A stretch of 64,000 bases of DNA, from positions 248,001-312,000 of the forward strand of contig NZ_VKKH01000004.1 in NCBI RefSeq assembly GCF_007197995.1, in the 5' to 3' direction. A program made the translations under genes and the position numbers. The notes under the pieces were generated by a model. It did not search any database. It was not told where the DNA came from and saw only the letters and a list, made by a program, of their open reading frames with translations. The DNA is from Aliiglaciecola sp. M165. Its GTDB lineage: Bacteria > Pseudomonadota > Gammaproteobacteria > Enterobacterales > Alteromonadaceae. Of this stretch, positions 1 to 64,000 are shown in pieces; within the stretch, counting starts at the first letter, position 1; every line of letters begins with the position of its first letter.

Positions 1-1316
1 AACTGGTTATTGTTTTTTAGCAAAACTAAAGATTTACGAACGGCTTCTCGTGCTACTGCTCTGTGCTCTTGGTGTCCCAAGAGTTCAAATTCACCCGCCA
101 TTGGACGATTGGAAGGAAGACCTGCGTCAAAGACCCCTGCGCGTAATTTCACTCGTAAAATTCTTGCTACCGCCTCATCAAGCCTTTGTTGGCTGACCAC
201 ACCGCTTTTTACTTGCTTTAAAAGATTTTTATATAACCCTTTCCAACTGTCTGGCGCCATGAACATATCTAGCCCAGCATTGAACGCCTGCGCACAAGAC
301 ACTTTTGAGCAACCTTTCACTTGAGCGTGCCCGTTCCAATCACCAACAACAAATCCATCAAACCCCAGGCGGCCAACCAAAATGTCAGAAAGCATCACCT
401 TGGAGCCGTGCATTTTGGCCCCGTTCCAACTATTGAATGAAGCCATTACTACCTGTACGCCTGATTGAATCGCCGGGACATAGCCAGCAGCATGTAAGTC
501 GCGCATAACCTCTTCATCGATCAGCACGTCTCCCTGATCAATTCCCTCTTCGGTTGCACCATCGCCAACAAAGTGTTTTGCCGTAGCGATGATGCGAGAG
601 TGGTCAAGAAAGGTCGAATGGTGCAAGTCTCCTTGCAAACCAGAAACAATATGCGGCGTATAACTAGCGACCAAATTGGGGTCTTCAGAGTAGCTTTCAT
701 AGGTGCGACCCCAGCGATCGTTTCTGGCCACCGCTAAAGTCGGTGCAAAGGTCCAATCTAAACCCGTTACTCGGGTTTCCAGAGCAGTAATTTGACCAAT
801 TTTATGCAACAGTTGCGGGTCATTAGTTGCGCCCAAACCAATGTTATGGGGAAACAACGTTGCACCAACAACATTACTATTACCGTGAACTGCATCGGTT
901 CCCCACATGATTGGGACTCCAGTTCTTCCATTTTTGGTGTCGATAGAGGCTTTCCAGAATTCATCCGCGAGTGCCAGCCATCTTTCTGCCGAAGCGTGGT
1001 TGTCGTTGCCGGGGCCCGAATTTCCGCCGTTCAAGATTGAACCTAAGTGGTATTCTGCGGCTTGCTCAGGTGTAATGTAGTTAATATCAGCCTGAATTAC
1101 TTGCCCCACTTTTTCTTCAAGCGTCATTTTGGCTAGCAAATCGCTGATCCTTGATTCAACCAATGCATCTCGCTTCAATGGAGAAGTGTGTAACGGCCAA
1201 TTTTCAGGATTAACGAAAGGCTTGTTTTGTTGTCTAGTTTCAACGATGTTGTTTGTTTGATTACTACAGCCCCATAGCATTAACAATGAAGCAAAAAAAC
1301 AGCTCAAACTGCGCAT
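1..1316 (-). CDS. Glycoside hydrolase family 3 beta-glucosidase/exo-glucanase, lipoprotein, 3' end outside window
   Basis: The reverse strand reads open from an ATG at 1316 to the window edge, about 438 codons. The N-terminus is a lipoprotein signal (lipobox LWGC, Cys17). A full GH3 N-terminal TIM barrel follows: TLEEKVGQ near residue 60, the KHFVGDG motif, and FVVGDWNGH holding the expected nucleophile Asp326. The linker to the second GH3 domain starts near the edge (AVREAVRKSLVLLKN type motif). The start has a good upstream AAGGAAA. GH3 enzymes of this kind release glucose from beta-glucans, and the lipobox suggests anchoring in the periplasm or outer membrane. Substrate (beta-1,3 or beta-1,4 glucan) cannot be told from sequence. 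No frameshift is seen in the visible part. Confidence 0.93.
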   Translation of the reverse strand, partial: MRSLSCFFASLLMLWGCSNQTNNIVETRQQNKPFVNPENWPLHTSPLKRDALVESRISDLLAKMTLEEKVGQVIQADINYITPEQAAEYHLGSILNGGNSGPGNDNHASAERWLALADEFWKASIDTKNGRTGVPIMWGTDAVHGNSNVVGATLFPHNIGLGATNDPQLLHKIGQITALETRVTGLDWTFAPTLAVARNDRWGRTYESYSEDPNLVASYTPHIVSGLQGDLHHSTFLDHSRIIATAKHFVGDGATEEGIDQGDVLIDEEVMRDLHAAGYVPAIQSGVQVVMASFNSWNGAKMHGSKVMLSDILVGRLGFDGFVVGDWNGHAQVKGCSKVSCAQAFNAGLDMFMAPDSWKGLYKNLLKQVKSGVVSQQRLDEAVARILRVKLRAGVFDAGLPSNRPMAGEFELLGHQEHRAVAREAVRKSLVLLKNNNQ

Positions 1317-1447
1317 GTTGTTTCCTTTTTAGTATTTCGCAGACAGGTTCCAAAACCGCTTGTCATCACACGTATTAGTTTAGGCATAGCTTGATAACAA
1401 TTTCACCACATTTCTACTAGGGCGTGCTGATCTTTGCAGGATGAAAT

Positions 1448-1921
1448 TTAGCGCAGCGTTTTTAGCATCAAAGGCAACGTTCTACCTGAGATAGAACCAG
1501 AAGCCCGTTCACCAATAATTTCGCAGCCCATTTTCCGATAAAACCCCACTGCATTGGGATCACTTTGAATGAGTAAAGCGTTAGCCTGCATATTTACGCT
1601 CAACTGGCATGCATGTTCAAATAGTTGCTGCCCAACTCCCTTCCCCATCCAATTAGGGTGGGTAAACAATGCCTCCAATTCGACTGTATTGTTATCCGCT
1701 TCGCCCGACGTATCTAAACAATAAAATGCCAATATTTCATCGTGACAACTTTTCAAGCAGTAATAGAATAAATTGGAAGCTTCGATTTTTTTCGCGGAAA
1801 CTGACAGTTCTTCGCGGGCAGCATTCATAAAAGATTCGTCATACCCCCAATAGCCTTTTGCAAGCATGGCAATATCTGTAAGGGTATCTGAATCATCTGG
1901 CTTAGCTAGTGTTATATTCAT
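1448..1921 (-). CDS. GNAT family N-acetyltransferase
   Basis: The 157-residue product has the GNAT fold signature. A beta-strand pair lies around residues 60-85 (FYCLDTSGEAD, VELEALFTHPNWMG), followed by the acetyl-CoA loop GKGVGQQLF and a late strand with DPNAVGFYRKMGCEIIGE, where the usual Tyr sits. It probably acetylates an amine on a small molecule or protein; the substrate is unknown. It stands alone between the GH3 gene and divergent gshB, with about 90 bp to the gshB start. Confidence 0.85.
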   Translation of the reverse strand: MNITLAKPDDSDTLTDIAMLAKGYWGYDESFMNAAREELSVSAKKIEASNLFYYCLKSCHDEILAFYCLDTSGEADNNTVELEALFTHPNWMGKGVGQQLFEHACQLSVNMQANALLIQSDPNAVGFYRKMGCEIIGERASGSISGRTLPLMLKTLR

Positions 1922-2012
1922 AATTGCAAAGATTTGTCATAGCCTTGAAATTTTTATTGTCATCACTAAATCTTGTGTATCATATAAACACAATTCAGTG
2001 TAAGGATCAGCT

Positions 2013-2972
2013 TTGACTATTAAGCTCGGGATCGTGATGGATCCTATCAACTCGATCAACATTAAAAAAGATACCAGTTTCGCCATGCTGCTAAAAGCAC
2101 AAAGCCGTGGTTATGACATTCGCTATATGGAAATGTCGGATCTGTATCTGGACAACGGCAAACCGATGGCCAAAATGCGTAAACTTGAGGTTGCTGAAAA
2201 TACCCAGAAGTGGTTCGAGTTAGGCGATACAGAAATTCTTTGTTTAGCAGAGTTGGACGTTATCTTAATGCGCAAAGACCCGCCCTTTGACGGCGAATTT
2301 CTTTATGCTACACAAATGTTTTCTCTGGCAGAGCAAGCGGGAACCCTGGTTGTAAACCGTTCTCAAAGTCTGCGCGATTTTAACGAAAAACTATTTACTT
2401 CTTGGTTTCCCGAACTCATTCCAGACACCTTAGTCACTCGAGATTCAGCGTTGATTCGAGCATTTCATCAAAAACACCAGGATATTATTTGTAAACCTTT
2501 GGACGGCATGGGCGGAACGTCCATCTTTAGAGTCAAAGAAGATGGCACAAACCTCGGCGTCATTATTGAGACATTGACGCAATTAGGTACAACTTACGCA
2601 ATGTTTCAGCGTTACATGCCGCAGATTAAAGACGGTGATAAGCGCATACTCATCATTGATGGACAGGTTGTTCCTTATTGCTTAGCTAGGTTGCCAACAA
2701 AAGGGGAAACCCGAGGCAACCTTGCTGCTGGCGGCATTGGACGCCCGCAGCCCCTATCTGAATCAGACCGACATATTGCCGAGACAATTGCCCCATTATT
2801 GGTTGAAAAAGGACTCATTTTTGTAGGATTAGACGTTATCGGCGATCGAATTACGGAAATCAATGTCACTAGCCCAACCTGCGTAAGAGAAATTGAAGCC
2901 GCTTATGATGTAGATATTACCGGTATGCTTTTTGATGCCATTGAAAAAAGACTTGGAGATGCACATGGATAG
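2013..2972 (+). CDS. gshB: Glutathione synthetase
   Basis: This ATP-grasp enzyme joins gamma-glutamylcysteine and glycine in the cytoplasm, the second step of glutathione synthesis. The N-terminus KLGIVMDPINSINIKKD matches the GshB opening closely. The ATP-grasp core is visible (CKPLDGMGGTSIFRV, YMPQIKDGDKRILIIDG, the glycine-rich LAAGGIGRPQPL, and INVTSPTCVREIEA at the end). At 319 residues it has normal length. The start is a TTG at 2013 preceded by AAGGA; no ATG is available at the conserved N-terminus. Its stop overlaps the next start by 8 nt, so it is translationally linked to yqgE. Confidence 0.97.
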   Translation: MTIKLGIVMDPINSINIKKDTSFAMLLKAQSRGYDIRYMEMSDLYLDNGKPMAKMRKLEVAENTQKWFELGDTEILCLAELDVILMRKDPPFDGEFLYATQMFSLAEQAGTLVVNRSQSLRDFNEKLFTSWFPELIPDTLVTRDSALIRAFHQKHQDIICKPLDGMGGTSIFRVKEDGTNLGVIIETLTQLGTTYAMFQRYMPQIKDGDKRILIIDGQVVPYCLARLPTKGETRGNLAAGGIGRPQPLSESDRHIAETIAPLLVEKGLIFVGLDVIGDRITEINVTSPTCVREIEAAYDVDITGMLFDAIEKRLGDAHG

Positions 2973-3522
2973 CTTTGAGCATCACTTGCTAGTTGCAATG
3001 CCAAACATGGATGATCCCTATTTCGCCCGATCGTTAACCTACATCTGCGAACACAATGACAAAGGTGCGATGGGGTTAGTCATCAATCAGCCGGTTGGGA
3101 TGTCACTAAAAGAACTTATTGAACAAGCGGATAAAGACGCCATTGTATTGCAAGAAAAAGCAGAAACGATTGTTCTTGCCGGAGGGCCTGTCAGCCAAGA
3201 TAGAGGGTTTATTCTGCATACCAGTCAACCTGGTTGGAGTTCTAGTTTGCAGTTGACACCTGAAATTATGATCACAACATCCAAAGACATTCTTTCTGTG
3301 CTGGGCAATGAAAATGCCCCCGAGAAAAGCCTTGTAACCTTGGGTTATGCTGGTTGGACAGCGGGGCAATTGGAAGAGGAAGTACAACAGAATTCCTGGC
3401 TGATTGTCGAAGCAGACACCGACATATTATTTGATGTTCCCATTCATAAAAAGTGGGAGGAAGCCGTTCGTAAACTTGGTATAGATGTCTGGCAACTTGG
3501 CCCTGATGCTGGGCATGCCTAA
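2965..3522 (+). CDS. yqgE: YqgE/AlgH family protein
   Basis: The product is about 185 residues and opens with DSFEHHLLVAMPNMDDPYF, followed by the family hallmark YICEHNDKGAMGLVINQP and a GGPVSQDRGFILH stretch. The function of this conserved DUF179 family is not established. An in-frame ATG lies at 2932, but the ATG at 2965 has GGAG six bases upstream and matches the family N-terminus, so it was chosen. The gene sits between gshB and ruvX as in many gammaproteobacteria, overlapping gshB by 8 nt. Confidence 0.93.
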   Translation: MDSFEHHLLVAMPNMDDPYFARSLTYICEHNDKGAMGLVINQPVGMSLKELIEQADKDAIVLQEKAETIVLAGGPVSQDRGFILHTSQPGWSSSLQLTPEIMITTSKDILSVLGNENAPEKSLVTLGYAGWTAGQLEEEVQQNSWLIVEADTDILFDVPIHKKWEEAVRKLGIDVWQLGPDAGHA

Positions 3523-3556
3523 GGATGAATGCAGCACTTAAAGATAGTCGAGATTT

Positions 3557-3967
3557 ATGATGCGAACACTTCTGGGCTTTGACTTTGGCACAAAAAGCAT
3601 CGGCGTCGCCGTTGGCCAGGAAATTACCGGCACAGCATCTCCACTAGAAGCATTACCTGCCCGAGATGGTATTCCTAATTGGGATAGCGTTGCATCATTA
3701 TTCGAACAGTGGTCGCCACAACTCGTGGTGGTCGGACTGCCGCTAAATATGGACGGCAGTAAGCAGCAAGTTACCTTTGCCGCCCAAAAATTTGCTAATC
3801 GATTGCATGCTAAATACAAAGTGCCTGTGCAAACCGTTGATGAACGTCTGACCACAGTCGACGCAAAATCTCGTTTGTTTGAATTGGGTGGCTACAAAAA
3901 ATTAAGTAAAGGAAAAGTCGATAGTGTCTCCGCTTGTTTAATTATCGAAAGTTTCTTTGAACAATAA
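3557..3967 (+). CDS. ruvX: RuvX/YqgF pre-16S rRNA nuclease (Holliday junction resolvase-like)
   Basis: The 136-residue RNase H-fold protein begins [17 protein letters not shown], where the Asp is a metal ligand. It continues with [10 protein letters not shown], the VDERLTT motif and a C-terminal [15 protein letters not shown] helix with the last acidic residue. The family matures the 5' end of 16S rRNA. It is the third gene of gshB-yqgE-ruvX, 34 nt after yqgE. ATG codons lie at 3557 and 3560; the first is used here. Confidence 0.95.
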
Positions 3968-4037
3968 TCCCGCACTATTGAAATAATTCTGCCACAGGGT
4001 CTGTCTTAAGCACTACGATGTTTTAACAGAGACCACA

Positions 4038-4511
4038 ATGAGAACCCTTGTTTTAATCGCGACCCTGATATTCACCTTTTCTGTATACGCGCAAGAGGAT
4101 ATTGCTCCGCAGTGGAGCCTTAAAACCGAAACTGGCGAAACCGTAAGTTCAACAGATTTTGCTGGCAAACCTCTTGTTATTCACGTTTGGGCAACCTGGT
4201 GTCCCTATTGTAAAAAACTTCAACCCGGTTTGGACCGTCTTTATAAAAAGTATCAACCACAAGGGTTAGAAATGATCGCGATAAGCGTGCGCGAAGACGA
4301 GGATGCAACGCCTCAAGCCGTGCTTGATGCTCGTGGTTACGATATAAAAACATTGATTAAGGGTGAGAGTGTTGCAGAAGAATTTAATGTTGCCGGAACG
4401 CCTACCACGATTTTTATCGACAAAAAGGGCAACATTATTGCTCAAACAACGTCATCGGATCCGGATGACCCAAGATTAGAGCAAGTGTTCAAGTACCTTG
4501 TTAGTCGCTAG
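4038..4511 (+). CDS. Periplasmic TlpA-like thioredoxin/redoxin domain protein
   Basis: The 157-residue protein has a short Sec signal peptide (RTLVLIATLIFTFSVYAQ) and one thioredoxin fold with the active site WATWCPYCKKLQP around residue 55 and a cis-Pro loop GTPTTIFIDKKG. The fold and active site point to a periplasmic thiol-disulfide reductase of the TlpA/ResA type. The partner cannot be deduced; cytochrome c maturation or general repair of disulfides are options. It lies 70 bp after ruvX, with ATG preceded only by a weak AGAG. A hairpin follows its stop. Confidence 0.87.
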   Translation: MRTLVLIATLIFTFSVYAQEDIAPQWSLKTETGETVSSTDFAGKPLVIHVWATWCPYCKKLQPGLDRLYKKYQPQGLEMIAISVREDEDATPQAVLDARGYDIKTLIKGESVAEEFNVAGTPTTIFIDKKGNIIAQTTSSDPDDPRLEQVFKYLVSR

Positions 4512-4535
4512 GCAAAACAAAATCTCAAGTTAATT

Positions 4536-4556
4536 ACCCCAATCCTGGATTGGGGT
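4536..4556. terminator. Inverted repeat between convergent genes, likely terminator
   Basis: ACCCCAAT and ATTGGGGT form an 8-bp stem around a CCTGG loop, between the stop of the thioredoxin-like gene and the stop of the convergent DUF2007 gene. There is no strong T-tract on either side, so it is at best a weak or bidirectional terminator. Confidence 0.5.
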
Positions 4557-4559
4557 TAA

Positions 4560-4880
4560 CTACTGCTCGGAACCGCGCTGTGACCCACATTGCCAACATA
4601 GTGCAAAATTGGCTTCATTACCTTCACCACATTCCGCGCATGTCCAAGGCTCAGTTTCAGAAGTCGTTTGTTGATTAAATTGAGCAATTAATTGTTTGGC
4701 CTTTGGCTGCCACTCAGCATCCGTTAACCAAACTTCGGGCATAATGTCCATTGGCGATAACTCCCCAATGGCACCTATGGCAAACTCATTTTTGATGAAA
4801 TTGGGAATATTGTTGTCATCAAGCAACTGCTTAATTTGATACACCATGAATCTGTCGTTATGCCAATAAATTTTTTGCAC
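4560..4880 (-). CDS. DUF2007 domain protein with C-terminal zinc ribbon
   Basis: The 106-residue protein starts with a DUF2007-like segment (MVYQIKQLLDDNNIPNFIKNE, then a VWLTDAEWQPKAKQLI helix). It ends with a two-knuckle zinc ribbon (CAECGEGNEANFALCWQCGS, a CxxC pair). DUF2007 proteins are called putative signal-transducing proteins but have no proven role. It is only 2 nt downstream of pilU on the same strand, so it is probably transcribed with pilT-pilU. Confidence 0.8.
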   Translation of the reverse strand: MQKIYWHNDRFMVYQIKQLLDDNNIPNFIKNEFAIGAIGELSPMDIMPEVWLTDAEWQPKAKQLIAQFNQQTTSETEPWTCAECGEGNEANFALCWQCGSQRGSEQ

Positions 4881-4882
4881 AA

Positions 4883-5995
4883 TTAATCCATATCTATTGA
4901 TACATTTGAGAGCGAGCCCAACCCGGTGCCTTCCTCAGTATCAAGTTTAATCATAAGACGCAAATCATTGGGTGAATCCGCATGGTGTATAGCCTGGTCC
5001 ATCGTGATGCGGTCTTCTTTGTACAACTCATACAATGCCATATCGAAACTTTGCATGCCCATCTCTTTGCCTTTTTTCATCGCTTCTTTGAGAGAGCCAA
5101 TTTCGTTGCGCTGAATAAGATCTGTCACCAAGGGAGAATTCAACAATATTTCAATTGCCGCTACTCGCCCTCTACCGTCAGCCGTCGGCACCAACTGCTG
5201 CGCAACAATCGCTCTCAAATTTAAGCTAAGGTCAAAGCGCAGCTTTTCGTGTTGCTCTGGTGGGGCCAAATGCATAATACGTTCAATCGCTTGATTGGCG
5301 TTATTGGCGTGCAATGTGGCAACGCATAAATGCCCCGTATCGGCAAATGACATGGCGTATTCCATGGTTTCCATAGAGCGGATCTCACCAATCAAAATAA
5401 CATCCGGCGCCTGACGCAATGAGCTTTTTAGTGCATCATCAAAAGAGCGAGTGTCGATGCCGACTTCTCTTTGCGTCACCACACAACCTGCATGTTCATG
5501 CACAAATTCAATTGGGTCTTCAATGGTCAGAATATGTCCACGAGAATTTTGATTGCGATGCCCAATCAGTGCGGCGAGTGAGGTGGATTTACCAGTACCC
5601 GTCGCCCCCACGAACAACAAGAGTCCGCGTTTCGACATGATTACGTCTTTGAGTATTTCAGGAAGCCCAAGATCATCTGCTTTAGGAATTTGTGTGACAA
5701 TGCGACGCACCACCATTCCAGCCAAGTCTCTTTGCCAGAAAGCGCTACAACGAAATCGCCCAATCCCTTCTCGAGCGATAGCAAAGTTACATTCTTTGCT
5801 TTGTTCAAATTCGTCACGTTGTTTGTCGCTCATTACGTTATTGACTAACGCCAGTGCAGCTTCCTGAGACAGTCTTTCATCACTGATCGCGGTCATTTGG
5901 CCATTAATTTTTGCGCTGATAGGAAAACCAACGGTGATAAATAAATCAGACGCGCCTTGCTCAGCCATTTTGCGCAGGTAAGGACTTAAATCCAT
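4883..5995 (-). CDS. pilU: Type IV pilus retraction ATPase PilU
   Basis: This 370-residue secretion ATPase of the PilT/PilU family has Walker A GATGTGKST at residues 130-138, an Asp box TIEDPIEFVH, Walker B DVILIGEIRS and the His box TGHLCVATLHANNA. It differs from the neighbouring PilT in its longer C-terminal tail (KLDTEEGTGLGSLSNV), typical of PilU. PilU acts as an accessory motor in pilus retraction at the inner-membrane base. It follows pilT by 9 nt. Confidence 0.94.
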   Translation of the reverse strand: MDLSPYLRKMAEQGASDLFITVGFPISAKINGQMTAISDERLSQEAALALVNNVMSDKQRDEFEQSKECNFAIAREGIGRFRCSAFWQRDLAGMVVRRIVTQIPKADDLGLPEILKDVIMSKRGLLLFVGATGTGKSTSLAALIGHRNQNSRGHILTIEDPIEFVHEHAGCVVTQREVGIDTRSFDDALKSSLRQAPDVILIGEIRSMETMEYAMSFADTGHLCVATLHANNANQAIERIMHLAPPEQHEKLRFDLSLNLRAIVAQQLVPTADGRGRVAAIEILLNSPLVTDLIQRNEIGSLKEAMKKGKEMGMQSFDMALYELYKEDRITMDQAIHHADSPNDLRLMIKLDTEEGTGLGSLSNVSIDMD

Positions 5996-6004
5996 GATTG
6001 CCTC

Positions 6005-7048
6005 CTAGAAACCGACTTTGGGTTGTTTGTCTATCGATTTGGCCGCAGCATCCTGGGCAGTAATCACCCCTTGGGCGACTAGCCGTTGCAAGCATTGATC
6101 CATGGTCTGCATACCATGGGCTTGACCCGTCTGTATAACAGAATACATTTGCGGTACCTTGTCTTCTCTAATGAGATTTCGAATCGCCGGAATACCAATC
6201 ATAATTTCATGGGCAGCGATCCTGCCACCACCGACTTTTTTGAGTAGTGTCTGGGAGATAACCGCACGAAGGGATTCAGACAACATGGAACGCACCATGG
6301 ATTTTTCTTCTGCGGGAAAGACATCGATAATACGGTCAATAGTTTTGGGGGCTGAGTTGGTATGCAGGGTTGCAAACACCAAATGGCCAGTTTCAGCCGC
6401 TGAGATTGCCAAACGAATAGTTTCCAAATCACGCAACTCACCGACCAAAATCACATCGGGATCTTCACGTAATGCACTACGCAACGCATTGCTGAAACTG
6501 TGGGTATCACGATGCACTTCACGTTGGTTGATGACACACAGTTTGTTCTCATGAACAAATTCAATAGGGTCTTCAATCGTCAAAATATGCTCACGTTTAT
6601 GCATATTGATATGATCAATCATGGCGGCAAGGGTGGTACTTTTACCAGAGCCTGTTGCGCCTGTTACCAACACGATCCCTGTAGGCTGGTTAATGATGTC
6701 TTTAAATATTGACGGGGCCCCTAAATCATCTAGGGTCAGAACTTTACTGGGTATCGTCCTCAATACAGCTGCCGCTCCGCGATTTTGCACAAAGGCATTT
6801 ACCCTAAATCTCGACAAGTCTTTGACTTCAAAAGAAAAGTCGACTTCCAAGTTTTCCTCGTACTCTTTGCGCTGTTTGTCATTCATAATTTCGTAAACGA
6901 GCGCATGAACTTGTTTGTGGTCTAATTCGTCAACATTCAGTCGACGCATTTCGCCATCGACTCGAATAATCGGAGGCAATCCTGCCGTTAGGTGCAAATC
7001 CGATGCATTATTCTTAACACTAAAAGCTAAAAGTTCGGTAATATCCAA
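6005..7048 (-). CDS. pilT: Type IV pilus twitching motility ATPase PilT
   Basis: The retraction motor PilT reads DITELLAFSVKNNASDLHLTAGLPP at the N-terminus, Walker A GATGSGKST at residues 130-138, Walker B DVILVGELRD and the AIRNLIREDK motif needed for retraction. An upstream in-frame ATG at 7138 would add 30 non-homologous residues inside the divergent yggS. A TTG at 7048, with GGAG nine bases upstream, restores the conserved N-terminus and gives 347 residues, close to the family norm. The gene leads a pilT-pilU-DUF2007 operon. Confidence 0.95.
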   Translation of the reverse strand: MDITELLAFSVKNNASDLHLTAGLPPIIRVDGEMRRLNVDELDHKQVHALVYEIMNDKQRKEYEENLEVDFSFEVKDLSRFRVNAFVQNRGAAAVLRTIPSKVLTLDDLGAPSIFKDIINQPTGIVLVTGATGSGKSTTLAAMIDHINMHKREHILTIEDPIEFVHENKLCVINQREVHRDTHSFSNALRSALREDPDVILVGELRDLETIRLAISAAETGHLVFATLHTNSAPKTIDRIIDVFPAEEKSMVRSMLSESLRAVISQTLLKKVGGGRIAAHEIMIGIPAIRNLIREDKVPQMYSVIQTGQAHGMQTMDQCLQRLVAQGVITAQDAAAKSIDKQPKVGF

Positions 7049-7078
7049 AACACTATTCTCCGTTAATACATTGGCTTT

Positions 7079-7762
7079 ATGGAAACAATAGCAGAACGTC
7101 TCAAAAGCGCACTGGAAAGCCTGGAACAGGCTAATCAAAAAGCTAATCGTGCGCCAAATTCAGTACAATTACTAGCAGTAAGTAAAACCAAACCAGTATC
7201 CGATATTGTCCAAGCGTATGAAGCTGGACACCGATTGTTCGGTGAAAACTATGTACAAGAGGGTGTCGAAAAAATTCAGGCATTGCAAGAGCTTAGCGAC
7301 ATACAGTGGCATTTCATCGGCCCATTGCAATCAAATAAAACTAAAATGGTCGCGGAGAATTTTGATTGGGTGCAAAGTGTCGAGCGAGCAAAAATAGCGC
7401 AACGCTTGAACGATCAACGAACTCCTCACAAGAGGTTAAACGTGCTAATTCAGGTCAATATTAACGCAGAGGAGAGTAAGGCCGGCGTGTTACCAGAGGA
7501 CGTCGACGACTTAGCAAATTTAGTTAAATCCTTACCAAACCTCAAATTACGGGGCTTGATGGCGATCCCCAACGCCGCACAAAACGAAGAACAGTTGATG
7601 CAAACATTTTTGCAGATGAAAGCCCTTTATACTCAACTACGACAAAATTATTCCTCTATTGATACTCTATCAATGGGCATGAGTAATGATATGCAACAGG
7701 CTGTATTAGCCGGTAGTACTATGGTCAGAGTGGGAACTGCAATCTTTGGTGCACGAACATAA
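7079..7762 (+). CDS. yggS: YggS-type pyridoxal phosphate homeostasis protein
   Basis: The 227-residue single-domain PLP-binding protein (PLPBP/YggS) shows LLAVSKTKP with the PLP lysine near residue 36, GENYVQEGVEKI, WHFIGPLQSNK and the phosphate-binding SMGMSNDMQQAVLAGSTMVRVGTAIFG. The family buffers PLP and affects amino-acid balance; it has no known catalytic activity. It is the first gene of yggS-proC-yggT-DUF4426. Only 30 bp separate its ATG from the divergent pilT start, so its promoter must overlap pilT coding sequence. Confidence 0.95.
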   Translation: METIAERLKSALESLEQANQKANRAPNSVQLLAVSKTKPVSDIVQAYEAGHRLFGENYVQEGVEKIQALQELSDIQWHFIGPLQSNKTKMVAENFDWVQSVERAKIAQRLNDQRTPHKRLNVLIQVNINAEESKAGVLPEDVDDLANLVKSLPNLKLRGLMAIPNAAQNEEQLMQTFLQMKALYTQLRQNYSSIDTLSMGMSNDMQQAVLAGSTMVRVGTAIFGART

Positions 7763-7805
7763 TCTTAAACAACAGTCATCTGACTCAAACTCTACAGGTT
7801 TATTA

Positions 7806-8627
7806 ATGTCGAATAAAACGATTGCCTTTATTGGCGCTGGTAACATGACACGCTCAATCATCTCAGGATTAGTCAATGCCAACTACCCTGCTGAGCGAAT
7901 CATTGCCAGCAACCCGTCTACAAACAAACTCGAATCTCTAAAAAGTGACTTTGCAATAAACACGACGCAAGACAACCATTTTGCGGTTGAAAATGCTCAT
8001 GTCGTGGTATTAGCCGTCAAGCCTCAACTTATGGAAGACGTCTGTGCTGACTTGTCCAAACATTGTGATCTACAAGACAAACTTTTTGTCAGCATCGCTG
8101 CTGGAATTAACCACCAGAGGCTGCAACAGATGCTGGGAGGAAATTATCCATTAGTCAGAACCATGCCAAACACACCAAGCATGCTGCGCAAAGGCATGAC
8201 AGGGTTGTATGCACCCTCTGACGTGTCTGCAGACGACAAGAATCTCGTACAAATGATTATGCAATCTGTTGGTGAAACCCTCTGGGTTGAAGAAGAAGCC
8301 GATATCGATTTAGTGATTGCGGCAGCGGGAAGCAGCCCAGCCTATTTCTTTCTTTTTTTGGAGGCCATGCAAAATCATGCGATTGAACTTGGAATGGATA
8401 AGAATGCCTCGCGAAAACTAGTGCAGCAAGCTATGTTAGGGGCTGCGGAAATGGTTTGTCACAATCCCACTCTTGAAATTAATGAGCTTCGGGCCCAAGT
8501 TACATCAAAAGGCGGGACGACTGCCAAAGCAATTGAGCACTTTCAAGCACAGCAATTGGAAAAAATTATCGCAGGTGCGATGGATGCCGCCATTTTGCGT
8601 GCAGGACAAATGGCCAAACAATTTTAA
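7806..8627 (+). CDS. proC: Pyrroline-5-carboxylate reductase
   Basis: This is the last enzyme of proline synthesis, reducing pyrroline-5-carboxylate with NAD(P)H. The Rossmann motif IAFIGAGNMTRSIISGL stands at the N-terminus, followed by VVLAVKPQ, VRTMPNTPSMLRKGMTG and the C-terminal dimer helix ELRAQVTSKGGTTAKAIEHF. A possible start lies at 7746 inside yggS, but the ATG at 7806 with an AGG eight bases upstream gives the usual 273-residue protein. The gene lies 43 bp after yggS. Confidence 0.96.
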   Translation: MSNKTIAFIGAGNMTRSIISGLVNANYPAERIIASNPSTNKLESLKSDFAINTTQDNHFAVENAHVVVLAVKPQLMEDVCADLSKHCDLQDKLFVSIAAGINHQRLQQMLGGNYPLVRTMPNTPSMLRKGMTGLYAPSDVSADDKNLVQMIMQSVGETLWVEEEADIDLVIAAAGSSPAYFFLFLEAMQNHAIELGMDKNASRKLVQQAMLGAAEMVCHNPTLEINELRAQVTSKGGTTAKAIEHFQAQQLEKIIAGAMDAAILRAGQMAKQF

Positions 8628-8642
8628 GGTAAAGATGTTGTT

Positions 8643-9173
8643 ATGAATGCAATGGTATTTTTAGTTAGCACCCTGTTTTCTCTATATTTGATGGTGGTGC
8701 TTTTGCGCGTCTGGTTACAATTGGCTCAGGCTGATTTTTACAACCAATTTAGCCAGTTTGTGGTGAAGGCGACTCACCCTATTGTTGGACCATTACGGCG
8801 CTTTATTCCTTCATTTGGACGATTAGATACAGCAACCTTAGTATTGGCTTTTGCAGTGGCTTTGCTGCGCACTTGGACTGTTTTGGCAATTCAGGGGTAT
8901 ATGTCTAGCGACATTGTAGATTTGCTTCTTATGGCCTTGTTTTTCTTGATTTCAGAGGCAATGCAGTTAGTATTCTGGGTATTGATCATCCGCGCTATCT
9001 TGAGCTGGGTTAGCCAAGGGCAAAACCCACTTGAGTATCTGTTGCATCAACTCACTGAACCACTGGTTGCACCAATTCGCAGAATAATACCGCCTATTGG
9101 CGGGTTGGATTTGTCACCGATGATTCTAATAATTGCTCTGATTTTTTTGATGAAACTGTTGGGTTTTCAATGA
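8643..9173 (+). CDS. yggT: YggT family integral membrane protein
   Basis: The 176-residue hydrophobic protein consists of two copies of the YggT repeat. Each has a transmembrane helix, an amphipathic WLQLAQADFYNQF / WVSQGQNPLEYLL stretch and the motif ThPiVgPLRRFIPsfGrLD / TEPLVAPIRRIIPPIGGLD, followed by another helix. Proteins of this family have been linked to osmotic tolerance and division-site functions in other bacteria, but the mechanism is unclear. It lies 15 nt after proC, the standard order. Confidence 0.92.
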   Translation: MNAMVFLVSTLFSLYLMVVLLRVWLQLAQADFYNQFSQFVVKATHPIVGPLRRFIPSFGRLDTATLVLAFAVALLRTWTVLAIQGYMSSDIVDLLLMALFFLISEAMQLVFWVLIIRAILSWVSQGQNPLEYLLHQLTEPLVAPIRRIIPPIGGLDLSPMILIIALIFLMKLLGFQ

Positions 9174-9206
9174 ACTTAATTGGTGCATTAGGGTTCGTTC
9201 AGTATT

Positions 9207-9656
9207 ATGAGTAAATACTTTAAAATAGAACATAAAATACTAGTTATAGTGTTTTTGTGGCTGGGTATGTGGTTATCCAGCCCTGCTTTTGCTGAGCAAA
9301 AACGGGTTTTGGGTGACTGGGAAGTGCACTATATCGCCTTCAACACTACGTTTTTAACGCCTGAAATCGCCCGAATCAACAGTATCCAACGTAGTCCCAA
9401 CAATACTTTAATTAATATTTCAGTGCTGGATCGCCGAACTAAAGAAGCCCAAGAATTGGAAATTACAGGGACAGCAAGAAATCTTTTAGGCACAACCACT
9501 AAACTGCAATTCAAACAAGTCAAAGAGGGCAAAGCGATTTATTACTTAGCACCTTTTTCTTTTGATGACGAAGAACATTATCGGTTTCAAATAGTAATGA
9601 AACAAGGCAGTAATAGCCAAACTTTGCGTTTCGAGCAAAAACTTTACAGGGAATAA
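9207..9656 (+). CDS. Secreted DUF4426 domain protein
   Basis: The 149-residue protein has a signal peptide (hydrophobic VIVFLWLGMWLSSPAFAE) and then one DUF4426 domain. That domain opens with LGDWEVHYIAFNTTFLTPEIAR and continues with ISVLDRRTKEAQELEITGTARNL in a beta-rich pattern. It is exported to the periplasm or beyond; no function is known. The gene is commonly found after yggT in this group and lies 33 nt downstream of it here. Confidence 0.82.
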   Translation: MSKYFKIEHKILVIVFLWLGMWLSSPAFAEQKRVLGDWEVHYIAFNTTFLTPEIARINSIQRSPNNTLINISVLDRRTKEAQELEITGTARNLLGTTTKLQFKQVKEGKAIYYLAPFSFDDEEHYRFQIVMKQGSNSQTLRFEQKLYRE

Positions 9657-9746
9657 TTATCGTTCACTTCATAGACTAAGGTTTAATTGATAAAGCGTCA
9701 CTAATGTACTAATTTTTAAGACGTATTTGTGAAAAGTAAGGTCGAG

Positions 9747-11030
9747 ATGTCAAAATCCGAGTCAGTGGTTAACCGCTCCAAACGGGCCACGCTAAAGAAA
9801 TTAACGTCAGGCAGTCTGGCTACTCTTGCTTTGGCTAAAGCACCTTATGTTTTTGCACGTAATAAGGTACAGCTTAAAATTCTGGGCACCCATGTGACGC
9901 TGCAAGAGGAGCTGCGTCAAAAAGCCATGGCTGACTTAGGAATCGATTTACTTTTTGAACCAAAAGGCAGTGCTGCGGTATTGCAAAAAGCCTCCATGGC
10001 GCCTAGTTCATTTGATTTATTTGAACAATGGTCAAATAGCATCAATGTGTTGTGGCGATCTGGTTCCATTCAACCTATCGAAAAAAAACGCATCAGCAAT
10101 TGGACTGAAATCAACGCTTTGACTAAAACAGGCAAAGTCGCCAAGGATGCAAAATTTGGCGCGGGTGATGCACCTTACAAATTATTGCACGTGCAAGAAG
10201 ACAATTCTCTGGGAATACCCCATACCGATAAAATAAGCTTCCTGCCTTATGTTCATAATGTCGATTCATTTGGCTACAACACCAACGTCATTCCTAAGGG
10301 CATCCCATATGAAACAGAGAGTTGGGGATGGCTGCTGGACGAAAAACACAGAGGCAAAGTTGGGATTGTCAATGCACCGACCATCGGACTCTTTGATTTG
10401 GCTTTGGCCGCCCAAGCCAATGGCGTTGTGACTTTTGGCGATATTGGCGCGATGACCAAACAAGAGTTGGATATCCTGTTTAATCATCTTATCGAGCTTA
10501 AGCAAAATAACCATTTCAGTGGTTTTTGGACCTCAGTACCCGAATCCGTTGATTTCATGCGAACTAATCGTGTGCATATTGAAAGTATGTTTTCACCTGC
10601 TGTGTCGGCACTAAACGGTCAAAATGTGCCCGTCACCTTTGCGGCCCCGAAAGAGGGTTATCGAGGTTGGCACGGCGTTATGTGCCTGTCTTCAGCAACT
10701 CAAGGCAGTAAAAAGGACGCAGCTTATGATTACATGAACTGGTGGTTGTCCGGTTGGCCGGGTGCATTCATTGCACGACAAGGTTATTACATTTCCAATC
10801 CGCAACGTTCAGCAAAATATTTAAGTAACGCTGAATGGGATTATTGGTATCAGGGTAAAGCCGCGGCAGAAGATTTGCGTGGCACCGATGGTAATATTTC
10901 AGTTAAAAAAGGTGACATCCGAACAGGTGGCAGTTACGAAAAACGTTTCAGTAATGTTGCAGTATGGAATACAGTGATGCCTATCTATGAATATAGTTTA
11001 CAAAAGTGGTACGAGTTCATTAGTACATAA
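9747..11030 (+). CDS. PotD-like extracellular solute-binding protein
   Basis: This is a periplasmic type II binding protein of about 427 residues. It carries an N-terminal KR-x-T-type signal (RSKRATLKKL), suggestive of Tat export, then a COG0687-like fold with the landmark DSFGYNTNVI, DEKHRGKVGI and a W-rich C-terminal lobe. The ATG at 9747 with AAGG five bases upstream was chosen over a GTG at 9729. There is no permease or ATPase gene next to it; the next gene, 19 nt on, is a hybrid histidine kinase. That arrangement recalls TorT/TorS and NspS/MbaA, where a binding protein serves as a sensor subunit. The ligand is unknown. Confidence 0.82.
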   Translation: MSKSESVVNRSKRATLKKLTSGSLATLALAKAPYVFARNKVQLKILGTHVTLQEELRQKAMADLGIDLLFEPKGSAAVLQKASMAPSSFDLFEQWSNSINVLWRSGSIQPIEKKRISNWTEINALTKTGKVAKDAKFGAGDAPYKLLHVQEDNSLGIPHTDKISFLPYVHNVDSFGYNTNVIPKGIPYETESWGWLLDEKHRGKVGIVNAPTIGLFDLALAAQANGVVTFGDIGAMTKQELDILFNHLIELKQNNHFSGFWTSVPESVDFMRTNRVHIESMFSPAVSALNGQNVPVTFAAPKEGYRGWHGVMCLSSATQGSKKDAAYDYMNWWLSGWPGAFIARQGYYISNPQRSAKYLSNAEWDYWYQGKAAAEDLRGTDGNISVKKGDIRTGGSYEKRFSNVAVWNTVMPIYEYSLQKWYEFIST

Positions 11031-11049
11031 TCACTGAGGCAAGGATTGA

Positions 11050-13758
11050 TTGTTCAGGTCACTTAAATTTCAGATTTCCATCGTGCTGTTCGCCATGGTA
11101 TTGCTCCTGGTCGCGCAAGGCTTCGTGTCGCGTGAAAATCAGCAAAGGTTCAATGACGGAATAGAGCTCTCCCAACGCACCGTTGAGCGGGTCAACATTG
11201 TTAGTGAATTGGAAAAGGACGTACTGGACCTGCAGCGCTTCGTTTTAATATTCAAGCAAACCGCTAGCAGTTCGGTACTGACACGATTTGATTCCATTTA
11301 CAACAAGGTAGTAAGTAACTTAGGGCTGTTGGAAGACTCGGTAGCCTTAGAACAGAATGTTGAAGCCTATCAAGACCTGGTCACTCGTATGCGCTCTCAT
11401 CTAGAAGATTACCGAAGTAATTTTGAGACCGTGGTAGAAGGACGTAGCCGCCAGGAAAATCTGTACCGAGATGGTATCGAGCTAGACATTCAAACTTTGG
11501 AAACTAAACTCAAAGACTATGAAAACAGTCATTTGCTAAACGAGCTAGAACGCACTGGACTTGCAACAGCGCGCTATCATCTTGCATCCTCTCAAGCAAA
11601 AGCACTTAATTTCTTAATCAGCCCAGATCCCGGAATTATAGAGCAATTTAAGCGGGAGCTAATCCTCACCCGTGAAGCATTGATACCATTATCTGGTGCC
11701 AATGGATTCGATCAGAGTATCGAGCAAGGACTATCAAAATTATCCGCTGATTTTTTACAATTGACCCAGGTCACCCGTGGCTATTTGTTTTTGGTCAATG
11801 TTGTCATGGCCGGCTCTGCTAACGAGTTTTTGTATTTAGCAAGAGAACTTAGTCAATTGGTAACAGACAATCAGCAACAAACCAAGGCAAGCGTTTTACA
11901 AAAAGCAAATGTTGCACAAGTTAATAACGATTTATTTGCTGGCATAAGTATCGCTCTGGCCTTGTTTGCTGCGTTGTTTTTTGTATACCGCGTAATGTTG
12001 CCCATTAACACCATGACAGAACTTTTTAATACGCTGGCAGATGGAAAAGACATTGAGCAAGTTCCCCTTACGGAGCGTAAAGATGAAATTGGTGAATTAG
12101 CTTCTGCGGCCAATGTTTTTCACGAGAAGAATCTGCAAACCACTGAGTTATTAGAAAACGCCAAACAACTCAATGTACAACAGGAAAAACTTAATAACGA
12201 CCTTGCCCTTTCGACACTAAAAGCAGAGCAAGCAACGGCGTCCAAAAGCATTTTTCTGGCCAATATGAGTCATGAAATACGCACCCCAATGAATGGGATA
12301 ATTGGCTTGATTGAAATTGTGCTTAAATCCGAATTGACGACCGAACAGCGTGAGAATTTGCGCAAAGTTGCCTTTTCATCACATATTTTGATGAGTTTAA
12401 TTAACGATATACTTGATTTTTCGAAGATTGAAGCAGGCAAGCTTGATATAGAAAATGTGCTGTTTTCGCCTAAATCATTGTTCGAAAATTTATTGTCAAA
12501 CATTTCGGTAAAAGCAAAAGAGAAGAACTTAAATATCCAGTTTATGGTCAATCCTGACTTGCCCGTGCAACTGATTGGCGATCCACTTAGGATCAGTCAA
12601 GTAATGCTCAATTTGTGCACCAACGCCGTTAAATTCACGCGAAATGGAACAGTTAAAATAGAAATCGACTTTGCATATACCAATACCCATTCGATAGATC
12701 TTAAAATGTCGGTAATCGATACCGGTATTGGCATGGATGAGCAACAACTGAACAACGTTTTTGCACCTTTTACTCAAGCTGATGGGTCGACAAGTCGTCA
12801 GTTTGGAGGTACTGGCCTTGGACTCTCGATAGTCAAACAGCTGGTTAATTTAATGCAAGGCTCAGTGGCTGTCGATTCTGAGGTTAACGTCGGGACCCGA
12901 TTTGACGTTTGTGTACCTATGAGGGTTGAAGACGACTCAGATAGAATCATGAATATGTCTATCGACAAACACCTCTGCTTTTATCGCATCAATGACTGCC
13001 AAGTAATAGCTAAACAATACCTCAAAGCAATCGATGCACATTACCAACAACTTGACGAGACATCCCTTGAGCAGTTTATCCTCGATGCGCCCTCAGATAG
13101 TATTCTTTTAATTGAAATTGATGAGTTGGAGACCCATAAAAAACTGCAAAAATCTATTGCCGACGCTGTGGCGAAAAACATTCATTTAGGATTAGTCACC
13201 AATACACAACCCAGTACGTTGCCTGCTTTGTTAGCACAAAAATATAAGATTCCGGTAATGGCGCACCCATACAGCCCTGCGCAATTCAAAGAATTTATCT
13301 ACCAAATATGCGATCTACAACTGACCGAGGATGAGTTGCATGAGTCGGCGTTTGAGTTAACCAATCATCAGCTTTCCGGGCACATTTTGCTTGTTGAGGA
13401 TAATGCCATTAATCAAGCCGTCGCAGGGGAAATGTTGAGACAAATGGGGCTTACCTTTGATGTCGCGGAAGATGGATTACAAGCGGTTACAAAAGTTGTT
13501 AATTCTCCGCATTACGACTTGATACTGATGGACATACAAATGCCCAACATGGACGGTTACGCAGCAACCAAAATGCTACGTGAAAGAGGTTTTGACGAGC
13601 TAATTATCTGTGGGTTATCGGCTAATGCAATGAAAAGCGACTTTAATAAGGCCTTCGAAGCGGGTATGAATGACTATATTACCAAGCCAATCAAACAAGT
13701 CTTGTTAGCTGAGATGTTGATGAAATATCTGCCCGAAAGAGCCGATGTCGAAACTTGA
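11050..13758 (+). CDS. TorS-like hybrid sensor histidine kinase/response regulator
   Basis: The protein has 902 residues. Transmembrane helix 1 is near residues 8-26, then a long helical periplasmic sensor region to about 295, helix 2 ([19 protein letters not shown], about 298-318), HAMP, and HisKA with [11 protein letters not shown] (His408). The ATPase domain has DTGIGM and [10 protein letters not shown] segment around 640-765 resembles a degenerate receiver, and the true receiver starts near 778 ([10 protein letters not shown]) with Asp828 in LMDIQMP. No Hpt domain is present, so relay may need a separate Hpt protein. The start is TTG at 11050 after AAGGA, a short spacing. It probably forms a sensing unit with the binding protein 19 nt upstream. 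Confidence 0.9.
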
Positions 13759-13831
13759 TAACACCACACAAACCCGCTCCCGATCAAGCCATTGTAATAC
13801 CTACTGGCGTCGCTTGTCCGATTTGGGTCGA

Positions 13832-15109
13832 CTAAATTTCTGACTTTACTCGTTGACCTACCTGCGCCTGTTCATCGATCGCAATACGCTTTTGTACTTC
13901 TCGCTGGATAGCATCAAATACTGATTGCATAGGGTATCCGTCAGCAACCATGTTATTGGCCAATTGGAAACTTCGAATTCCTGCACGCGTTGCAGGACCG
14001 ATGATTCCGTCGGCTTTGCCTACATCAAATCCTAAATAATTTAGTCCTTCTTGCAAAGACACCATGTCGCTAATTGGATAGTTCGGTAAATCGGGTAGTG
14101 CTTTGTACCACTGGGGTTTACCAACAATTCTATCCGCCAGGTAACCCACGGCAAGCGCGTAAGACTCCGAATTGTTCCAACGCATGATCACATCAAAGTT
14201 TGCATAAACCAAAAATGCAGGCCCGCTGGCACCGGTTGGCAGAATAAGTGAAGCACTAAGATCTGTATCAGATAGCGAACTGTCGTCGACTTTTTTAATC
14301 CCTAAGGCCGACCATTGGGCAAGTGTTTTTGTTCTGTCTTTGCCCGCATATGCATAATCGAACTCGTTAGGGATCGTAACTTCGCGTCCCCATCTGAATC
14401 CACTTTGCCAACCTAACTGGTTTAAGAAGTTAGCTGCAGATGTTAGCGCATCCTCCTCACTGTCCCAAAGGTCAACTTTGCCGTCGCCATCGCCGTCAAC
14501 AGCATAATTTATGTAAGCTGAAGGCATAAATTGTGTATGTCCCATGGCTCCCGCCCATGATCCTTGCATCTTGGTTTTAGTTAAAGATTCACGCTCCATC
14601 AGCCGAATAGCAATCAATAGCTCTTGGGTAAAGAACCGACTTCTTCTGGGATCACACGCCAGCGTAGCCAACGAATCAATAATAGGCATTTTACCCTTGT
14701 AGCTGCCAAAGTTTGTTTCCAGACCCCAGAATGACACAAGATAATGGGCTGGGATCCCATATTTTTGCGTTAGTTGGGCCAACAAAGCATTGTGCTTTTT
14801 GAGCATCTCTTTGCCTTTAGCAATACGCCAATCAGTGACCCGTTTATTTAAATATGCAGGAAAAGTTTGCACAAATTCAGGTTGGTTCCGATCGTACTCT
14901 AGAACTTTGTCTATTTTTCTGACATCACCCAAAGCAGCATCAACATATTTGGCGTCAATTCCAGATTCGAGTGCAGTTTGTTGAATGTTGGTTATACACT
15001 GTTCAAAGCTTAATGAGTGGGAAGCGTCCTGTGCACTAGCATGCATAACAGGACCAAAGGTTAGCGTCATTACAAGCACACACCAAGCTTGCATTGAGTG
15101 GTTCAACAT
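13832..15109 (-). CDS. Lytic murein transglycosylase, MltB-type with peptidoglycan-binding domain
   Basis: This 425-residue periplasmic enzyme has a signal peptide ending around HASA. Its SLT_2-type catalytic domain has the Glu in SFWGLETNFGSYKGKMP, along with WAGAMGHTQFMPSAY and DGDGDGKVDLW. A C-terminal PG_binding_1 domain follows (LQEGLNYLGFDVGKADGIIGPATRAGIRSFQ). The enzyme cleaves glycan strands to 1,6-anhydroMurNAc ends. The start ATG has AGGA five bases upstream. No lipobox is seen, so it is probably soluble, unlike classical MltB. It converges with the hybrid kinase gene. Confidence 0.92.
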   Translation of the reverse strand: MLNHSMQAWCVLVMTLTFGPVMHASAQDASHSLSFEQCITNIQQTALESGIDAKYVDAALGDVRKIDKVLEYDRNQPEFVQTFPAYLNKRVTDWRIAKGKEMLKKHNALLAQLTQKYGIPAHYLVSFWGLETNFGSYKGKMPIIDSLATLACDPRRSRFFTQELLIAIRLMERESLTKTKMQGSWAGAMGHTQFMPSAYINYAVDGDGDGKVDLWDSEEDALTSAANFLNQLGWQSGFRWGREVTIPNEFDYAYAGKDRTKTLAQWSALGIKKVDDSSLSDTDLSASLILPTGASGPAFLVYANFDVIMRWNNSESYALAVGYLADRIVGKPQWYKALPDLPNYPISDMVSLQEGLNYLGFDVGKADGIIGPATRAGIRSFQLANNMVADGYPMQSVFDAIQREVQKRIAIDEQAQVGQRVKSEI

Positions 15110-15208
15110 AACGTCCTCGGGTTCAGCGTTTCACCTAAGGTATAGGCGGTGAAACGGAATAATTATTCGCCCATCATACACGTTGAGTTTGTACTCAGAC
15201 AAGAATTG

Positions 15209-15982
15209 TTATTGCGCTGCGCGTTTAAAAACCAGTGTCGAAGCGTTACTTTCATCGCTGCAGAATCGATAGCCGTCTGAGCTAAAATCCTTCAATCCCT
15301 CGGGCGTATTAATTCGATTCTGAATAATATATTTTGCCATCATTCCTCGGGCTTTTTTTGCAAAAAAGCTAATAATTTTATATTGGCCGTTCTTTTCATC
15401 TTTAAACACAGGGGTCACTATTTTTGCATTTAAAGCATCTGCTTTTACAGACTTAAAGTATTCATTTGAAGCCAGATTGACCAAAACCTCAGCGTGTTGA
15501 TGTTGCAGCGCGTCGTTCAGACCTTCAGTAATGTGTTTTCCCCAAAATGCATAGAGATCTTTGCCGCGGCCATTTTTTAGTTTGGTCCCCATTTCCAAAC
15601 GATAAGGTTGCATCAAATCAAGAGGCTTTAACAAGCCATACAAACCGGACAAGATACGGAGTCTTTGTTGAGCAAAATCTAAATCTTCTTCGCTCAGTTT
15701 GTCAGCTTCAAGTCCTGCGTAAACATCCCCATTAAAGGCAAATAACGCTTGCTTAGCGTTTTCTTGATCAAAGGGAGTCGACCAACTAGAAAAGCGTGCA
15801 GCATTTAGACCCGCCAGTTTATCGCTGATCCCCATCAGGCTAGAAAGATCTGCCGGACTGAGTGTTTTACATTGGTCTACGAGTTCTTGTGCGTGCCCTA
15901 AGAAATCAGGTTGTGAAAAAGGCAGAGATTGAGTCGAGGATTCAAAATCTAGATTTTTGGCCGGAGATACAACTAAGAGCAT
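15209..15982 (-). CDS. yaaA: YaaA family peroxide stress protein
   Basis: The 257-residue protein begins [14 protein letters not shown], the hallmark of the YaaA/DUF328 family, with [48 protein letters not shown] and [14 protein letters not shown] later. In E. coli YaaA limits iron-dependent damage under peroxide stress and binds DNA. The gene is single and divergent from tal. In E. coli yaaA also lies close to talB and the thr operon, so the neighbourhood is partly conserved here. Confidence 0.95.
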
Positions 15983-16390
15983 TTCTATTCCTATTAAGTA
16001 TTGGCTTTGTTCGGCAGGTTGAACACTGAATTTTGCCTAATGATGATAATGACAAATCAAGACTCACCGATTTGGCTTAGCTACATTGAATAAGGGTTAG
16101 TTATGTAAATTCAAGGTGTGTGGATCATCTAAATCTCTTTAAAGCTAGTTCCCACTAAAGATGGTATAGATTACATTGACCCGCATAAAAAATCTTTGAA
16201 GTTATAACTTAGTGTTATTTTTTCTGGTTTTGTCGGGTAGAAATTTGATAATCGGTTGAGTAGCCCTAGAAACCTTGAGCTAACCATATATACTCTATGC
16301 CCAAGTAAAAACTTAATGTCTGCATGGTAAATATATCAAGATACAAACTTGATAAATCAACTTGCTATGTTTTTTCACCAGAGGTTTTCA
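15983..16390. other. Intergenic region between divergent yaaA and tal
   Basis: No gene is seen in this 408-bp AT-rich stretch. It must hold the promoters of yaaA and of tal-pgi. I find an inverted repeat at 16334-16354 but no convincing -35/-10 pair. Confidence 0.6.
16334..16354. promoter_or_regulatory. Inverted repeat in the tal leader, possible operator
   Basis: TATCAAG and CTTGATA are exact 7-bp arms around a 7-base loop, 36 bp before the tal start. The form fits either a regulator binding site or a small mRNA hairpin. No matching regulator is recognised. Confidence 0.35.
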
Positions 16391-17350
16391 ATGACAAATC
16401 AATTAACTGCGCTAAGAGAAATCACCACTGTTGTTGCCGATACCGGCGATATCGAAGCTATCAAAAAATACCAACCTGTTGATGCGACAACGAATCCTTC
16501 GCTGTTACTCAAAGCGTCCGAATTACCACAGTACAAATCACTTATTGATGAGTCGGTTGCGTGGGCCAAACAACAGTCTAATGATCTAGCCCAGCAAATC
16601 GAAGATGCGGGTGACAAACTCGCTGTAAGTATTGGTAAAGAGATAGTGGATATTGTTCCTGGCAGAATTTCGACAGAAGTTGATGCACGTTTGTCATTTG
16701 ATACGCAAGGCAGTATTAAAAAAGCACAGAAACTCATTGAGCTGTATGCCCAAGCAGGCGTAAACAAAGACCGAGTTTTGATTAAATTGGCCTCCACTTG
16801 GGAGGGGATTCGCGCTGCAGAAGAACTAGAGAAGCAAGGTATCAACTGTAATCTCACTTTATTATTCAGTTTTGCCCAAGCTAGAGCTTGTGCTGAAGCC
16901 GGCGTATTTTTGATCTCTCCTTTTGTTGGCCGCATCCTCGATTGGTACAAAGCGAGTACCGGAAAAGATAGCTATCCTGCGGCGGAAGATCCTGGCGTTT
17001 TGTCGGTAAGTAAAATTTATCAGTACTACAAAGAACATGGTTACAAAACCGTTGTAATGGGTGCTAGCTTCAGAAACACCGGTGAGATCGTAGAATTAGC
17101 AGGCTGTGACAGACTAACCATTAGTCCCAATCTGTTAGAAGAATTATCGAACACACCTGGCGGTCTTGAAACCAAATTGATCGACCAGGGCGCGAGCAAA
17201 ACACCTGGGGATAAATTGACTGAAAGTCAATTTAGATGGGAACACAATGAAGACCCTATGGCCACAGAAAAACTAGCAGAAGGCATTCGAAACTTCGCCA
17301 AAGATCAAGACAAACTCGAAGTCATGCTGAAAAACTTATTGTCATCATAA
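16391..17350 (+). CDS. tal: Transaldolase
   Basis: This 319-residue TalB-type transaldolase moves a dihydroxyacetone unit between sugar phosphates in the pentose phosphate pathway. It has [14 protein letters not shown] near the N-terminus, the Schiff-base lysine Lys132 in [12 protein letters not shown], and the substrate-binding [18 protein letters not shown] and [12 protein letters not shown]. An earlier in-frame start at 16349 is rejected because the ATG at 16391 has AGAGG upstream and gives the normal N-terminus. It is 18 nt before pgi, forming a sugar phosphate operon. Confidence 0.97.
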
Positions 17351-17368
17351 ATAGTCAGGATAAATGCC

Positions 17369-19015
17369 ATGTCTACATTGAGCCAGACCGAACAATGGAA
17401 GTCGTTAAACACACTTGCTGAAGGCCTAAATGGTCAACACATGCGCGATTGGTTTGAACAGGATCCGCAACGTGCCAAACGTTACAGCGTTAAAGCCTGT
17501 GGGATCTTTTTGGATTATTCGAAAAACCTGATTAATGAGTCGGTTCTCGACGCTTTGTTTGATCTTGCTGACAAACAAAACGTGTCTGGGAAACGCGACG
17601 GCATGTTTGCTGGCGAGATAATCAATCACACAGAAAAGCGTGCGGTGCTGCATACTGCATTGCGAAACTTTTCTGGGCAGCCGGTCTACGTTGATGGGCA
17701 AGATGTAATGCCTGAGGTGTTGGCTACTCAAGATAAAATACGTGATTTTGTGGCAAGCATTCATTCAGGTGACCATAAAGGGGCAACTGGCAAGGCAATC
17801 AAACATATCGTGAGTATTGGTATCGGTGGGTCATTTTTAGGTCCTAAAATTATGTCTGAGGCCCTAAAACCTTATTGGCATGACGGGATCACCGTGCACT
17901 ACGTGGCGAATGTAGACGGATGTCACATAACTGACGTGCTTGCGGCTTTGGATTATGAAGACACCTTGGTCGTCATGTCGTCCAAATCTTTTACCACTCA
18001 GGAAACCTTGCAAAACACCCTCACTGCTAAAGCATGGTTTTTGGAGCAAGGCGGAAGCCAAAGCGATATCGCCAAACATTTTGTGGCAGTATCGTCGAAT
18101 GTCAAAGCCGCGGTCGAATTTGGTATGGATGAGAACAACATCTTCCCTATGTGGGACTGGGTAGGCGGCAGATATTCATTGTGGTCGGCGATTGGCCTGC
18201 CCATCGCCCTTACTATCGGCTATGACAATTACCGCGCGATATTGCAAGGTGCCTACGAAATGGATTGTCATTTTAAGCAAGCGCCGATGAACGAGAACTT
18301 GCCAATGCTGATGGCCTTGTTAGGGGTTTGGTATACCAACTTTCATGCAGCACAAAGCCATGTACTTCTGCCCTATTACCATTATTTGCGGGGCTTCCCA
18401 GCCTACGTACAACAGCTAGATATGGAAAGTAATGGCAAACGTATTGCTAATCAGGCTGATGATATTGATTACGCTACAGGCCCAGTCATCTGGGGGAGCG
18501 AAGGCACAAACGGCCAACATTCGTTTCATCAATTGATCCACCAAGGCAAAGTGTTGATACCAGCAGACTTTATGTTGCCACTTAACGTGCCTAACAAAAA
18601 TGACACGCATCACAGTATGTTGGCGTCTAATTGTTTCGGTCAAACCCAAGCGCTGATGCAAGGGAAAACCTATGATGAATGTTATGCCGATCTTAAGGAT
18701 GCGAATATCGACAATGCAACTCGTCACTCGCTGGCCAAACACAAAACCATGCCGGGCAATAAACCCAGTAATACATTGTTATTTGATCGGTTAGATCCCA
18801 AAACCTTAGGTGCATTAGTTGCGTTGTATGAACACAAAGTATTTGTTCAAGGTGCTATTTGGGAGGTTAATTCATTCGATCAATGGGGCGTGGAGCTTGG
18901 CAAAGTGCTTGGTAATCAAGTGTTGGATAAAATCGTCGATTCCGAGTCGAACCTTGATTTCGATGCTTCGACCAACCAGCTTATTAGTGCATTTCGAAAC
19001 GCTAATTCGCAATAA
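17369..19015 (+). CDS. pgi: Glucose-6-phosphate isomerase
   Basis: The 548-residue enzyme interconverts glucose-6-phosphate and fructose-6-phosphate. It shows the two family signatures: [21 protein letters not shown], and near the end the [33 protein letters not shown] stretch. Also visible are [29 protein letters not shown] and [16 protein letters not shown]. Length is typical. An AGGA precedes the ATG. Transcription with tal links the oxidative pentose pathway and glycolysis. A palindromic repeat cluster begins right after the stop. Confidence 0.98.
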
Positions 19016-19235
19016 GATCCCCGCACAGCGTGCGCCCACAAGAAACCGCGGAGAAGACGTTTAATAATACGTCATCTCCGAGCGCTTCCACCCTCGTCAT
19101 CTCCGAGTGCTTTCACCCACGTCATCTCCGAGCGCTTCCGCCCACGTCATCTCCGAGCGCTTTTGTCGGAGATCTCTTGGAGACTAATCAGATCCCCCAC
19201 TGCGTGCGCGCCAGAAGGGACCACAGTGATGACGT
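19016..19235. repeat. Dispersed palindromic repeat cluster: 25-bp half-units plus one full element
   Basis: Units of 25 bp begin GTCATCTCCGAG at 19071, 19096 and 19121. A fourth copy at 19146 runs on into a second arm, so that ATCTCCGA and TCGGAGAT pair around a 9-base loop. The last full element can be read from 19144 to 19235 with 7-bp ends ACGTCAT and ATGACGT. A related flank appears on both sides (CCGCACAGCGTGCGCCCACA at 19021, and CCCACTGCGTGCGCGCCAGA from 19196). The rest of the gap to 19485 holds no supported gene apart from the leader of the DUF3545 gene. Confidence 0.85.
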
Positions 19236-19485
19236 TTTTATCTGTATGCTCCGAAAACAATAACCTACGTCATACCTTGTGCATTTTTTAAGCAAATGTT
19301 TTATAGAGGTTTTTGGCCTGTGATCTAATGTCACCATTTCTTCATCATTTGTTAATAAAAAGTAAAAGTAAGTGTTTTATTTTGTTCAAGCCTATGGTAC
19401 ATACTGTACTTGCAACGACATTGGTCAGGAAAAACCAAGTCGATTGTCAGCCTTATTTGCGAAAAAATAAAAATGGAGACGTCAA

Positions 19486-19656
19486 GTGGATACTAAAGAA
19501 CTTCTATCGATGATTGACAGCGAAGCCCGCCCATCAAAAACAAAAAGCAAAAAGCGTAAGTGGAGAGAAATTGAAGCGATTCAAGATCGCTACCGCCTTA
19601 GAAAAGAACTAGAAGAAATGGATATGTCACTCGAAGCAGAATTGGCAAATCTATAA
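19486..19656 (+). CDS. DUF3545 family small protein
   Basis: A 56-residue reading frame starts with GTG at 19486, with GGAG eight bases upstream, and ends with TAA at 19656. It contains the conserved basic core KKRKWREIEAIQDRYRLRKEL followed by an acidic tail (EEMDMSLEAELANL), which I recognise as the DUF3545 family of Alteromonas, Shewanella and Vibrio relatives. The function is unknown. The charged helix might bind nucleic acid or a partner protein. A strong terminator follows after 7 bp, supporting a single-gene transcript. Confidence 0.8.
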   Translation: MDTKELLSMIDSEARPSKTKSKKRKWREIEAIQDRYRLRKELEEMDMSLEAELANL

Positions 19657-19663
19657 ACACTAA

Positions 19664-19687
19664 GCCCCGCTCATGCGGGGCTTTTTT
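19664..19687 (+). terminator. Rho-independent terminator of the DUF3545 gene
   Basis: GCCCCGC and GCGGGGC form a 7-bp GC-rich stem with a TCAT loop, followed directly by six T. It works in the + direction, separating this transcript from convergent ung. Confidence 0.93.
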
Positions 19688-19707
19688 ATTACTTTTATAA
19701 TTTTTAG

Positions 19708-20364
19708 CTAACCCCAATTGATTGGGATTTGACCTTGTGTCTCTAATAAATTGTTTGTTTGGCTAAAATGACCGCAGCCCAAAAATCCTCTGTGTGCGGA
19801 CAGTGGAGAAGGATGTGTGGAAGTGAGCACATGATGGGCAGTTCGATCTATTAACTGACCTTTTTTCTGTGCGTGACCTCCCCATAGTAAAAACACCAGA
19901 CCCTTTTTGTGCTGACTTAATATTTTTATCACTGTGTCTGTGAAGGTTTCCCATCCTATCTTAGCGTGAGAATGAGCCTTTCCCTGCTCCACCGTGAGCA
20001 CTGTATTGAGCAGGAGCACCCCTTGTTCGGCCCAGGATTGCAGATATCCATGATCTGGAATTTGAAATCCTTCGATATCTTGATGCAGTTCTTTATAAAT
20101 ATTTTTTAAGGATGGCGGCACTTTAACGCTGGGTAAAACAGAAAAACACAAGCCGTGGGCCTGGCCTTCACCATGGTAGGGATCTTGACCAAGTATCACC
20201 ACTTTCACATCATCAAAAGACGTGCTTTTAAATGCGTTAAAGACGTCTTGCTGCGGTGGAAAGATCACTTTACCGTTGTCTCGTTCACTGCTGACAAACT
20301 CGATAATCTGTTTGAAATAAGGGCGTTGCTTTTCTTCGCCCAACAGATCTTTCCAACTCGGCAC
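19708..20364 (-). CDS. ung: Uracil-DNA glycosylase
   Basis: The 218-residue family 1 enzyme removes uracil from DNA in base excision repair. It has the water-activating loop [22 protein letters not shown] (Asp61), the [14 protein letters not shown] region, [11 protein letters not shown] and the minor-groove loop [18 protein letters not shown] with its catalytic His. The start lies 3 nt after the thrC stop, so it is probably carried as the last gene of the thr operon, an unusual position for a repair gene. Confidence 0.97.
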
Positions 20365-20367
20365 AGA

Positions 20368-21654
20368 CTAACCTTTTAACGTTGCAAACAAATGCGCTTT
20401 AAGCGCTTTATAATCGCTAGGAAGTTCAGCAGATAATATCTCTTTACCTGCACAATCTGCCAGAGGTTGAGGAAGGCTAATAGGTTGACCTAGCACATTT
20501 TCAACACTTTCGCGGAATTTTGCAGGATGGGCAGTGCCCAGGAAAATCCCAGTATCACCTTCTTCCATGAACCGCATCAGTGACTTGAAAGCAATTGCAG
20601 CATGAGGCTCGCTGATATAACCCAACTGAGCGAGTTGTTTCATCGCGACCTGCGTATATTCTTCATCAACTGCGTCTCCGACTAATAGTTTCTTGTCGAT
20701 AAACCCTTGTTCAATTAACGCTTCAATTCTCGGCCAGTTGTTGGGTTGGCTAACATCCATAGCGTTAGATAATGTTGCTACTGTCGTGCTCGGCTCCCAT
20801 TGGCCGGTTTTCAAATAACGAGGGACTGTGTCATTGGAGTTGGTCGCCGCGACAAACTTTTTAATCGGTAAACCCATGACTTTGGCAATCATACCGGCAG
20901 TAAGATTACCGAAGTTTCCGCTTGGAACAGACACAACAACGTTGTCGCGCTTATCAGCTTCAAGTTGTGATATCGCTTCAAAGTAGTAACACACCTGAGC
21001 TAACAGTCGACTGATATTTATTGAATTGGCAGAATTCAGGTGCAACCCTTCTCTGACTTCCGGATCATCAAATGCGCTTTTAACCAATTGTTGGCAGGCA
21101 TCAAAATCATCTTCAATGGCAACAGTGTGAATATTGTCACCCAATGTGGTAAAGAGTTTTTCTTGTAAAACACTGATCTTACCCTTGGGATACAATATCA
21201 CCACATTGATGTTGTCTATGCCATGAAAAGCGTGCGCAACTGCCGCACCGGTGTCGCCAGAAGTTGCGGTCAGGATGGTAATAGGCTGCCCTTTAGCAAT
21301 AACAGAAAGCACCTGTGCCATAAAACGCCCGCCAAAATCTTTAAAAGCTAATGTCGGTCCATGGTATAACTCTAGGCTGTACACGTTGTCTTTGACTTCA
21401 ACTAAAGGTGCACCAAATATAAAGGCTTTTTCAACAATGCTTTTGACGTCTTCTTTGTCCATTTCATCGCCAATGAGGCGCGTCAGGATCTCAACGGAAC
21501 GCTCAACAAATGGCATTGATAATATTTCGTCAATGTTGTCAAATGACGAAAATTGTTGAGGAAAGTACAACCCCTGATTTTTACCCAAGCCTTTTTTAAC
21601 CGCCTGCGCAAAACTGGCTGTATCCGTATTGTCTTTTAAATTAAACAGTTCCAC
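20368..21654 (-). CDS. thrC: Threonine synthase
   Basis: The 428-residue PLP enzyme converts O-phosphohomoserine to threonine. The PLP lysine is Lys105 in HGPTLAFKDFGGRF; ATSGDTGAAVAHAF, the phosphate cup SVPSGNFGNLTAG and FLGTAHPAKF are also visible. It is of the long bacterial ThrC type (N-terminal NLKDNTDTASFAQAVKKGL). It lies third in thrA-thrB-thrC, 45 nt after thrB. Confidence 0.97.
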   Translation of the reverse strand: MELFNLKDNTDTASFAQAVKKGLGKNQGLYFPQQFSSFDNIDEILSMPFVERSVEILTRLIGDEMDKEDVKSIVEKAFIFGAPLVEVKDNVYSLELYHGPTLAFKDFGGRFMAQVLSVIAKGQPITILTATSGDTGAAVAHAFHGIDNINVVILYPKGKISVLQEKLFTTLGDNIHTVAIEDDFDACQQLVKSAFDDPEVREGLHLNSANSINISRLLAQVCYYFEAISQLEADKRDNVVVSVPSGNFGNLTAGMIAKVMGLPIKKFVAATNSNDTVPRYLKTGQWEPSTTVATLSNAMDVSQPNNWPRIEALIEQGFIDKKLLVGDAVDEEYTQVAMKQLAQLGYISEPHAAIAFKSLMRFMEEGDTGIFLGTAHPAKFRESVENVLGQPISLPQPLADCAGKEILSAELPSDYKALKAHLFATLKG

Positions 21655-21699
21655 TAATTACTACCTTAAACTCGTTGCCGGTGCCCTGGCACCCAAAAA

Positions 21700-22662
21700 T
21701 CAAGCGGTCATCGCCCCTTGTTTATCAATTTTGCAAATATGACTAAATCCATTATCGTTTTGAATGTAGTGTTCATTCAACCATCGTTGAATATTTTCTG
21801 CATGTGTTAACTCGTTGCACACGGCAAAAACTGTAGGGCCTGAGCCAGAAATCCCAAATGCCAAACCACCATTATCGATGGCGTATTCGCGGCTCTGGTC
21901 GAAATATGGCAACAACGACTTTCGATAAGGTTCAGCTAATACATCGTTCATGACCGCTGCCGCCAATTCTTCATCCTGGCGATAACAAGCATCAACAAAT
22001 ACCGCAAGTTGCTGACCGAATTCTATCGTCTTAGACATGTCAACGTGTTTGGGTAAGATATTCCTGGCCTCCGCTGTCGATACACTGATACCAGAATAGC
22101 ATACAACCCAATACCAATTCTCAAACACTGGCAGCGACAAAGCGATTTGATTCGAATGACTATTCATCAACGTTAAACCGCCAACGTAACAAGGTGCTAC
22201 GTTGTCGTAGTGCACACTGCCGCTGATTTGGCCTTCCAGCTCTCCCATCAATAACAGTAATTCACTTTGCGAAAAAGGTTGACCATGAAAATCATTAAGA
22301 CCATGCAGCGCCGCTACGATCGAACTGGCACTGGAGCCCAGGCCACTGCCGATTGGCAAATTCTTGGCCAATGTCATGTGCACAGTTTGTGCGGTCTGAC
22401 CACGCTCACCCAATTTAGCACTAAACGCTTGATAACAGCGGTACACAATATTGGTTTTCGGATCTGCAGGCAGTTTGTGGGCAAATCGCCCTTCAACACT
22501 TAAAGAAAACTCAGCGGCTTTTTGAATTGTTACTTCATCTCCGAGTCGAGAACCATCCAAAGGTGCCAGCGCTGCGCCAAGTAAATCAAAACCTAAACTC
22601 ACATTTCCAATAGAAGCGGGAGCGTAAGCCGTTATGCTGTTTTGATCATCTACATTCATCAT
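21700..22662 (-). CDS. thrB: Homoserine kinase
   Basis: This GHMP kinase phosphorylates homoserine. It has AYAPASIGNVSLGFDLLG at the N-terminus, the ATP loop LPIGSGLGSSASSIVAAL and the C-terminal GGLAFGISGSGPTVFAV. It is about 320 residues. Candidate starts are TTG at 22665 and ATG at 22662 and 22659; AGGA ends ten bases before 22662. The thrA stop is at 22666, so the pair is tightly coupled. Confidence 0.96.
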   Translation of the reverse strand: MMNVDDQNSITAYAPASIGNVSLGFDLLGAALAPLDGSRLGDEVTIQKAAEFSLSVEGRFAHKLPADPKTNIVYRCYQAFSAKLGERGQTAQTVHMTLAKNLPIGSGLGSSASSIVAALHGLNDFHGQPFSQSELLLLMGELEGQISGSVHYDNVAPCYVGGLTLMNSHSNQIALSLPVFENWYWVVCYSGISVSTAEARNILPKHVDMSKTIEFGQQLAVFVDACYRQDEELAAAVMNDVLAEPYRKSLLPYFDQSREYAIDNGGLAFGISGSGPTVFAVCNELTHAENIQRWLNEHYIQNDNGFSHICKIDKQGAMTA

Positions 22663-22665
22663 CAA

Positions 22666-25128
22666 TTAAACATCCTGCTTCCAAGGCATAGTGCGCAGTA
22701 CATCGGCAAATACTCCTGCCGCCGTCACGGTAGCCCCGGCGCCATAGCCTCGAATAACATACGGAATAGGTTGATAATAATGACTATGTATCGCCAAGGC
22801 GTTTTCACCTTCTTTTATTGTGTAAAGAGGATGCGCGCTGTCAACGGCTTTTAAAGACACTTTACATTGACCGCTCTCGATGGAACCAACATACCTTAGC
22901 ACCTGCCCTTTTGATTTTGCTTCATCAACTAACTGTTGATAATGCTCATCTAGTTTAGGTAAATTCTGCATAAATTCATCAATCGAACCACTGGCATCAA
23001 AAGAGTCCGGTAACACAGATTCGATTTGAATGTCTTCTAATTCAAGTTCGAGATCGGCCTCTCGGGCCATTATGAGTAATTTTCGCGCAACATCCATTCC
23101 CGACAAATCGTCACGAGGATCAGGCTCGGTAAATCCATTTTGTTGTGCCGTAGAGGTTGCTTGGGAAATGCTCAGACCTTCCTCTAGCTTTCCAAAAACA
23201 AAGGACAAAGAGCCAGACAAAATACCTTCAAAACGTTTTAGCTCATCACCAGCATAGATTAACTTTTGTAAGTTATCGATGACTGGCAGCCCCGCACCCA
23301 CGGTCGTTTCATAAAGAAACTGACGGTTTGTTTTCTGTGCAGTAGCTCTTAACTGACGGTAGTAGCTAATCTCACTGGTATTGGCTTTTTTATTAGGAGT
23401 GACAACATGAAACCCCGCATTCAAGAAATCGACGTATTGACTAGCGATAAATTCGTTACTGGTACAATCAATGATAACCGGATTAATTAAACTGTTCTCT
23501 TGCACAAAATCCACCAGCGTTGGAACAGAAAATGTGGTTTCAGACAAACTTAGTTGCGCAGGCCAGGCGTTATTGAGATCGACTCCCCCTTTTTCCAGAA
23601 GTAACTGCTTACTGTTAGCTATGCCATAAACTTTCAGGCTAATCCCACGTTCAAGCAATGGGTTTTGTTGCCGTGCCATCTGTTGCAAAAGCTCTTTCCC
23701 CACATTGCCACACCCCACCAGGAAAACGTCAATGGAGTGGGAATTCGAGAAAAAATTCTGGTGAACAACCTTAACCGCTTCTTTGGCGCGGTGGCTTTCA
23801 ATAACAGTTGATATTGAGCGTTCAGAAGAGCCTTGGGCGATAGCCACGTTGTTGACTCGCGCTTGTGCCAAAGAACTGAAGAATTTCGCGGCTAAACCTT
23901 TTGAATGACGCATTCCGTCACCTACTAATGTTACGATAGCCAAATCGTGTCTGACTTCTATAGGATCTAAAAGATTGTTAGCCAGTTCCAAGGCAAAGGC
24001 ATCTTCCAACAAATTTTGCGCACGTTCCGAGTCTTTACTGTGGATACAAAAGCTGATGCTGTATTCCGAAGACGATTGTGTGATCAGGCTGATAGAAATA
24101 TTCGCATTAGACATCACTTCAAATACACGGCTGGCCATACCCACCATGCCCTTCATTCCAGGCCCAGCAACGTTGAACATTGACATGTCATCAAGATGAG
24201 AAATGCCTTTGACACTGGTCCAGATTTCACTGGATTCTTTACCTATTAAGGTGCCTGGTGCCGCTGGGTTTAGTGTGTTGCGGATCAAGCAAGGGATGTG
24301 ATGCTGAGCAATGGGTCCGATCGTTTTCGGATGCAGAACTTTAGCGCCAAAATAAGACAGCTCCATAGCTTCTTGGTAGGTGAGCTTGTCAAGCAATACT
24401 GCGCCTTCAACTTGATTTGGGTCAGCATTGTAAACACCATCTACATCTGTCCATATTTCACAGCATTGTGCATCCAAACAAGCAGCGAGGATTGCCGCTG
24501 AGTAATCAGACCCATTGCGCCCCAGAGTAACTTTTTCACCGTCGAGATTAACGGCAACAAATCCAGGCATAATTAATACTTCTGCGGGATCGTATACCAT
24601 GTCAGCAAATCGGGCTTTACTTACTGCAACATCAGCAATGCTATCTAGATATTCGCCTTCTGCTACGATGTACTGAACGGGATCAATAATGTGATTTTTT
24701 TGTCCAAGCGAGGTCAGGATTTCACTAAAAATGTTGACACTGACGTACTCCCCCATACTGAGGATTTTGGCGGTGATTAGATCTGGCGCACAACGAAGAA
24801 GCTGAATACCGTCCAGATGTTGTTTCAGCTCTTCCAAGGTAACATCAATGAATTGGTGAATTCTGGCGGTGCGAAAAGCGGGTAAGGTGCTGGTCAAATC
24901 ATCGCAGATGCCGTTTAGCGTCATGCCAAGTTTGGCGTAAAGTTCGCCAAAATCTTTCCCTTCACTCGCTCTGTCACACAATAGTGAAAGTGCATTCGTC
25001 ACACCTTTGGGTGCAGAAAGTACCACTGCTGCACCGTTTTCCTGATGGCTGGCCAGACTGATGTCCTTCACGCTCAAGTAGCGTTTTGCATCAGCTAACG
25101 ACGACCCACCAAATTTCAACACCTTCAT
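22666..25128 (-). CDS. thrA: Bifunctional aspartate kinase / homoserine dehydrogenase I
   Basis: The 820-residue protein has an aspartokinase domain (MKVLKFGGSSLAD, WTDVDGVYNADP), paired ACT domains near 320-460 (SISLITQSSSEYSISFC), and a homoserine dehydrogenase domain from about 465 (VFLVGCGNVGKELLQQM, TPNKKANT, FLYETTVGAGLPVIDNL). It catalyses the first and third steps towards threonine, and the family is feedback-inhibited by threonine through the ACT domains. An upstream in-frame start at 25170 is rejected: the ATG at 25128 has AGGAG six bases upstream and gives the same length as the E. coli protein. Confidence 0.98.
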   Translation of the reverse strand: MKVLKFGGSSLADAKRYLSVKDISLASHQENGAAVVLSAPKGVTNALSLLCDRASEGKDFGELYAKLGMTLNGICDDLTSTLPAFRTARIHQFIDVTLEELKQHLDGIQLLRCAPDLITAKILSMGEYVSVNIFSEILTSLGQKNHIIDPVQYIVAEGEYLDSIADVAVSKARFADMVYDPAEVLIMPGFVAVNLDGEKVTLGRNGSDYSAAILAACLDAQCCEIWTDVDGVYNADPNQVEGAVLLDKLTYQEAMELSYFGAKVLHPKTIGPIAQHHIPCLIRNTLNPAAPGTLIGKESSEIWTSVKGISHLDDMSMFNVAGPGMKGMVGMASRVFEVMSNANISISLITQSSSEYSISFCIHSKDSERAQNLLEDAFALELANNLLDPIEVRHDLAIVTLVGDGMRHSKGLAAKFFSSLAQARVNNVAIAQGSSERSISTVIESHRAKEAVKVVHQNFFSNSHSIDVFLVGCGNVGKELLQQMARQQNPLLERGISLKVYGIANSKQLLLEKGGVDLNNAWPAQLSLSETTFSVPTLVDFVQENSLINPVIIDCTSNEFIASQYVDFLNAGFHVVTPNKKANTSEISYYRQLRATAQKTNRQFLYETTVGAGLPVIDNLQKLIYAGDELKRFEGILSGSLSFVFGKLEEGLSISQATSTAQQNGFTEPDPRDDLSGMDVARKLLIMAREADLELELEDIQIESVLPDSFDASGSIDEFMQNLPKLDEHYQQLVDEAKSKGQVLRYVGSIESGQCKVSLKAVDSAHPLYTIKEGENALAIHSHYYQPIPYVIRGYGAGATVTAAGVFADVLRTMPWKQDV

Positions 25129-25190
25129 TTGTCGCTCCTGTTCCACACTTGTATATTTTAACCTAAACACTTTTTAGGGCCGTAAATAAC

Positions 25191-25223
25191 AAAAAAGCCC
25201 GCTAGTTTCGCGGGCTTTTTTTT
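25191..25223 (-). terminator. thr operon attenuator (leader terminator)
   Basis: On the minus strand a GCCCGC/GCGGGC 6-bp stem with a 7-base loop is flanked by A-rich and T-rich tracts and followed by six T. It lies about 63 bp before thrA and about 24 bp after the leader peptide stop, as expected for transcription attenuation. The A/T flanks can lengthen the stem. Confidence 0.9.
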
Positions 25224-25238
25224 AAATTTCTTTAAGCA

Positions 25239-25313
25239 CTAGCCGGCGACAGTCCCAATTGGGCTGGTAATCATCATCATGCCGGTGGTGCTAATTATTG
25301 TTTTTGTTTTCAT
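25239..25313 (-). CDS. thrL: thr operon leader peptide
   Basis: A 24-codon frame (ATG at 25313, TAG at 25241-25239) lies between a TTGACA box and the attenuator. It encodes a peptide rich in the regulating amino acids: Thr at 3, 5, 9, 10, 16 and 21 and Ile at 6, 7, 15 and 19, with ISTTG resembling the E. coli leader. Three Met in a row (12-14) are added. Ribosome stalling at Thr or Ile codons would favour an antiterminator, as known for thrL. The start lacks a strong ribosome binding site. Confidence 0.88.
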   Translation of the reverse strand: MKTKTIISTTGMMMITSPIGTVAG

Positions 25314-25319
25314 ATCTGC

Positions 25320-25348
25320 AATTTGCCGTATAGACGTCTATATGTCAA
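25320..25348 (-). promoter_or_regulatory. Candidate thr operon promoter with perfect palindrome
   Basis: A consensus -35 TTGACA is at 25348-25343 on the minus strand. A 17-bp spacer leads to a poor -10 (CAAATT, 25325-25320). The spacer contains the exact 14-bp palindrome TATAGACGTCTATA at 25329-25342, which could be an operator or part of the promoter. The weak -10 makes the exact transcription start uncertain. Confidence 0.5.
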
Positions 25349-25428
25349 CTAGCAAAGTCAGATTATTGGGGATTTTTAATTTTTAGAGCGTGTTTATCTT
25401 TGTTGTATGAAATTTTTTTCGTTAGCTT

Positions 25429-25794
25429 TCAATACAACCCAAAGCGTTGCAATACGCTTTGTAACTTATGCCCGTCCACAGGTTTTTCAATAAAATCCAA
25501 TGCGCCGAGTTGTTCAACACGTTGTTTCATTTCAGGTTGAATATCACCGGAGATGACAATAACAAATACTTCGATACATTTGTTTTTGATCTCTTGTAAT
25601 ACCTCGATACCGTCCATGATTGGCATAGTCAGATCAAGGAACAGTAGTGCGTAGGTGGACTCTTGTAACTTCTCGACAGCTTCTTGGCCATTAGTCGCAA
25701 GATCAACTTCACTGGCAAAGTTTTCTGGCAGGCTGCGCTGCACCATTTTTCGGGCAATCGCAGAATCATCACATATCAATACTGGAAAACTCAC
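25429..25794 (-). CDS. Stand-alone CheY-like response regulator
   Basis: A single receiver domain of 121 residues: acidic pocket LICDDSAIARK, phosphoacceptor Asp54 in LFLDLTMPIMDG, conserved Ser/Thr in VIVISGD and Lys in DFIEKPVDGHKL. There is no output domain. It is similar to regulators that accompany CheC/CheX-like phosphatases or chemotaxis arrays, but no partner gene is adjacent. It is divergent from aceK. Confidence 0.9.
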   Translation of the reverse strand: MSFPVLICDDSAIARKMVQRSLPENFASEVDLATNGQEAVEKLQESTYALLFLDLTMPIMDGIEVLQEIKNKCIEVFVIVISGDIQPEMKQRVEQLGALDFIEKPVDGHKLQSVLQRFGLY

Positions 25795-25880
25795 AAGGAT
25801 TCCTTTTTTATTATTATTGTTTGGTTAATTTGTGGTTCAATATGCTGAACAATCATCAACACTGTACTTTGACAGAAACT

Positions 25881-27590
25881 ATGCAGTCAATTCAAGAAAA
25901 AGTTGCTTACCAGATTCTTTTTGGATTTGAAAAAAACTATCGATGGTTCTGTCGAATCACTTCAGGCGCTAAACTACGGTTTGAACAAGCCCAATGGAAC
26001 GCAGCACAATCCGCGGTCAAAGAGCGTATATCCACTTATGAACAAAGTTTGTCTGACACCGTCGCCGAACTCTACACCTTGCTCAATCCACACAAGCAAA
26101 CCACTGATTTTTGGCAAGATGTTAAGCGCAATTTCGCTGAACAACTTGATCAGCATCCACAGTATGAGCTAGCAGAAACCTTCTACAACTCGGTTATTGG
26201 TCGCATCTATAAACACGGGAAAATAGACGACTCCATCATGTTTATTCTGCCGAGTCGTTGCTACTTCGCCGGCCAGGACAGGGCAAAAATCGTCAACAGC
26301 TTCGATACCAGTGGCACAGTGGGTTCGATGATGGCATCAATTCTGACCATCTACCGTTTTGCAATTGATTTTGAAAATAAAAAACTGGATCTTCAAAACT
26401 TGGACAATGCCTTAAGGCAACGGCTTGATCGAGAACAGCTAGCTCGTGTGCACACAGTGGAAATACTTAAACCGGTATTCTACCGTGGGAAAGCTGCTTA
26501 CTTAATTGGCCGTATTTGTATGCCGGAGCAAACACTGCCCTTTGTCATTGCGCTGCTGGTAAACGATAAAAAACAATTGGTGGTTGATGCTCTGCTAACT
26601 GAGAACAAAGACTTGAGTGTTATCTTCGGTTTTGCACGTTCTTACTTTATGGCAGATACCCTTTACCCAGCGGAAATTGTGGCGTTTCTGCAAGAGCTGA
26701 TGCCCAACAAAAAGAATTTCGAGTTATACATGGCGATTGGTCATTATAAGCATGGCAAAACCGTATTCTATCGGAATTTTCTACAACACCTATCGCAATC
26801 TGAAGATAAGTTCACCTTCGCGCCAGGCATTCGCGGGCTGGTCATGGCGGTATTCCATCTTCCCTCATACGGCGTGGTTTTTAAAATTATTAAAGACGAA
26901 TTTCCAGAGAGTAAAAGTGTAACCCGTGAACAAGTTAGAGATTGCTATCGTTTAGTAAAAATGACCGACCGAGTCGGTCGCATGGCGGATACCCATGAGT
27001 ATGTAAACTTTAGATTGCCCCTGGATCGTGTCGATCAGCAGCTTTTAAATGAGCTGCAAGACGTTGCCAGTAAAAATATAGCAGTGACAGATACCGAGCT
27101 CATCATCAAACACGTTTATATTGAACGCAAAATGACGCCGCTTAATTTGTATCTACAACAAGAGTCTGATGAGAACAAAGTCGCTCAAGCGATCGATGAT
27201 TTAGGTTTGTGTATCAAGCAAATTGCCGCTGCAAATATATTCCCTGGCGATATGCTGCACAAAAATTTTGGCGTAACGCGCCATGGCAGAGTAATCTTTT
27301 ATGATTACGATGAAATATGTTTAATGCATCAGCGCACTTTTCGGGATTTACCCAAGTCCGATGATCCCTTTGCCATGGATACCTTATCTGTCTCGCCGGT
27401 TGACGTATTTCCCGAACAATTTGAGCATTTTATTGTTGGTAAAAAACACCTCAAGGATTTGTTAAAACAACTCCACCCTGACTTGATGACAGCCGAATAT
27501 TGGCGAGCTGCGCAGCAACGCGCCGCCACGGGAGAGGTACAGCATTTTTCACCCTATTCGGAGAGCAAACGCTTCTTACGTCATGGATAA
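25881..27590 (+). CDS. aceK: Isocitrate dehydrogenase kinase/phosphatase
   Basis: AceK phosphorylates and dephosphorylates isocitrate dehydrogenase, directing carbon to the glyoxylate shunt on acetate or fatty acids. The protein has the family N-terminus YQILFGFEKNYRWFCRITSGAKLRFEQA, the ATP-binding MAIGHYKHGKTVFYRNF, GIRGLVMAVFHLPSYGVVFKIIKDEFP and the late FYDYDEICLM. Earlier in-frame starts exist at 25821 and 25842; 25881 best matches the family N-terminus, though none has a good ribosome binding site. aceB and aceA, its usual neighbours, are not here. It overlaps the next gene by 8 nt. Confidence 0.95.
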   Translation: MQSIQEKVAYQILFGFEKNYRWFCRITSGAKLRFEQAQWNAAQSAVKERISTYEQSLSDTVAELYTLLNPHKQTTDFWQDVKRNFAEQLDQHPQYELAETFYNSVIGRIYKHGKIDDSIMFILPSRCYFAGQDRAKIVNSFDTSGTVGSMMASILTIYRFAIDFENKKLDLQNLDNALRQRLDREQLARVHTVEILKPVFYRGKAAYLIGRICMPEQTLPFVIALLVNDKKQLVVDALLTENKDLSVIFGFARSYFMADTLYPAEIVAFLQELMPNKKNFELYMAIGHYKHGKTVFYRNFLQHLSQSEDKFTFAPGIRGLVMAVFHLPSYGVVFKIIKDEFPESKSVTREQVRDCYRLVKMTDRVGRMADTHEYVNFRLPLDRVDQQLLNELQDVASKNIAVTDTELIIKHVYIERKMTPLNLYLQQESDENKVAQAIDDLGLCIKQIAAANIFPGDMLHKNFGVTRHGRVIFYDYDEICLMHQRTFRDLPKSDDPFAMDTLSVSPVDVFPEQFEHFIVGKKHLKDLLKQLHPDLMTAEYWRAAQQRAATGEVQHFSPYSESKRFLRHG

Positions 27591-28503
27591 AAAAAGTAAC
27601 GCACTTACAGCGGAGTTGTCACTTTGCCTTCCCTCTATCGAGCAGCGACTGTCAGTTGACTGGCAGAATGATAACCAAGTGCAGCTATGGCTTAAACGCG
27701 ATGATCAGATTCATTCCGTCATATCAGGAAATAAGTGGCGCAAATTGTCATATGCCTTAGAAAAGATTTACCAATCTCCTCCTAAAATGGTGATCAGTTT
27801 CGGCGGTGGGTACTCTAATCATCTCCATGCATTGGCTTACTGCTGTGCACAAATTTCGGTACCATTATTGGCAATAGTCAGGGGAGACTATTCAGATAAC
27901 ATGACGCCAATGCTCACCGACATACAAGGTTGGGGAGCCAATATTGAATTTGTGTCCAAGGCAATTTATCAGCAGCGCACTGAGCAACATTTCCTCGGTA
28001 ATTTGATACGCAAACATCCAGGCGCAACGATTATTCCTGAAGGGGGTTCTTCCGAGCACTCGCAACAAGGCGTGAACGATATTATTGTCGAACTTACCCA
28101 GCCATACGACTGGATTATTGCCCCGGTTGCCAGTGGTGGCACGCTTGCAGGGCTTAGTGCAGCCTGTGGCAAATCCGCTACTCATCGAAATACCAAGATA
28201 TTAGGGGTCGCGGCACTAAAAGGCGAAAACTATTTGGAGTCTTTAGTTGAAGGGCTGTGTCCAAGTGCTCGGAACTGGCAAATTGAGCATGGCTTTCACT
28301 TTGGTGGATACGCTAAATCTAATCAGCAACTAGATGAGTTTTGTGCTGATTTTCAGCAATCCCTTGATGTCCCCATCGAACCTGTGTATTCAGGAAAAAT
28401 GTTGTTTGCAATCAGACATATGGTAGAAAACAATGAGTTTGCCCAAGGAAGTAAAATTCTCGCTTTGCATACGGGTGGATTACAAGGTGCTAGAAGTGCA
28501 TAA
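27583..28503 (+). CDS. PLP-dependent enzyme of the ACC deaminase/D-cysteine desulfhydrase family
   Basis: A 306-residue fold-type II PLP protein. It has LKRDDQIHSVISGNKWRKLSYAL with the likely PLP lysine Lys51, then SFGGGYSNHLHALAYCC, PEGGSSEHSQQGV, IIAPVASGGTLAGLSAAC and a final LHTGGLQG. The family acts on ACC, D-cysteine or L-cysteate; which substrate applies here is not clear. It overlaps aceK by 8 nt and is therefore probably co-translated with it. The link may be general carbon or amino-acid catabolism. Confidence 0.88.
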   Translation: MDKKSNALTAELSLCLPSIEQRLSVDWQNDNQVQLWLKRDDQIHSVISGNKWRKLSYALEKIYQSPPKMVISFGGGYSNHLHALAYCCAQISVPLLAIVRGDYSDNMTPMLTDIQGWGANIEFVSKAIYQQRTEQHFLGNLIRKHPGATIIPEGGSSEHSQQGVNDIIVELTQPYDWIIAPVASGGTLAGLSAACGKSATHRNTKILGVAALKGENYLESLVEGLCPSARNWQIEHGFHFGGYAKSNQQLDEFCADFQQSLDVPIEPVYSGKMLFAIRHMVENNEFAQGSKILALHTGGLQGARSA

Positions 28504-28529
28504 AACAATAAGAAAGTTGGCCGTTTAAG

Positions 28530-29156
28530 ATGGGAATAAGCGATTGGATAATGGGGTTTGCTGGCGCATCGCCACTGGAATGGGTTGCGACCATCAGCGG
28601 TTTTATCTGTGTTTTCCTGATTATCCGACGCAATATCTGGTGCTTCTTTTTCGGGTTTATCCAGGTAACGCTCTACAGTTGGATATTCTTCGATGTGAAG
28701 CTCTATTCTGATGCCATCTTGCATGTCATTTACATTGGCTTTCAGATTTATGGCTATTGGATATGGTCGCATAATATGGATAACACAGGCCATGTAATCG
28801 TTGATCCCGGTAGTGTCAGATATTACGCGCTGACAATTCTCATCGCGCTAGCCGCTGCATCAGGGTGGGGTTGGTTTATGGACAATCATACCGATGCATC
28901 TTTTGCTTACTTTGACGCCTTTACGACTGCCACCAGCCTGGCTGCACAGTGGCTCATGACTCACAAAAAGCTATTCAACTGGAGCTTTTGGATTGTCGTC
29001 GATATTGTTGCCATCTGGATTTATTGGCAAAAAGGACTATTTCCAACCTCGGCGTTATATTTATGTTTCTTGATCATGGCATGTATTGGGCAATGGCAAT
29101 GGGTCAAAGCCTACAAATCGGCGAAATCAGCTTCACACTCAGTAGTAACGGATTGA
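28530..29156 (+). CDS. pnuC: PnuC-type nicotinamide riboside transporter
   Basis: The 208-residue protein has about seven hydrophobic helices and the PnuC signature: WVATISGFICVFLIIRRNIWCFFFG, then LYSWIFFDVKLYSDAILHVIYIGFQIYGYW, and late WSFWIVVDIVAIWIYWQKGLFPTSALY. PnuC carries nicotinamide riboside by facilitated diffusion through the inner membrane; a kinase such as NadR then traps it. No nadR is next to it. It lies 26 nt after the ACC deaminase-like gene. Confidence 0.9.
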   Translation: MGISDWIMGFAGASPLEWVATISGFICVFLIIRRNIWCFFFGFIQVTLYSWIFFDVKLYSDAILHVIYIGFQIYGYWIWSHNMDNTGHVIVDPGSVRYYALTILIALAAASGWGWFMDNHTDASFAYFDAFTTATSLAAQWLMTHKKLFNWSFWIVVDIVAIWIYWQKGLFPTSALYLCFLIMACIGQWQWVKAYKSAKSASHSVVTD

Positions 29157-29275
29157 AGCAATTAACTGGAATTACCCGGTATAAACGACTATTTTTTAAA
29201 ACCACTCTTGCGTATACAAATATCGGTGATAGCATGCGCGAAATTGAGTTAAATTCAACAAATTAGGATTTTTGT

Positions 29276-30478
29276 ATGTCTCGAGTTTTGATTATCGGAG
29301 CTGGCGGTGTCGCCTCTGTAACCGTGAAAAAGTGCGCTCGATTACCTGAGCATTTTGATGAAATATATTTGGCAAGCCGAACCGTATCAAAGTGTGAAGC
29401 ACTTCAACAAGAAGTGGGCACAGATCGCGTAAAAGGTGTATTTGCTGTAGACGCCGACAATGCGAGTGAAGTCGAAGCCTTGATCAATCAAGTTAAACCC
29501 GACTTATTGGTTAATCTAGCGCTGCCATACCAAGACCTGCCTATTATGGATGCATGCCTAGCCACAGGTACTGACTACTTGGATACCGCGAACTACGAAC
29601 CTAAAGACGTCGCTAAATTTGAGTACTCTTGGCAGTGGGCCTATCAAGAGCGCTTTAAACAAAAAGGCATCATGGCATTGTTGGGAAGCGGCTTTGATCC
29701 AGGTGTGACTAACGTTTACACCGCGTATGCAGCCAAACACTATTTTGATGAAATACACTATCTCGATATTGTTGATTGTAATGGCGGTGATCACGGTCAA
29801 GCTTTTGCAACCAATTTCAATCCAGAAATCAATATCCGCGAAATCACCCAACGTGGTCGTTTCTGGGAAGATGGCCAGTGGAAAGAAACTGACCCTTTGA
29901 GTGTTCGTGAAGATCTCGACTATCAGAACATTGGTGTTAGAGCTTCTTATTTGATGTTCCATGAGGAATTGGAATCTCTGGTTAAACACTTCCCTACATT
30001 AAAACGTGCACGTTTTTGGATGACCTTTGGCGAGGCATATCTGACTCATTTGCGCGTGCTGGAAGGGATCGGAATGACCAGCATTGAACCGATTGACTTT
30101 CAGGGCCAGCAAATTGTTCCTCTGGAGTTTCTTAAAGCTGTATTGCCTAACCCGGGTTCGCTTGCCGATGGTTACACAGGCATGACCTGCATAGGCACCT
30201 ACATCACTGGCGTGAAAGACGGCAAAGAGAAAACTATCTTTATCTACAACAATTGTGATCACGCTGCCTGTTTTGAAGAAGTTGGCGCTCAAGCGGTTTC
30301 CTACACAACTGGCGTTCCAGCAATGATTGGTGCAGCACTCATGCTCAACGGCACCTGGAAACAAGATGGCGTTTGGAATATGGAGCAGTTTGACCCAGAC
30401 CCATTCATGGACATGTTGAACAAGCATGGGTTGCCTTGGCATGTGATCGAATGTGAAAAAAGCCCGTTTAGTCAATAA
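29276..30478 (+). CDS. Carboxynorspermidine synthase (saccharopine dehydrogenase-like)
   Basis: The 400-residue NAD(P)-dependent enzyme opens with the Rossmann motif VLIIGAGGVASVTVKKCARL and continues with LYLASRT-type strands, LVNLALPYQDL, YLDTANYEP, GSGFDPGVTNVYTAYAA and DCNGGDHG. It joins diaminopropane or putrescine with aspartate semialdehyde to make carboxynorspermidine or carboxyspermidine. The nspC decarboxylase directly downstream makes this assignment firm. Which diamine is used cannot be told. The Shine-Dalgarno is weak (AGGA nine bases upstream). Confidence 0.92.
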   Translation: MSRVLIIGAGGVASVTVKKCARLPEHFDEIYLASRTVSKCEALQQEVGTDRVKGVFAVDADNASEVEALINQVKPDLLVNLALPYQDLPIMDACLATGTDYLDTANYEPKDVAKFEYSWQWAYQERFKQKGIMALLGSGFDPGVTNVYTAYAAKHYFDEIHYLDIVDCNGGDHGQAFATNFNPEINIREITQRGRFWEDGQWKETDPLSVREDLDYQNIGVRASYLMFHEELESLVKHFPTLKRARFWMTFGEAYLTHLRVLEGIGMTSIEPIDFQGQQIVPLEFLKAVLPNPGSLADGYTGMTCIGTYITGVKDGKEKTIFIYNNCDHAACFEEVGAQAVSYTTGVPAMIGAALMLNGTWKQDGVWNMEQFDPDPFMDMLNKHGLPWHVIECEKSPFSQ

Positions 30479-30497
30479 ACTATCAACACAAAGTGAC

Positions 30498-30517
30498 GAA
30501 CATCCTTTAGGATGTTC
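30498..30517 (+). terminator. Intercistronic hairpin between the carboxynorspermidine synthase and nspC
   Basis: GAACATCC and GGATGTTC form an 8-bp stem with a TTTA loop, 20 bp after the synthase stop and 45 bp before nspC. Only a broken T/C tract follows, so it may be a weak terminator, attenuator or mRNA-stabilising hairpin that lowers nspC expression. Confidence 0.45.
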
Positions 30518-30561
30518 TTCACCTCTCTTAACAGATACAGTCACATAGGACCTACCGAGCC

Positions 30562-31701
30562 GTGAAAGATCCCTTGTTAAATCCTGCAATCCCCTCCCCT
30601 TGCTTTGTTTGTGAAGAACAAAAACTGGAATCCAACTTGCAATTAATGCAGCGGGTTCAAGGGCAAACGGGTGTGGATATTATTCTTGCGCTCAAGGGTT
30701 TTTCCATGTGGTCAACATTTGATTTGGTTGGTCAATATTTGAAAGGTTGCACGGCCAGCTCGGTCTGGGAGGCCAAGCTGGCTAAATACGAAATGGGCAA
30801 AGAAGTCCACGCCTACTCACCAGCTTACAAATCATCGGATATCGATGAACTATTGCCTTTGGTTGAACACATCTCTTTTAATAGCCTTACCCAATGGCAA
30901 CAGTATAAAGAGCAGGTACTAGCTGCGGGCATTTCCGCAGGGATCCGCATCAACCCTGAACATCGGGAAGCAACAACCGAATTGTATGACCCGAGCGCGC
31001 CAGGATCCCGCTTGGGCGTTCTAAGAAGTACCTTGGAAAATGCAGATTTATCAGGGATTGACGGGTTTCATGTTCACAATCTTTGTGAGTGTGATTCCTA
31101 CGCGACGGAACGCACGCTCAACGCGGTAGAGCAGCGATTTGGCCAATGGTTGCCTCAATTAAAATGGTTGAATTTAGGTGGTGGACACTTGATGACGCGA
31201 GAAGGTTATGATGTTGAACATTTGATTCAAACGCTGAATGCCTTTAAAGCCCGTTATCCCAATTTACATGTAATCATGGAACCCGGCTCGGCGGTTGCCT
31301 GGCAAACAGGTACCTTGGTAAGCGAAGTGGTCGATATTGTTGAGAACGACGGTCAAATTGCTATTTTAGACATTTCGGCCACAGGCCATATGCCTGATGT
31401 GTTGGAAATGCCTTATCGTCCAGAAGTGCGCGGGGCTGATGAAGCTGGCGTGAAAGCACACAGCTATAAACTGGGGGGTAATTCTTGTTTAGCAGGAGAT
31501 GTCATTGACACCTATAGCTTTGACGATCCCTTAGAGGTAGGCGATCGTATTATTTTTGAAGACATGATCCACTACACCATGGTTAAAACCACATTTTTTA
31601 ACGGCGTTGAGCACCCCTCTATAGGAATACTGAGAAAGAACGGCGAGTTTGAACTGATTAGAAAATTTGAATATGAAGATTTTCGCGACCGTCTATCCTA
31701 A
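30562..31701 (+). CDS. nspC: Carboxynorspermidine decarboxylase
   Basis: This 379-residue fold-type III PLP decarboxylase removes CO2 from carboxy(nor)spermidine. It has the PLP lysine Lys45 in ILALKGFSMW, HVHNLCECDSYA, the glycine loop NLGGGHLMTREG, the MEPGSAVAW phosphate motif and the active-site GGNSCLAGDV. The start is GTG at 30562 with AGGA 11 bases upstream. It completes the alternative polyamine pathway begun by the preceding gene. Confidence 0.95.
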   Translation: MKDPLLNPAIPSPCFVCEEQKLESNLQLMQRVQGQTGVDIILALKGFSMWSTFDLVGQYLKGCTASSVWEAKLAKYEMGKEVHAYSPAYKSSDIDELLPLVEHISFNSLTQWQQYKEQVLAAGISAGIRINPEHREATTELYDPSAPGSRLGVLRSTLENADLSGIDGFHVHNLCECDSYATERTLNAVEQRFGQWLPQLKWLNLGGGHLMTREGYDVEHLIQTLNAFKARYPNLHVIMEPGSAVAWQTGTLVSEVVDIVENDGQIAILDISATGHMPDVLEMPYRPEVRGADEAGVKAHSYKLGGNSCLAGDVIDTYSFDDPLEVGDRIIFEDMIHYTMVKTTFFNGVEHPSIGILRKNGEFELIRKFEYEDFRDRLS

Positions 31702-31730
31702 AAAACAAGTTAGACGCAGCACACCTTTAG

Positions 31731-32606
31731 CTAGCTTTTTAACTGGCGCATACCGAATAGCACCAAAAACAAACCCAGTATGTGCAAAACTGAAATTGGC
31801 TCGCCTAAAAGTTGATTGGACAATAGAATAGTAAAAAGCGGCCCTACAGTACCCACAATGCCAGCTTTACTGGCGCCGATCAATTTCACGCCCGCGCCGA
31901 TTAAAAACGATGGGATCAACGTCATAAAAATCGATACGACGAGCACACCATAATAATGGGTCTCGCTGTAATCAAACATTTCGTTTCTACCTTCAACAAA
32001 CGCATGGATCAGCAACGTAATACTCGCAGCTATCATCGCTAAACAGATAAATCGTTGACTACCGAACTTTCGCGAGTATTTTTGATTAGCAACCATAAAC
32101 CACGCAGTAAAAATACTCGCCAGAAACACCAAGAAGCTACCCCATAATAGGTTTTCACCACCAAAAGACATATCCGCGTAGAAAAATACCAGAATTCCCG
32201 CGTAGGAGAGCAGCAGCGCCAACCAGAGTTTCGGCATGGGCTTTTCGCCAAGTAACATCCAACTAAACAAAATGGCGATGGCTGGATAGCAGAATAGAAT
32301 GATCCGCTCCAAACCTGCAGTAATGTATTGCAACCCCAACAAATCCAGATAACTGGCAATGTGATAGCAGGCAATACCCGCTATCGCACAGCCAATCAAT
32401 TCTTTAACGCTGATGGACAGCCACCCTTTTCGATAGGTCAATAGTGCCAAGATGCCCACATAAAACGGCAATACAAATAACATCCGCAACGTTTGCAGAT
32501 CTAAGGGATCAATACTGAGTTGATAAAGGTACTTGACCATGATCGCTTTACTGGAAAACAAAATGGTTCCCATTACGACAAAAACCGCGCCTTTATTTAT
32601 CGTCAA
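31731..32606 (-). CDS. EamA/DMT superfamily transporter
   Basis: The 291-residue protein has ten predicted transmembrane helices arranged as two EamA repeats; the first ends around YAGILVFFYAD and the second around LGLFLVLFGMRQL. The motif YHIASYLDLLGLQYITAGLERIILFCYPAIAILFS is typical of this superfamily of drug/metabolite exporters. The substrate is unknown. It lies 3 nt after apbE on the same strand, so it may be transcribed with rsmI and apbE, and it converges with nspC. Confidence 0.88.
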   Translation of the reverse strand: MTINKGAVFVVMGTILFSSKAIMVKYLYQLSIDPLDLQTLRMLFVLPFYVGILALLTYRKGWLSISVKELIGCAIAGIACYHIASYLDLLGLQYITAGLERIILFCYPAIAILFSWMLLGEKPMPKLWLALLLSYAGILVFFYADMSFGGENLLWGSFLVFLASIFTAWFMVANQKYSRKFGSQRFICLAMIAASITLLIHAFVEGRNEMFDYSETHYYGVLVVSIFMTLIPSFLIGAGVKLIGASKAGIVGTVGPLFTILLSNQLLGEPISVLHILGLFLVLFGMRQLKS

Positions 32607-32609
32607 GGT

Positions 32610-33665
32610 TTACTGATTTCCGTCTGCTTGGAGTGCATTAAACCCTTTGGAAATATGCAGTTTGCGCTGGTTATCGACAATCAACACTTCGTAGCCCGGG
32701 GTGCGATTGAGTAAATCTATCCCCTCTTGTACGCCCATGACAAAGACCGCCGTTGATAATGCGTCATTAAAGGTACTTCGATTGCCAACGATAGTCACGC
32801 TTTGCACTTGGTAGGCAGATTTACCGCTGGTAGGACTTATGATGTGATGATAGCGTGTCTGCCCTTCCTCAAAATAACGTTCGTAATCGCCGGAAGTCGA
32901 CATCGCAATATTTTCAAGTGGCAGAACCACAGCTTGACGATTGGTGTCTCGAGGGTCACGGATCCCTACTTTCCAGGGTCTGCCGCATCGATCACCCAAC
33001 AATCCCGTGTCTCCCCCTGCAGTCACAAGTGCATGCTTAACACCCATGTCAGCAAGGATCTGCAAATTATTGTCAATCGCGTGGCCCTTGGCAATACCAC
33101 CCAAATCAATTTTGACATTAGGGTGAGCAAAGTAAACGGTTTTATTATCAGGATTTAATACGATATGGCGATAATCTATAGCGTCGAGTAAGGCATCAAT
33201 CTCACCTTGCTGGGGACGCTTTTTCGCACGGAAATCATATAAATAACCCACACTTGCGTAAGTAATGTCAAAAGAACCGCCGGTATCTTCAGATAATCCA
33301 ACTGCTAGTGATAACAATTCAAACAGCTCATCAGAGACGGCTACTGGATCTTTCGCTGCTTGTTTGTTTATTAATGACACTTCACTATGCGCAATATAAG
33401 TGCTCATGAGCTGGTTAATACGTTCCATTTCGGTCATGATAGCCGACACAGCGGCTTTACCCGAGACATCGTTAGGTGCCCAAATCTCTGTGTAAATATT
33501 GGTTCCCATGATGCCAGCAGTGCCGGTAAACCAATAACCGTCACCTAGCTCATCACAACTATATGCTTTGGTTTTTTCAAGTTTAAAAGCTGCTGATTGA
33601 CTATGTACGAAGAAACTAAAGCCACTAAGTAGCGCAAAAAAAACGATTAACTTCACGCTATTCAT
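32610..33665 (-). CDS. apbE: FAD:protein FMN transferase
   Basis: ApbE attaches FMN from FAD to Thr residues of periplasm-facing flavoproteins such as Nqr and Rnf subunits. The protein has a signal peptide (LIVFFALLSGFSFFVHS), GIMGTNIYTEIW, the DLGGIAKGHAIDNNL metal/substrate motif, ALVTAGGDTGLLG, STSGDYERYFEEGQTRYHHIISPTSGK and TAVFVMG. The start at 33665 gives a clean signal peptide and overlaps the rsmI stop by 8 nt; a longer frame to 33695 exists. Clear lipobox is not seen. Confidence 0.93.
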   Translation of the reverse strand: MNSVKLIVFFALLSGFSFFVHSQSAAFKLEKTKAYSCDELGDGYWFTGTAGIMGTNIYTEIWAPNDVSGKAAVSAIMTEMERINQLMSTYIAHSEVSLINKQAAKDPVAVSDELFELLSLAVGLSEDTGGSFDITYASVGYLYDFRAKKRPQQGEIDALLDAIDYRHIVLNPDNKTVYFAHPNVKIDLGGIAKGHAIDNNLQILADMGVKHALVTAGGDTGLLGDRCGRPWKVGIRDPRDTNRQAVVLPLENIAMSTSGDYERYFEEGQTRYHHIISPTSGKSAYQVQSVTIVGNRSTFNDALSTAVFVMGVQEGIDLLNRTPGYEVLIVDNQRKLHISKGFNALQADGNQ

Positions 33666-34497
33666 CGATGGACAATCCATATTGATACAATGCATTTTTC
33701 TTTAAATCATAATGGGCAGCGGTTATGGCAGCCGCTTTTTTAAGTGGTAATTCTGCCATCATCAATTTCAGCAATGCGATGGCTTCTGAAGGCAAGTCGT
33801 TTTGCACGTCCTTGTTGCCGCCAACCATAATGACAAACTCCCCACGTTGATGATTGTCATCGGCTTTGAGCCAAACAAGGGTTTCCTCTGCTGTTGCACT
33901 GTGGAATGTTTCAAAGGTTTTACTGATTTCCTTTGCAATAACAACCTGCCTGTGGCCGCCAAGCACCTCAACGATAGCTGTCAAAGTGTCAACTACTCGT
34001 CGTGGAGATTCGTAGAATACGGTGGTTGCGCTGTCGTTGATTAACGTTTCTAAAGCTTGATGTTTAGCAAGGTGTTTAACCGGCAAAAATCCGTAAAACA
34101 CAAATTTGTCAGTGGCTAATCCAGATGCACATAACGCAGCAATGGCAGCACAAGGACCGGCGATTGGCACGACAGTGATGCCCTGCTCGCGACACAGGTT
34201 GACCAAACCATAACCCGGATCGGAAATCAAAGGCGTCCCTGCGTCTGAAATGAGCGCGACATTTAAGCCACTCTCCAAATCTTTAACCAGCAATTGTTTT
34301 TTCTGCGACTCGTTGTGATCGTGCATGGACGTAAGCCGAGTACTGATGTCATAGTGATTAAGTAACTTCTGGCTATGACGAGTATCCTCTGCTGCAATAA
34401 CATCAACGTCTTTGAGTACGTCAATCGCGCGAAAGGTGATATCCTGCAAATTACCAATTGGGGTCGCTACTACATACAATGTGCCTTTTTGTAACAC
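33658..34497 (-). CDS. rsmI: 16S rRNA 2'-O-ribose C1402 methyltransferase
   Basis: This 279-residue SAM-dependent tetrapyrrole-methylase-fold enzyme begins LYVVATPIGNLQDITFRAIDVLK. It continues with AAEDTRHSQKLLNHY, LISDAGTPLISDPGYGLV, the VPIAGPCAAIAALCASGL loop and FYESPRRVVDTL. It modifies the ribosomal P site. It is divergent from lpoA with about 85 bp between them, exactly the rsmI-lpoA arrangement of E. coli. Confidence 0.97.
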   Translation of the reverse strand: MLQKGTLYVVATPIGNLQDITFRAIDVLKDVDVIAAEDTRHSQKLLNHYDISTRLTSMHDHNESQKKQLLVKDLESGLNVALISDAGTPLISDPGYGLVNLCREQGITVVPIAGPCAAIAALCASGLATDKFVFYGFLPVKHLAKHQALETLINDSATTVFYESPRRVVDTLTAIVEVLGGHRQVVIAKEISKTFETFHSATAEETLVWLKADDNHQRGEFVIMVGGNKDVQNDLPSEAIALLKLMMAELPLKKAAAITAAHYDLKKNALYQYGLSIDE

Positions 34498-34582
34498 TTG
34501 ATCACAGCCTTAGATTGTTTTCACGGTTGAGGCATTTTAAACTACCTTCTCATAAATAGGTGGGAAAATTTTGAAAGCAACG

Positions 34583-36550
34583 ATGGTTAAATTGAACAGT
34601 CTGAAATTGACATTCGCATTGGGGTTTATTTCGCTCTGCCTGATAGGTTGTGGTTCAACCTCAAGCCCAAAATCTCAGGCGCAATCCAATCGTGCCCCCC
34701 TTGTGCAAGTTGAAGAACAGCCTATTCTCGAGCAATCGCCAGATTATTACCTGGATGAAGCGCAAAGATTGTATGCACAAAGCCAAGATGAAATGGTACG
34801 TAATCAATGGCTATTGAGAGCTGCAGAAGCCTACAAACAGCAGCAAGGCTGCCAACAAAGTAAAAAAATCCTGCAAATTAGCCTGCCGTTTATCCAGGAT
34901 TCGTCTCTGCGAAATCAAGCACACATTATTTTGGCAGAGTGTCTTTTGCAAACACCTACCTTGGATGAAAATCTGTTTGAGCAATATTTAAGTCAAATTG
35001 ACCCCAACATCAGTCATCAGAATCGTGCAACTCAACTCAAGATCGCATGGCAAATGAGAAAGGGCCGATGGTTGAATGCGGCAAAATCTATGCTATCGAT
35101 TTACGATGGCACACCAATACAAAGCGAACAGATATGGTACGCACTGCAAAGATTACCGACGGAATCATTGCAAACTGCTTCACTACAATCCTCTGGTCTA
35201 GCCCCATGGCTTCAACTGAGTTTAATCATTCGAGAGTACGGTTTTGAACCCGATGCATTAAAACTGGCCATAAGCGAATGGCAAAGTCGATATAATGAGC
35301 ATACTTTGAGTGTGTTTTTACCACAAGAGGTCAGCTTGGCCCTCAATCTAGTGCCATTAAAACAGCAGCGAACGGGCATACTTTTGCCACTGACTGGGCG
35401 ATTGGCAGCACAAGGGCTTGCAATTAAAGAAGGGGTTTTGGCCGCCTATTTTCAGCAGAAAAAGCCTCTTCAGTTTCAGCCGTCAGGGAGTGATAATTTG
35501 GGTGAAATGGAATACCCGCAAGTTGAATTTTTTGATACCAATGTATTAAGCATTGCACAACTTGTTGAAGCGACAAAATCACTTGATATAGTGATAGGCC
35601 CACTAATGAAGGACACCTTGACCGAGTTTGCCGCAAATGCGCCACGTTCATTAAACATTATCGGTTTGAACCGCATTGAACAGACTATTACCGAGGCGAC
35701 ACTGGACGACATCTCGCCACCCCAGGAATTTGTCGATGACACCTTGTCAGACGAAACAGATGTTCCCGGCTTACGTGTGTTTTTTGCATTATCACCTGAA
35801 GACGAAGCGGTACAGTTGGCTCAAAAAGTAGCGTCTACTGGCGCACGTTCTCCCATCGTTATTTCTCAGGAAACTGGTGCAGCAAAACGAATGGCTGATA
35901 CCTTCATAATGACGTGGAAGCAAATAGCGGATAAAGATTCGGGTGAGCCATCATTGGCGACTTACATTGACAACAAAAGCATGAGATCTAGCCTAACCTC
36001 ATTGCTCGACGTTGAGCAAAGTCGGCAGCGTATCCGCCAATTAGAAAGTGTGACTAGCAATCAATTGCACGCTGTACCAAGAAATCGAAGAGATATAGAC
36101 GCAATCATACTTTTTGCCACGCCTGAGCAAACCGAACTTCTAAATCCAATTGTTGAAGCGAGCTTGAGCCCGTTTAACGACAAAACCGTTCCGGTATATG
36201 CGTCGTCACGTAGTTACAGCCAAAACTTTAGCAATAACAGTTTACGTGATTTACGCAATATTACTTTTACTGACATGCCTTGGATGTTACCCGGGCACAA
36301 CTTTATGCTCCTGCAACAAGAGTCAGAGGAAATTTGGCCAGGACGGGATGACACACTCAAACGACTCTTCGCGTTAGGATTTGATGCGTTTTCGCTAGTC
36401 GATGATTTGCCAAGTTTGGTCACTCTTCCTCAGTTAAGCAAAGCCGGTTTGACCGGTAAATTATCTGTTGATCAGCAAGGAAATGTTAATCGCGTTTTGC
36501 CCTTTGGCAAAATAACCGAACAAGACGTGATTTTAATTGCAATGGATTAA
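34583..36550 (+). CDS. lpoA: LpoA, lipoprotein activator of penicillin-binding protein 1A
   Basis: The outer-membrane lipoprotein of about 655 residues has the lipobox LIGC. The N-terminal half is helical and TPR-like (YYLDEAQRLYAQSQDEMVRNQWLLRAAEAY). The C-terminal half is a periplasmic-binding-protein-like LppC domain starting TGILLPLTGRLAAQGLAIKEGVLAAYF. LpoA reaches through the periplasm to stimulate PBP1A. A TTG at 34571 (AGG ten bases upstream) is an alternative start. The neighbours yraN, diaA and dolP confirm the assignment. Confidence 0.95.
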   Translation: MVKLNSLKLTFALGFISLCLIGCGSTSSPKSQAQSNRAPLVQVEEQPILEQSPDYYLDEAQRLYAQSQDEMVRNQWLLRAAEAYKQQQGCQQSKKILQISLPFIQDSSLRNQAHIILAECLLQTPTLDENLFEQYLSQIDPNISHQNRATQLKIAWQMRKGRWLNAAKSMLSIYDGTPIQSEQIWYALQRLPTESLQTASLQSSGLAPWLQLSLIIREYGFEPDALKLAISEWQSRYNEHTLSVFLPQEVSLALNLVPLKQQRTGILLPLTGRLAAQGLAIKEGVLAAYFQQKKPLQFQPSGSDNLGEMEYPQVEFFDTNVLSIAQLVEATKSLDIVIGPLMKDTLTEFAANAPRSLNIIGLNRIEQTITEATLDDISPPQEFVDDTLSDETDVPGLRVFFALSPEDEAVQLAQKVASTGARSPIVISQETGAAKRMADTFIMTWKQIADKDSGEPSLATYIDNKSMRSSLTSLLDVEQSRQRIRQLESVTSNQLHAVPRNRRDIDAIILFATPEQTELLNPIVEASLSPFNDKTVPVYASSRSYSQNFSNNSLRDLRNITFTDMPWMLPGHNFMLLQQESEEIWPGRDDTLKRLFALGFDAFSLVDDLPSLVTLPQLSKAGLTGKLSVDQQGNVNRVLPFGKITEQDVILIAMD

Positions 36551-36557
36551 GGCGGCT

Positions 36558-37537
<980 letters not shown>

Positions 37538-37540
37538 CCC

Positions 37541-38113
37541 ATGACTAAGGCACTGATTAACCTCATTACTATCGCTTGTATCCTTTCGGTATTGCAGGGT
37601 TGCGCTGCCGTGGTAGTTGGCGCTGGGGCGGGGGTTGCCTCAGCAGCCCACGACCGCAGAACCCTTGGTAGTCAAATCGACGATAAAACGGCTACGGCCA
37701 GACTATCTTCTGCGTTTTCTAAAAACAAAGCCTTAGACGCAGCAAATATTGATATTACTGTGTTTAACGGAATTGTTTTGCTGGCAGGCCAAGCGCCGAC
37801 TGAAGAATTAAGAAACGAAATTAGTCGCACTGCACAAAGTGTTAAGAATCTACGAAAAATCCACAATCAAATTCGCATTGGTAAACCAATTCCTGCCAGT
37901 GTCTCAGCAAATGACGTTTGGTTAGCCTCTAAAGTCAAAGGCGCACTACTTACCGATGAAAGAATTGATGGTCTGCATATTGAAGTAGAAGTAGAAGACT
38001 CTGAAGTTTTCTTACTCGGCTTAGTTAAAGCCTCTGAAGCGGATATCGCTGTTGATGTGGCAAGAAATATCAATGGTGTCGCCAAGGTGATCAAAGCGTT
38101 TGAAGAGATTTAG
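37541..38113 (+). CDS. dolP: DolP/YraP, dual BON-domain outer-membrane lipoprotein
   Basis: The 190-residue lipoprotein has lipobox LQGC (about residue 20), then two BON domains: residues about 45-110 (IDDKTATARLSSAFSKNKALDAANIDITVFNGIVLLAGQ) and about 120-190 (VKGALLTDERIDGLHIEVEVEDSEVFLLGLV). DolP helps keep the outer-membrane barrier and BAM function. It is 3 nt after diaA and ends the lpoA-yraN-diaA-dolP block. A repeat cluster follows. Confidence 0.95.
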   Translation: MTKALINLITIACILSVLQGCAAVVVGAGAGVASAAHDRRTLGSQIDDKTATARLSSAFSKNKALDAANIDITVFNGIVLLAGQAPTEELRNEISRTAQSVKNLRKIHNQIRIGKPIPASVSANDVWLASKVKGALLTDERIDGLHIEVEVEDSEVFLLGLVKASEADIAVDVARNINGVAKVIKAFEEI

Positions 38114-38168
38114 TTTTTCAATGTAACGTTAGGCTTGGCAGATCCTGCCACTGAGTACACACCAAAAG

Positions 38169-38340
38169 AACAATATTGCGTCTTCCCCGAATGAACAAGA
38201 TTGCATCTTCCCCGAGTGCTCTTATCGGGGATCTCGTGAAAAACAAGATTGCGTCTTCCCCGAATACTCTTATCGGGGATCTTGTGAAAAACAAGATTGC
38301 GTCTTCCCCGAATGCTCTTATCGGGGATCTCATGAAAAAC
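38169..38340. repeat. Tandem 48-bp palindromic repeat cluster with a 25-bp half-unit
   Basis: Three 48-bp units start at 38194, 38242 and 38290 (AACAAGATTGCGTCTTCCCC...), differing at a few sites. Each contains TCCCCGA and TCGGGGA arms around a roughly 9-base loop. A 25-bp truncated unit precedes them at 38169-38193. The core resembles the cluster after pgi (TCTCCGA ... TCGGAGA), so both belong to one dispersed family. Short open frames through the array on both strands are products of the repetition. Confidence 0.9.
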
Positions 38341-38347
38341 AGCCACA

Positions 38348-39172
38348 CTAAATCAGCTGTCTTGGGAAGGCCCCCATATCTTTGTTAAGCCATTTTGCAT
38401 CAAACAGTAATTCGTCGACTTTTTCTTGTGCAGCACGTATCTGAGACGAATTCATTTTTTCGAATAACCTAAAATAGGCTTCGTTTACTTTTGCTTTTTC
38501 ACTGTCTAAGGCACTGTACAACCCCTGCCATATTGCCGCTTTTTCCAATTCGTTTTTGTCTAAGTAGTAGCCCACATAAAATTCATAGACTGTGGGTTGA
38601 ATGTCTGCAATGACCTTGGCCTTTTGTAATGCCAATCTGGCGTACTCAAGGGCTTTTGGCATGTCTCGTTTGGCTGTTTGGGTCATAAGGGCGACATAGA
38701 CATCAACGTGTACTTCATCCGCAGATTCAAATCCATTAACCATTGACTCCCAATAATCTTGATTTTGCGAATAGGTCCATAACCATAAGTTAACTTCCGG
38801 GCGGATCATTCTTTGCGTGCTGGATATCAATGCTTTTTGTATTTCTGGAATTTTACGAATTGTGGTGATTTGTGATTGCTTGTCGTCTTTGTTTCTCACG
38901 GCTTCTGAAATGTGGGCATCTTCGAGGCAGCCCTTATATTTGTCCAGAGACTTAAGCGCCTTGTAAGTGTGTATTGATGAGAGTTGTTCTCTCTGTCTTG
39001 CTAGGTCCCGGATAACATCACTACGTGGTATGGAACAGAGCGCACCTGAGTGGGTCGATTCACATATGTCAGCGTAAGTGTCACAGATTTGCCACATGGA
39101 CGCGTCAGCGACTTTTCCGTCGTCACAACCTGTCAGTCCTACTAACACTGCAATAAACAACACAAAACGCAT
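38348..39172 (-). CDS. DUF2989 domain lipoprotein
   Basis: The 274-residue lipoprotein (VLFIAVLVGLTGC) is followed by a Cys-rich opening (CDTYADICESTHSGALCSIPRSDVIRDL) and helical repeats resembling TPR/SEL1 (AKRDMPKALEYARLALQKAK, YVGYYLDKNELEKAAIWQGLYSAL). This matches DUF2989, a family seen in Vibrio and Alteromonas relatives, with no known function. The ATG at 39172, with an AGAGA box upstream, places the signal peptide at the N-terminus; a longer frame reaches 39202. It lies after the sspB terminator, so it is probably transcribed separately. Confidence 0.8.
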   Translation of the reverse strand: MRFVLFIAVLVGLTGCDDGKVADASMWQICDTYADICESTHSGALCSIPRSDVIRDLARQREQLSSIHTYKALKSLDKYKGCLEDAHISEAVRNKDDKQSQITTIRKIPEIQKALISSTQRMIRPEVNLWLWTYSQNQDYWESMVNGFESADEVHVDVYVALMTQTAKRDMPKALEYARLALQKAKVIADIQPTVYEFYVGYYLDKNELEKAAIWQGLYSALDSEKAKVNEAYFRLFEKMNSSQIRAAQEKVDELLFDAKWLNKDMGAFPRQLI

Positions 39173-39214
39173 AAATGATCTCTTTATTGACCGGGATGAC
39201 ATAATCTAGCAAAT

Positions 39215-39237
39215 AAAAAAGGCGCTGTGCAGCGCCT
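39215..39237 (-). terminator. Terminator of the sspA-sspB operon
   Basis: AGGCGCT and AGCGCCT pair around a GTGC loop just after the sspB stop, and the minus strand continues with six T. It is a good rho-independent terminator for sspAB. Confidence 0.88.
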
Positions 39238-39243
39238 ACATAA

Positions 39244-39675
39244 CTATTTTATGACTTTAAGATTCGGAGGACCTTTTTTGGCAGGTTTTGGTGCCGCTTT
39301 AGAGGTGACCTCGATGCCTTCATCCGCACCAGATTCATCTAATGGTGCGCTGTCTAATCCATCTTCGGGCGTAAACACAGTGCCGGCACCATTTTCCTTG
39401 GCATAAATCGCTAAAACGGCATGACAAGGAAATATAAGCTGTCGTGGAACACCGCCAAAACGTGCTTCGAAAGAGACATCGACATTGTCCATATTCATCT
39501 TTACACAAGCACTGGGTGAAACATTCAACACTATTTGTCCATCGCGTACATGTTCCTGGGGCACTTGTGTGCCCGGAATTGTAGCATCGACGACTAAGTA
39601 GGGCGTCAGATCGTTATCAACTATCCACTCGTAGAACGCACGAAGCAAATATGGCTGATTTGAGGTCATCATCAT
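39244..39675 (-). CDS. sspB: ClpXP protease specificity-enhancing factor SspB
   Basis: SspB delivers ssrA-tagged proteins to ClpXP. The 143-residue protein opens with SNQPYLLRAFYEWIVDNDLTPYLVVDATIPGTQVP and continues with GQIVLNVSPSACVKM and FEARFGGVPRQLIFPCHAVLAIYAKENGAG. A flexible acidic linker follows, and the C-terminus GPPNLKVIK is the ClpX-docking tail. The three Met at the start make the exact initiation codon uncertain by 6 nt. It is 15 nt after sspA. Confidence 0.96.
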   Translation of the reverse strand: MMMTSNQPYLLRAFYEWIVDNDLTPYLVVDATIPGTQVPQEHVRDGQIVLNVSPSACVKMNMDNVDVSFEARFGGVPRQLIFPCHAVLAIYAKENGAGTVFTPEDGLDSAPLDESGADEGIEVTSKAAPKPAKKGPPNLKVIK

Positions 39676-39690
39676 AGATTGTATGTTTGC

Positions 39691-40323
39691 TTACAATGGA
39701 TCGTGGATTTCGCGCTCTTGATCAGTCAAAGAGGCTTTGAACGAACTGCGCGCAAATATACGATTCATGTACGCCATAACTTCCTTGCTGCCATTGCCAG
39801 TCAATTGAATACCCAAAGAAGGTAACCTCCATAACAATGGTGCCAAGTAGCAATCAACCAAGCTGAATTCTTCACTCATAAAGAACGGCGTTTCAGCAAA
39901 CAAAGGTGCCAAGCTCAACAAAGCTTCTCTCAGCTCATTGCGCTGTGCGTCAACGTCGCCCTTACCAGCAAGAACGTTTTCAGCCAGCGAGTACCAGTCT
40001 TGCTCGATGCGATGCATCATCAGACGGCTTTGGCCGCGAGAAACAGGATATACGGGCATTAACGGTGGATGTGGGAAACGCTCATCCAGATATTCCATTA
40101 TGATATGCGACTTGTACAGTACTAGCTCACGGTCGACCAGTGTTGGCACAGTTCCATAAGGATTTAAATCAAGCAAATCTTCTGGCAGATTCGTTGGATC
40201 AGTATAACTAATCTCAACACCTACCCCTTTTTCTGCAAGTACAATGCGTACTTGGTGACTGTAAATATCACTAGTGTCAGAGAACAACGTCATGATAGAA
40301 CGTTTATTCGCGGCTACAGCCAT
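39691..40323 (-). CDS. sspA: Stringent starvation protein A
   Basis: The 210-residue protein has a GST fold. The N-terminus AVAANKRSIMTLFSDTSDIYSHQVRIVLAEKG and the conserved FPHPPLMPVYPVSRGQSR patch (PHP motif) match SspA. It binds RNA polymerase and alters sigma70 promoter use under starvation; no transferase activity is expected. It lies downstream of petABC, but a terminator separates the two. Confidence 0.97.
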   Translation of the reverse strand: MAVAANKRSIMTLFSDTSDIYSHQVRIVLAEKGVGVEISYTDPTNLPEDLLDLNPYGTVPTLVDRELVLYKSHIIMEYLDERFPHPPLMPVYPVSRGQSRLMMHRIEQDWYSLAENVLAGKGDVDAQRNELREALLSLAPLFAETPFFMSEEFSLVDCYLAPLLWRLPSLGIQLTGNGSKEVMAYMNRIFARSSFKASLTDQEREIHDPL

Positions 40324-40420
40324 TAACTATCCTCCAGAATCAACAAAATTATCAGTGAATATCGGTATATTGAATTAACGCAAATTCACTTTAGCTCGCG
40401 ACGAATTCGGCGAGCCCATT

Positions 40421-40447
40421 AAAAAAAGGGGCATTTTGGCCCCTTTT
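40421..40447 (-). terminator. Terminator of the petABC operon
   Basis: On the minus strand AAAAGGGGC and GCCCCTTTT pair around a 6-base loop and run into seven T, 26 bp after the petC stop. The sspA promoter is expected between this and 40324. Confidence 0.92.
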
Positions 40448-40473
40448 CGGATTATACCTGATTTTTTGGCGAA

Positions 40474-41208
40474 TTAGTGCACATCACGCCAATATTCTTT
40501 CTTCAATAAATAAACGAAGAAAAATAGTACGACGATGAAGGCAATCACCCATCGGCCAATCGATTCGAGCTTGAGGCGGCCAGGTTCGCCGACGTACACA
40601 AGGTAGTTAACTAAATCTAAAACAGCCTTGTCGTATTCCTCTGGGCTAAGTTCACCATTGCCATCGGTTTTGATGCCAACATAAACCTGCTTCATTTCAC
40701 CATCAACCATACGTTCTTCATATGTTTGGCGTGGTGTGCCTTGCAGCTCTTCTAATACATGAGGCATACCTACATTCGGGAACACTTCGTTATTCACACC
40801 AAACGTTTTGCTTTCGTCAACATAAAACGTACGCAAATATGTGTACAACCAATCTGCACCGCGGACTCTGCCCACAAGCGTTAAATCAGGAGGCGGCGCA
40901 CCAAACCAAGTCGCAGCATCATCACCAGGAATGGCGCTTTTAATATGATCAGAGACTTTTTCACCGGTAAACTGCAAATATTCCTGGCCCAATTCGTTTG
41001 GAATACCAAGATCTTTAAAGCTGCGCTCATAACGTTGATACTGCATGTTGTGGCAACCAAGGCAGTAATTGTTAAACAGCATTGCACCACTTTGCAGAGA
41101 CGCTTTATCGGTTAAATCAATGTCGGCTTTGTCTAATGGAATAGACGGGCCTGCTGCAAAAACCATCCCTGAGAACAGGAAAGATAAAACAAACGTCAAT
41201 TTTTTCAT
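40474..41208 (-). CDS. petC: Ubiquinol-cytochrome c reductase cytochrome c1
   Basis: The 244-residue protein carries a signal peptide (KKLTFVLSFLFSGMVFA), the haem c site NYCLGCHNMQ near residue 50, the MPHVLEE region with a possible Met axial ligand, and a C-terminal membrane anchor (WVIAFIVVLFFFVYLL) with a short basic tail. It passes electrons from the Rieske centre to soluble cytochrome c. Its start overlaps the petB stop by 4 nt. Confidence 0.96.
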   Translation of the reverse strand: MKKLTFVLSFLFSGMVFAAGPSIPLDKADIDLTDKASLQSGAMLFNNYCLGCHNMQYQRYERSFKDLGIPNELGQEYLQFTGEKVSDHIKSAIPGDDAATWFGAPPPDLTLVGRVRGADWLYTYLRTFYVDESKTFGVNNEVFPNVGMPHVLEELQGTPRQTYEERMVDGEMKQVYVGIKTDGNGELSPEEYDKAVLDLVNYLVYVGEPGRLKLESIGRWVIAFIVVLFFFVYLLKKEYWRDVH

Positions 41209-42482
41209 TTCGTGATCCTTGCAGGTAACGGCTTAGTTTTTTCGTTTTTGCTGTAGATAAATAACAACACAAAAAAGCCAAAGTACATGATAGTGGCAAT
41301 TTGCGATGCGGTAATTTTCCAGTTTTCTTGTGGAGTTCCACCCAAATACCCTAGGAAAATAAATACTGCAGCAAAAATCAGTAGGTTCCACTTATGGAAG
41401 CCACAACGGTAGCGCCAGGATTTCACTTTTCCGCGGTCAATCCAAGGCAGCAAGAATAACGCGACGATAGCCGCAAACATGGCAATAACACCACCTAACT
41501 TGTCAGGCACCGCTTTCAATATCGCGTAGAAAGGCGTGAAATACCAAACAGGGAAAATATGCTCTGGCGTTTTCAACGGGTTAGCGATCTCGAAATTAGG
41601 CTTCTCCAGGAAGTAACCACCCATTTCAGGCATGAAGAACATAACATAGGAGAACAGGCCTAAGAATACTGCAAAGGCAACCAAATCTTTTAATACGATA
41701 TGCGGGAAAAACGGTACTACGTCATCGATGATATCGTACTTGTTTGTATAGTATTCATGGATCTCATAGTTAGTTTTTTCATCTTCACTTAACGAACCTT
41801 TTTGGCGCTTAACTTCCACACCATCTGGATTATTTGAACCCACTTCATGAAGAGCAACAATATGCAAAAAGACTAGAATGACGATTACTAATGGCAATGC
41901 AATAACGTGCAACGCGAAGAATCGGTTTAGAGTTGCACCAGAGATAACATAATCACCTTGGATCCATTCAACCAAATCTGGCCCAATAACCGGAATGGCA
42001 CTAAACAGAGAAACAATAACCTGCGCACCCCAATAAGACATTTGTCCCCATGGCAATACATAACCCATGAAGGCTTCAGCCATCAATGCTAGGTAAATGA
42101 ACATACCAAACAACCACAGCAATTCACGTGGTTTCTGGTAAGAGCCATACATCATGCCGCGGAACATGTGTAGATACACAACAATAAAGAATGCTGAAGC
42201 ACCCGTGGAATGCATATATCGCAGAATGTCGCCGTATGGCACATCTCGCATAATGTACTCTACTGACGCAAAAGCTTGTTCGGCCGTAGGAACATAATTC
42301 ATGGTTAACCAGATGCCTGTGACGATCTGGTTGACTAAAACGATAGTGGCGAGGAATCCAAATATATACCAAAAATTCATATTTTTTGGCGCTGGATATT
42401 GAATGGCGTGCATGTTCGCGACGCGCATCATGGGGATTCGATATTCGATCCAATCTAATAGACTTTTAAACATCTTATGCAT
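41205..42482 (-). CDS. petB: Ubiquinol-cytochrome c reductase cytochrome b
   Basis: The 425-residue protein has about eight transmembrane helices. It shows FWYIFGFLATIVLVNQIVTGIWL, YMHSTGASAFFIVVYLHMFRGMMYGSY with haem histidines, GYVLPWGQMSYWGAQVI and the quinol-site segment around PEHIFPVWYFTPFYAIL. It forms both quinone sites of the bc1 complex. It overlaps petA by 8 nt and petC by 4 nt. Confidence 0.97.
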   Translation of the reverse strand: MHKMFKSLLDWIEYRIPMMRVANMHAIQYPAPKNMNFWYIFGFLATIVLVNQIVTGIWLTMNYVPTAEQAFASVEYIMRDVPYGDILRYMHSTGASAFFIVVYLHMFRGMMYGSYQKPRELLWLFGMFIYLALMAEAFMGYVLPWGQMSYWGAQVIVSLFSAIPVIGPDLVEWIQGDYVISGATLNRFFALHVIALPLVIVILVFLHIVALHEVGSNNPDGVEVKRQKGSLSEDEKTNYEIHEYYTNKYDIIDDVVPFFPHIVLKDLVAFAVFLGLFSYVMFFMPEMGGYFLEKPNFEIANPLKTPEHIFPVWYFTPFYAILKAVPDKLGGVIAMFAAIVALFLLPWIDRGKVKSWRYRCGFHKWNLLIFAAVFIFLGYLGGTPQENWKITASQIATIMYFGFFVLLFIYSKNEKTKPLPARITK

Positions 42483-43113
42483 TCTCCCCTTCGCCTAACG
42501 ACCCAACGATTACGGTGTTGTCGTCTTTAAAGAAATAAGGTGGCACTTGAAGGTTAGAAGGTGCAGGAACGCTTTGAAATACGCGACCAGCCATATCAAA
42601 TTTTGAGCCATGGCAAGGGCAGAAAAATCCTTCCGCAATACCTTCTGCATACTGTGCAAACGCACCATCAGTTAAGTGCTGTGGTGAACAGCCCAAGTGA
42701 GTGCAGATACCAACAAGGATGAGATACTCTTCTTTCAACGAACGATATGCATTTTTCGCAAACTCAGGTTGCTGCTCTACCTCAGAGTTTGGATCTTTGA
42801 GTTGATCTTCATGTGCGTTCAAGGAAGCTAGCAATTCTGGCGTTCGCCTCACTACCCAAACTGGCTTACTGCGCCAAATGACCCGAATAAGCTGTCCAGG
42901 CTCTACTTTGCTAATGTCAATTTCAACATCGGCGCCAGCGGCTTTGGCTTTTTCACTTGGGCTCCATGACCCTATAAAGGGCACTGCAACACCTGCTACA
43001 CCAACCGCACCAACAACCGAGGTGGCGACCGTAAGGAATCGACGCCTTGGGTTATATTGGGGTTGATTGTCGTTCACAGACGAATCATTCGTATCAACAG
43101 ACACATTGCTCAT
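42475..43113 (-). CDS. petA: Ubiquinol-cytochrome c reductase Rieske iron-sulfur subunit
   Basis: The 212-residue protein has a Tat signal-anchor (PRRRFLTVATSVVGAVGVAGVAVPFIGSW) and a Rieske cluster domain with ICTHLGCSPQH and FFCPCHGSKFDMAGR, giving the two Cys and two His ligands. It takes electrons from ubiquinol at the Qo site. The ATG is preceded by CTGGAG. It is the first gene of petABC, downstream of rpsI but separated by a terminator. Confidence 0.97.
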   Translation of the reverse strand: MSNVSVDTNDSSVNDNQPQYNPRRRFLTVATSVVGAVGVAGVAVPFIGSWSPSEKAKAAGADVEIDISKVEPGQLIRVIWRSKPVWVVRRTPELLASLNAHEDQLKDPNSEVEQQPEFAKNAYRSLKEEYLILVGICTHLGCSPQHLTDGAFAQYAEGIAEGFFCPCHGSKFDMAGRVFQSVPAPSNLQVPPYFFKDDNTVIVGSLGEGENA

Positions 43114-43230
43114 CCACTTTTCTCCAGTTTCGGATTTAGTGATACTTCTTGAACGTAAATAAGTTGGTTCCGATGATTTTTTATCACCAGTTAACTAGCA
43201 CAAGAAATGACGGTTTCGTATTAACGTTAA

Positions 43231-43260
43231 ATGATAAAAGAAAACCCCTAATAAAGACAA
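43231..43260 (-). promoter_or_regulatory. Candidate petABC promoter
   Basis: On the minus strand TTGTCT (43260-43255) and TATCAT (43236-43231) are separated by 18 bp, about 120 bp before petA. The boxes match sigma70 in 4 and 5 of 6 positions. No independent support is available. Confidence 0.35.
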
Positions 43261-43373
43261 GGAATTACATCAATATTGGAGATTTTTAGAAAGATTATTT
43301 TTGACTGGCGATAATTGCCTCATTGAGAGAACGATTTTTTGATGAAATTCTAGTCAAATTGCTCTGCAAATAA

Positions 43374-43400
43374 AAAAACCCAGCCGATGGCTGGGTTTTT
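43374..43400 (-). terminator. Terminator of the rplM-rpsI operon
   Basis: AAAAACCCAGCC and GGCTGGGTTTTT form a 12-bp stem with a GAT loop, 20 bp after the rpsI stop. T-rich sequence follows on the minus strand. Confidence 0.93.
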
Positions 43401-43420
43401 GAAAATCTGAAAACGTAAAA

Positions 43421-43813
43421 TTAACGTTTTGAGAATTGTGGACGCTTACGTGCTTTATGAAGACCCACTTTCTTACGCTCAACTTTACGTGCATCACGGG
43501 TAACAAAACCAGCTTTACGTAGAGCAGGACGAAGTGTTTCATCAAATTCCATCAATGCACGAGTAATGCCGTGACGGATTGCACCAGCTTGACCGCTGAT
43601 ACCACCACCAGCAACGGTGACGTATAGGTCAAACTTTTCAGTCATTTCAACAAGCTCAAGTGGTTGACGAACGATCATACGTGCCGTTTCGCGACCAAAA
43701 AACTCATCCAAAGGACGTTTATTAACAACAATATTACCACTACCTGGGCGAAGGAAAACGCGAGCGGTAGAGCTTTTGCGACGGCCTGTGCCGTAGTATT
43801 GAGTATCTGCCAT
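43421..43813 (-). CDS. rpsI: 30S ribosomal protein S9
   Basis: The 130-residue S9 contains [59 protein letters not shown] and the C-terminal tail [17 protein letters not shown] that reaches the P-site tRNA. It is 12 nt downstream of rplM, the universal order. Confidence 0.99.
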
Positions 43814-43825
43814 TTTTCTCGCTCC

Positions 43826-44254
43826 TTAAATGTCTAGAACTTGAGGCTGTTGAGCAGCATGTGAATGCTCAGGACCAGCGTACACTTTCATTTTGCGGAA
43901 CATATCACGTCCAAGAGGACCTTTAGGCAACATACCTTTAACCGCTTTCTCAATGATCATTTCAGGCTTGTGAGCTTGAAGTTTTTCAAAAGTCGTTTCT
44001 TTCAACCCGCCAACATAACCAGTGTAAGAGTAATACTTCTTACCTTTAGCCTTGTTGCCAGTAACAGTAACCTTCTCAGCGTTGATAACGATGATGTAAT
44101 CACCCGTGTCAACGTGAGGTGTATATTCTGCTTTATGCTTTCCGCGCAAGCGAATCGCAATTTCTGTGGCCAAACGGCCCAATGTTTTGTCTGCGGCGTC
44201 TACCACATACCAGTCGCGTTTTACCGTCTCTGGCTTTGCAACAAAAGTTTTCAT
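43826..44254 (-). CDS. rplM: 50S ribosomal protein L13
   Basis: The 142-residue L13 contains [51 protein letters not shown] in full, then [12 protein letters not shown] and [30 protein letters not shown]. It is the first gene of rplM-rpsI. A leader of about 160 nt precedes it. Confidence 0.99.
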
Positions 44255-44428
44255 TATAAATTACCCGAATTCTCGAAATTGTTACCTGTTTGTTTTCTGC
44301 ACCTGACAAGTCTGTATTCCAAACCATCACCTCCAGAAAACCTCTAAAATCAAACCTTTGACCCCTTCGAGCCGCTTGATTCTTCCACTTTCCCAAAGTG
44401 GGCGTAACTGGGCAGGGCGCGAATTATA
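44255..44428 (-). promoter_or_regulatory. rplM: rplM promoter and leader, possibly autoregulated by L13
   Basis: A perfect -10 TATAAT lies at 44428-44423 on the minus strand, followed by a GC-rich discriminator (CGCGCCC), the pattern of ribosomal promoters sensitive to ppGpp. The -35 is weak. The transcript would begin near 44415, leaving a leader of about 160 nt. A 7-bp hairpin (CCACTTT/AAAGTGG, 44385-44401) sits close to the 5' end. In E. coli rplM-rpsI is subject to L13 feedback; whether this leader does the same is inference. Confidence 0.6.
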
Positions 44429-44708
44429 CAGAAGTTTGGGTAAAACGCGAGTGCATTTTGTGGTTAATTCGCGAGTTTTTACAAAAAATCACACCTCAAT
44501 GAAACAAAAAGTGCAAAGTGAACGTAAATGGTAAAGACAGAGTTTACAAAGCAACAATGAAATGTTGCAGTAGAATCGTTACAAAAATGTGATTAGTCAT
44601 ACTAAGCGACGCACGTTATATTTTGGCAAAAGGTTTAGTGTATAACTTATCATAATGCCGTTGTGCATTAGCCGTGTCCCAAGGACCAAACGTTTATCGA
44701 GGTGTTGT
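44429..44708. other. Intergenic region upstream of the protease gene
   Basis: No gene is visible in these 280 bp. The stretch must hold the protease promoter; TATAAC near 44641 and TATCAT near 44648 are possible -10 boxes without a clear -35. Confidence 0.5.
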
Positions 44709-46811
44709 ATGAAGTTTTTAACTTTCGCTATTGTTGTCACAGCCATTGGCCATGTAGGGCTGGTTCAAGCAACGAGCCTACGTTCCGAGCAAATCCAGCG
44801 TGCCGCAGTTGCTGCTGTAAAAGATGATCCCGATGGCACTGCTCGAATTGTTGGAGGTTCAAATACAGATCTTGGTGATTTCCCATTCATGTCTGCATTG
44901 GTAGCAGTTAGCCAACAAATTGCGACATCGGTAAACGTTGATGGTACTGCGTATGCGTCTGATGATTTCTCTTTTGCTCCGGAAGGGAGTGCACAAGGTA
45001 GTTTGGTGTCTTGTGGCTTGGCAGGTGAAACATGCACAGGAGTGCAAGGCAGTATCTGTTTGATTGAACGAGGCGAGTTTAATTTTTCCGTGAAGGCGCT
45101 CAACTGCGAGGCTGGGGGTGGAATTGGCGCCATCATATACAACAATATTCCTGGGCCGCTCTCGAGTGGAACATTGGGTAACGATTTTAGTGGAAATATC
45201 CCTGTTGTGGCTATTTCCCAAGAGAATGGTCAAAGCTTAGAGCAATTACAAAATGCCTCTGCTTCGATAAGTGTCAGTGCTCTTGGTGGCGCTATACAAA
45301 GTTCAAGTTGTGGTGCTACGTTTCTCGGCGATCGTTGGGTGCTCACCGCAGCCCACTGTGTCGATTCTCCTTTCTCTAATCAACTAAGAGTCAATGTGGG
45401 TGAATACGATCTGCGTGATGGGGCAAATGAAGCGATTACTATTTCGCGAATTTACATTCACCCTAACTACATTGCTAACGAATTTGATTACGACGTTGCA
45501 TTGCTGGAATTAACACGAAGTGTCGAAGCACCGGTTATAAATCTCGCTGATGCCGCGACAACACTTGCATTTACCAACGAAAATCGCGTAGCAAAAACCA
45601 TTGGCTGGGGAGGCAGAATTGCTTATGCACCGGGTGACGGCCCGACGGGTAACTTCCCGGATATCTTGCAAGAAGTTGAACTCCCTCTGCTGACGAATAC
45701 CCAGTGTCGTAATATCCTTGCTGACTCACAAAATATTTCGCCCACTTCCACAGGCGTTACTGACCGCATGATATGTGCAGCGGTAGATTTCGGAGGCAGA
45801 AGTGCCTGCCAAGGAGACAGCGGTGGCCCCTTGTTTGTTGAAACCAACAGCGGCCCAGTACAAGTCGGGATCACAAGTTGGGGCATCGGCTGTGCAGAAC
45901 AAGGTTTCCCAGGCGTATACGCCCGTGTCGGAGAGCTAATGGATTTCATCGATGCTACGCGTTTTGGTGTCGGTCTCACTGGCGTGGCCAATTTTACTAA
46001 CTCCCCAGTCAATAGTGGGTTTACTCAACAATATACTGTCACTAATAACTCAGAAAATTCAGTTAGTTTAGGTTTTACGCTATCAAACCAAACAGATTTT
46101 TCTGTCGACTCAACAAGTTGTACTACTCTGCTTGCTGGACAGAGTTGCCAGCTAAATGTAGCGATCAATGCGTCAAGTCCAGGGCTTAAACAAGCTCAAA
46201 TCGCTGTGTCGACAGATTTAGCAGAAATCCCCACAAGTGGAATATCTATCCTCGGTTTTGCGGTAGCCAGTGCGCCGGGTTTAGAAAGTGCAGCAGGTGC
46301 CACAGAATCCGAGATCTCCCTGTTTAGTGGTGGTGATCGCATCTGGCAAGTAGATAATTCTGGGGGCGTGGTCAGTGGAAGCATTGCAGACAGACAAGAC
46401 AGCATCTTAATCGCCAGAGTGGAAGGCCAAGGCACACTCCAATTTGATTGGTCGGTGTCATCAGAGGAGAATGTTGATGAACCAAGCGAACCTTTCGATG
46501 CGTTGTATTTGTTAGTCAATGGTGAACAACAAGATTTTATTTCTGGTGAAATACCGTTTACCACCGTTTCTGTTGCCTTAGACCAGGATATCAATTTAAT
46601 TGAATGGGCTTATCGAAAAGATCCCGGTGTTTCTGAGGGACAAGATCAAGGACGAGTAAGAAATGTGCAGTTCACTGCTGCGCAAGCACCGGCGCCTTCA
46701 CCCTCTCCTGCACCAACACCCTCACCCACTAGCAGCAGTTCAGGTGGTGGCGCGATATTGTATCTGTTATTTGGTCTGATGATGGTTTTTGTGCGTCGAT
46801 TAAAATCGTAA
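44709..46811 (+). CDS. Secreted trypsin-like serine protease with inserted PA domain and GlyGly-CTERM tail
   Basis: The product has about 700 residues. After a signal peptide (ending near QA, residue 21) and a short propeptide comes the activation site ARIVGG (46-50). Then, inside the trypsin fold, comes a PA domain (about 70-195, with GSICLIERGEFNFSVKALNCEAGGGIGAIIYNN). The catalytic residues follow: His216 (LTAAHC), Asp262 (DYDVALL) and Ser371 (GDSGGP). An Ig-like HYDIN/ASH type domain, a beta-sandwich and a Pro/Ser linker lead to the GGGAILYLLFGLMMVFVRRLK tail (GGG at 679-681). This tail is a GlyGly-CTERM signal for rhombosortase and type II secretion. ATG 44709 has GAGG upstream; an earlier ATG at 44655 is rejected. 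Confidence 0.92.
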   Translation: MKFLTFAIVVTAIGHVGLVQATSLRSEQIQRAAVAAVKDDPDGTARIVGGSNTDLGDFPFMSALVAVSQQIATSVNVDGTAYASDDFSFAPEGSAQGSLVSCGLAGETCTGVQGSICLIERGEFNFSVKALNCEAGGGIGAIIYNNIPGPLSSGTLGNDFSGNIPVVAISQENGQSLEQLQNASASISVSALGGAIQSSSCGATFLGDRWVLTAAHCVDSPFSNQLRVNVGEYDLRDGANEAITISRIYIHPNYIANEFDYDVALLELTRSVEAPVINLADAATTLAFTNENRVAKTIGWGGRIAYAPGDGPTGNFPDILQEVELPLLTNTQCRNILADSQNISPTSTGVTDRMICAAVDFGGRSACQGDSGGPLFVETNSGPVQVGITSWGIGCAEQGFPGVYARVGELMDFIDATRFGVGLTGVANFTNSPVNSGFTQQYTVTNNSENSVSLGFTLSNQTDFSVDSTSCTTLLAGQSCQLNVAINASSPGLKQAQIAVSTDLAEIPTSGISILGFAVASAPGLESAAGATESEISLFSGGDRIWQVDNSGGVVSGSIADRQDSILIARVEGQGTLQFDWSVSSEENVDEPSEPFDALYLLVNGEQQDFISGEIPFTTVSVALDQDINLIEWAYRKDPGVSEGQDQGRVRNVQFTAAQAPAPSPSPAPTPSPTSSSSGGGAILYLLFGLMMVFVRRLKS

Positions 46812-46813
46812 AT

Positions 46814-48538
46814 TTAGTGATTTAATTTTACCGAAGCCTGTTTGGAGCCAAACCAAACAGCTTCGATGTCTTTACCAGAAAGTGGCTTACCAAAGAAATA
46901 TCCTTGGAATTCGGCAATACTGAGGTCTTTGCATAATGAAAATTGAAAGGCGTTTTCCACACCTTCCGCAATGACTTTTAAGCCAACGATATGAGACATT
47001 ACAGACATCCCTCTAACAATCGCCATGTGACGCGCATGGCTCGGATCAGTTGGCAACATTGACTTGTCCAGTTTTACAATAGCGATAGGATAATTCACAA
47101 GGTGCGACAACGACGAATAGCCGGTACCAAAATCATCCAATGCTAGTTTGCACCCTAACACGTCTAATTGGTCAATAGTTTTTTTGGTGTTCGAATTGTC
47201 ATCCAACAACGCGGTTTCCGTGATTTCCAAAGTTAAGTGTCGCGCTTCAATTTGATGTTTTTTAAGGGTACCTTTGATCACATCAAGCAAATTCTCATCT
47301 TCCAATTGTCTGGCCGATAAGTTCACCGCCATAGTTAATTCAGGATGATAATTTTGCTGCCACCGAGCGAGTGTTTCTAACGCTGTATCCAGTACCCAAT
47401 TCCCTATTTCGTTTATCAGTAACGATTGTTCAGCCATTGGAATAAATTCATCTGGTGTGCATTTATGAGTGCAGCTAGGCCAACGTATGAGTGCTTCAAA
47501 CCCTGTTAGCTCTTGATCTTTACCCGCTAACACGGGTTGAAAGTGCAATTCAAAATCTTTTTCTTTGGTCGCTTTTTTTAGTTCCAGTTCAATTTGAAAA
47601 GTTCGTGAAAACTGCTGCTGCATGATATCTTGAAAAAAACAAAACTGGTTGCGACCAAGGTGTTTTGCCTGATACATGGCAATATCAGCAAAACGTACCA
47701 GTTCTTTCGAGCTGTCCGCGTTATCTGGATGCAGGGCAATACCTATACTTACCCCTGTTTGTAATTTGAATTCCCTAACTGAAACAGGTTGTTCGAGCGC
47801 TTTAACAATTCTTCGAGCAACCAAGTCAGCGTCCCGAGCATGCCCTAAGTCGCTTAAAACTATGGCAAATTCATCCCCTCCGAGCCGCGCAAATACTTCT
47901 TCTCCTCGTAAACAAGCGGCTATTTTTTTCACAACCTCCTGGAGTAATTCATCGCCAAGTTCGTGGCCAAAGGTATCATTGATGTTTTTGAAATGATCCA
48001 GATCGAGAAGCAATAGAGCAAGACTAGACTTCCCACGGGTATTTTGTCTTACCGCGGTGTTTAAGCTTCGCTCGAAATGGTAGCGGTTTGACAACCCAGT
48101 TAATGAATCCGTCTCTGCCATTTCGCGCACCCGGCAGTAACTTTCAAACAACTTACTTTCCAGTTCGAATCGCTTTTGCGCTTGAAAAATGGCTCGCGTG
48201 AGTTTGGAAGCTGATATTTCATCTTTGGGAAGAAAATCCTGAGCACCAGCTTGCAGACATTTTAAGGCTAGTTTTTCATCGCCGGACGCGCTCATCATGA
48301 CGATGGCTGCGTTGCCGAGTTTGGGGCGGGATCGGAGCACCTTCATCATTTCAAGACCGTTGAGATTTGGCATCATATAATCAAGCAGAACGATGTCAAA
48401 CGAATCGAGTTCCAACGCATCTAAACCCTCTTGTGCCGTATTAACCTCAATTAATTTTTCTGGACTAATGTGCCGACTAATAGCCCTTTTAACAATCTCG
48501 CGATCTACTAAGTCATCATCAACTAACAAAATATTCAT
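46814..48538 (-). CDS. Response regulator with GGDEF and EAL domains
   Basis: The 574-residue protein comprises a receiver (Asp53 in IVLLDYMMPNLNG), a GGDEF domain with intact GGDEF at 220-224, and an EAL domain with FEALIRW (348-350), LDDFGTGYSSL and KVIAEGVEN. Both c-di-GMP synthesis and breakdown residues look intact. The I-site region reads RGEE rather than RxxD, suggesting loss of product inhibition. It is the last gene of a signalling run on this strand, 25 nt after the next regulator, and is the only obvious output enzyme of that run. Confidence 0.92.
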   Translation of the reverse strand: MNILLVDDDLVDREIVKRAISRHISPEKLIEVNTAQEGLDALELDSFDIVLLDYMMPNLNGLEMMKVLRSRPKLGNAAIVMMSASGDEKLALKCLQAGAQDFLPKDEISASKLTRAIFQAQKRFELESKLFESYCRVREMAETDSLTGLSNRYHFERSLNTAVRQNTRGKSSLALLLLDLDHFKNINDTFGHELGDELLQEVVKKIAACLRGEEVFARLGGDEFAIVLSDLGHARDADLVARRIVKALEQPVSVREFKLQTGVSIGIALHPDNADSSKELVRFADIAMYQAKHLGRNQFCFFQDIMQQQFSRTFQIELELKKATKEKDFELHFQPVLAGKDQELTGFEALIRWPSCTHKCTPDEFIPMAEQSLLINEIGNWVLDTALETLARWQQNYHPELTMAVNLSARQLEDENLLDVIKGTLKKHQIEARHLTLEITETALLDDNSNTKKTIDQLDVLGCKLALDDFGTGYSSLSHLVNYPIAIVKLDKSMLPTDPSHARHMAIVRGMSVMSHIVGLKVIAEGVENAFQFSLCKDLSIAEFQGYFFGKPLSGKDIEAVWFGSKQASVKLNH

Positions 48539-48563
48539 CTTACTCTTCCTTATCCTTCAGCAG

Positions 48564-48989
48564 TTACTTAGGTAGATGAACCACTTTCCAATATCCATCG
48601 AGCAAATCGATAATGTTAAGAAACGCCTTACCTGATTCGTCTTTAACAAAATACCCTGCAACGTTGAGCCGATAGCTTTCAACAATATCTTGTTCATCAT
48701 CTGAGGTGGTAAGAACAAACACTACACTGTCTTGATAGTTTGGCTTCGCTCTAATTTTTTTAAGAAACTCAATGCCGTTGATTCTTGGCATTTGTAGATC
48801 GAGCAATATTACAAAGGGTTTTGTAACGAGATTTACATCGAGCATTTCTAGAGCTGCCAATCCATCTTGAGCTCGAATTATCGGATTGGCGATACGTTGC
48901 TTTGCGAACCCTCGTTCAATGCTTAGAGCATCTATGTCATCATCTTCAATCAGAAACAATGTCACTTCACTAGAGTTTGTTTGCTCCAT
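48564..48989 (-). CDS. Rcp1-type stand-alone response regulator
   Basis: The 141-residue receiver begins LFLIEDDDIDALSIERGF and has phosphoacceptor Asp64 in ILLDLQMPRINGIEFLKKIR, VFVLTTSDDEQDIVESY and YFVKDESGKAF. These insertions are typical of Rcp1-like receivers that pair with phytochrome-type kinases. It lies 4 nt after the kinase gene, so it is probably that kinase's partner. No output domain. Confidence 0.9.
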   Translation of the reverse strand: MEQTNSSEVTLFLIEDDDIDALSIERGFAKQRIANPIIRAQDGLAALEMLDVNLVTKPFVILLDLQMPRINGIEFLKKIRAKPNYQDSVVFVLTTSDDEQDIVESYRLNVAGYFVKDESGKAFLNIIDLLDGYWKVVHLPK

Positions 48990-48993
48990 AACT

Positions 48994-50532
48994 TCAGCTC
49001 CTTTCTCTTGGCCACATTAAGGTAAATTGTGTGCCAACGTCATTTGGACAACAAACCGAGACGTTGCCACGATAATAGGACAAGGTTTTTTCTACCATGG
49101 ACAACCCTAGTCCACTCCCCTCTACCTGATCTCTAGGTTTTAATGTCTGAAATTTTTCGAATATTTTTTCAAACATCGACTCATCGATACCTGGCCCATC
49201 ATCTGTGACAGTAATTTTGTAATGTGAAGGCAATGTGCAAGACGCAATCCAAATATTTCCATCCCGTTTATGGTGATGTTTGATCGCATTCGAGATTAAA
49301 TTAGTGAGCACTAATTCTAATGGTATCCGTGGTAAGACAACCTGTTGAGAATCTACGTGGATCTGAAAGGCTTCAGGAATATCTATCAATTCACAGCAAC
49401 TTGCGACCGTTTCTTTCAGATCCAAATCTTGAAACGCCTGAACATCGCGACCGATCCGTGCAAAACTCAACAAATCGCTTAACAGCCTTAACATCCGATC
49501 TGCACGGCTTTTTATCAAATCAAAATGTTTTTGGCTGAGCGCATCAAATTGGTCAGCCGCGTCTTCTTCGATAAAGGAGACTAATCGTTTAATTGCATTT
49601 AATGGCGATTTCAAGTCATGTGAAGCCACATAAGCAAACTCATCTAAATCGTTGTTAGATTTAGTCAGTTGGGCAATCAATTGCTCTTTTTCAGTAATAT
49701 CCTGACTGACTCCCAAAATATAAGGTTCGCCAGACATAAGTTCAAAGCGAGTTTTTACTGTATTGATGGTTCTTATTTTACCCGACGGAAAGGTGATTTT
49801 TTCTATCACCTCAGAGCGTCCAGTTTCAAACGCAATCACATCGTTTTGCAAAAAGTCCCTAGCTTCTTCTTCGGGGTAGGATTCAAGCGTTGTATAGCCA
49901 ATCACTTTATCTCTCATTTCGGGCGGGTATAAATTGATAAAGTTTCGATTAGCCAGCACTAATTTAAAGTCTTTGTCTTTAGCAAAGATGAGATCTTGAT
50001 TGGTTTCGGTAATTAATTCATATAATTCCGCTAAATTAACAAGATCATTGTTTTGCTTGCGCAACTTCAATTGTGTCACGATATCTTTTGCTAAAATTCT
50101 CAAGACAGTTTCTTGAGCTGATGAAAAGGGCTCTTCCTGAGCAGCACAAACAAACAATCCGCCCAGATGGTCCGAGTCATCTACGGTCAAGGACGTACCG
50201 ATTAGATGTTTGGTTGAAACAGGGAGATGTTTATCAACTTCCTTATTCAAACCTTTGAAGCTGGAGAAATCGTCAATTTGGCTAGTACCATCAGCCTGTG
50301 ATACCCAATCATATAAAGCGGCTAGCTGCTCTAGTGAGAGATCAAAGTTCTTTTTGTTACATAGTGCGTAATTGACTTCACTAATCACAACAAATACAAC
50401 AGCCGATTCAAACACTTGTGACGCAACCATCACTGCATCATCAAGTAGACTTTTAGTTTCTTTGAGATCTAACCCATATTGTTGTTTTTTGGAGAAGCTA
50501 TCCGTCGCAAGCAAGACTTTTGATTTTAACAT
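48994..50532 (-). CDS. Soluble GAF-PAS sensor histidine kinase
   Basis: The 512-residue protein has no membrane segment. An N-terminal GAF-like region (about 20-155) precedes a PAS domain (about 165-290, FAKDKDFKLVLANRNFINLYP ... ILGVSQDITEKE). A HisKA of the phytochrome/Rcp type follows (LDEFAYVASHDLKSPLNAIKRL). The ATPase domain has TDDGPGIDE and GSGLGLSMVEK. It belongs with the receiver gene 4 nt downstream. The signal is unknown; no bilin-binding Cys is apparent. Confidence 0.9.
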   Translation of the reverse strand: MLKSKVLLATDSFSKKQQYGLDLKETKSLLDDAVMVASQVFESAVVFVVISEVNYALCNKKNFDLSLEQLAALYDWVSQADGTSQIDDFSSFKGLNKEVDKHLPVSTKHLIGTSLTVDDSDHLGGLFVCAAQEEPFSSAQETVLRILAKDIVTQLKLRKQNNDLVNLAELYELITETNQDLIFAKDKDFKLVLANRNFINLYPPEMRDKVIGYTTLESYPEEEARDFLQNDVIAFETGRSEVIEKITFPSGKIRTINTVKTRFELMSGEPYILGVSQDITEKEQLIAQLTKSNNDLDEFAYVASHDLKSPLNAIKRLVSFIEEDAADQFDALSQKHFDLIKSRADRMLRLLSDLLSFARIGRDVQAFQDLDLKETVASCCELIDIPEAFQIHVDSQQVVLPRIPLELVLTNLISNAIKHHHKRDGNIWIASCTLPSHYKITVTDDGPGIDESMFEKIFEKFQTLKPRDQVEGSGLGLSMVEKTLSYYRGNVSVCCPNDVGTQFTLMWPRERS

Positions 50533-50659
50533 CTACTCGTTTCCACCAATATTAATCCCTTGACTGCTCAGTATGAGTCATTTTTTTCTCAATTGTTACT
50601 AAACTTTGGTCTAAAGTTATTGGAAAATCATTGAAGGTGAGGAGCGCTTCTATAAGTTG

Positions 50660-51037
50660 CTAACAGTTGATGACTTCCTGAATCTTTTTCTTAACGGCTG
50701 AAGCGCTAAAGGGCTTGCTGATCAACGCATCAATGCCTAACCCTTTGATTGTATTATCGGCTTCAGTGGTAAGTGCAGCAGTGACTAATAAATAGGGAGT
50801 AGTAGGAAATTTCTTCTTGAACACGTTAAATAACTCTAAACCGTCTAACATAGGCATCTTCCAATCGCTAATCACCAGGTCGACGTCAGTTGAATCAGCA
50901 GCGCAGAAATATTGATAAGCATCAAAACTATCATCAAACGCAATGCATCCTAGCTGTGGCAGTTCATCGACAGCGTAACATAGCATTTCAAGAGAGATGG
51001 GGTCATCGTCTATGATTACGACGTTGTAGTTAGGCAT
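50660..51037 (-). CDS. Stand-alone response regulator
   Basis: A single receiver of 125 residues: VVIIDDDPISLEML, Asp58 in LVISDWKMPMLDGLELF, TAALTTEADN, and LISKPFSASAVKKKI. CheY-like in size, with no output domain. It is separated from both flanking kinase genes by over 100 bp, so it may have its own promoter. Confidence 0.9.
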   Translation of the reverse strand: MPNYNVVIIDDDPISLEMLCYAVDELPQLGCIAFDDSFDAYQYFCAADSTDVDLVISDWKMPMLDGLELFNVFKKKFPTTPYLLVTAALTTEADNTIKGLGIDALISKPFSASAVKKKIQEVINC

Positions 51038-51153
51038 TACACATTCACAATGTTAAACAAGCGCGGAGTAGCATGCCGCTGACCGTCAAGCCAAGCAAGA
51101 GCTAAATAAGAAATCTAGACTAAAGTATATGCATGCTTTACAACGTCTTTTGT

Positions 51154-51555
51154 TTAGTTGCACAAAACACTTCCCATTTTATTTCTTAGTACTTCAGGAG
51201 TGGTTTCTCCTTTAACTAGATAGCCCTGAACCAAGCCAAAAGACATTGCTTTGTCGATGTCTTCTTGACGGTCGGACGAAGAGTACATAAAAATGGCAAA
51301 GTTGAGGGCGGATTGGTTGTCCAACTTTTGCAAGGTTTCCAAAAACTCAAAACCGCCCATAGTTGGCATGTTAACGTCTAGCACTATGGCTTTGGGAATT
51401 TGGACCTGATTGCTTAACCCTTTTTCCAAATACGAAAGCGCTTCTGTTCCGTCAGTGCATTCAACGATGTGTACATTCTCTATTTCTGATATTTGTCTAG
51501 ATAATATGTATCGATCAATTTCGCTATCGTCGACAACCAACACGCATGAGGGCAT
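51154..51555 (-). CDS. Rcp1-type stand-alone response regulator
   Basis: The receiver has VLVVDDSEIDRYILSRQI, an Asp in AIVLDVNMPTMGGFEFLETL, MYSSSDRQEDIDKA and GYLVKGETTPEVLRNK. The ATG at 51555 fits the family N-terminus; a GTG at 51567 that shares one base with the kinase stop is the alternative. It is downstream of the membrane kinase gene with no gap, so the two probably form a kinase/regulator pair. Confidence 0.88.
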   Translation of the reverse strand: MPSCVLVVDDSEIDRYILSRQISEIENVHIVECTDGTEALSYLEKGLSNQVQIPKAIVLDVNMPTMGGFEFLETLQKLDNQSALNFAIFMYSSSDRQEDIDKAMSFGLVQGYLVKGETTPEVLRNKMGSVLCN

Positions 51556-51566
51556 TAGACAGCTCA

Positions 51567-53006
51567 CTATTTGTCAAAAATTATTCTAAAAGTAGTGCCA
51601 AATTCATTTGAGGTAAAGTCTATTCGGCCATTCAATCTTATTACCGTTTTATTAACCGCTGCCAAACCCATACCAGAACCATCGCCAGATTGGGGAGAAA
51701 AACGTTGGAACATTTTGAAAACATTACCTTGTTTTTCTGTGGGGATCCCGCAGCCATTGTCCATTACACTCAAAATAAACGTGTCTTGATTTTCAACAAT
51801 GCTGAGCTTTACCCAACGTTTGTCTTTGTTTGGATCTCGGTATCGAATCGAATTGTCAACGAGCTTTTCTAATATGTCTTGAATGCATGCCTCAGAGGAG
51901 ATCAATGGTGATTGGATATTTATCTCGGAATGGAAATCGTATTTATTTTCCTGCATATTTCCTTTGAACAGGCGTTCTATATGTAAAAATACCTTTTTAA
52001 ATTCAACTTCACTTTTGTGTATAGTTTTCTCTTTAGAATCGGTAACCGACGCTATCCCTGAAATCAGCAGTTCCATTTTCTCCATCAGTTGAGTCACTCT
52101 TTTGGTATTGAGTTTTGCTTCCTCTAATGACCCCGCTTCAATATCCTCAAGGATCAATTTGGATAGGTTTTTTGTTGACACCAATGGTCCTTTCAAATCG
52201 TGAGATGAATGATATGCAAATTGAGCAAGATCCTCATTAGCTTGCTTGAGTGACTTGCTCCGCTGCATAACCTTTTCTTTTAGGGCTTGATTAATGTGCC
52301 TTTGCTCGATTTCCGATTCGATTCTCTTTTTTGCTTCAATGAGAAGCGTTTTTAGCTCGCCCGATACCTTGGACCCGATCAATTCTTCAATATCTGTTGT
52401 ATCACCTTGTTTTTTGAGAAGTTCGATAGCCGAATTGATAGACCCGGTTATATTTCTTGACAGCCAAGTGATAAATGCAACATTAAATAGAGAGATGAAT
52501 ACTACAAGAGGGATCATAGAGGCGATTACAAACTTTACAGTTTCGGTAATTGGCTTTTCAAATTCGTAGGAGTTTTGCGCAAAAACTCTCGCTCCCTCCA
52601 AGAGTCCTTCTACAAATAGTTTTTTGTCGATATGTTGATTTCGGTATTGCTGAATTAACAGCAAAGTGGCCTCAACGTCTTTAATATCTTTTTTGCAAAG
52701 TTCCAGAGCATAAGAAGTGCCTATCATTGACATGATAAAGCGATTGAGACGGTTTACCTGCTCTAAACATTCAACAGGTTGCGCCCGAATATTTTTCAAA
52801 GTGTTTTCTATCACAGGAATAGGAATGTCTTGACCATTTGCGTACGCATGGATGTGCTCGGAGAATTCAATACTGTATTTTAAATGCAGAGAATTGAGTT
52901 GATGAAACTTTGCGCCTTTAGAGACTTCGAACACAGCCCAAAGGGTGATACTAACCTCTAACAAAGTCAAAACGACGATGATTAACAGTTTATGCGAAAT
53001 CTTCAA
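51567..53006 (-). CDS. Membrane sensor histidine kinase
   Basis: The 479-residue protein has TM1 (residues about 7-27, LLIIVVLTLLEVSITLWAVF), a periplasmic helical region with paired Cys (QPVECLEQVNRL, LELCKKDI), and TM2 (about 158-183). A coiled-coil linker follows (SGELKTLLIEAKKRIESEIEQ), then HisKA with FAYHSSHDLKGPLVSTKNL and an ATPase domain with VMDNGCGIP and GDGSGMGLAAVNK. The signal is unknown. It heads the signalling run and is coupled to the regulator directly downstream. Confidence 0.9.
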   Translation of the reverse strand: MKISHKLLIIVVLTLLEVSITLWAVFEVSKGAKFHQLNSLHLKYSIEFSEHIHAYANGQDIPIPVIENTLKNIRAQPVECLEQVNRLNRFIMSMIGTSYALELCKKDIKDVEATLLLIQQYRNQHIDKKLFVEGLLEGARVFAQNSYEFEKPITETVKFVIASMIPLVVFISLFNVAFITWLSRNITGSINSAIELLKKQGDTTDIEELIGSKVSGELKTLLIEAKKRIESEIEQRHINQALKEKVMQRSKSLKQANEDLAQFAYHSSHDLKGPLVSTKNLSKLILEDIEAGSLEEAKLNTKRVTQLMEKMELLISGIASVTDSKEKTIHKSEVEFKKVFLHIERLFKGNMQENKYDFHSEINIQSPLISSEACIQDILEKLVDNSIRYRDPNKDKRWVKLSIVENQDTFILSVMDNGCGIPTEKQGNVFKMFQRFSPQSGDGSGMGLAAVNKTVIRLNGRIDFTSNEFGTTFRIIFDK

Positions 53007-53132
53007 TGAAAAAGTACTTATGCGTTAATAATATGGCTAACTATATTGAGCCGCGGATTATGGACGAAATCGACATAATGACAATTAGACTTTAGATTAA
53101 CGTTACAGGTGCCAATCAGAGAATGCACAAGG

Positions 53133-53957
53133 TTAAGAACTTTGTTTAATAGATTGCCAAACGGCTTCCATTTCCTCTAACGAAGCGTCTTGCAAGCTTA
53201 CATTTTTTTCTGATAAATCGTTTTCAACTGCTCTGAAGCGTTTTTCGAATTTAGCATTTGCTTTGCGTAAAGCACTGTATGCGTCGACTTTGGCATGTCG
53301 GGACAGGTTGACGATGGCAAAAAGTAAATCACCGATTTCTTCTTCGATTCGGTTCTGATCCAACGGGTTTGTTTTCAGTTCAGCCTTAACTTCGTCTAAC
53401 TCTTCTTCCACTTTGGCCAGCACAGGTGCTACGTCTGGCCAATCAAAGCCCACTTTGGCACATTTTGTTTGTAATTTATGCGCACGAGTAATGGGAGGCA
53501 ATCCTTTGGGGACATTCGCTAAGATGCTGCCATCAACAAGCCCTCCCTTCTCTTCTCGCTCTTGACGTTTAATCGCTTCCCAGGAAAGCTCTAAATCGTC
53601 TACTGCTTGGTTTGCAAAAACGTGAGGGTGACGGCGGATGAGCTTATCAGCCACTGCACCAGCAATCGCTTCAAAATCGAAATGGTTTTGCTCAACACCT
53701 AATTGCGCATAGAACACTATTTGAAAAAGCAAATCGCCCAATTCGTCTTTAACATCCTGCATATCACCATTTTCGATAGCATCAGCGACTTCATATGCTT
53801 CTTCTATCGTATGAGGAACGATACTTTCAAAGGTTTGCTGTTTGTCCCAGGGACATCCGCTTTGTGGATCACGGAGTTGTTCCATTACACGTAACAGACG
53901 GTCGACGTTTGGAAAACTTCTTGGTCGATCCGAGTTATTTGTCGAGTCGTTTGACAT
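53133..53957 (-). CDS. mazG: Nucleoside triphosphate pyrophosphohydrolase MazG
   Basis: The 274-residue protein has two MazG domains with the metal motif EExxE...ExxD. The first is LRDPQSGCPWDKQQTFESIVPHTIEEAYEVADAIENGDMQDVKDELGDLLFQIVFYA; the second is around VEEELDEVKAEL and NRIEEEIGDLLFAIVNLSRH. It hydrolyses non-canonical and surplus NTPs. It overlaps the end of relA by 23 nt, as in E. coli relA-mazG; the known role of lowering ppGpp effects fits this pairing. Confidence 0.96.
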   Translation of the reverse strand: MSNDSTNNSDRPRSFPNVDRLLRVMEQLRDPQSGCPWDKQQTFESIVPHTIEEAYEVADAIENGDMQDVKDELGDLLFQIVFYAQLGVEQNHFDFEAIAGAVADKLIRRHPHVFANQAVDDLELSWEAIKRQEREEKGGLVDGSILANVPKGLPPITRAHKLQTKCAKVGFDWPDVAPVLAKVEEELDEVKAELKTNPLDQNRIEEEIGDLLFAIVNLSRHAKVDAYSALRKANAKFEKRFRAVENDLSEKNVSLQDASLEEMEAVWQSIKQSS

Positions 53958-56088
53958 CCGACACCCCTTTTATTTGACGCAGTTTCGCAGTGACCCGTGA
54001 CAAACTATTGAGATCTTTCACCTCAAGGGTTAGCTTAATCTTAGCAGTGTGATCTTTGGTATTGCTCAGGCTATTAACGCCCAGTAAAGTCACTTTGTCG
54101 TTGGCAAGTATCGTAGTGATGTCCCGTAAAATGCCGTCTCTGTCTACGGTGTAAACATCGAGTTCGGTAAGAAAACTACTGAGTAGATCATTTGACCAGT
54201 TAACGTCAATTTGCCGCTCTGGATGCTGCTCTATTAGTCTGGCGAGTTGCTCACAGTTTTGGCGATGCACACTCACACCTCGCCCAAGGGTAATGTAGCC
54301 ATGGATTGGGTCCCCTGGCAAAGGTTGACAGCACTTGGCAATCTGACTCATTAGATTTCCGATCCCTTCGACTGTAACGCTGTCTTTGCTTGGTTTACTG
54401 GGCCGTGACGTGGTTTTTAATCTTGGGTCAATTTCTGGTGCGGGGGCCTCTAATTGCTGAAGATAGTGCACAACTTGCATGATCCGAATATCACCACCAC
54501 CGACCGCTGCATGGAGATCATCCACCGACTGCATATTGAATCGTTCAATAGCATTTTTCAGATCTTTTAATCCCAATCCGACTTTACTCAACTCCCGCTC
54601 AAGCAACTCCTTCCCGGCCTGCTGATTTTTGTCTTTGTCTTGTTTTTTGAAAAACGTATGGATCTTTGCCCTTGCTCTAGACGAGAAAACATAGCCAAGA
54701 CCCGGGTGCATCCAATCACGACTGGGATTTAGATTCTTTCCGGTCAATACTTCGACCTGATCACCGGTTTGCAACTGATAGGTAAAAGGCACAATTCGCC
54801 CATCAATTTTGGCGCCTATGCATCGGTGCCCAACATTACTGTGCACATAATAAGCAAAATCTAAAGGTGTAGAGCCAAGAGGTAAATCAATTACATCCCC
54901 TTTGGGTGTGAACACGTAAACACGATCATCAAATACCTGACTACGCAATTCTTCAACCAAATCACCAGACTCGGCAACCTCTTCCTGCCAAAGCAGAATT
55001 TTACGCAACCAGTTTATTTTCTCTTCATAGGCCGACCGCTCAGTACTGACACCCTCTTTATATTTCCAATGCGCAGCAACACCTAATTCGGCGTCCTGGT
55101 GCATTTGTTGGGTGCGAATCTGGATCTCAACGGGACGCCCCTGCGGACCAACAATAACCGAGTGAATGGATTGATAACCATTGGGTTTGGGCGTAGCAAT
55201 ATAGTCGTCAAATTCATTAGGGATGTGTTTGTATTGGGAATGCACGATCCCCAAGGCGCCATAACAATCTTGCAAACGTTCAGCAATGATCCTCACCGCC
55301 CGAATATCGTAGAGCTGTTCAAAATCAAGGTGCTTTTTCTGCATTTTTTTCCAAATGCTATAGATATGCTTGGGACGACCATACACCTCAGCTTTAATAC
55401 CGTTTTGATCAAGCTTTTGCTGCAAACTCGATACAAAGTCTTCAATATATTGTTCACGGTCGGCGCGACGCTCATCAAGAAGCTGGGCGATTTGTTTGTA
55501 GGTCTCTGGATGTAAATAGCGAAAGGATAAATCCTCAAGTTCCCACTTGAGCTGACCAATGCCCAGGCGATTTGCCAAAGGTGCATAAATAGTTGCACAT
55601 TCGCGCGCTACCAGAACGCGCATTTCTTCGTTTTCTTGTTTAATTTTCTGCAGTGTGCAAATGCGTTCAGCCAACTTAATTAATACTGTCCTGACGTCTT
55701 CAACCATCGCCAGTAGCATGCGCCTGATATTATCAATTTGGGTTTCATCAGCTTTATCACCAGAAGTAGCATGTAACGATTTGATCGCATCCATTCTTCT
55801 AACACCGCTTATCAAATGCCGAATTCCCGGACTAAACTCTTCCTCTATTTGTTCATCATCAAGTTGGTGCAATTCGCAATAGGGGTAAACTAAAGAGGCT
55901 TGCAGGGTTTCATCATCCATATTCAATTCATGGAGTATTTCTACCATTTCTTGACCTACTAAAAGGATCTCTGGCGACTCAGAGGTTTCTCGTAGCTTTT
56001 GTTTGGTCGCGTCAGACAAATTCAGGCTGTCTAGCCATTGCTCAAATGGCGGACGTTCGGGCTGATGAACTTTTCGAATGGAAACCAT
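53935..56088 (-). CDS. relA: GTP pyrophosphokinase RelA
   Basis: The 717-residue stringent factor starts with a degenerate HD domain: the HDxxED hydrolase residues are absent around EEEFSPGIRHLISGVRRMDAIK. The synthetase follows (YGRPKHIYSIWKKMQKK, LYDIRAVRII, HIPNEFDDYIATPKPNGYQSIHSVIVGP), then TGS (VYVFTPKGDVIDLPLGSTPLDFAYYVHSNVGH), a helical/zinc-finger region and a C-terminal ACT domain. It makes (p)ppGpp when uncharged tRNA is in the ribosome. It is in the acpS-rlmD-relA-mazG transcript. Confidence 0.98.
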   Translation of the reverse strand: MVSIRKVHQPERPPFEQWLDSLNLSDATKQKLRETSESPEILLVGQEMVEILHELNMDDETLQASLVYPYCELHQLDDEQIEEEFSPGIRHLISGVRRMDAIKSLHATSGDKADETQIDNIRRMLLAMVEDVRTVLIKLAERICTLQKIKQENEEMRVLVARECATIYAPLANRLGIGQLKWELEDLSFRYLHPETYKQIAQLLDERRADREQYIEDFVSSLQQKLDQNGIKAEVYGRPKHIYSIWKKMQKKHLDFEQLYDIRAVRIIAERLQDCYGALGIVHSQYKHIPNEFDDYIATPKPNGYQSIHSVIVGPQGRPVEIQIRTQQMHQDAELGVAAHWKYKEGVSTERSAYEEKINWLRKILLWQEEVAESGDLVEELRSQVFDDRVYVFTPKGDVIDLPLGSTPLDFAYYVHSNVGHRCIGAKIDGRIVPFTYQLQTGDQVEVLTGKNLNPSRDWMHPGLGYVFSSRARAKIHTFFKKQDKDKNQQAGKELLERELSKVGLGLKDLKNAIERFNMQSVDDLHAAVGGGDIRIMQVVHYLQQLEAPAPEIDPRLKTTSRPSKPSKDSVTVEGIGNLMSQIAKCCQPLPGDPIHGYITLGRGVSVHRQNCEQLARLIEQHPERQIDVNWSNDLLSSFLTELDVYTVDRDGILRDITTILANDKVTLLGVNSLSNTKDHTAKIKLTLEVKDLNSLSRVTAKLRQIKGVSDVKRLDK

Positions 56089-56122
56089 ATTTTATGCCGT
56101 TAAGGTTAGTTCGCTTGACGTT

Positions 56123-57568
56123 TTATTGTTTAGGCACAAACAGTGCCATCAATTCAGTATGCGCGGTTTGTGGAAACATATCCATCAGACCTATTTTACT
56201 AATTTGATATTTGTGTGCGAGTAATTTAGCCGTGTCTCTAGCAAAGGTGGCAGGATTACAGGATACATAAAGAATGTGTGAAGGCTTTCCTTGCACAATA
56301 AGATCGACGGCTTCACCCGCACCATCGCGTGCAGGATCAAGTAACACTTTATTAAAGGTTAACAGTTCGTCTTTGCTTATTGCTTTTGCATTATTCAGAT
56401 CAGCTTGCCAAAATTGACAATTAGAAATGTTATTTTTTAGTGCGTTTTGTGTGGCCCGTTGCACCATTTCAGCCACACCTTCGACACCCACTACAGTTTT
56501 ACATTGGCTAGCCATTGGCAGACTGAAATTGCCAATTCCACAAAATAAGTCAAGCACGTTATCTTCAGAATCCAACGACAGCCAGTTGCATGCCTGCTCT
56601 ATCATCTGTCTATTAACGCTGTCGTTGACTTGCACAAAATCGTTAATGTTTACCGCCAGTTCGATGTCATTGGGTACATCAAAAACCAAAGGCTGGTCTG
56701 TCAGGTCTGCTAGTGTAATCTGATGATGGTTATCTTCGTAGGCTAATTGAATTTGATTCATCCGCGAAAACTCAGCCCATTTGTCTTTGTCTTGTTGATT
56801 GAGTGATTTTGTCACTCGCAAGCAGACTTGGATACCCTTGCTTCCCTCAAACATTGAAACGTGGCCAATTGCCGACGGATTATCTAAGGTCGCCATGACA
56901 TTCTGTAGCGGCTCGATTAAGTGCTGTAAAGCGGGGGTTAATACCTGACATTGCTGAATAGAAAATATTTGCTTACTACCAGATTGTCGAAAGCCCAGTT
57001 TTATATCTTGGCGATTTCTGGCATCCACCGACAAACGGGTTTTACGCCGATAACCTGTCGGCTCAGCGTAAAGAGTTGGGCTCCAATGAAGTTGGCCAAC
57101 GAGATCGCCAATGGTCCGATGCACCGACTTCTTTATTCCCCGCGTGGACAATGATCCTTTTTTCCGTTGCCCAGTTTGACCTATACTGTGGATCAACGGA
57201 GTGTGCAAAATTAGTTGCTCAATCGATGTTTGTTTCATCGAACACACTGAATCGGCTGATACGTGCTGAGTTTGGCAGCCGCCACATTGATTAAAGTGCT
57301 GACAAAAAGGAGTCGTGCGAGCTGGGCTTGCTTGTATAACTTTTTTCAGTTCTGCTCGACAAAAGCGGGCTTTTTGCTCGCGGATCACTATCTCTACTTT
57401 TTCACCTGGCAAAGCACCTTCAACAAAAATTACCGGTTGATGATCGCTAACGACACCAATTCCGGTGTGCTCAAGAGAGTTGATTTCTACGCACATTGTT
57501 TTACCCACCAATTGATTAGCCTGGTGGGATTTAGTTGTTGAGGGTTTTACCTTAAAAAGGTTAGCCAT
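56123..57568 (-). CDS. rlmD: 23S rRNA (uracil-1939-C5)-methyltransferase RlmD
   Basis: The 481-residue enzyme has an N-terminal TRAM domain (INSLEHTGIGVVSDHQPVIFVEGALPGEKVEIVI). Cluster cysteines follow (CQHFNQCGGCQTQH and a fourth Cys further on). The SAM domain shows VLDLFCGIGNFSLPMA, the release motif LDPARDGAGE and the nucleophile Cys in LYVSCNPATFARD. RlmD is a 4Fe-4S protein. It lies 34 nt before relA and overlaps acpS by 8 nt. Confidence 0.96.
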   Translation of the reverse strand: MANLFKVKPSTTKSHQANQLVGKTMCVEINSLEHTGIGVVSDHQPVIFVEGALPGEKVEIVIREQKARFCRAELKKVIQASPARTTPFCQHFNQCGGCQTQHVSADSVCSMKQTSIEQLILHTPLIHSIGQTGQRKKGSLSTRGIKKSVHRTIGDLVGQLHWSPTLYAEPTGYRRKTRLSVDARNRQDIKLGFRQSGSKQIFSIQQCQVLTPALQHLIEPLQNVMATLDNPSAIGHVSMFEGSKGIQVCLRVTKSLNQQDKDKWAEFSRMNQIQLAYEDNHHQITLADLTDQPLVFDVPNDIELAVNINDFVQVNDSVNRQMIEQACNWLSLDSEDNVLDLFCGIGNFSLPMASQCKTVVGVEGVAEMVQRATQNALKNNISNCQFWQADLNNAKAISKDELLTFNKVLLDPARDGAGEAVDLIVQGKPSHILYVSCNPATFARDTAKLLAHKYQISKIGLMDMFPQTAHTELMALFVPKQ

Positions 57569-57953
57569 CTAGCGTATTACCTTCTAACAGTACTGTGGCG
57601 ACAGCATAATGCTGCTCATCAGAAATGGTCACTAAAGCGTGAGTGATACCGCGCTGCTCGCACATTTTTTTGAAAGCCCCGGAGTAATTCAACTTGGGCT
57701 CTCCGAGCTCACCATTGGTAATCTCTAACTGTTGCCAACCGATACCGTTACCAATGCCAGTTCCCAATGCTTTGACCGCCGCTTCTTTGGCGGCAAACCT
57801 TTTGGCCAAGTAACGTTCAGGGAACTTATGCTGTTGATAGATGGAAAATTCTGTCTCTGTCAAAATACGGCGGGGCAAGCGCTCGGATTTAATTACTTGT
57901 TGTTGCAATCGGGCAATTTCAACAATATCCGTACCTAATCCTAAAACGGCCAA
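57561..57953 (-). CDS. acpS: Holo-[acyl-carrier-protein] synthase
   Basis: The 130-residue enzyme transfers phosphopantetheine from CoA to apo-ACP. The motifs LGLGTDIVEIARL (metal Asp) and ERYLAKRFAAKEAAVKALGTGI (metal Glu) are intact. It sits 1 nt after pdxJ and overlaps rlmD by 8 nt, joining the recO-pdxJ-acpS block to rlmD-relA. Confidence 0.97.
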   Translation of the reverse strand: MAVLGLGTDIVEIARLQQQVIKSERLPRRILTETEFSIYQQHKFPERYLAKRFAAKEAAVKALGTGIGNGIGWQQLEITNGELGEPKLNYSGAFKKMCEQRGITHALVTISDEQHYAVATVLLEGNTLDG

Positions 57954-57954
57954 T

Positions 57955-58686
57955 TTAGTTTCTCGCTTCCAACATTAATTGTTTCATATCACGCACCGCT
58001 TTATCTAAACCGTCAAAGGCAGCACGGGCGATAATTGCATGGCCAATGTTCAACTCTATGATCTCAGGTAAAGCAGCAATAGGTTTGACATTATGATAGT
58101 GCAAACCGTGTCCTGCATTAACCTTTAAACCAATAGAGTCTGCGTAGGAAATACCTTTTTTAAGTTTCTCTAATTCGACTTGCATCTGTTCTTCGCTTTT
58201 TGCTTCAGCGTATTGCCCTGTATGAATTTCAATATAGGGTGCACCTGCCTCCTTGGCCGCATCTATTTGAGCCAGTTCGGCATCAATAAACAGCGACACA
58301 AGAATATCGTCAGCAGCTAAGCTGTCACAGGCACTACGGATTTTGTCGAGATTTCCTAACACATCCAAACCACCTTCGGTGGTCAACTCTTCTCGTTTTT
58401 CAGGCACCAGGCAGCAAAACTCCGGCTTTGTTTGTGAAGCAATAACCAACATTTCTTCGGTCACTGCCATTTCTAAGTTCAACCGAGTATTGATGGTGTC
58501 TCTTAGTAGGCGAACATCTCGATCGTTAATGTGCCTGCGATCTTCTCTTAAATGCACAGTGATACCGTCCGCTCCAGCTCGTTCAGCGATATCAGCAGCG
58601 TGCACAGGATCTGGGTAATGTGTTCCTCTGGCATTGCGCAGTGTTGCAATATGATCAATGTTCACACCCAGATAAATATCTTTCAT
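57955..58686 (-). CDS. pdxJ: Pyridoxine 5'-phosphate synthase
   Basis: This 243-residue TIM-barrel enzyme condenses 1-deoxyxylulose 5-phosphate with 3-amino-2-oxopropyl phosphate. It has [67 protein letters not shown] and [12 protein letters not shown]. The ATG at 58686 has GGAG eight bases upstream; a frame extending to 58803 lies inside recO and is not homologous. It overlaps recO by 4 nt. Confidence 0.97.
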
Positions 58687-59414
58687 TTTGTTTGCTCCAT
58701 TTTTTGGAATAATTCTCTGCTTTTTAGAGGTTTGTCGCCAAGTAAGGGTTTTAGTGCCATCCGTGTCACACGTTTGGCTGTGCTCAGGCTTTCCTTGTCC
58801 CATTCGTATCTGGCAGCCTTTAGTACGCTCTCACCACTGAAACGGTTTTTGGATTTATCTGCATTTGCTAACAATTGAAATCCCTGCTCCAAGGTAAAAT
58901 AATACTCGCCATTTGGTTCAATCTCAGTGTTTGATTGCAGGTCTTCATGCCAAGAAAAACCGTAACCTAAATCGGCCAATAAATGAATTTCAAATTCACG
59001 CAGGACCGCTTCCATCGACTGGTTTTCAGACAATCTGAGCACACTGGCTAAATACAGATCATAGGTGACAGGAAACGCTATGTCAGCAGGTAACAATCGA
59101 TTTAGCAATTCGTTTAAATACAATGCGCAAAATAGTGCATTGCCTTGCAAGGTAAATCCACGACCATCGCTTTCTACCTGTACCAAAGTTTTTAAATCCG
59201 ATTTTCCGCTAAACACAAGCTGCAATGCCTGAAAAGGTTGTAACAAGCTTTTCTTTTCTTGGCTTTTTGCACTTTTCCCGCCATGAACACCGCGACAAAC
59301 CGCGGATAGTCGTCCATGTTCTCGGGTAAAAAAGTCGACAATAGAACTTGTTTCACGATAGGGACGACGATGCAAGACCACACCTGTTAGGATATTTTGC
59401 ATACTGTTAAGCAT
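58683..59414 (-). CDS. recO: DNA repair protein RecO
   Basis: The 243-residue protein has the N-terminal OB fold ([37 protein letters not shown]) and a helical C-terminal domain containing [13 protein letters not shown]. RecO helps load RecA on SSB-coated gaps. era and rnc, which normally precede recO, are not upstream here; an uncharacterised gene takes that place. An internal start at 59402 is possible. Confidence 0.94.
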
Positions 59415-59492
59415 TACTCGGCATTATTCAAAAACACTTCATGTTGGCTTTCAATTGAGCTGCTAGAGCTGTTAACTTATCTGGTAGTCTAT

Positions 59493-59771
59493 TCAGGCAA
59501 CCTTAATCCTAACGACTTTCATCACCTCAAATTCTAGGCCCGCTATTTCTTCAGTAATAGGATAATAGGTCAGGTTTACCAAGCTTCCGTTAAGATTCTT
59601 ATAGGCCTTTTTACGGCGAAATTTGAAGGGTATTTCGTAGCCTTCAATCATAATTGTATTGACGATCCAATCATCATCTTTGCGCTGGACATGAGAAACA
59701 ACTTTCATATCTTCTGAATGCACCAAATTTTGGTGCTTTTCCAACATTTTCTTTACCGGAGACTTAGCCAT
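59493..59771 (-). CDS. Conserved hypothetical protein
   Basis: A 92-residue product, not assigned to a family. It begins MAKSPVKKMLEKHQNLV, has VVSHVQRKDDDWIVNTIMIEGYEIPFKFRRKKAYKNL in the middle and ends LEFEVMKVVRIKVA. The pattern suggests a small basic beta-rich protein without signal peptide. Alternative starts lie at 59783 and 59801; none has a strong ribosome binding site. It is divergent from a lipoprotein gene and about 80 bp upstream of recO. Confidence 0.6.
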   Translation of the reverse strand: MAKSPVKKMLEKHQNLVHSEDMKVVSHVQRKDDDWIVNTIMIEGYEIPFKFRRKKAYKNLNGSLVNLTYYPITEEIAGLEFEVMKVVRIKVA

Positions 59772-59868
59772 AGTAGAATTCATCTGTAAACCAACTTGCA
59801 TAATAACATTTACGCAGGCAAATTGGTGCCAATGTGAATATCAAATAGAAAAAAGGACTTCCATACCG

Positions 59869-60516
59869 ATGAGAAGATGGGCAATTGTTGTGGTGATAGC
59901 CTGTGTATTGGTCACTACAGGGTGCGACACTGAGTCCACAAAAACGGATTCGATGCTTTATCGCGAAGCAGCGATCCGGGACGCGCAAAAACCGCTTAAA
60001 AAAGCCTTTAAGATACTGGATCAAAAAATCAGAAGTAATCCTAAAGACAATTTAGATGTTCTCCTTATCGCGCAAAACGCGATGGTCGAATCTCGTCAAA
60101 TATACAAAAAGAATAACATCGTCAATTTTGAAGATGACAAACTCACGGAGTTAGAAAATTATTTCGAATCGCTGCAACCAGAGTTGGTGGAATTCGCGTC
60201 TGACTTACTTATAAACGTAGTAAATCGAACCGAGCTATTGCGCACACAAATAGAAGAAGCCAAGACGCAGCCCTACAGTGCCAGAGGAAATGACACCTCA
60301 CAACTCGTCGATTTTTTAGGTCAGAAATATAATGAAGACGTGAAAAGCTGTTGTTTGCAAAAGTTGTCGCAGATCGATCAGCTCCTGCAACGAGAAGCAG
60401 CTCAGTATCGTGAGTTACTCATTCTGATCCGCTCGATAAATTCCGAACTGGGTAACGTCATTAAAGAAAAAGGCTACGCAAATAAACTAAAAAGGCGGAT
60501 CTTAGCCATAACATAA
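59869..60516 (+). CDS. Uncharacterised lipoprotein
   Basis: The 215-residue protein has a lipoprotein signal (VVIACVLVTTGC) and then a mostly helical, charged body (REAAIRDAQKPLKKAFKILDQKI, LLRTQIEEAKTQPYS, QYRELLILIRSINSELGNVIKEKGYANKLKRR). I do not recognise a family. It is probably attached to a membrane and facing the periplasm. It is followed by the guanidine riboswitch promoter, so it is unlikely to share that transcript. Confidence 0.65.
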   Translation: MRRWAIVVVIACVLVTTGCDTESTKTDSMLYREAAIRDAQKPLKKAFKILDQKIRSNPKDNLDVLLIAQNAMVESRQIYKKNNIVNFEDDKLTELENYFESLQPELVEFASDLLINVVNRTELLRTQIEEAKTQPYSARGNDTSQLVDFLGQKYNEDVKSCCLQKLSQIDQLLQREAAQYRELLILIRSINSELGNVIKEKGYANKLKRRILAIT

Positions 60517-60559
60517 CCGTTTGCTAGGGGATTTTGATTTAAAGACAGAGGTAAATGCA

Positions 60560-60588
60560 TTGACACTGCTAGGATAATTAAAAATAAT
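60560..60588 (+). promoter_or_regulatory. Promoter of the riboswitch-exporter transcript
   Basis: A consensus -35 TTGACA (60560-60565) and an AATAAT -10 (60583-60588) are separated by the optimal 17 bp. Transcription would begin near 60595, just before the first riboswitch hairpin. Confidence 0.8.
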
Positions 60589-60605
60589 GGGGTTTCAATG
60601 CTGAA

Positions 60606-60660
60606 GTGAGGACGACCTCACCGCTCTATCTCATTCGGGGACGACTCCAAGATGGAGTTG
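60606..60660 (+). ncRNA. Guanidine-II (mini-ykkC) riboswitch
   Basis: Two hairpins with ACGA loops are seen, the hallmark of this class. P1 is GTGAGG-ACGA-CCTCAC (60606-60621, six perfect pairs). P2 is GGGG-ACGA-CTCC (60637-60648, one G-U), after a 15-nt linker. The 3' arm of P2 can instead pair with the ribosome binding site: ACTCCA (60644-60649) is complementary to TGGAGT (60653-60658), extendable to 8 bp. Guanidine binding, by holding P2 together, would free the GGAG for translation. The gene downstream is a SugE/Gdx-type exporter, the typical partner. Confidence 0.88.
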
Positions 60661-60664
60661 TGTT

Positions 60665-60979
60665 ATGTCTTGGTTTTATCTTGTTCTTGCGGGTATTTTC
60701 GAAGCTGGCTGGCTTATTTCAATTATCAAATCCGAATCCTTTTCCAAACCTCAATTTATTGTAATTGGCGTTTTATCTACGGCTCTGAGTCTAACGCTAT
60801 TTTCAATCTCGTTATATTAGATCCCAATTACAGTGGCCTACTTAGTTTGGTTAGCCGTTGGCGCGGTGTCATTGGTGTTAAAAGATGTTTTTGTCAATGG
60901 CACACCTATTTTAATTCAACAATTGTTCTTTATATCGCTGATAGTAATTGGCATAGTCGGTATAAAAGTCAGTCTTTAG
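60665..60979 (+). pseudogene. sugE: SMR-family SugE/Gdx-type guanidinium exporter interrupted by one in-frame TAG
   Basis: From the ATG at 60665 the frame reads SWFYLVLAGIFEAGWLIS, with the essential SMR glutamate (Glu13), for 51 residues and then meets TAG at 60818-60820. The same frame continues without shift as IPITVAYLVWLAVGAVSLVL and LIVIGIVGIKVSL to a TAG at 60977-60979. The combined 104 codons with four helices match the SugE length. The stop lies in the loop after helix 2. Either the gene is recently inactivated, or the base is an error, or the codon is read through. The ribosome binding site GGAG (60654-60657) is controlled by the riboswitch. Confidence 0.85.
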
Positions 60980-60995
60980 TCAGGAGCAAATCGAC

Positions 60996-61394
60996 GTGTC
61001 GGGTGAGACTAATTTAGATATTTTGTTGAAATCGATGAGCCCTCAATTGAATGAGGGCGAATTTGTTTTTGTATCCATTGAAAATGGCCGTTATGGGCAG
61101 TTAGGTGAACTTGCCCCTATCGCTATGTTTATGGAAACCGAAGGCATGACCCTTGTTGTTCCAAAATCAACTGCCGATGACAGTGGGTTTAGCTACAATT
61201 CAACCTTTTGCTGCATTACGTTGACGATTCACTCTAGCTTAGACGCTGTGGGCTTAACTGCGGCATTCGCCAGTAAGCTAGCTGAAAAAGACATCAGTGC
61301 GAACGTCATTGCCGGTTACTACCATGATCACATCTTTGTTCAGAGTGAAAAGTCAGAGCAGGCAATGAGTGCACTGAATGAATTCAGAATATAG
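60996..61394 (+). CDS. ACT-domain protein (COG3602-like)
   Basis: The 132-residue protein appears to carry two small ACT-like domains: VFVSIENGRYGQLGELAPIAMFMETEGMTLVVPKSTAD, then CCITLTIHSSLDAVGLTAAFASKLAEKDISANVIAGYYHDHIFV. ACT modules bind amino acids or related ligands. The start is GTG at 60996 with AGGAG nine bases upstream. It is 16 nt after the exporter frame and probably shares its transcript, so it could be part of a guanidine response. It may also be an unrelated passenger. Confidence 0.82.
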   Translation: MSGETNLDILLKSMSPQLNEGEFVFVSIENGRYGQLGELAPIAMFMETEGMTLVVPKSTADDSGFSYNSTFCCITLTIHSSLDAVGLTAAFASKLAEKDISANVIAGYYHDHIFVQSEKSEQAMSALNEFRI

Positions 61395-61441
61395 TGTATG
61401 GTTTTACCGCCGTAGCGAATCGTGAAGGTCTATTAGATGGC

Positions 61442-62203
61442 TTATTGTAATTTCCACTTTTGCATGATGCGCTGATATTCACCGTTTGCTTTAAGCGCAA
61501 TTATGCCAGTTTGAAGTGTCTCAACCACTTGGGCATTTGTGTTAAGACCGGTTGCCATTTCTAGCTGAAAATTAAGCTCCTCAACATCGTAAATGGGTTC
61601 GATTTCTGAAGCATCGAGGCCAACACTCTGTATTTCATATTTACCTGTTTGTACATTGGCAATGACCATATCTATTCGACCTTTAAACAACATGGTCCAA
61701 AGCTGTTCCGTGCTCGATACTAACGCCAAGTTATCGTTTTCGATAAACCCCCTCTTTAAAAGGTAATTGGCGGCCCCGTAGCCGCGCACAGACCCCACTA
61801 AAAACTGTTTAGCTTGTTCGATACTTGTTAGCCTAATGTGTTTGTTTTTTGCCAGACGTATAAATGATGCACGCACCGAATGTACCTCGCCCAACCATTG
61901 AAAAAGAGGTTCTCTGCTACTGGTACGAAGTGCTGAAATGAGAATGACATTTGGTTCGTTTGCGGCTTGATGAATAGCTCTGGCCCACGGCAAATGTTCA
62001 ATAGTGGCATTGACTTGTGTGAGTTCAATTAACGATTTTGCTAAATCAAAATTAACACCTTGAGGCTCACCATTTTCATCAAGCCAATAATAAGGAGCCG
62101 CTATTTCGCTATAAAACCTAAGAATGTTTGGCTCATCGGTCGCTTTTACTTCGAAACCAATCAAGGCTAGCAACACAACTAAGCCTTTTCGAATAAAAAA
62201 CAA
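61442..62203 (-). CDS. Orphan periplasmic amino-acid-type substrate-binding protein
   Basis: The 253-residue protein has a signal peptide (GLVVLLALIGFEVKA) and the SBP_bac_3 fold: YYWLDENGEPQGVNFDLAKSLIELTQVNATIEHLPWARA, VGSVRGYGAANYLLKRG, LFKGRIDMVIANVQTG and the final YQRIMQKW. There is no permease or ATPase nearby. Many Alteromonadales carry such solo proteins; the ligand and role are unknown. Confidence 0.85.
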   Translation of the reverse strand: MFFIRKGLVVLLALIGFEVKATDEPNILRFYSEIAAPYYWLDENGEPQGVNFDLAKSLIELTQVNATIEHLPWARAIHQAANEPNVILISALRTSSREPLFQWLGEVHSVRASFIRLAKNKHIRLTSIEQAKQFLVGSVRGYGAANYLLKRGFIENDNLALVSSTEQLWTMLFKGRIDMVIANVQTGKYEIQSVGLDASEIEPIYDVEELNFQLEMATGLNTNAQVVETLQTGIIALKANGEYQRIMQKWKLQ

Positions 62204-62359
62204 AATTAATCTCCTGAGACGAAGCTCTATACTGGAAATTTCTAAATCGCCTACTAGTTAGGTGGTTCAATCGAATTTATTTAGAGGAGTACATACTATT
62301 GTGGTATCGGAGCAACAGCAATTATTTATGCAAATTAGTCTTAATGCCGGATTTAAACA

Positions 62360-62755
62360 CTAATCTTGTTCGGTCTGGAGCTTTTTAATTATCCCTTTGT
62401 TAGCTTCTGGAAAACTTAACCTATGCAACTCGTCAATTCTGACCCATTGAGTAAGCTGTCCTTCCATGCCTGTTGGCTCCCCTTCAAATCCATCAATAAT
62501 GTGAATGTGCAATCTGACATGTTTGTCGCCATAGTCATGTTCAATCAACATAAACTCAGATTGCGAATGCACTATAATACCCAATTCTTCATTCAGTTCA
62601 CGGCACATGGCGTGTTCGACCGTTTCGTCTGATTCGACTTTTCCGCCTGGAAATTCCCACAGACCGCCTTGATGTAAGTCATCTGCCCGTTTACTAACAA
62701 AAATTTGGTCGTTGCGCTGAATAACTCCCACGGCAACATCCACTATTTTCATCAT
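62360..62755 (-). CDS. mutT: 8-oxo-dGTP diphosphatase MutT
   Basis: The 131-residue Nudix hydrolase removes oxidised dGTP from the nucleotide pool. It starts with KIVDVAVGVIQRNDQIFVSKRADDLHQGGLWEFPGGKVE and the Nudix box GGKVESDETVEHAMCRELNEELGI is intact. The ATG at 62755 has AAGGAA upstream; an earlier ATG at 62770 lacks one. It follows secA, as in E. coli, but with a terminator in between. Confidence 0.95.
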   Translation of the reverse strand: MMKIVDVAVGVIQRNDQIFVSKRADDLHQGGLWEFPGGKVESDETVEHAMCRELNEELGIIVHSQSEFMLIEHDYGDKHVRLHIHIIDGFEGEPTGMEGQLTQWVRIDELHRLSFPEANKGIIKKLQTEQD

Positions 62756-62780
62756 TGTATTTCCTTTCAAATTTGTGACA

Positions 62781-62810
62781 TAAAAAAGGGACAGTGCAAA
62801 AGCTGTCCCT
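62781..62810 (-). terminator. Terminator of secA
   Basis: AGGGACAG and CTGTCCCT form an 8-bp stem with an 8-base loop, followed on the minus strand by six T, 20 bp after the secA stop. It partly separates secA from mutT. Confidence 0.88.
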
Positions 62811-62829
62811 GTTTCTTAGCGTGTTCGGG

Positions 62830-64000
62830 CTAACTTAACTTGCCATGACACTGTTTATACTTTTTACCTGAACCACAGGGGCAAGGATCGTTTCGCCCAA
62901 CCTTAGGTCCCTCGCGCACTGCCGTTTTCGGGCCTGCAGCTTGGTCCTGAGATTCTTGATTAGGTGATTCATGTTCGTAGTTTTTGGGCACTTCATCTGC
63001 TTGACGGCGTTGTTCTTCAACTGCATCGACGTCAGATTCCGCTTTAACACGAACTTTACTTAAGATGTTGATCACTTCAACTTTTAGGTTTTCCAACATT
63101 TCGGAAAACAGCTGGAATGACTCACGTTTGTATTCCTGTTTCGGATTTTTTTGAGCGTAGCCACGTAAATGAATACCTTGGCGTAAATGATCCATAGCCG
63201 CTAAGTGTTCTTTCCAAGAGCTGTCGAGATTCTGTAACATCACGGCTTTTTCGAACTGGCGCATGACATCCGGCCCGACTGTTTCTTCTTTTTGCTTGTA
63301 GGCCGTTTGCACTTCACCCAAAATGCGCTCACGTAGTTTTTCTTCAAAGAGTTTGTCGTCTTCGTCAAGCCACTGTTGAATCGGCATTTCCATTAAGAAA
63401 TCACCTTTGATCCGCTCTTCCAATCCTGGAACATCCCACATTTCTTCTAGAGATTGTGGCGGGATGTACTCGTCAATCATACTGCTGACGACATCTTCAC
63501 GAATCGCATCAACGGTATCGCTAATATCACCTTCATCCAATAATTCGTTTCGTTGTTCGTAAATAACTTTACGTTGATCATTGGCCACATCATCGAATTC
63601 AAGTAGCTGTTTACGAATATCGAAGTTGCGTCCTTCAACTTTACGCTGAGCATTCTCGATTGCTCGCGTTACCCAAGGATGTTCAATGGCTTCGCCTCTT
63701 TCCATCCCTAGACGTTTCATCATGTTGCCCATCTTTTCAGAGGCAAAAATACGCATCAATCCGTCTTCTAAAGACAAATAGAATCTTGATGAACCTGGGT
63801 CACCTTGACGACCAGAACGACCCCGTAATTGATTGTCGATTCGGCGAGATTCATGGCGCTCGGTACCAATAATATGCAAGCCACCAGCATCAAGTACTTT
63901 TTGGTGATCTTCTTCCCACTGAGCCTTAATTTTTGCTACTTTTTCTGGCTTGGGATCATTGATTTTGGCTAACTCAGACTGCCAATTACCGCCCAATACA
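62830..64000 (-). CDS. secA: Preprotein translocase subunit SecA, 5' part outside window
   Basis: The visible C-terminal 390 residues contain the end of the second nucleotide-binding domain ([47 protein letters not shown]). The helical scaffold and wing domains follow ([42 protein letters not shown]). A charged linker and the zinc-binding SecB-docking tail [20 protein letters not shown] end the protein. The N-terminal motor domain lies beyond position 64000. No frame damage is seen. Confidence 0.98.

Follow-up and report, generated by a model that had tools for sequence, protein, structure and literature searches.

A guanidine-II riboswitch upstream of an interrupted SMR exporter gene and an ACT-domain gene in Aliiglaciecola sp. 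M165

In the window, a stretch of 64,000 nucleotides from the genome of Aliiglaciecola sp. M165, a guanidine-II (mini-ykkC) riboswitch was found at the head of a gene pair encoding an SMR (Gdx-type) exporter and an ACT-domain protein. We consider it likely that the linker between the two hairpins of the riboswitch mainly holds the Shine-Dalgarno (SD) sequence and that the exporter gene has probably been inactivated, the switch and the ACT gene being sound. As a riboswitch, the element adds one member to a well-studied class, and both models of how its SD could be blocked are already in print. The locus stands out for a guanidine switch placed on a probably dead exporter gene, which is the only SMR gene that a PF00893 profile search found in the genome, and for its riboswitch-SMR-ACT gene order. 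Our literature search returned nothing on Aliiglaciecola riboswitches or on a guanidine-linked sugE pseudogene, and, on riboswitches with pseudogenes or premature stop codons, the papers listed did not appear to concern a case like this one.

A search of the window with the Rfam covariance models gave a match to Guanidine-II (RF01068) at positions 60604-60648 of the plus strand, with a score of 40.6 bits, where the cut-off is 32 (E = 1.2e-4 over the whole window and 1.3e-6 over the 701 bases at 60300-61000). No other Rfam family reached its cut-off within the 64 kb, and the element was the only Guanidine-II match found in the genome, in which the models for Guanidine-I and Guanidine-III (RF00442 and RF01763) gave no match. 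This is the search that the original prediction had asked for, and it confirmed the proposed identity; the two ACGA-loop hairpins described there were borne out as well. Hairpin P1 (60606-60621) has six perfect Watson-Crick pairs (60606-60611 with 60616-60621) closing the loop at 60612-60615, and hairpin P2 (60637-60648) has four pairs, one of them G-U (60637-60640 with 60645-60648), closing the loop at 60641-60644. Both hairpins showed covariation in an alignment of 14 leaders (the window's and 13 others), in which 140 of 140 pair cells were standard and four of the ten pairs (five cells) were altered on both sides, so that the conservation in relatives expected of a genuine riboswitch was found. 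These values and the covariation score were equalled by none of 500 shuffles, the count of further pair types being equalled by 64 of 500, and pairing fell to 40-66% when the partners were slid out of register. The folding energy of the leader was unremarkable (z = -0.75, with 46 of 200 shuffles folding equally well), and the case for the riboswitch therefore rests on the covariance-model match and the covariation.

The aptamer ends 16 bases before the SMR start codon, which places it directly before the ribosome-binding site of a guanidine-related gene. The SD region, AGATGGAGT (60650-60658), contains GGAG at 60654-60657 and is separated by a seven-base gap from the ATG at 60665. The promoter TTGACA-17-AATAAT predicted directly upstream was located at 60560-60588 on the plus strand, where it agrees with the consensus at 11 of 12 positions and stands as a consensus match only; sites with at least 9 of 12 matches numbered three in the 1.1-kb region, against a mean of 2.5 in its shuffles. 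A transcriptional switch was considered and rejected, the lone terminator-like match in the leader (60641-60661) being none other than the SD hairpin, followed by a weak T tail. Judged by the covariance-model match, the gene context and the P1/P2 covariation, the element is a well-supported and ordinary guanidine-II riboswitch before an SMR/Gdx gene, of a mechanism known in kind; it would be expected to bind guanidinium and to switch, and it is probably a translational ON switch.

The gene under its control is cut by a stop codon. From the ATG at 60665, the first part of the SMR gene (60665-60820, plus strand) runs for 51 codons to an in-frame TAG at 60818-60820, and the second part (60821-60979, plus strand) continues in the same frame to the native TAG at 60977-60979. 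The first part matched positions 1-50 of the PF00893 profile with 24.5 bits (cut-off 23.7), and the second matched positions 53-93 with 19.6 bits, which alone is below 23.7, as well as positions 53-103 of the SugE model NF008512 with 27.3 bits. Over both halves, with one TAG inside, PF00893 gave 48.3 bits (cut-off 23.7). The sequence thus has the profile match and the marker residues of a Gdx-type SMR (W16 and five more) and lacks the single open reading frame of a functional Gdx exporter. The prediction that the switch turns on translation of a SugE/Gdx exporter was made without mention of this stop; its first half, the ON switch, stands as probable, but the translation turned on here probably does not give an exporter.

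Relatives of the gene were found uninterrupted. The riboswitch-linked SMRs of genomes G002, G003, G005, G008 and G015 have no internal stop, and a genome scan showed an open SMR frame in 11 of the 12 loci of the subfamily to which the window SMR belongs (L045-L056), all 12 of which carry RF01068 directly upstream. The subfamily query was at least 63% identical to these 12 loci, compared with 34-42% to the scan's 34 other SMRs. With the subfamily profile, chains 8vxu and 6wk5, which we take to be Gdx-Clo, scored 70 bits and EmrE chains 33 to 38. The window SMR retains all six of the residues G10, E13, W16, S42, Y59 and W62, two of them past the TAG. It therefore resembles Gdx-Clo in keeping E13, W16, S42, Y59 and W62 across its two halves, and differs from it in being interrupted after codon 51 and in belonging to a marine subfamily. 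Excerpts of PMC7695847 describe E13, S42, W62 and Y59 as important for function; W16, by the same account, is conserved in Gdx proteins, whereas Qac proteins have another residue in its place.

Invariant positions of the subfamily were counted from ten intact members, L052 (which has an insertion), L053 and L054 being left out. The window SMR alters 11 of 39 invariant residues (4 of 20 before the stop and 7 of 19 after it), whereas each of the ten intact members alters 0 to 4 of 39 to 43. In a tree that had good support for 2 of its 14 inner branches and took in L054 (broken frame) as a 23-residue stub, the terminal branch of the window SMR had a length of 1.34, the median being 0.29. The window SMR was at most 54% identical to the subfamily members compared. 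The 11 changes suit relaxed constraint; yet L003, an uninterrupted SMR outside the subfamily, alters 15 of the same 39 residues, which weakens this sign of decay, and together with the identity of at most 54% it suggests that plain divergence may explain much. Retention of the six key residues fits a recent loss and would equally fit a protein still in use. From the sequence, the exporter gene is most likely an inactivated copy, so that the riboswitch probably yields no working exporter in this genome; we infer a loss of exporter function that is probably recent.

Two further broken SMR genes were seen in the genomes compared. In Colwellia maritima MSW7 (L054, about 2977-3290), the reading frame of a riboswitch-linked SMR of the subfamily is broken within the first codons, possibly through an assembly error, with the ACT gene open downstream. 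In an order-level relative with a genome of 1.7 Mb (G056), the SMR halves at L044, about 1360-1680, lie in different frames, and RF01068 was not matched in that genome.

Two readings would leave the exporter working. The stop was observed in a single draft assembly (4.61 Mb in 29 contigs), and a base-call error may have produced it, in which case the locus would be a wholly ordinary guanidine-II-Gdx operon with an intact exporter. Such a sequencing or assembly error would agree with an interruption of one codon between halves that share a reading frame, align to the profile in the expected order and retain G10, E13, W16, S42, Y59 and W62, and the 11 altered residues need not signal decay, given that the uninterrupted L003 differs at 15 of 39. 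The alteration of 11 of 39 invariant residues, on both sides of the TAG, where intact members alter 0 to 4, argues the other way; the genome was rated 100% complete with 0.01 contamination, a rating that says little on single bases. We regard an error as unlikely. That the gene functions despite its stop, by readthrough or by assembly of two half-proteins, is in our view highly improbable. The key residues kept in both halves would suit it, and assembly would be favoured by the position of the break, near the end of helix 2 and presumably between helix 2 and helix 3 of other SMRs. Inspection of the sequence by eye, however, revealed no start codon with an SD just past the TAG, and TAG looks like a normal stop here. 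Reading of TAG as a sense codon was rejected, since the ACT gene and the SMR gene itself both terminate with it, as do 10 of the 41 window ORFs of at least 200 codons (ORFs not vetted as genes). An inactivated exporter gene remains the reading that we prefer.

Two helices in the leader compete for the SD. The linker between P1 and P2 (60622-60636) contains a probable anti-SD at 60623-60631. When 60604-60667 is folded, the lowest-energy structure has this segment paired with 60650-60658; this form keeps both P1 and P2 and reached -21.7 kcal/mol. In the original prediction, it was the 3' arm of P2 that paired with the ribosome-binding site. That helix exists and is longer than had been described, with nine pairs including one G-U (60641-60649 with 60653-60661, covering 60641-60661 of the plus strand); it keeps P1 only and reached -20.4 kcal/mol, within 1.3 kcal/mol of the linker form, compared with -12.5 kcal/mol for P1 and P2 without either blocking helix. 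The P2-arm hairpin appeared in the lowest-energy fold of 60595-60667, and the linker helix in the folds of 60604-60680 and 60590-60680, in which, however, P1 gave way to pairing with the coding start. Because the two forms are nearly isoenergetic and the fold varies with the stretch taken, the energies do not decide between the helices.

In a swap test with 20,000 permutations, the linker (or the P2 arm) of every leader was paired both with that leader's native tail and with the tails of other leaders, and the pairings were compared. Of 38 leaders, 31 were used: L009 (a near-copy of L045) was left out, as were L067, L068, L075, L077 and L080 from the far set and L053 (a near-copy of L051) from the near set. 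L005, L006 and L010 never entered, being from the same genomes as L056, L046 and L045, and L012-L015 were not used in the leader tests because their next gene is not an SMR. The near set comprised 14 leaders, namely the window, 11 of the 12 subfamily loci L045-L056, L004 and L003. In this set, the linker paired with its own tail at a mean of -10.46 against -8.54 for swapped tails (sd 0.49), a result equalled by 2 of 20,000 permutations, whereas the P2 arm paired with its own tail no better than with swapped ones (2,564 of 20,000). The L003 exporter falls outside the protein subfamily, and the test was therefore rerun without it (13 leaders), giving 3 of 20,000 for the linker and 2,713 of 20,000 for the P2 arm; without both L003 and the window (12 leaders), the counts were 10 and 5,472. 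In the 17 other SMR leaders, the linker showed no preference for its own tail (8,895 of 20,000) and the P2 arm was weakly preferred (464 of 20,000). Against dinucleotide-shuffled tails, the sums over the 14 near leaders were -146.5 versus -74.2 (sd 6.9) for the linker and -61.5 versus -45.3 (sd 5.1) for the P2 arm, with 0 of 500 shuffles equalling either; the window and L045, with a few more leaders, supplied most of the P2-arm excess.

Within the exporter subfamily of the window, this co-change supports the P1-P2 linker as the SD-blocking partner and makes it the likelier blocker. Pairing between linker and SD is kept by the subfamily; a P2-arm helix, strong though it is in the window, is not generally kept. 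The mechanism of the original prediction, in which the P2 3' arm and loop (60641-60649) sequester the SD (60653-60661) until the ligand fixes P2, is thus possible for this leader but doubtful. In its favour are the length and stability of the hairpin, the window's own P2 arm, with which no swapped tail paired better and for which only 2 of 500 shuffled tails equalled the native one, and the weak preference among the other SMR leaders. A precedent is the overlapping hairpin between P2 and the ribosome-binding site suggested for Gloeobacter violaceus in excerpts of PMC5486947. The co-change in the subfamily did not bear it out as the SD blocker, its own-tail pairing failing to exceed that of swapped tails in any of the three near sets, and in L004 and L052 P2-arm pairing is absent (0.0 kcal/mol).

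The linker as anti-SD corresponds to the model given for E. coli guanidine-II in excerpts of PMC9300104 and PMC9094411, and an SD/anti-SD scheme is also drawn in a portion of PMC7544219. In P. aeruginosa, mutation of the putative P0 helix (C7, C8, C32 and C34) broke the switch to ON, according to an excerpt of PMC9561414; on our reading of its numbering, C32 and C34 are linker bases. The window shares with E. coli sugE/gdx and P. aeruginosa guanidine-II two ACGR-loop hairpins, a short linker, an SD just downstream and an SMR gene. It differs from them in a P2 arm predicted to block the SD nearly as well and in a controlled gene that carries an in-frame stop. With two competing SD-blocking helices in one molecule, the two published mechanisms could be compared side by side.

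In the mechanism that we propose, the SD would be held, when guanidine is absent, mainly by the P1-P2 linker (60623-60631 with 60650-60658), the P2-arm hairpin being a nearly isoenergetic alternative. Binding of guanidinium by the ACGA loops would lead P1 and P2 to kiss, draw out the linker and fix P2. Both blocking helices would then be disfavoured, and ribosomes would start at the ATG at 60665, only to stop after 51 codons at the TAG and release a product covering roughly half of a four-helix exporter. The SMR gene would be an inactivated copy, probably a recent one, between a riboswitch and a downstream ACT gene that both look sound.

The ACT-domain gene (60996-61394, plus strand, GTG start) is uninterrupted and matched PF10000 with 76.1 bits and PF13840 with 53.6 bits. 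An ACT gene lies downstream of the SMR gene in 10 of the 12 subfamily loci (L045-L054). A search with a profile of these ACT proteins gave a match at 11 of 51 SMR loci (L045-L054 and L004), always downstream of the SMR gene, and none at the other 40 within the stretches fetched. The order riboswitch-SMR-ACT was seen in Aliiglaciecola, Paraglaciecola, Colwellia, Pseudocolwellia, Marinomonas and an Oceanospirillaceae MAG, and is thus common to several marine genera; among the congeners, Aliiglaciecola lipolytica has an uninterrupted cassette. The papers listed in our literature search did not appear to treat this gene order. Relatives of the ACT protein occurred in 27 of 60 related genomes, in five of the 27 beside a riboswitch-linked SMR. 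In the other 22 the ACT gene stands apart from any such SMR; 15 of these loci were scanned and RF01068 was found at none of them, the riboswitch scans having been run on loci other than L085-L090. The window ACT protein was 65% and 62% identical to non-cassette relatives in G025 and G045, compared with 50% to the cassette copies of congeners, so the pairing of SMR and ACT could be ancient or could have come about repeatedly; the ACT tree is a sketch into which 9 of 19 ACT loci were taken, four of them cassette copies. The neighbourhood suggests the ACT gene as a candidate partner in guanidine physiology. The stronger proposal, that the ACT protein belongs to the guanidine regulon, unreported until now, and that the riboswitch is kept here, with the exporter broken, for the ACT gene alone, strikes us as speculative and distinctly unlikely.

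The gene pair lies in a stretch of 1,843 bases (60517-62359) flanked by a lipoprotein-like gene on one side and a MutT-like gene on the other. Matches to these two flanking genes are neighbours in six of eight congeners, where they overlap by 11 bases or lie up to 73 bases apart, and in G002 and G004 the two are split between contigs. The cassette may therefore have entered the site in the lineage of the window or have been lost from the others. A solute-binding-protein-like gene (PF00497) is also present between the flanking genes, at 61442-62203 on the minus strand. The protein encoded at 58683-59414 of the window is presumably RecO-like; its match in G004, a congener genome that is 59% complete, has one TAG inside (L126), perhaps a matter of draft quality.

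In 4 of the 14 genomes with RF01068, the riboswitch precedes, instead of an SMR gene, a long frame starting LIANRGAIA (L012, L013, L014 and L015), which to us looks like a biotin-dependent carboxylase. On a Legionella tunisiensis contig with a riboswitch-linked SMR (L072), Rfam also gave RAGATH-13 and RAGATH-32 at 2497-2799 on the minus strand.
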